From an uncultured Nitrospira sp. (GTDB lineage: Bacteria > Nitrospirota > Nitrospiria > Nitrospirales > Nitrospiraceae), in assembly GCA_946479785.1 (NCBI GenBank), contig CAMLHQ010000068.1:1-16988 (forward strand): DNA of 16,988 nt. The letters are read 5' to 3'. A model generated the notes under the pieces. That model saw only the letters and a program-made list of their open reading frames with translations, was not told the DNA's origin and made no database searches. The position numbers and the translations under genes are program-made. The number at the start of each line of letters is the position of its first letter. The first letter of the stretch is position 1. This document shows positions 1 through 16,988 of the stretch, piece by piece.

Positions 1-590
1 AAGAGAAAAAAAAGAAATGGGAAGATCCACATCCACCCCATACCTGTCCCAGGTGCGCACCATCCCCACATACCACACCCCCCTCCAGAGTCTGAACCCT
101 TTCATCGATAACCCGAGCAAAGTTCACGCCACAACCTCGTTCGCCGGAAGCTTTCATAACCAGTGGTAAGTAAACGATCACTATGCCTGACGATGTTTGG
201 TCGGGAAATTAAAATGGGCCTCGCCGAGTCAATACGCAACAAACGAAGTGCGTGACCTGTAGAGATAGGCCACAACAAAACGGATGTAAATCGTGTGCTT
301 AATCCGCTTAAAAAGTATTCGTAAGGGGGAAAGAAGAAGGTATCAGGAACCATTTCGCGGCGCGTGGCGGGCCGATTATTCCGCCCCCTCCCCTCGCTGC
401 TCACGTACAGCGACGGACCAAGTTGACCCGAGAACATAGAATGCCCCCTTGCTCTTCCTCTTTTCTGATGGAGACCGTAAACAGGCGACGTCGTCTGAAG
501 ACTTCCGCGCACCCGCCCCAACTATCGTAGATGGTGAGCGTGCCGCTCCCCTCTTGAATCTGCTTCTCATCTCGCCTCATAATTCGCCCC
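1..590. other. Gene-free left flank
   Basis: No reading frame here looks like a real protein. The open frames on either strand are short, Arg/Ser-rich and lack recognisable motifs or good ribosome sites. The stretch carries one clear copy of a dispersed repeat (347-373) and a partial copy at 94-104 (GAACCCTTTCA). The same 11 bases occur in the copy at 14920. The promoter of the downstream regulator should lie in the right part of this region, but I could not pick a convincing -35/-10 pair. Confidence 0.6.
347..373 (+). repeat. Dispersed GCGTGGCG repeat, copy 1
   Basis: The sequence reads GAACCATTTCGCGGCGCGTGG followed by CGGGCC. Similar text lies at 9208-9226, 10040-10067 and 14920-14943, always between genes. 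The shared core is GAACC(C/A)TTTC-N-CGG-N-GCGTGGCG. This copy and the one at 10040 are also both followed by a CCCTCCCCTC stretch, so the homology extends past the core. The nature of the family is unknown. Confidence 0.6.
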
Positions 591-2540
591 ATGGCTTCCC
601 CACCACTTGATGGCGCCACGCCACTCCAGGATCTTGAAACCGACGAGGCGTTGCGGGCGATTCTCCAAGGCACTGCGACCGAAACGGGACATCGGTTCTT
701 TGCCGCGCTGGTGCAAAATCTGTCGAAAGCGCTCGGCACGCATGGAGCCTGGGTCACAGAGTATTTTCCCGAGACGCGCCGTCTTCGCGCCCTCGCATTC
801 TGGATGGACGGCCAGTGGGTCAACGATTATGAAGTGGATATCGCCGGAACACCCTGCGAGCAAGTGATTGACACGGCCAAACTGGTGCATTTCCCCGACC
901 GCATTCTGGAGATCTATCCTCATTCGGATGGCGTGAAGGCTACCGGAGCCGTCAGCTACATGGGCGTCCCACTCCAGCATACGGAGGGGCATGTTCTTGG
1001 ACACATAGCGGTGATCGACCGCCGTCCGATTCCTGCAGAACCCCGGGTCCATGCGATCTTTCAGATCTTCGCTGCACGGGCTGCGGCTGAGTTGCAGCGC
1101 CTGCGGGCTGAGACGGAGGTGCGTGAGCGGGAAGAAAAAGTCGGGCGGCTTCTCAACAGCGCGATGGATGCGATCATCGAGCTGGACGATGACCTCCACA
1201 TCACCCGCGTGAACCCTGCCACTGAAAAAGCATTCCGCTGTCGAGCGGACCACATGACCGGTCAGAACTTCCGGCGCTTCGTGAGTCCGGATGATGCCGG
1301 CAGGCTGGTGGCCCTGGTCGCCGAGTTGGATGGACGTCCCGAGGGTCAGCAGTCGCGCTGGATTGCCGGCGGCCTCGCCGCCCGCTGTCCCGACGGCGAG
1401 GTGTTTCCCGCCGAAGCGACGCTCTCCCGTTTCGAGCTGCATCGCCGGAAATTCACGACCTTGATCCTCCGCAACGTGCTCGATCGGGTGGAAGCGGAGC
1501 AGAAGATCCAGTCGCTGACCGCTGAGACGGAATTATTGCGGGAGGAATTGCAGGCCTTCCACCACGACGAAGCCTTGATCGGCGAGAGCCAGGCGCTTCG
1601 GCAGGTCTTACGCGACATCGGTCAAGTCGCGGAGACCGACGCGACCGTGCTGATCCTGGGTGAGACCGGCACCGGCAAGGAACTCGTGGCACGCGCCATC
1701 CATACCGCCAGTACACGCCGGGCGCGCCAGTTGATCACCGTGAATTGTGCGGCGATTCCCCCCACACTTATAGAGAGTGAATTGTTCGGTCATGAAGCCG
1801 GGGCCTTTACCGGCGCGACCAAGAAACGTGAAGGCCGCTTTGCCCTGGCCGACAAGGGCACCATCTTTCTTGACGAGATCGGCGAACTCCCGCTCGGCCT
1901 GCAAGCCAAACTGCTCCGGGTGCTCCAGGAAGGCGAGTTCGATCCCGTCGGCAGCGCTTCTGCCAGGAAGGTGAACGTGCGGGTCCTGGCCGCCACGAAT
2001 CGCGACCTGGAGAGATCCGTCCGCGAGGGACAATTCCGCGAGGATCTGTTTTACCGGCTGAACGTGTTTCCTCTGCGTCTGCCGCCTTTGCGCGAGCGCG
2101 GTGACGATGTGGTGCGTCTCGCCTCTGCCTTTGCCCGCCGGTTCGCCACCAAAATGGGCCGCACGATCGTACCGTTGACAGGCGATCATGCGCGCCGGCT
2201 CAAGGGTTACAGTTGGCCCGGAAACGTGCGGGAACTGCAGAACGTGATCGAGCGGGCCGTGATTACAGCCACCGACGGCCAGCTGAACCTGGATCGCGCC
2301 TTACCGGAGGCAACGACCACGCCACCCTCATTCGACCATACAAGCGAGCCTAGGTCTGGGCTCATTCGCACCGCGAAAGAACTGGGGGACCTGGAACGCG
2401 GAAATATCATGCGCGCGCTCGACGTTGCCAACTGGAAAGTCTCCGGCGAGAAAGGCGCGGCGAAACTTCTCGGAATCAACGCCTCCACCTTGTCGTCACG
2501 GATGAAAGCCCTCAAGATTCAGAAGCCCACCGCACTGTGA
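591..2540 (+). CDS. Sigma-54-dependent activator (GAF-PAS-AAA+-Fis)
   Basis: This 649-residue enhancer-binding protein would remodel sigma-54 RNA polymerase using ATP. The N-terminal ~20-170 region looks like a GAF sensor and ~190-300 like a PAS domain, followed by a short coiled coil. The AAA+ domain has Walker A GETGTGKE (357-364), the sigma-54 contact loop GAFTGA (404-409) and Walker B with IFLDEIG (425-431). The C-terminus carries a Fis-type helix-turn-helix (~605-645: KGAAKLLGINASTLSSRMK). There is no receiver domain, so control is probably by ligand or redox state sensed by GAF/PAS, as in FhlA/NorR-type regulators. The ATG at 591 has only a weak ribosome site, so the start is moderately certain. 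The downstream spacer contains enhancer-like sites and a -24/-12 promoter, so the adjacent osmC-TPR-sulfite oxidase genes are its likely target (inference). Confidence 0.93.
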   Translation: MASPPLDGATPLQDLETDEALRAILQGTATETGHRFFAALVQNLSKALGTHGAWVTEYFPETRRLRALAFWMDGQWVNDYEVDIAGTPCEQVIDTAKLVHFPDRILEIYPHSDGVKATGAVSYMGVPLQHTEGHVLGHIAVIDRRPIPAEPRVHAIFQIFAARAAAELQRLRAETEVREREEKVGRLLNSAMDAIIELDDDLHITRVNPATEKAFRCRADHMTGQNFRRFVSPDDAGRLVALVAELDGRPEGQQSRWIAGGLAARCPDGEVFPAEATLSRFELHRRKFTTLILRNVLDRVEAEQKIQSLTAETELLREELQAFHHDEALIGESQALRQVLRDIGQVAETDATVLILGETGTGKELVARAIHTASTRRARQLITVNCAAIPPTLIESELFGHEAGAFTGATKKREGRFALADKGTIFLDEIGELPLGLQAKLLRVLQEGEFDPVGSASARKVNVRVLAATNRDLERSVREGQFREDLFYRLNVFPLRLPPLRERGDDVVRLASAFARRFATKMGRTIVPLTGDHARRLKGYSWPGNVRELQNVIERAVITATDGQLNLDRALPEATTTPPSFDHTSEPRSGLIRTAKELGDLERGNIMRALDVANWKVSGEKGAAKLLGINASTLSSRMKALKIQKPTAL

Positions 2541-2591
2541 TCTTCATCCATCAGCGATCTCACCCATAATTCTGCTTGGTCTTCATCCCTT

Positions 2592-2647
2592 CATGAGAAT
2601 TCATAAATCCGCTCGCGAGATTTCACGACCCGTGAGATTTCACGGGT
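2592..2647. promoter_or_regulatory. Three enhancer-like inverted-repeat sites
   Basis: The best site is the perfect palindrome ACCCGTGAGATTTCACGGGT (2628-2647), with 8-bp arms and a 4-nt centre. Directly beside it is a weaker copy, CGCGAGATTTCACG (2614-2627). A third, degenerate copy is CATGAGAATTCATA (2592-2605). All share the plan TGA-N4-TCA. The best site is centred about 75 bp upstream of the -24 element, and the three sites together span about 75-115 bp upstream. This is where sigma-54 activators normally bind, so the product of the upstream gene is the obvious candidate. Confidence 0.7.
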
Positions 2648-2710
2648 GGTGGATTTCTCTGCCGTACCTCTAACCTGCTGAAATCCCATCTCGATTCTAT
2701 TTCACTGTAC

Positions 2711-2726
2711 CGGCATCGAAGCTGCT
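2711..2726 (+). promoter_or_regulatory. Sigma-54 (-24/-12) promoter
   Basis: The sequence CGGCATCGAAGCTGCT matches the sigma-54 consensus YTGGCACG-N4-TTGCW at the invariant GG (2712-2713) and GC (2724-2725) with exact spacing. Transcription would begin near 2737, giving a leader of about 130 nt before the ATG at 2870. The match, together with the upstream inverted repeats and the neighbouring activator gene, makes this a strong call. Confidence 0.72.
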
Positions 2727-2855
2727 TAGGGACTCCGCATCGGATCATTCACTCACACCAAGGGGAGGCGGGTGCAGGGATGAACTGGGAATATTTCTGC
2801 CGGAATGCCGACCGGCTATTGTTTCGGCAACTAGCCAGTAACCAACACAGTCAAC

Positions 2856-2864
2856 AAGGAGGAG
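2856..2864 (+). promoter_or_regulatory. Ribosome site fixing the osmC-like start
   Basis: AAGGAGGAG lies 5 nt before the ATG at 2870. An upstream in-frame ATG at 2780 also follows a GGGGAGG stretch, but its spacing is poorer and it would add 30 residues that do not look like the family N-terminus. The 2870 start is preferred. Confidence 0.8.
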
Positions 2865-2869
2865 TCATC

Positions 2870-3430
2870 ATGTCGCAGGCAACCATCACTGAAGTCATCA
2901 ACGGTGTCAATGTGGATCGATTGGGCGGAATGATCCAAACCGTTCAGCAAAACTCGAACCTGGCGACCTTCCAGTTTCGCGCGAAGAATCGATGGATAAC
3001 GGGTGGGCACAACTGCTCGACGATCCAGAGTTTCTACGGCCCGGGCCAGGAAGATACGAGCCGCAGGAAACCTTTCGTGCTCGATGCCGACGAACCGCGG
3101 GTGTTGCTCGGCACTGATCAAGGAGCAAACCCTTATGAGTTTGTGCTGCACGCCCTTGCCGCAGGTCTCACGACCTCGCTCGTGTACCACGCTGCGGCAC
3201 GAGGCATTCATCTCGAGTCTGTAGAATCCACGTTGGAAGGAGATCTCGACGTACAAGGATTTCTTGGGCTATCGGACAAGGTCCGACGAGGCTACAAGGA
3301 AATCCGTGTCCACTTTGCGATCAAGTCGGACGCGCCTGCAGAACAGTTGAACGAGCTGATTAGATTCTCGCCGGTTCTCGACATCGTGTCGAATCCGGTA
3401 CCGGTCTCGATCCAGATCGACAAACAATAG
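2870..3430 (+). CDS. OsmC-family protein lacking peroxidatic cysteines
   Basis: The 186-residue product matches the OsmC/Ohr fold subfamily with the landmarks STIQSFYG, GQEDTSR, DEPRVLLG, NPYEFVLHALAAG, ESTLEGDLD and FLGLSDKVR. Classical members reduce organic peroxides with two cysteines. Here the position usually occupied by the first (ALAAC) is Gly (residue 99, codon GGT), and the second-Cys region reads FSPVLDIVSNPVPVS with none. The only cysteine is Cys49, in GGHNCST. Thiol peroxidase chemistry is therefore unlikely by the known mechanism, and a binding or non-canonical role is more plausible. It is the first gene of a probable sigma-54 operon with the TPR and sulfite oxidase genes. No signal peptide is seen, so it is cytoplasmic. 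Confidence 0.88.
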   Translation: MSQATITEVINGVNVDRLGGMIQTVQQNSNLATFQFRAKNRWITGGHNCSTIQSFYGPGQEDTSRRKPFVLDADEPRVLLGTDQGANPYEFVLHALAAGLTTSLVYHAAARGIHLESVESTLEGDLDVQGFLGLSDKVRRGYKEIRVHFAIKSDAPAEQLNELIRFSPVLDIVSNPVPVSIQIDKQ

Positions 3431-3438
3431 ACCTGACG

Positions 3439-3466
3439 GCGTGAGTGGCCCTTGATCCACTCACGC
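3439..3466 (+). terminator. Intercistronic hairpin (attenuator or terminator)
   Basis: The arms GCGTGAGTGG (3439-3448) and CCACTCACGC (3457-3466) are perfect complements around an 8-nt loop, and a G-T pair extends the stem by one. It begins 8 nt after the osmC-like stop. Only TCTT follows, so it is not a strong intrinsic terminator. It may partly terminate or stabilise the mRNA, reducing TPR and sulfite oxidase expression relative to the first gene. Confidence 0.6.
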
Positions 3467-3489
3467 TCTTAATAGTAAGGAGGCACGTC

Positions 3490-5133
3490 ATGAGGTCCAC
3501 CTACATCATCGGATTCGCCGCGGTTGTATTGCTCGCCGGTGCCGCCCCGAGCTCGGGCACAGAGCCGACGGTGGCGCCCGCGCCGCCGAGCCTTTCTGAC
3601 ACGGTCCCTCTCTACACGAACCTCGGCTCCCATCACAAACGCATCTCCACTCGAGTCCCGGCCACACAGCAGTACTTCGACCAGGGCCTGCGATTCGTCT
3701 ACGGATTCAATCACGCGGAAGCGATCCGCTCGTTCACGCGCGCCGCAGAACTCGATCCCACCTGCGCCATGTGCTACTGGGGGATCGCACTCGCCTATGG
3801 CCCGCACGTCAACGCTCCAATGAACGCGGCGAGCGGAGTCGCCGCGTATGCGGCGGCGCAGAAAGCGCTGGCGCTCAAGTCTCACGCCACGACGCCCGAG
3901 CGTGTGTACATCGAGGCGCTCGCGCAGCGCTACGAGTCGGTCCCGCCGACCGATCGTGCCCGGTTGGACACCTTGTACTCGCGCGCGATGGAGCGGGTCG
4001 CCAACACCTATGCTGACGACCTCGACGCTGCGACCCTGTATGCCGAATCGCTGATGGACCTCCGTCCGTGGAACTACTGGCGACCCGACGGTACTCCCTA
4101 CCCCGACACCAAGGAAATCGTACGCCAGCTCCGGAGAGTCATCTCGCGCAACCCGAACCACCCCGGCGCGTGCCATTACTACATCCACGCGGTCGAAGCA
4201 GTGAACCCGCAGGCTGCGGTGCCGTGCGCCGAGCGGCTCGCTCGGCTCATGCCGGGCGAAGGGCACATGGTCCACATGCCCGCACACATCTATATCCGCG
4301 TCGGACGGTGGAACGACGCCATGCAGGCCAACCAACACGCCATCCACACCGACGAGGTGTTCATCGAAGGGCAGCACCCAATGGGCGTCTATCCGCTCGC
4401 CTACTACCCGCACAACATCCACTTCCTCGCTTTCGCCTCTACGATGGCAGGCCGCGGTGCGCAGGCGATTGAGGCGTCCAATACACTCACCTCCAAGGTG
4501 AACCTCGAGGCCGCACGCCAGGTCGGGATGCTGCAGGAGATGCTGCCGTACCACGCGCTCACGCTCACGACGTTCGGAAAATGGGACGAGGTGCTGGCCG
4601 AACCGCTTCCGCCGGAGGATATCCGCTTCTCGTACGCCGTTGCGCACTACGCCCGCGGGGTGGCATACGCCGCCAAGGGACAGTGGGCGGAGGCGCAAGC
4701 CGCGCTCGACACGGTGACGGCGATCAACGTCGCGACGCCCGAAGGTGCCGATGGCAAGACGGCGCTCTCGATCGCCGTGCACGCCCTGTCCGGCGAGATC
4801 GCCACCCGCCGCGGCGACCTCGACGCGGGCATCAACCACTTCCGGGAGGCGGCCAAGATCGAGGACGCGGGACTCTACTTCGAACCGCCCAAGTGGTACT
4901 ACCCGATTCGGCACTCGCTCGGCGCCGCGCTGTTGAAGGCGGGACAACATGCCGAGGCCGAGAAGGTGTATCGCGAGGATCTCCGGCGCTTCCCCGAGAA
5001 CGGCTGGTCTCTGTTTGGGCTCGCACAGGCGCTCCGGGCGCAAGGAAAGAACAGCGAAGCGGCCGCAGCGGAAGCGCGTTTCCGCCGAGCCTGGGCAAGC
5101 ACAGACGTGACGCTGACGGCATCGAGGTTCTAG
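3490..5133 (+). CDS. Secreted tetratricopeptide-repeat protein
   Basis: This 547-residue protein begins with a signal peptide (about residues 1-23, MRSTYIIGFAAVVLLAG core), so it is exported. TPR-like helical pairs start near residue 60 (FDQGLRFVYGFNHAEAIRSF) and recur to the C-terminus (LGAALLKAGQHAEAEKVYRE, GWSLFGLAQALRAQGK). Conserved-looking insertions include CAMCYWG (Cys92, Cys95), GACHYYIHAVEAV and GHMVHMPAHIYIRVGRW. Their density of His and Cys suggests a metal site or structural role, which is unproven. The start is set by TAAGGAGG, 6 nt before ATG 3490. An upstream in-frame GTG at 3445 lies inside the hairpin and is less likely. Base composition is clearly more GC-rich than the neighbours. 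The family is widespread but uncharacterised as far as I know. A scaffold for periplasmic redox proteins would fit the neighbours. Confidence 0.88.
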   Translation: MRSTYIIGFAAVVLLAGAAPSSGTEPTVAPAPPSLSDTVPLYTNLGSHHKRISTRVPATQQYFDQGLRFVYGFNHAEAIRSFTRAAELDPTCAMCYWGIALAYGPHVNAPMNAASGVAAYAAAQKALALKSHATTPERVYIEALAQRYESVPPTDRARLDTLYSRAMERVANTYADDLDAATLYAESLMDLRPWNYWRPDGTPYPDTKEIVRQLRRVISRNPNHPGACHYYIHAVEAVNPQAAVPCAERLARLMPGEGHMVHMPAHIYIRVGRWNDAMQANQHAIHTDEVFIEGQHPMGVYPLAYYPHNIHFLAFASTMAGRGAQAIEASNTLTSKVNLEAARQVGMLQEMLPYHALTLTTFGKWDEVLAEPLPPEDIRFSYAVAHYARGVAYAAKGQWAEAQAALDTVTAINVATPEGADGKTALSIAVHALSGEIATRRGDLDAGINHFREAAKIEDAGLYFEPPKWYYPIRHSLGAALLKAGQHAEAEKVYREDLRRFPENGWSLFGLAQALRAQGKNSEAAAAEARFRRAWASTDVTLTASRF

Positions 5134-5199
5134 CGAATTGAGTTACCTTCTGGTTCGCGCTAGCACACGATACCCCACGATAAGAAAGGGAGGCCTACG

Positions 5200-6420
5200 A
5201 TGACACCGCGCGAATGTTTTGACCATCAACCAGAGACACATCACGCTGTCTCCGATGTTTCACGACGCGATTTCCTGATTCGTGGAAGCTCCGTCCTCGC
5301 GGCGTTGGCCGTGTCGGATTCCCTGTTGTTTGCCGAAATCTGGCGTACCAACGAGGGCGAGAAGGTGATCCCTTTTCTGGATCAAGCTCCCGCACCTCCA
5401 GATGAGGCCATTCGGCAGTACGGCGAGTTGAACACGCGCAATTGGGAACAATTGAGTTCCTGGATGACTCCTAATGAAGATTTTTTCACCGTCAGCCACT
5501 ACAACCGGCCGATTCTCAAGACCGAAGAATGGCGGCTGCACATCGGCGGTTTGGTCGAGAGGCCGATCTCGCTCACCTTGGAACAGATCCAAGCGCGGCC
5601 GCGGCAGGAGGTCACCTTTACGCTGGAGTGCGGCGGCAATCACGGCTTCAACTGGTTCACCGGCGGCATCGGGAATGCGAGATGGGCAGGAACGCCACTC
5701 GCGCCAATCTTACAGGAGGCCGGCCTCAAGAAGAACGGGATTGAGGTCGTATTCTTCGGCAGTGATGAAGGCGACGAAGAGGTTCGTGGAATCAAGATGA
5801 AGCAAAACTTCAGCCGAAGCATGTCTGTGGAGGAAGCGTTGGCTCCCGCGAATCTTCTCTGCTATGAGATGAACGGTAAGCCGCTGTCTCCGCTCCACGG
5901 ATTTCCGCTGCGCCTCATTGCGCCCGGATGGTATGGGGTCGCCAATGTCAAATGGCTGAAACGAATTGAGATTGTCGACAAGCGCTGGGCCGGCCGCTTC
6001 ATGGCCAAGGACTATGTCACGATTCGTGAAGAGCTGCGCGAGAATGGGGAAGTTGTTTGGACGCAGAAGGGGGTCGGGCCGGCCTTGCTGAAATCTGTGA
6101 CGGCGAAGGTCACCATGAAGGACGGAAAGCATCGAATTTACGGTGCGGCCTGGGGGAGGCCGATCCAACGTGTGGAAGTTCGCATTGACGACAGACCATG
6201 GCGTGAGGCCACCATTGATCGTGGGCAGGAGCATGAGTTCGCGTGGAGGTTCTGGCAGTTGGATTGGCAGGATGCCGCAGCGGGCGAGCATACCATCACA
6301 TCGCGGGCCATCGACAGAGCCGGGGATGTTCAACCAGCCATGAGTGATCCCGTCATCGCGAACAAGCGTACCTACTGGGAGAGCAATGGGCAGATCACGC
6401 GCCGGATTCGAATTGCTTGA
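5200..6420 (+). CDS. Tat-exported sulfite oxidase-type molybdoenzyme
   Basis: The 406-residue product has a twin-arginine signal (SRRDFLI, Arg22-Arg23, then a hydrophobic stretch to ~45), so it should fold with its molybdenum cofactor before export to the periplasm. The molybdopterin domain follows, with the probable Mo-ligating Cys144 in FTLECGGNHG, and landmarks CYEMNGKPLSPLHGFPLRLI and PGWYGVANVKWLKRIE. The C-terminal ~285-400 region is the Ig-like Mo-co dimerisation domain. No haem domain is fused and no SorB-like cytochrome lies beside it, so the electron acceptor is elsewhere. Likely chemistry is sulfite or related S-oxide oxidation (SorA/SoxC/YedY superfamily); the substrate is not proven. 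AAGGGAGG ends 6 nt before the ATG. It is the third gene of the probable operon, 66 nt after the TPR gene. Confidence 0.92.
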   Translation: MTPRECFDHQPETHHAVSDVSRRDFLIRGSSVLAALAVSDSLLFAEIWRTNEGEKVIPFLDQAPAPPDEAIRQYGELNTRNWEQLSSWMTPNEDFFTVSHYNRPILKTEEWRLHIGGLVERPISLTLEQIQARPRQEVTFTLECGGNHGFNWFTGGIGNARWAGTPLAPILQEAGLKKNGIEVVFFGSDEGDEEVRGIKMKQNFSRSMSVEEALAPANLLCYEMNGKPLSPLHGFPLRLIAPGWYGVANVKWLKRIEIVDKRWAGRFMAKDYVTIREELRENGEVVWTQKGVGPALLKSVTAKVTMKDGKHRIYGAAWGRPIQRVEVRIDDRPWREATIDRGQEHEFAWRFWQLDWQDAAAGEHTITSRAIDRAGDVQPAMSDPVIANKRTYWESNGQITRRIRIA

Positions 6421-6441
6421 AAAAACCGCATAGAGGGAGAA

Positions 6442-6525
6442 GAAAAGGGGACGGGCTACTTTTCTGGCGCCTTCGAGAGTGGGGACAAGCGTGGCAGGCC
6501 GGCTAATTCTAGCCTGTCCCCTTTC
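6442..6525. repeat. Inverted-repeat REPIN-like element
   Basis: The left end GAAAAGGGGACGGGCTACTT and the right end (reverse complement GAAAGGGGACAGGCTAGAAT) face each other about 84 bp apart. Single ends of the same family occur at 7244-7262 and 9235-9256. This layout is like REP doublets (REPINs) mobilised by RAYT/IS200-like transposases. No transposase gene is present in the window. The element sits just after the sulfite oxidase stop and may double as a transcript end. Confidence 0.65.
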
Positions 6526-6678
6526 AATCAGTCCGATCGGAGATTGCCATACTTAATCGAAGCACATATCGATGATGTACGGCCAACGTTAGGTGGGTAC
6601 TGACCAACAAGGACTGCCTACCAACCGCGAGGTCGTGGTGTCAGGTAACTGAAATTCCTTTCATCTCGAAGATCACAG

Positions 6679-7152
6679 ATGCGCCCGATCGGATTCACTG
6701 TTGCACTCATTGCCGGCATTCTGGTGTCCTACACAGCCCGGTCTTTTGCAGCGGGCGAAGCCTGCGCGCTGATCACGCAGATACAAGTCAGCGCGGTGTT
6801 GGAGGTGCCGGTCAATGCCGGGACACCTATCGGCAGTCCATCAACGTGTCAATGGACGGGGAAGGGCAGGTTTGCAACGCTGACCATTACTCAGCCGCTC
6901 GCTGGCAAGAGCGCCATCGATCGCTTCAATGCCGGCAAGAAGTCGACACTGCCTGGCATCATAAAGGAACCTGTCAGCGGCGTCGGCGACGAGGCGTACT
7001 ATGTATACTTCAGCAACACGACGCGGGCCGGCTTGGGCCTGGTAGTCAAGAAAGGCAGCTCCACGTTCGAGATCCGCGTATACGGATTCGACGTCGACAA
7101 GGCGAGGTCGGTCGCGAAGACGCTCTGCCAGACCGTCGCTGGGAAAATCTGA
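6679..7152 (+). CDS. Small exported protein of unknown function
   Basis: The 157-residue product has a signal peptide (hydrophobic core ~6-22, cleavage probably after SFA near 24). The mature part has Cys residues in EACALIT, STCQWTG and TLCQTVAG. The arrangement (an early ACxLIT segment, a mid CxW segment, a glycine-rich GVGDEAYYV stretch and a late Cys) resembles small lipoprotein or periplasmic families of the DUF3558 type seen in other bacteria, though that is only a resemblance. There is no lipobox. The ribosome site before ATG 6679 is weak. It is separated from the upstream gene by a repeat element, so it is probably transcribed alone. Confidence 0.75.
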   Translation: MRPIGFTVALIAGILVSYTARSFAAGEACALITQIQVSAVLEVPVNAGTPIGSPSTCQWTGKGRFATLTITQPLAGKSAIDRFNAGKKSTLPGIIKEPVSGVGDEAYYVYFSNTTRAGLGLVVKKGSSTFEIRVYGFDVDKARSVAKTLCQTVAGKI

Positions 7153-7243
7153 GCTATGTAGTCGTAGTGAGCTGACTTCTCCGCCCCCCATCGCCGCTCA
7201 CACCCCCTCGCATGGCCATGGACCCGGCTGGTCTGAGTAAGAG

Positions 7244-7262
7244 AAAAAGGGACAGGCTACTT
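7244..7262 (+). repeat. Single REP-like end
   Basis: AAAAAGGGACAGGCTACTT matches the left end of the element at 6442-6525 (GAAAAGGGGACGGGCTACTT). No matching inverted partner is seen nearby, so this is a solitary unit. Confidence 0.6.
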
Positions 7263-7425
7263 CTCTCAATGCCGCGAGTACGGCAGAACAGATCATTGAG
7301 ATGCTGGTTCACAAACCACGCCCCCGTGTGGGTTCGTCGCGGATACACGTAATCACCTGACACGATGTCATTCGCGGTCTTCAACCCCCACTGAACATCC
7401 TACATTGTTTCCTGTAGCTAGGATC

Positions 7426-7455
7426 TTGCTGCCACTTCCCTACTGAGCCTAGAAT
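7426..7455 (+). promoter_or_regulatory. Candidate sigma-70 promoter for PilZ gene
   Basis: TTGCTG (7426-7431) and TAGAAT (7450-7455) are separated by 18 nt and lie about 28 nt upstream of the ATG at 7483. The match is fair, not decisive. Confidence 0.35.
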
Positions 7456-7482
7456 ATATCCCCCAATAGGAGAGGCAGGCCA

Positions 7483-7818
7483 ATGCGCTACAGTCGCTTT
7501 GCCAGGCGCATCGCAGTCACGGGGGAAGCCTCTGTCAGATTGTTATTCACCGAGGACTCCGACGACGGGACCTTGCTTGATGTGTCACGTAAGGGGGCCC
7601 GGCTCCGTATCAATCGCTTGTTTCGGCCTGGCCAGAAGCTCACTCTCATGTTGAATCTTCCCTGGGACGAGGCGCCCGTGGAAGTGCGTCTCGCCGCCGT
7701 TAAGTGGATGAAAGACAACAATGTCGGCGTTGAGTTTCTCAAAGTCGAAGACGACGATCGTGTCTTGCTCGATGTGTTTCTATCGTCTCGATCCAAACCA
7801 CAAAAGAGTCCTGCCTGA
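7483..7818 (+). CDS. PilZ-domain protein (c-di-GMP binding)
   Basis: A 111-residue single-domain PilZ protein. The c-di-GMP contact motifs are both present: RxxxR as RFARR (Arg5-Arg9) and DxSxxG as DVSRKG (Asp33-Gly38). The rest fits the PilZ beta-barrel (KLTLMLNLPW, VEVRLAAVKWMKDNNVGVEFLKV). It should act in the cytoplasm as a c-di-GMP receptor affecting motility, exopolysaccharide or transcription. No partner is adjacent, so the output is unknown. AGGAGAGG (7468-7475) lies 7 nt before the ATG. Confidence 0.9.
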   Translation: MRYSRFARRIAVTGEASVRLLFTEDSDDGTLLDVSRKGARLRINRLFRPGQKLTLMLNLPWDEAPVEVRLAAVKWMKDNNVGVEFLKVEDDDRVLLDVFLSSRSKPQKSPA

Positions 7819-7895
7819 GTCACTCGCCATCTAATTCGTGCAAATCTAAATCTGGTCTCGCATCCGACCGTAGTGTCGATCGTGCATTTTCGGTG

Positions 7896-7912
7896 CTTCG
7901 TCGCGGAAACCT
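7896..7912 (+). repeat. 17-bp direct repeat, left copy
   Basis: CTTCGTCGCGGAAACCT is identical to 8588-8604. The copies bracket about 675 bp containing the minus-strand small secreted protein gene. The identity stops sharply at both edges. Confidence 0.7.
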
Positions 7913-7978
7913 ATTATAGTTAGGTTCACATCCCGCTGCAGGATTGCTTACCGCATGGTGGGCTGAAGTGAGGTAGCG

Positions 7979-7998
7979 TTGAGCACAATTTGAGCACA
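7979..7998 (+). repeat. Tandem TTGAGCACA pair
   Basis: TTGAGCACAATTTGAGCACA contains two identical 9-mers with an 11-bp period, close to one DNA turn. This could be a protein-binding site or a recombination core. Nothing nearby identifies the protein. Confidence 0.4.
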
Positions 7999-8097
7999 GC
8001 GCGCCAGGTTATGCACCGCCGCGCGGCAAAATCATCGCGAAACCTTATCAAGTAGATCGGCTCTCGGCACAGGCCGTGTGCCAGGCTTCTCTTAGGT

Positions 8098-8130
8098 GAG
8101 GGAGCTGTTCTTACCTTGAACAGCCCCCTC
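8098..8130 (-). terminator. Terminator-like hairpin
   Basis: GAGGGAGCTGTTC (8098-8110) and GAACAGCCCCCTC (8118-8130) pair over 13 bp (one wobble in RNA) around a 7-nt loop. It starts about 21 nt past the stop of the minus-strand small gene. There is no T-run on either side, so it may terminate weakly or protect an mRNA end. Confidence 0.5.
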
Positions 8131-8151
8131 GCCGCTTGGTGAGATCACTAC

Positions 8152-8379
8152 TCAGCAGCCAGAGCAGGGGCCTGTGGGGGTTTTGTAATTACCCGGCTGC
8201 TGCTGCGCCGTGGCTAGGCCATTGTTGACCCCATTTGGGTTGGCCACAGTGACGGCGTGATTCGTGCCCCTGCTATCAGGTTGACAAATCGGATTGCACA
8301 CCACCGCGCCTCCTGAACCAACAGTGACAAGGGAAATCGAGAAGGTCACTACTACGGCGAGAATCCAACGATGTGCCAT
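8152..8379 (-). CDS. Small secreted Cys-containing protein, unknown
   Basis: The 75-residue product starts MAHRWILAVVVTFSISLVTV, a clear signal peptide. The remaining ~50 residues include CNPICQP and end with CSGC, and are rich in Asn, Gln, Gly and Pro. An excellent AAAAGGAGGT (8385-8394) precedes the ATG by 5 nt. A GTG one codon earlier is possible but too close to it. The two Cys pairs could form disulfides or bind metal. I do not recognise the family. The gene is alone on its strand, bracketed by 17-bp direct repeats, and has a hairpin downstream. Confidence 0.72.
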   Translation of the reverse strand: MAHRWILAVVVTFSISLVTVGSGGAVVCNPICQPDSRGTNHAVTVANPNGVNNGLATAQQQPGNYKTPTGPCSGC

Positions 8380-8587
8380 CACGTACCTCCTTTTGTTCTT
8401 CAGGGTGTCCCTCGCTGAAAGAATGACCGTAACCTTCTACACCTAAGCCGCGTCAAGACTGACCCTTGCCGATAATGCTGAGCATGAGTAATGCCACCAT
8501 GGTCTTCTGGGATTACAAGGGGTTGGGAAAAGCTTACTCCTAACAGGAGGCACAAACCTGTACGAAGTGTATGGCCAGAAGATGCGA

Positions 8588-8604
8588 CTTCGTCGCGGAA
8601 ACCT
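8588..8604 (+). repeat. 17-bp direct repeat, right copy
   Basis: CTTCGTCGCGGAAACCT is identical to 7896-7912. It lies 42 nt upstream of the first codon of the truncated AraC-type gene, close to where homology to full-length regulators would be lost. Confidence 0.7.
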
Positions 8605-8646
8605 CCCAGCACAAAAATTCCAATTTGTCGGTAAGCCCTAATACTT

Positions 8647-9186
8647 ATGGAGGCTCGGAATCAACGGGACCAATGGTTGGAAAACTCCATCCGCTATTCG
8701 GTGGCGAATGCGGATGCCTCCAGGCCCGGTGATGCCGCCGTGCTCGCCAAGTTGTCAGAAGTCTTATTCGTCGAAACGCTGCGACGCTACATCGCGCTGC
8801 TCCCGCGAGAACAAATCGGGTGGCTGGCAGGTGTCCGCGACCCGGAAGTCGGGAAGGCCTTGGCCCTGCTGCATCGTCAACCGGCCGATCCGTGGACGAT
8901 CGCCGGTCTCGCGACAGAGGTCGGAACATCGCGTTCCGTGCTGGCCGGGCGTTTCCGGCGTTACCTCTCAGAGACCCCCATTGCCTACCTCACGCGCTGG
9001 CGGCTTCAGCTCGGCGCCCAACTGCTCACCTCCACAAGCAGTGGCGTAGCGCAGATCGCAGCTGAGGTTGGCTATGAGTCGGAGCCGTCCTTTAACCGCG
9101 CCTTCAAACGCAAGTTCGGCCTCCCCCCGGCCCGATTCCGCACTCGATCGCAATCATCCCGCAGCAGCGCGGTCCGCCACGCATAA
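8647..9186 (+). pseudogene. N-terminally truncated AraC-family regulator
   Basis: The 179 residues match the C-terminal half of cupin-type AraC regulators. They contain the pre-HTH segment (AVLAKLSEVLFVETLRRYI, RDPEVGKALALLH) and both helix-turn-helix units: WTIAGLATEVGTSRSVLAGRF (83-103) and VAQIAAEVGYESEPSFNRAF (134-153), with KFGLPPARFR after the second. Full-length relatives are about 300 residues with an N-terminal cupin sensor, which is missing here. An in-frame TAA lies at 8632-8634 and no ribosome site precedes the ATG, so this is probably a remnant, though a constitutive DNA-binding fragment cannot be excluded. Loss may relate to the adjacent 17-bp repeat. Confidence 0.75.
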
Positions 9187-9207
9187 ACAAACCGTCGCCG
9201 CCGTCCT

Positions 9208-9226
9208 CATTTCGCGACACGTGGCG
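9208..9226 (+). repeat. Dispersed GCGTGGCG repeat, copy 2
   Basis: CATTTCGCGACACGTGGCG matches 17 of 19 bases of 351-369. It lies immediately before a REP-like end, so two repeat families abut in this 107-nt spacer. Confidence 0.5.
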
Positions 9227-9234
9227 ATGGCGGG

Positions 9235-9256
9235 CTAGCTCAGCCTGTCCCCTTTG
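9235..9256 (-). repeat. REP-like end, minus orientation
   Basis: The reverse complement begins AAAGGGGACAGGCTGAGCTA, matching the AAAGGGGACAGGCTA ends at 6442-6525 and 7244. Confidence 0.55.
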
Positions 9257-9293
9257 ACGCATCTTCATTGACATCGCGCTGGCGACAGGTTAC

Positions 9294-9890
9294 ATGGGGC
9301 GCATGAACTGGGATGAGAAGTACCAAAAAGGCGAAGCGGTCTGGGATAAGGGCGTGCCGTCGCCGGCGATGAGGCAGTATCTGGAACGTCATGCGGTGCG
9401 TGGGCGCGCACTGGTGCCGGGTTGCGGCCGCGGGCATGAAGTGGCGTTGGCGGTGGAGTACGGGCTGGATGCGACGGGGCTGGACATCGCGCCGACGGGG
9501 GTGGCGGAAGCGCGCGCGCTGTATCCGCATCTGGCGGAGCGTTTCGTGACGGGAAATTTGTTTGATCCGCCGGCGGAGATGCGCGGCGCCTTTGATGTGG
9601 TGCTGGAGCACACGTGCATGAGCGGACTGCCTCCGACGATGCGCGCTGACTACCGGCGCGGCATTGAGCTGACGCTGCGGCGCGGAGGCTTGCTGATCGG
9701 GGTGTGGTACATCAATCCGGCACTCGATCCAGGTTACGAGGGGCCGCCCTTTCCTTTCAGCGTAGCTGATCTGACGGCGCTCTTTGCGGAGGGCTACGAA
9801 ATTGTAGAGGATTATGTGCCGGATATGGCCTTCGCCGGGCGCGAGGGCCGCGAGCGGGTGCGTGTCCTGCGACGCGTGACAGGAAGCTGA
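9294..9890 (+). CDS. TPMT-like SAM-dependent methyltransferase
   Basis: A 198-residue class I methyltransferase of the thiopurine methyltransferase-like family. Family marks are WDEKYQKGEAVWDKGVPSPAM at the N-terminus, the SAM loop LVPGCGRGHEV (40-50), GLDIAPTGV as the second acidic strand, and LEHTCMSGLPP followed by RRGIELTLRRGGLLIGVWY. It would methylate S, Se, Te or another nucleophile using S-adenosylmethionine; the substrate is unknown. The start may be 9294 or 9303, as the family N-terminus aligns best with the second Met and neither has a strong ribosome site. The gene is strikingly rich in GCG/CGC codons compared with its neighbours, which hints at transfer. Confidence 0.88.
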   Translation: MGRMNWDEKYQKGEAVWDKGVPSPAMRQYLERHAVRGRALVPGCGRGHEVALAVEYGLDATGLDIAPTGVAEARALYPHLAERFVTGNLFDPPAEMRGAFDVVLEHTCMSGLPPTMRADYRRGIELTLRRGGLLIGVWYINPALDPGYEGPPFPFSVADLTALFAEGYEIVEDYVPDMAFAGREGRERVRVLRRVTGS

Positions 9891-10184
9891 TGCCTCTAGT
9901 CGTTCTGGTTCATCTCCATTCCTGCAACCTTCTTACGAGTGACTGTTTGCGTGTAGTGGCCCAAGAATCCCGAGTAGAAAAGGGGGTCCGTTCTTGATCT
10001 TGCATCTCGGACGAAACCTATAGAGGGACTGAATAACCCGAACCATTTTCCGGTGCGTGGCGGCCCGGCGATTTCGTAACCCTCCCCTCCTCTTCTTCAC
10101 AAAATTTTGATCTCGGGCGTGATGGATACGCCCCGGAGTTTGCAGTAGACTGAATCCTCTCACCTCCTTACTTGCGAGATACTT
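9891..10184. other. Spacer, repeat only
   Basis: No gene is supported in these 294 nt. A dispersed repeat copy is at 10040-10067. CACCTCCTTA near 10161 is an anti-Shine-Dalgarno-like string on the plus strand, but no credible minus-strand gene follows it. Confidence 0.55.
10040..10067 (+). repeat. Dispersed GCGTGGCG repeat, copy 3
   Basis: GAACCATTTTCCGGTGCGTG followed by GCGGCCCG matches copy 1 at 347-373. The similarity continues into a CCCTCCCCTC tail at about 10080. Confidence 0.6.
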
Positions 10185-11057
10185 ATGCTTGCCTCGAAAT
10201 GGCTCCTCTTTTTGATGGTGATCGGATGCCTGCTGTTTCAAAGCCAAGCGGTTTTTGGTCAAGAGCCTCGGCCCGATGATGAAATCACCAAGCTGGCCGA
10301 CGACGTGTACCTGTTCAGGCATAAATTCCATCAGTCTATTTTCATCACCACGCCAAAGGGCGTCATCGTCACCGATCCAATTAGTTCCCACGCGGCAGCC
10401 TGGCTGAAAGCGAAGATCAAGACCCTCACCGATCAGCCCGTGCGCTATGTGATCTATAGCCACCACCATAACGATCACATCACCGGTGGCAGCGTCTTCG
10501 CCGATACAGCTCTCTTCGTCAGTCAAGCTGCCGCGAAACCGAAAATTCTCCAAGCAGCGGATCCTCAGACGCCCGTCCCCGATGTGACGTTCACCGATCG
10601 GATGTCCATCGATCTCGCCGGCAAGCGCGTCGAGCTCATTTACACCGGCAGGAATCATTCGGACAACAGTCTGGTCGTCCTGCTTCCGCAGGACCGGCTC
10701 CTCTTCGCCGTGGACTTCATTCCGGTCGAGACGGTGGCGTACCGGGCGATGCCGGACGGCTATCCGGACGAATGGATCGGGTCGCTGAGGCAGGTCGAAG
10801 GTCTGGAGTTCGACACATTAGTGCCGGGACACGGGAAGATCGGCACGAGGGAACATGTCCGCATGTTTCGCGGATATCTCCAAGATCTCAGAGCCGCCGT
10901 GGAAGAACAAGTACAGAAAGGCGTGAGCCTAGAGGAGACGAAGAACACCGTTCAGCTTCCCAAATACGAACAGTGGGCGCGCTATGCCGACTGGTTTCCG
11001 GAGAATGTTGAAGGGATGTACCGCTATCTTTCAGAGCAGCCGAGGGGCAATCAGTAA
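10185..11057 (+). CDS. Periplasmic metallo-beta-lactamase-fold hydrolase
   Basis: A 290-residue MBL-fold protein with a signal peptide (hydrophobic ~6-17, likely cleavage near AVFGQ). The metal-binding set is complete: HxHxDH as SHHHNDH (His93, His95, Asp97, His98), a third His in GRNHSDN (His158), bridging Asp177 in FAVDF and His216 in PGHGK. This supports a dinuclear zinc hydrolase. The architecture resembles SoxH/quinoprotein-relay MBL proteins more than resistance lactamases, and the substrate cannot be read from sequence. The ribosome site is weak. It is followed 48 nt later by the NAD(P)-binding gene, so the two may be cotranscribed. Confidence 0.9.
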   Translation: MLASKWLLFLMVIGCLLFQSQAVFGQEPRPDDEITKLADDVYLFRHKFHQSIFITTPKGVIVTDPISSHAAAWLKAKIKTLTDQPVRYVIYSHHHNDHITGGSVFADTALFVSQAAAKPKILQAADPQTPVPDVTFTDRMSIDLAGKRVELIYTGRNHSDNSLVVLLPQDRLLFAVDFIPVETVAYRAMPDGYPDEWIGSLRQVEGLEFDTLVPGHGKIGTREHVRMFRGYLQDLRAAVEEQVQKGVSLEETKNTVQLPKYEQWARYADWFPENVEGMYRYLSEQPRGNQ

Positions 11058-11105
11058 ACTCTGGCCACTGTTTGAGATGCAAGACGATCTAAGAGGAGCA
11101 ATACC

Positions 11106-11747
11106 ATGAAGATCGCATTGATCGGAGCCACCGGCTTTGTTGGGTCGGCCATCTTGCAAGAAGCCTTGAACCGGGGCCACAAGGTGACTGCTATCGTGCG
11201 GAATCCGGAAAAATTGCAAGCGCATCCGAAGCTTCACCCTCAGAAGGGCGATGTCTACAACGAAGAGGAAGTGGCTCGATTAGTGGCGGGCCACGATGCC
11301 GTCATCAGCGCCTTCAATCCAGGTTGGAGCAATCCCGACATCTATAACCAGCAGGTCAAAGGTACACGAGCCATCATCAACGGCGTGAAGAAGGCGGGCA
11401 TCAAGCGTCTGCTGTTCGTGGGTGGCGCCGGCAGCTTGGAAGTCAAACCGGGTGTCCAGTCGGTGGATCTTCCCGGGTTTCCGGCCGAATACAAACAGGG
11501 GGCGCTGGCGACCCGAGAAGCGCTCATCATGCTCCGGCAGGAAACGGGCCTTGAATGGTCGTTCCTCTCTCCATCGGCCGACGTATTTCCCGGCCAGCGA
11601 ACCGGACAATTCCGCCTTGGCACGGACCAGCTACTCAAGGATGCGAAGGGGGAGAGCCGCATCTCGGTTCAGGATTATGCTATGGCCATGATCGATGAGG
11701 TGGAGAAACCGAAGCATATTCGGCAGCGTTTTACGGTGGGATATTGA
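11106..11747 (+). CDS. NAD(P)-binding NmrA/SDR-like protein
   Basis: A 213-residue atypical short-chain dehydrogenase-like protein. The Rossmann motif GATGFVG (7-13, GxxGxxG) is at the N-terminus, followed by HKVTAIVRNPEKL, which typically contacts NADP phosphate. KRLLFVGGAGSLEV and ETGLEWSFLSPSADVFPG are typical of the NmrA/YwnB/YhfK group. These are reductases or NAD(P)H sensors, and this member's substrate is unknown. GAGGAGC precedes the ATG by about 6 nt. It ends only 23 nt before the convergent minus-strand operon, with no clear terminator between them. Confidence 0.88.
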   Translation: MKIALIGATGFVGSAILQEALNRGHKVTAIVRNPEKLQAHPKLHPQKGDVYNEEEVARLVAGHDAVISAFNPGWSNPDIYNQQVKGTRAIINGVKKAGIKRLLFVGGAGSLEVKPGVQSVDLPGFPAEYKQGALATREALIMLRQETGLEWSFLSPSADVFPGQRTGQFRLGTDQLLKDAKGESRISVQDYAMAMIDEVEKPKHIRQRFTVGY

Positions 11748-11770
11748 AACGAGGTTTTGGAGGCTTCACA

Positions 11771-12394
11771 TCAGCCGGTTCTGATCATTTTCTCAGGATA
11801 AAAATACTTCTCGAATCCTTCTCTCGCCTTCCGGTAGTCGTTGTCCGTTGCATACTTCAGTCGGTAATTGAACCGACAACTCTGGTCTTTCTCGTATTCA
11901 TAGACGTCTTGAAGGAACGGCACAATCTGGTCTAGGTCCGACGTCTGATCCCCCTTCGCCAAATTCACTCTCAAATCGGAAGGAATATCTCCAATGACTT
12001 GCATGGTCTCCACACCACTTTGCTCGCTGACTTCGATCAACGTATTACCGTTCTTCTGACAGAAGGCATACCCTCGTTTTAAGCTTTCAATGGCTTCTTG
12101 AAAGCCTTCTTTCGTTGAACCCTTCGCGCCCACCATGACCTTCAATTCATTCACAAACTGCGTCATGTCGTTCAGCTGTTGTTCTAAGTCACTGTTCTTC
12201 TCCGTCGCCACATCGAGTCTGGCTTGAAGGTGTGTGTCTACACGCTGGGGTGCGTCAACGATTTGCTGCGTCTCTTGTCCCCCACCCTCCACCGTGTCCG
12301 TCACGTAGACCATCATCGCCGCAAAGAAGAGCAGCAGCATCACTTCGACAAGTGACAAGCCAAGTGCCCAACCTGAACGCGAGTCACTTTCCAT
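11771..12394 (-). CDS. MotB/ExbD-like single-pass protein, novel C-terminus
   Basis: The 207-residue product has a short N-terminal tail and one membrane helix (~10-31: ALGLSLVEVMLLLFFAAMMV). Acidic Glu17 lies near its start, where MotB, ExbD, TolR and ZorB carry the ion-translocating Asp. A coiled coil follows (~55-90), then a domain with Cys112 and Cys173 and a distinctive end (CRFNYRLKYATDNDYRKA, FEKYFYPEKM). No OmpA/peptidoglycan-binding domain is visible. If the topology is MotB-like, the bulk is periplasmic and the two Cys could pair. The ATG overlaps the end of the upstream gene by 11 nt, so the two are translationally coupled and probably form one complex. I do not recognise the C-terminal domain. 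Confidence 0.82.
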   Translation of the reverse strand: MESDSRSGWALGLSLVEVMLLLFFAAMMVYVTDTVEGGGQETQQIVDAPQRVDTHLQARLDVATEKNSDLEQQLNDMTQFVNELKVMVGAKGSTKEGFQEAIESLKRGYAFCQKNGNTLIEVSEQSGVETMQVIGDIPSDLRVNLAKGDQTSDLDQIVPFLQDVYEYEKDQSCRFNYRLKYATDNDYRKAREGFEKYFYPEKMIRTG

Positions 12395-13631
12395 CGAAGG
12401 AATGCTCCTCGGTCACTCTTTCCTTCAAGAAGAACATAACTCCCCGCATGGTCGATTCGATGGCTTTGCTCGCCTCGAGACTTGACTGTATGGCCTTCTG
12501 CACATTCAGAACCCCATTCCTGACATCGGCCCTTAGCGAATTTGACGACAAGTCCCTCAGCTCTGTTTCCAATGTCGACAATTGTGTCGAGACCTTTGCA
12601 AATGCCGATCGTAATGACTGCAAGCTATTGAGCTGACTATCCAGTTCTGTACGACTATTCTCCAACGCCGTGGTCATTGTGACAAATTCGTCGGTTCGCT
12701 CTTTGATCGTACTGGACAAATCATTTACGGCGACTCCAATTCGCTTCGCGGCCTCTGATCCATCCAGCGAATTCCCAAACCGGGTCACGGTTTCGACCGC
12801 TTGCATCAAACTCTTCTCCAGTGTTTGTACTGCCTCTTCAACGTCATCTCCCCGCCTCCCTAACGCAGCAATGAGTTTGGCCACTTCTGTTGTGAGCATT
12901 TCCTGGGGAATCTGTATGGCGGCGAGCCTGCCAAGAATATCTTTTAACGAAGATTCAAAGCCTGCACTCATCGTCGTAGTCATCGTCCGATGTTGCTCGG
13001 TGATCGTTTCTCGAACATCTTCCAGTGACCGCACAAGATCCCGGAGCGTGCCACCGAGCTCACTGGCTGCCCGTTCTCTGAAGGAGGCGATTTCCATCGT
13101 CGCTTCGCTGATCTGCTGGGTGAGAGCCGCAACGCGGCGATCAATCGTCTCTTGGGCATGAACAAGCCGATCTGGAAGCGTGTCTTCAAATTGGATGACC
13201 AACAGTCGAAGAAGCATTCCGGAAAATGTCGCGACCAGCGCATAGCCAAATGTCGTGAGCACTGCGTCAGCGGTAAGTTTAGGAGCCGGCCAGACCACGA
13301 AGGTCGCAATCAGGGCAAAGAGTGCCCAGAGAAAACCCATATAATAGAGCGAGTCTGCAAATTGGATGGTGTTCTTCTTTCTCAGAGAGTAACCATAGGC
13401 AGCATAGGCAATGAGAAGTCCAATCAGGCCCACCATGGTAAAAGTTGGGGAAAATTGCGAAATCGTTGAGTAGACGAGCGCGACAATACCCGTCGCTGTC
13501 GCACACAACCACGCTGTTCCAAGTTTTATACGATCCTGCAGCGTGGAAGGGTCGCTGGATAGCCCGCTCTCTTCAAGCTCATCAGGCTCGGGCATTGGAC
13601 GTTCGAAGGATATGGTTGTAAGCCGTTGCAT
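12384..13631 (-). CDS. Four-helix membrane protein with long coiled-coil tail (MotA/ZorA-like)
   Basis: The 415-residue protein has a ~35-residue cytoplasmic start and four predicted membrane helices (~36-58, 62-82, 94-114, 122-147). The last two (FADSLYYMGFLWALFALIAT and LTTFGYALVATFSGMLLRLL) have the small-residue pattern of TolQ/ExbB/MotA helices. From ~155 to ~395 it is almost continuous amphipathic helix, recalling the long tail of ZorA. With the overlapping downstream gene it looks like an ion-driven stator pair. The start is the ATG at 13631, with GAGGAGGG 5 nt upstream; an ATG 63 nt further up is open but lacks such a site. Base composition is visibly less GC-rich than neighbours. An alternative is a structural membrane coiled-coil protein without ion flow. 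Confidence 0.8.
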   Translation of the reverse strand: MQRLTTISFERPMPEPDELEESGLSSDPSTLQDRIKLGTAWLCATATGIVALVYSTISQFSPTFTMVGLIGLLIAYAAYGYSLRKKNTIQFADSLYYMGFLWALFALIATFVVWPAPKLTADAVLTTFGYALVATFSGMLLRLLVIQFEDTLPDRLVHAQETIDRRVAALTQQISEATMEIASFRERAASELGGTLRDLVRSLEDVRETITEQHRTMTTTMSAGFESSLKDILGRLAAIQIPQEMLTTEVAKLIAALGRRGDDVEEAVQTLEKSLMQAVETVTRFGNSLDGSEAAKRIGVAVNDLSSTIKERTDEFVTMTTALENSRTELDSQLNSLQSLRSAFAKVSTQLSTLETELRDLSSNSLRADVRNGVLNVQKAIQSSLEASKAIESTMRGVMFFLKERVTEEHSFDGK

Positions 13632-13696
13632 AGCTCCCTCCTCAAAGCATGATGAGGCTCCCGCCCATATCTTCTGATCTAGCCCCATTTCCAATA

Positions 13697-13714
13697 ACTG
13701 GGGATTCCCCTAGT
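13697..13714. promoter_or_regulatory. Near-perfect palindrome upstream of the stator-like operon
   Basis: ACTGGGGATTCCCCTAGT pairs ACT/AGT and GGGGA/TCCCC around one central base. It lies 66-83 nt upstream of the ATG at 13631, where an operator would be expected. Which protein binds is unknown. Confidence 0.4.
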
Positions 13715-13738
13715 GCCGGATATCCTTGATATTATTTT

Positions 13739-13755
13739 GCATGTCCCGGCATGTC
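13739..13755. promoter_or_regulatory. GCATGTC direct repeats, 10-bp period
   Basis: GCATGTCCCGGCATGTC holds two identical 7-mers spaced one DNA turn apart, about 110-125 nt upstream of the minus-strand operon. It may be an activator site together with the palindrome at 13697. Confidence 0.35.
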
Positions 13756-13787
13756 GCCGCGCCCTTCCCAAACAGAAGGAATAAGAA

Positions 13788-13822
13788 GCGGGGACATTCT
13801 TAATTTCCCGCGCGAAATTTTA
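13788..13822 (+). repeat. REP-like palindrome of a second type
   Basis: GCGGGGACATTCTTAATTT leads into the inverted repeat AATTTC (13802-13807) / GAAATT (13814-13819) around CCGCGC. The GGGGAC head is shared with the other REP-like units, but the rest differs. Confidence 0.5.
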
Positions 13823-14379
13823 GTCCTTACAGACGCGCAGGCCCAGGGAGTCTCCTGGTGCGACCGTGCAAAGGTGTCCACTGACTGATGGGCAAAGAGT
13901 ACAGCAACACATGTTCCGCGTGACTGCGTGAAGCTGGATCGAGATGCAACGCATCAATAAATCCCATGTAAATCTCATGGAGTGACCACCTCTAGATTAT
14001 TTGGGTACGTCGAGACCACCGTGGCATCGTAGTTGCTCATACGTATCACCACGTGTCGAGGGACCACTGGGGTCCCCTCCCATCATGAGAAGAGTGAGAT
14101 CGATGTCTCAAGGCTCTTGAAGGAATGCAGATGGCGCTGGTTCGGATGTGGCGACGATTGCGGAGTTTTCTGCGATGGAAGAAAGCCACCACCCCCATCC
14201 TGCGCAACACTGACACGGGGGAGTTGATCTCCTTCGCCAGCTACACCGCGCTCCCGACAGGGAAGTGGAGGCTTCGTCGTCCACTCACGCTGCCCGAGAG
14301 TACGCTGCCGCTCTTCCTCGAAGCTGCACTCATTCCTGGGGGCCTCGCTGGGCGGAAAAGCGCGGAGGCCTCCAACCCG

Positions 14380-14527
14380 CCAGGCCATCAGATCGGACTC
14401 CAGCACAATATAGGAGCTCAGCTCCCTCACTCGCCCCCGCAGTAGTCCATTTGGTTTTTCCCTTCGCCAGTATTCCCTTCCACTCCAACTTCCCAATCCG
14501 TTCCTCGGCCAGCGCCTTGCTCACCAT
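14380..14527 (-). pseudogene. Possible frame-broken type II antitoxin remnant
   Basis: One minus-strand frame gives MVSKALAEERIGKLEWKG then ILAKGKTKW. The next frame continues NGLLRGRVRELSSYIVLESD. Joined by a frameshift near 14450, this resembles the C-terminal half of Phd/VapB-type antitoxins, where a short linker is followed by a segment ending in a VLE(S/D)R-like motif. No intact toxin follows. This is pattern resemblance only, and weak. Confidence 0.25.
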
Positions 14528-14689
14528 CCCACCCTCCCACCCTCACCGTCCTTTTAATCGCCTCCGGAGTAATAGATACTCCTCCGACTTTCCGCGAAGG
14601 TCGGTTTGGGACTTTGGAACTTCCCCGCGTTCGCCTTTGGACTGGAATCCGCTTTGCCCTTCGGAGGGCTCTGGTTCTGTCTCCGTGGA

Positions 14690-14877
14690 CGTCTAGTGCA
14701 CTTGCTCGGGACGCTGGCATTCGGAGTCCTGATGCTCGCGATCCAAACCTATGTCTTCTTCGGGCGCCCCCATCCTTGGACCGAGCAGCAGCGTTAACGG
14801 CGCTCATGGCATATGCCGTATTTGCCACTGCGATTTGGTGGCTACAGGATCGTCAGCCTGTCACGGCAGCCGTCTGA
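14690..14877 (+). pseudogene. Frameshifted membrane-protein remnant
   Basis: One frame reads LLGTLAFGVLMLAIQTYVFF then GRPHPWTEQQ and stops at 14795-14797. The +1-shifted frame continues ALTALMAYAVFATAIWWL then QDRQPVTAAV to a stop at 14877. Together they give two hydrophobic helices joined by a plausible loop, as expected from the 3' end of a membrane protein broken by one indel near 14785-14797. The parent family is not recognised and the 5' part is gone or unrecognisable. Confidence 0.4.
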
Positions 14878-14919
14878 CTCGCGCTCATAGCCAACTGGTC
14901 GGGAAAATGAAACAGCATC

Positions 14920-14943
14920 GAACCCTTTCACGGCGCGTGGCGT
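14920..14943 (+). repeat. Dispersed GCGTGGCG repeat, copy 4
   Basis: GAACCCTTTCACGGCGCGTG followed by GCGT matches copies 1 to 3. Its right edge runs straight into a perfect TATAAT. Confidence 0.55.
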
Positions 14944-14949
14944 TATAAT
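14944..14949 (+). promoter_or_regulatory. TATAAT -10 element before ICMT-like gene
   Basis: A perfect TATAAT lies 33 nt before the TTG start at 14983, giving a leader of about 27 nt. No good -35 is present at 16-18 nt spacing; that space is filled by the repeat. The element may be weak or activator-dependent. Confidence 0.4.
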
Positions 14950-14982
14950 GTTACGGATGGCTCGCCCTACAGGTGGTCTCAA

Positions 14983-15444
14983 TTGCTAAATGTACTAGAA
15001 CTTAAAGTACCACCCGTCGCGCTAGTGTTTTTGTTCGCCGCAATGATGTGGCTCGCCTCTGCCTATTCACCGCTCGCCATGGCACTGCCATGGCGAATTG
15101 CCATCGCCGTTATTTTCTGCAGTATAGGCCTAGCGATAAGTTTGGCCGGCGTCTTGGCATTTCGCCGGGCGAAGACAACAGTCAATCCGATCACACCTGA
15201 AGCGACTACTGTCATGGTTACTTCGGGCATTTACGGCTTCAGCCGCAACCCCATGTACCTTGGCCTTCTCTTTGCTCTCGCCGGATGGGCAACCTTTCTG
15301 TCCCATTTATTGGCCTTTGCACTTCTTCCTCTGTTCGTCTTGTACATGAATCGATTTCAAATCATGCCTGAGGAAAGGGCTTTGTCCGCCAAATTCCCGC
15401 ATCTATTTACGGCGTACAAGAATTCCGTTCACCGATGGTTATGA
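14983..15444 (+). CDS. Isoprenylcysteine methyltransferase-like membrane protein
   Basis: A 153-residue integral membrane protein of the ICMT/PEMT family with about four hydrophobic segments (~10-27, 36-58, ~92-125). Family motifs are TSGIYGFSRNPMYLGLLFALAG (~79-100), which forms the SAM pocket, and EERALSAKFPHLFTAYKNSV with RWL at the end. Bacterial members methylate lipids or small molecules, or are uncharacterised. Isoprenyl-protein methylation is not implied. The TTG at 14983 is chosen because AGGTGG (14971-14976) lies 6 nt upstream; the first in-frame ATG, near 15043, would cut into the first helix. It is probably monocistronic. Confidence 0.85.
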   Translation: MLNVLELKVPPVALVFLFAAMMWLASAYSPLAMALPWRIAIAVIFCSIGLAISLAGVLAFRRAKTTVNPITPEATTVMVTSGIYGFSRNPMYLGLLFALAGWATFLSHLLAFALLPLFVLYMNRFQIMPEERALSAKFPHLFTAYKNSVHRWL

Positions 15445-15538
15445 TGACCTCCCACAAGATAGACTAGGCCGAGAATAAAAAGTAGAATGGCTCCTGTTCT
15501 TCTTGTATCCCGCCGCATGAATTCGTCATAAGCCTGTG

Positions 15539-15567
15539 GGCCTCACCTCGGCTAGCGAGGAGAGGTC
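15539..15567 (+). promoter_or_regulatory. Hairpin sequestering a ribosome site upstream of pyk
   Basis: CCTC-A-CCTCG (15541-15550) pairs with CGAGG-A-GAGG (15556-15565) around the loop GCTAG, with a single A/A mismatch, and GG/TC at 15539-15540/15566-15567 extends it. The 3' arm is the Shine-Dalgarno-like AGGAGAGG preceding an in-frame GTG at 15569. Folding would hide that site. It could be a translational control element or a weak terminator without a T-run. Confidence 0.45.
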
Positions 15568-15586
15568 AGTGTCCCGGAGAGCACGC

Positions 15587-16988
15587 ATGCAAAAGACCCG
15601 CATCATCTGCACGATCGGCCCGGCTACGGAATCCTACGAGATGTTGGAGAAGATGTATGAGGCCGGCATGAACATCGTGCGACTGAACATGTCCCACGGC
15701 GACCACGACTCCCATTCCAAGGTCATCCAGCACGTCAAGACGCTCAACAAGAAGGTGAAGTTTCCCATTCCCATCCTCCTGGACACGCAAGGCCCGGCAA
15801 TCCGCACCGGGGACCTCTCCAACGAGCTCGATCTGCGGCAAGGCGACATCGTGTCCGTCACCACCCGCGGGCCGATGGACGTTGAAGAGAGCTCCATTCA
15901 CATCGACTATGCGGACTTGCATGAGGCGGTCAACGTCGGGGATAAGATCACCGTGGACAACGGGCTGATCAATTTCGAGGTTCTGGAGAAGCATGAGCGC
16001 CTCATGCGATGCCGTGTCTTGGACGGTGGGCTTTTGAAGAGTAAGCGCCACGTGAATCTCCCGGGCGTCCGTGTCAATCTGCCGGCGATCACGCAAAAGG
16101 ACACCAAGGATATCCTGTTCGGCCTGGAACGGGATGTGGACTTCATCGCCCTTTCTTTCGTGCGCGAGGCCGGGGATATCCAGCAACTCAAGGCGCTCAT
16201 GGGCGAAAAGGTCGGGAAGGTGAAGATCATCGCGAAGATCGAGGACCAGGAAGGCGTCCGGAACCTCGAAGAGATCATCAAAGAATCGGACTGCATTATG
16301 GTCGCGCGTGGAGATCTGGGCGTGGAGATCAACCTGGAAGATCTGCCGAATGTCCAGCGCACGATCGTGCAAATGTGCGCCGAGTACGGAAAACGCGTGA
16401 TCGTGGCGACCCATCTCCTCGAATCCATGATCCACAACCCGCACCCCACCCGCGCCGAGGTCACCGACGTCGCCAATGCGATCTATGAGGAAGCCGATGC
16501 CGTCATGCTGTCCGGAGAAACCACGGTTGGGAAGTATCCGGTGAAGTGTGTCGAATACCTGCGCAAGATCGCGCTTAAATCCGAAACGATACCCGGATTG
16601 CAGTTTGCAAAACGTTTGCGCAACGCGGGAAATAAGCAGCAGCTGGCGGCGGCGGCCGTTCAGCTCGCCGAGGGGATCAAGGCCAAGGGCATCGTCGTGA
16701 TCACCAGGCGGGGACTCATGGCCGATCTCGTCGCAAACTGCCGTCCTTTCTCGACCAACATCTACGCCTTTACCAATATGAGCCAACCGCGACGGACCAT
16801 GATGCTCAATCGCGGTGTCTTTCCTTTCAAGATCGATTTCAGTTCGGACCCTGAAAAGACTCTACAAACGGCGTTCCGGATCCTGAAGGACCGTGAACAG
16901 TTTCAGGCCGGGGACAAGGTTGTGATCATCTCGGACGTCCTGGCACAGCAACGGGTCGATTCGATTCAGATTCGTGACGTTCCTTCGG
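15587..16988 (+). CDS. pyk: Pyruvate kinase (3' end cut by window)
   Basis: At least 467 residues are visible. The enzyme transfers phosphate from phosphoenolpyruvate to ADP in the last step of glycolysis. It has the N-terminal TRIICTIGPAT, then MNIVRLNMSHG (Arg32, Asn34 and Ser36 in canonical positions), LLDTQGP (Asp66), the B domain (~70-170), IIAKIEDQEG (Lys217, Glu219), VARGDLGVE (Asp243), ATHLLESM, PTRAEVTDVANAI and VMLSGETTVGKYPV. The C-terminal regulatory domain runs to SIQIRDVPS near the usual end of the family, so only a few residues are missing. ATG 15587 fits the family N-terminus and has GGAGAG upstream. An in-frame GTG at 15569 with AGGAG 6 nt upstream would add six residues. Its upstream hairpin suggests translational control. 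Confidence 0.96.
   Translation, partial: MQKTRIICTIGPATESYEMLEKMYEAGMNIVRLNMSHGDHDSHSKVIQHVKTLNKKVKFPIPILLDTQGPAIRTGDLSNELDLRQGDIVSVTTRGPMDVEESSIHIDYADLHEAVNVGDKITVDNGLINFEVLEKHERLMRCRVLDGGLLKSKRHVNLPGVRVNLPAITQKDTKDILFGLERDVDFIALSFVREAGDIQQLKALMGEKVGKVKIIAKIEDQEGVRNLEEIIKESDCIMVARGDLGVEINLEDLPNVQRTIVQMCAEYGKRVIVATHLLESMIHNPHPTRAEVTDVANAIYEEADAVMLSGETTVGKYPVKCVEYLRKIALKSETIPGLQFAKRLRNAGNKQQLAAAAVQLAEGIKAKGIVVITRRGLMADLVANCRPFSTNIYAFTNMSQPRRTMMLNRGVFPFKIDFSSDPEKTLQTAFRILKDREQFQAGDKVVIISDVLAQQRVDSIQIRDVPS

What the first reader, a model, noticed from the sequence alone, without database searches (positions are those of the whole stretch)
11771..13631. Orphan stator-like membrane pair with a giant coiled-coil tail and no OmpA domain
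Two overlapping minus-strand genes encode a four-helix protein with a ~240-residue coiled-coil tail and a single-pass partner with Glu17 in its membrane helix. The plan matches ion-driven MotA/B, ExbB/D, TolQ/R and ZorA/B complexes. It differs in having Glu instead of Asp, no peptidoglycan-binding OmpA domain, an unfamiliar Cys-containing C-terminal domain and no nuclease or Ton partner beside it. The genes are less GC-rich than neighbours and next to degraded DNA, as for acquired defence or envelope systems. This is the strongest candidate here for an undescribed system.
Basis: partly seen in the sequence, partly recalled or inferred. Interest (0 to 1): 0.72.

Follow-up and report, generated by a model that had tools for sequence, protein, structure and literature searches.

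The report
Mobile stator-like membrane gene pair
A bacterial gene pair found only here and there among Nitrospira looks like a stripped-down relative of ion-driven envelope motors, and leads to an apparently undescribed four-gene membrane operon, often near a nuclease gene, on plasmids of other bacteria.

Summary

Corrections: residue 17 is Glu in 125 and Gln in 58 of 183 rows, with at least four switches, so a titratable acid is not essential family-wide. The pore pattern is T-S/T-T (sodium type) in the operon but mostly A-T-T or A-A-T here. The pair is patchy (7 of 175 family genomes), without g1, g2 or nuclease. Likely an accessory envelope sensor/stator; defence is inferred, not shown. My searches found no description.

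The parts
12384..13631 (-). Gene A, 415 aa: four-helix membrane protein with long helical cytoplasmic tail (MotA/TolQ-like)
11771..12394 (-). Gene B, 207 aa: single-pass protein, coil, TolR-like periplasmic domain
12384..12394 (-). 11-nt overlap of A stop and B start (translational coupling inferred)
   Evidence: overlap of 11 or 14 nt in 8 of 8 loci
13293..13355 (-). A helix 3 (residues 93-113), aligned with TolQ TM2 / MotA TM3; Ala103 at the TolQ T145 / MotA A180 position (PomA T158 by inference)
13191..13271 (-). A helix 4 (residues 121-147), aligned with TolQ TM3 / MotA TM4; Thr135 at the MotA T209 / TolQ T178 position, Gly138 and Arg142 invariant in 128 of 128
12402..13190 (-). A helical tail, residues 148-410
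   Evidence: hydrophobic periodicity near 3.5-3.65 in residues 150-240 and 295-360, 0 of 300 shuffles; not significant in 240-300 and 360-410
12296..12361 (-). B membrane helix, residues 12-33
12344..12346 (-). B Glu17 codon (GAA), aligned with the Asp of ExbD/TolR; Glu or Gln in the family
12074..12247 (-). B helical coil and linker, residues 50-107
11774..12073 (-). B C-terminal domain, residues 108-207, TolR-like; Cys112 (12059-12061) and Cys173 (11876-11878) invariant, disulfide inferred

Best explanation
A and B form a stator-type inner-membrane complex of the MotAB/TolQR/ZorAB kind (by analogy five A around two B). It is an accessory, patchily inherited two-gene offshoot of the stator core of a mobile four-gene operon (g1-g2-A-B, often with an SNase-type nuclease nearby). 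B's TolR-like domain (with an inferred disulfide), on its coil, senses or grips the periplasm or cell wall. Its membrane helix passes a change of position or of ion occupancy to the A ring, and A's long tail carries the signal or movement into the cytoplasm, most likely as envelope or phage/plasmid surveillance. Shown here: pairing, homology to the operon's A and B, patchiness, purifying selection, Glu/Gln alternation. Inferred: 5:2 assembly, topology, sensing, signalling, defence. Members with Glu17 could still conduct protons (Ala103/Thr135 as in MotA); members with Gln17 probably act without ion-driven rotation.
Confidence: 0.5

Rival explanations
1. An ordinary proton-driven envelope motor (Tol/Exb-like) for an unknown outer-membrane task: ion flow past residue 17 turns or shifts the A ring and B transmits force; nothing to do with defence.
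For: TolR-like domain, TolQ as best Foldseek match, MotA-like Ala103/Thr135 pattern in the window.
Against: Gln at position 17 in 58 of 183 rows with at least four switches; no shared TolA/TonB-like neighbour recognised in the ORFs of the 8 loci (not searched with models); patchy (7 of 175), while true ExbB/TolQ-type and ExbD/TolR-type genes are present in 4 of 4 pair-bearing genomes searched.
Confidence: 0.2
2. A decoupled stator: the complex no longer uses ions at all and is a structural or mechanosensory transmembrane coupler from periplasm to cytoplasm.
For: Strict Glu-or-Gln at position 17, never Asp or a hydrophobic residue (183 of 183); the TM3 Thr of the operon family is replaced by Ala in 122 of 128; in the sodium-driven Vibrio stator PomB D24N, PomA T158A and T186A lose ion transport (PMC6677748, passages).
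Against: Thr135 kept in 127 of 128 and Glu kept in two thirds of rows; Ala at the TM3 place is also normal in proton-driven stators (PMC10374538 passage).
Confidence: 0.2
3. Not a stator relative: an unrelated four-helix membrane protein with a coiled-coil partner, matching by membrane composition alone.
For: The direct matches to MotA/TolQ/TolR are mostly below usual significance.
Against: Two partner genes independently rank partner subunits TolQ and TolR first; 3 of 5 operon B homologues scanned match OmpA; TM4 ALVATFSGMLL against MotA AMVGTFLGILL.
Confidence: 0.1

Closest known systems
Four-gene operon g1-g2-A-B found here (R. johnstonii pRL11, Microvirga ossetica, S. fredii, P. yeei, Tistrella mobilis, N. 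japonica, three IMG/VR contigs); no description found in my searches
   Same: Homologous A membrane core and B N-terminus, A directly followed by B, Glu in B helix (9 of 9)
   Different: Window pair lacks g1, g2 and nuclease; 3 of 5 operon B proteins scanned match OmpA, window B does not; operon A has the T-S/T-T pore pattern (9 of 9)
Zorya ZorA/ZorB (type II above all)
   Same: Compact membrane core, about 270-280 residue cytoplasmic tail, single-pass partner, patchy distribution
   Different: No OmpA/PG domain match, Glu or Gln instead of Asp, no Zorya effector recognised beside it, no PADLOC match for the membrane core
TolQ/TolR and ExbB/ExbD
   Same: Best structural matches of A and of B's end domain; residue 17 under the ExbD Asp in the profile alignment
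   Different: Almost no cytoplasmic loop between helices 2 and 3, long C-terminal tail, extra coil and cysteines in B, no TolA/TonB partner recognised, Pfam cut-offs not reached
MotA/MotB, PomA/PomB
   Same: Four helices; TM4 resembles MotA around T209; TM3 Ala as in MotA A180
   Different: No large cytoplasmic loop, no OmpA match in window B, Gln at the ion site in many members
GldL/GldM
   Same: Stator-type pair whose A subunit has a long cytoplasmic tail (PMC9389320, passages)
   Different: Not compared by sequence or structure here

Membership tests
MotA/TolQ/ExbB (PF01618) | Score above Pfam's gathering cut-off | tested here: not met
   best 13.4 bits against 22.9 (L025); the window's own protein did not match
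MotA/TolQ/ExbB (PF01618) | Pore pair of helices with conserved Thr/Gly (TolQ T178 / MotA T209) | tested here: met
   T135 127 of 128, G138 128 of 128; alignment; statistical support mixed across members
MotA/TolQ/ExbB (PF01618) | Large cytoplasmic helical part between the first helices and the pore pair | tested here: not met
   only about 10 residues between helices 2 and 3
ExbD/TolR (PF02472) | Ion-carrying Asp in the single helix | tested here: not met
   Glu 125, Gln 58 of 183
ExbD/TolR (PF02472) | Periplasmic TolR fold | tested here: inconclusive
MotB/ZorB | OmpA-type peptidoglycan domain | tested here: not met
   no PF00691 row for window B at E<=1
Zorya | ZorA/ZorB models of PADLOC or NCBIfam | tested here: not met
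   only a ZorA match in the coil region, 19.4 bits; no ZorA among the 25 of 29 NCBIfam rows shown for A; membrane core none
Zorya | ZorC/D, ZorE or ZorF/G effector gene beside AB | tested here: inconclusive
   none recognised among the ORFs of the 8 loci, but they were not scanned with those models
Stator 5:2 complexes | Five A around two B, ion conduction, rotation | not testable with these tools
   no complex prediction or assay available
Four-gene operon family (this work) | Homologous A core and B N-terminus in the order A-B | tested here: met
Four-gene operon family (this work) | g1 and g2 upstream | tested here: not met
   no g1 or g2 match in the window or L020-L026; no match at E<=0.001 with the N. 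japonica proteins in 6 of 7 pair-bearing genomes, the seventh (N. japonica) holding the separate operon

The most novel reading that the evidence does not exclude
The four-gene operon with its nuclease is an unrecognised mobile surveillance system (anti-phage or anti-plasmid) built on a sodium-type stator, and the Nitrospira pair is a natural series of the same stator losing its ion site (Thr to Ala in A, Glu to Gln in B), showing that a rotary-type stator can be turned into a non-driven transmembrane sensor.
Probability: 0.25. Interest if true: 0.85.

Novelty: new variant of a known kind. Interest (0 to 1): 0.6.

Why it matters
[quoted passage not shown] Closely related pairs differing at that place make the question 'must a stator conduct?' directly testable.

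Tried and rejected
Family libraries: no family for A or B in Pfam, NCBIfam or PADLOC beyond coiled-coil or below-cut-off matches, nor for the N. japonica operon's four proteins; sequence search of solved structures gave nothing relevant. hhalign of A or B against Nitrospira MotA/ExbB, ExbD and MotB alignments: nothing. B helix against ExbD: not above shuffles. The motif scan of B's end domain found a different register from the one I infer from the fold alignment, and beat shuffles only in part (37, 2, 177 and 62 of 2000), so the exact TolR correspondence is left open. VIA-align on the A model: helical-bundle matches only, no TolQ listed. A column in A that follows Glu/Gln in B: several differ, as clades do, and none looks to me like an ionic compensation (21 Glu and 11 Gln pairs, 24 of the 32 matched only by equal contig length). 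Phage records, plasmids and IMG/VR for window B or its alignment: no match; phage records for the R. johnstonii operon A: no match; plasmids for the N. japonica operon B: no match. Eight of the 14 places that start at profile position 115 or later (G033, G107, G015, G441, G225, G363, G122, G185) were treated as coil matches and dropped, as was G263. Repeats around the pair: only short two-copy matches. Rooting of the Glu/Gln tree was not attempted; midpoint rooting puts Gln clades at the base, while the operon relatives have Glu, so the direction is unresolved. Only 5 of the 24 plasmid records were opened.

Full report
WHAT IS THERE. Two minus-strand genes overlap by 11 nt: A (12384-13631, 415 aa) and B (11771-12394, 207 aa). 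A has four predicted membrane helices and a helical tail of about 260 residues (the model is poor, mean pLDDT 53.8). B has one helix with Glu17, a coil and a C-terminal domain modelled at pLDDT about 76-86 between residues 121 and 190. GC is 0.48-0.54 over the pair, lower than most of the window though not uniquely so.

HOW WIDE AND HOW PATCHY. Protein searches gave 362 homologues of B and 190 of A at E<=0.001, of which the best 120 of each were listed; a second B search with divergent members gave 379 and listed 120. Where an organism is named it is Nitrospira, Nitrospiraceae or Nitrospirota, except one row labelled Deltaproteobacteria and one Petrachloros. In whole genomes B occurs in 7 of 175 of the family, 4 of 295 drawn from the phylum and 1 of 79 of one genus; A's core in 7 of 235 of the order. 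In the family set the 7 genomes with B all have A next to it; an eighth A match (G263) covers coil only. Window B has no match in phage or plasmid records, nor its alignment in IMG/VR. No neighbour is shared by most of the 8 loci compared (5 to 19 kb each): a TPMT-like methyltransferase lies within the fetched stretch of 3 (L020, L021, L025), the close pair L022/L023 share several genes, and a few other genes are shared by two or three loci. So this is a self-contained accessory cassette under purifying selection (dN/dS 0.26 for A and 0.38 for B, window against L024; 0.11 and 0.20 for L022/L023).

RESIDUE 17. In 183 B rows (176 listed proteins plus 7 loci; at least three loci repeat listed proteins) it is Glu in 125 and Gln in 58, never anything else. 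A tree built without that column needs at least four changes; besides deep Gln clades, Gln recurs inside the Glu clade (P0091, L024/P0108, P0120). In flagellar stators the equivalent aspartate is described as universally conserved (PMC10374538, passages), and PomB D24N loses ion transport (PMC6677748, passages); in Zorya, ZorB D24 is crucial for defence (PMC11890865, passages and section 6 part 1). A titratable acid is therefore not essential across this family.

THE BRIDGE. A search with A's membrane core alone found a second, distant copy in N. japonica at E 1.5e-6. It lies in a four-gene operon: g1 (475 aa, membrane), g2 (273 aa, one helix plus a domain with a conserved LLD(V/L)TDP-like stretch), A-like (403 aa) and B-like (286 aa) (membrane helices of g1 and g2 read by eye). 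tblastn with the A-like protein found 24 plasmid records: Rhizobium 12, Paracoccus 6, Sinorhizobium 3, Microvirga 2, Tistrella 1; 11 of the 24 are typed conjugative. I opened 5 of the 24, and three IMG/VR contigs. All 9 distant loci (these 8 and N. japonica) hold g1-g2-A-B in that order, and 6 of 9 have an SNase-type nuclease gene nearby (L066, L068, L069, L071, L088, L089; none found for L070 or L072; L087 ends just after B). A profile of five operon A proteins, none from the pair family, finds five Nitrospira pairs at 4.7e-20 to 2.3e-13. A nine-sequence profile of the membrane core, without the coil, gives the window 43.9 bits (0 of 1000 shuffles; 0 of 1000 also for the five other loci tested), and B's first 42 residues 18.3 bits (0 of 1000), with residue 17 on the operon's invariant Glu (9 of 9); of the seven other B loci tested, L021, L025 and L026 are weaker (3, 25 and 13 of 1000), the rest 0. 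Of five operon B proteins scanned, three match the OmpA family, two above its cut-off and one at 27.1 against 27.2; Microvirga and N. japonica do not, though the Microvirga protein is 48% identical to the R. johnstonii one over 147 residues of its end part. TM helix, coil and OmpA domain is the architecture of MotB and ZorB, which strengthens the stator reading. The N. japonica operon B lacks an OmpA match; its end domain resembles window B's (6.5 bits, 0 of 1000; three OmpA-type B proteins do not) and it too has two cysteines. g1 and g2 were not found in 6 of 7 pair-bearing genomes, so the pair seems to work without them.

ION PATH. At the three places that line a sodium site of PomA (T158, T185, T186; PMC10374538 passages) the operon A proteins read T, S or T, T in 9 of 9, the sodium-type pattern. 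The Nitrospira pair reads A-T-T in 80, A-A-T in 32 (the window among them) and other patterns in 16 of 128. PMC10374538 states that proton-driven units have Ala at the first two places, which the window matches but the family majority does not wholly. The PomA positions are carried over through MotA A180 and T209, an equivalence I recall; only E. coli sequences were aligned here. Inference: the operon stator may be sodium-type; Glu17 pairs may be proton-type; Gln17 pairs may be undriven.

MECHANISM PROPOSED. Shown: pair, overlap of the reading frames, homology to the operon core, patchiness, Glu/Gln alternation. From known families: five A around two B, B's domain in the periplasm, A's tail in the cytoplasm. 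Inferred: B's TolR-like domain (Cys112-Cys173 disulfide) feels or grips the envelope, and A's tail relays this inside, as suggested for ZorA/ZorB (PMC11890865, passages). The likeliest task is surveillance of the envelope or of incoming phage or plasmid; no test of this was possible.

NOVELTY. Pfam, NCBIfam and PADLOC do not name A, B, g1 or g2. My literature searches (open-licence PMC only) showed no description of the pair or the operon; from these I read passages of PMC12505986 (and its section 14), PMC9389320 and PMC11890865 (and section 6 part 1), and passages of PMC6677748 and PMC10374538. Other listed papers were seen as listings only. PMC12505986 notes that generic stator relatives carry many extra domains of unknown function (section 14), so a new variant of a known kind is the fair class.

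LIMITS. Both models are of single chains from shallow alignments; the window's organism is inferred to be a Nitrospira relative from its closest named protein matches; function is untested.

Noticed in passing
L066 4467-8777 (with SNase gene 3623-4309), L068 5697-10852, L069 5653-11212, L070 5677-9981, L071 5676-11568, L072, L087, L088, L089: Conserved four-gene membrane operon g1-g2-A-B, in 6 of 9 loci with an SNase-type gene nearby, on plasmids and mobile contigs; nearby genes include CHAT and Phd (L071), HipA (L068), recombinase and integrase (L069).
   Followed up: partly
L040 and L054 (G324, about 3150996-3152738): The genome taken as N. moscoviensis also carries a separate Zorya-like pair: a 656-aa MotA-type protein with a long tail and a 240-aa MotB-type protein with Asp in its helix; not checked with Zorya models.
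   Followed up: no
L020 9762-10370: The N. moscoviensis B ends five residues earlier than its relatives, at a TGA after FYPEK.
   Followed up: no
window 8647-9186: AraC-type gene of 179 aa, about 77% identical over 162 residues to longer ORFs in L022 (392 aa) and L023 (302 aa, cut by the locus end); possibly a shortened copy.
   Followed up: no
window 13700-14980: About 1.3 kb without a convincing gene, no RNA family and no tRNA; its origin is unclear.
   Followed up: partly
P0091, L024/P0108, P0120: Glu/Gln switches at B residue 17 inside the Glu clade: natural near-neighbour pairs for testing.
   Followed up: partly
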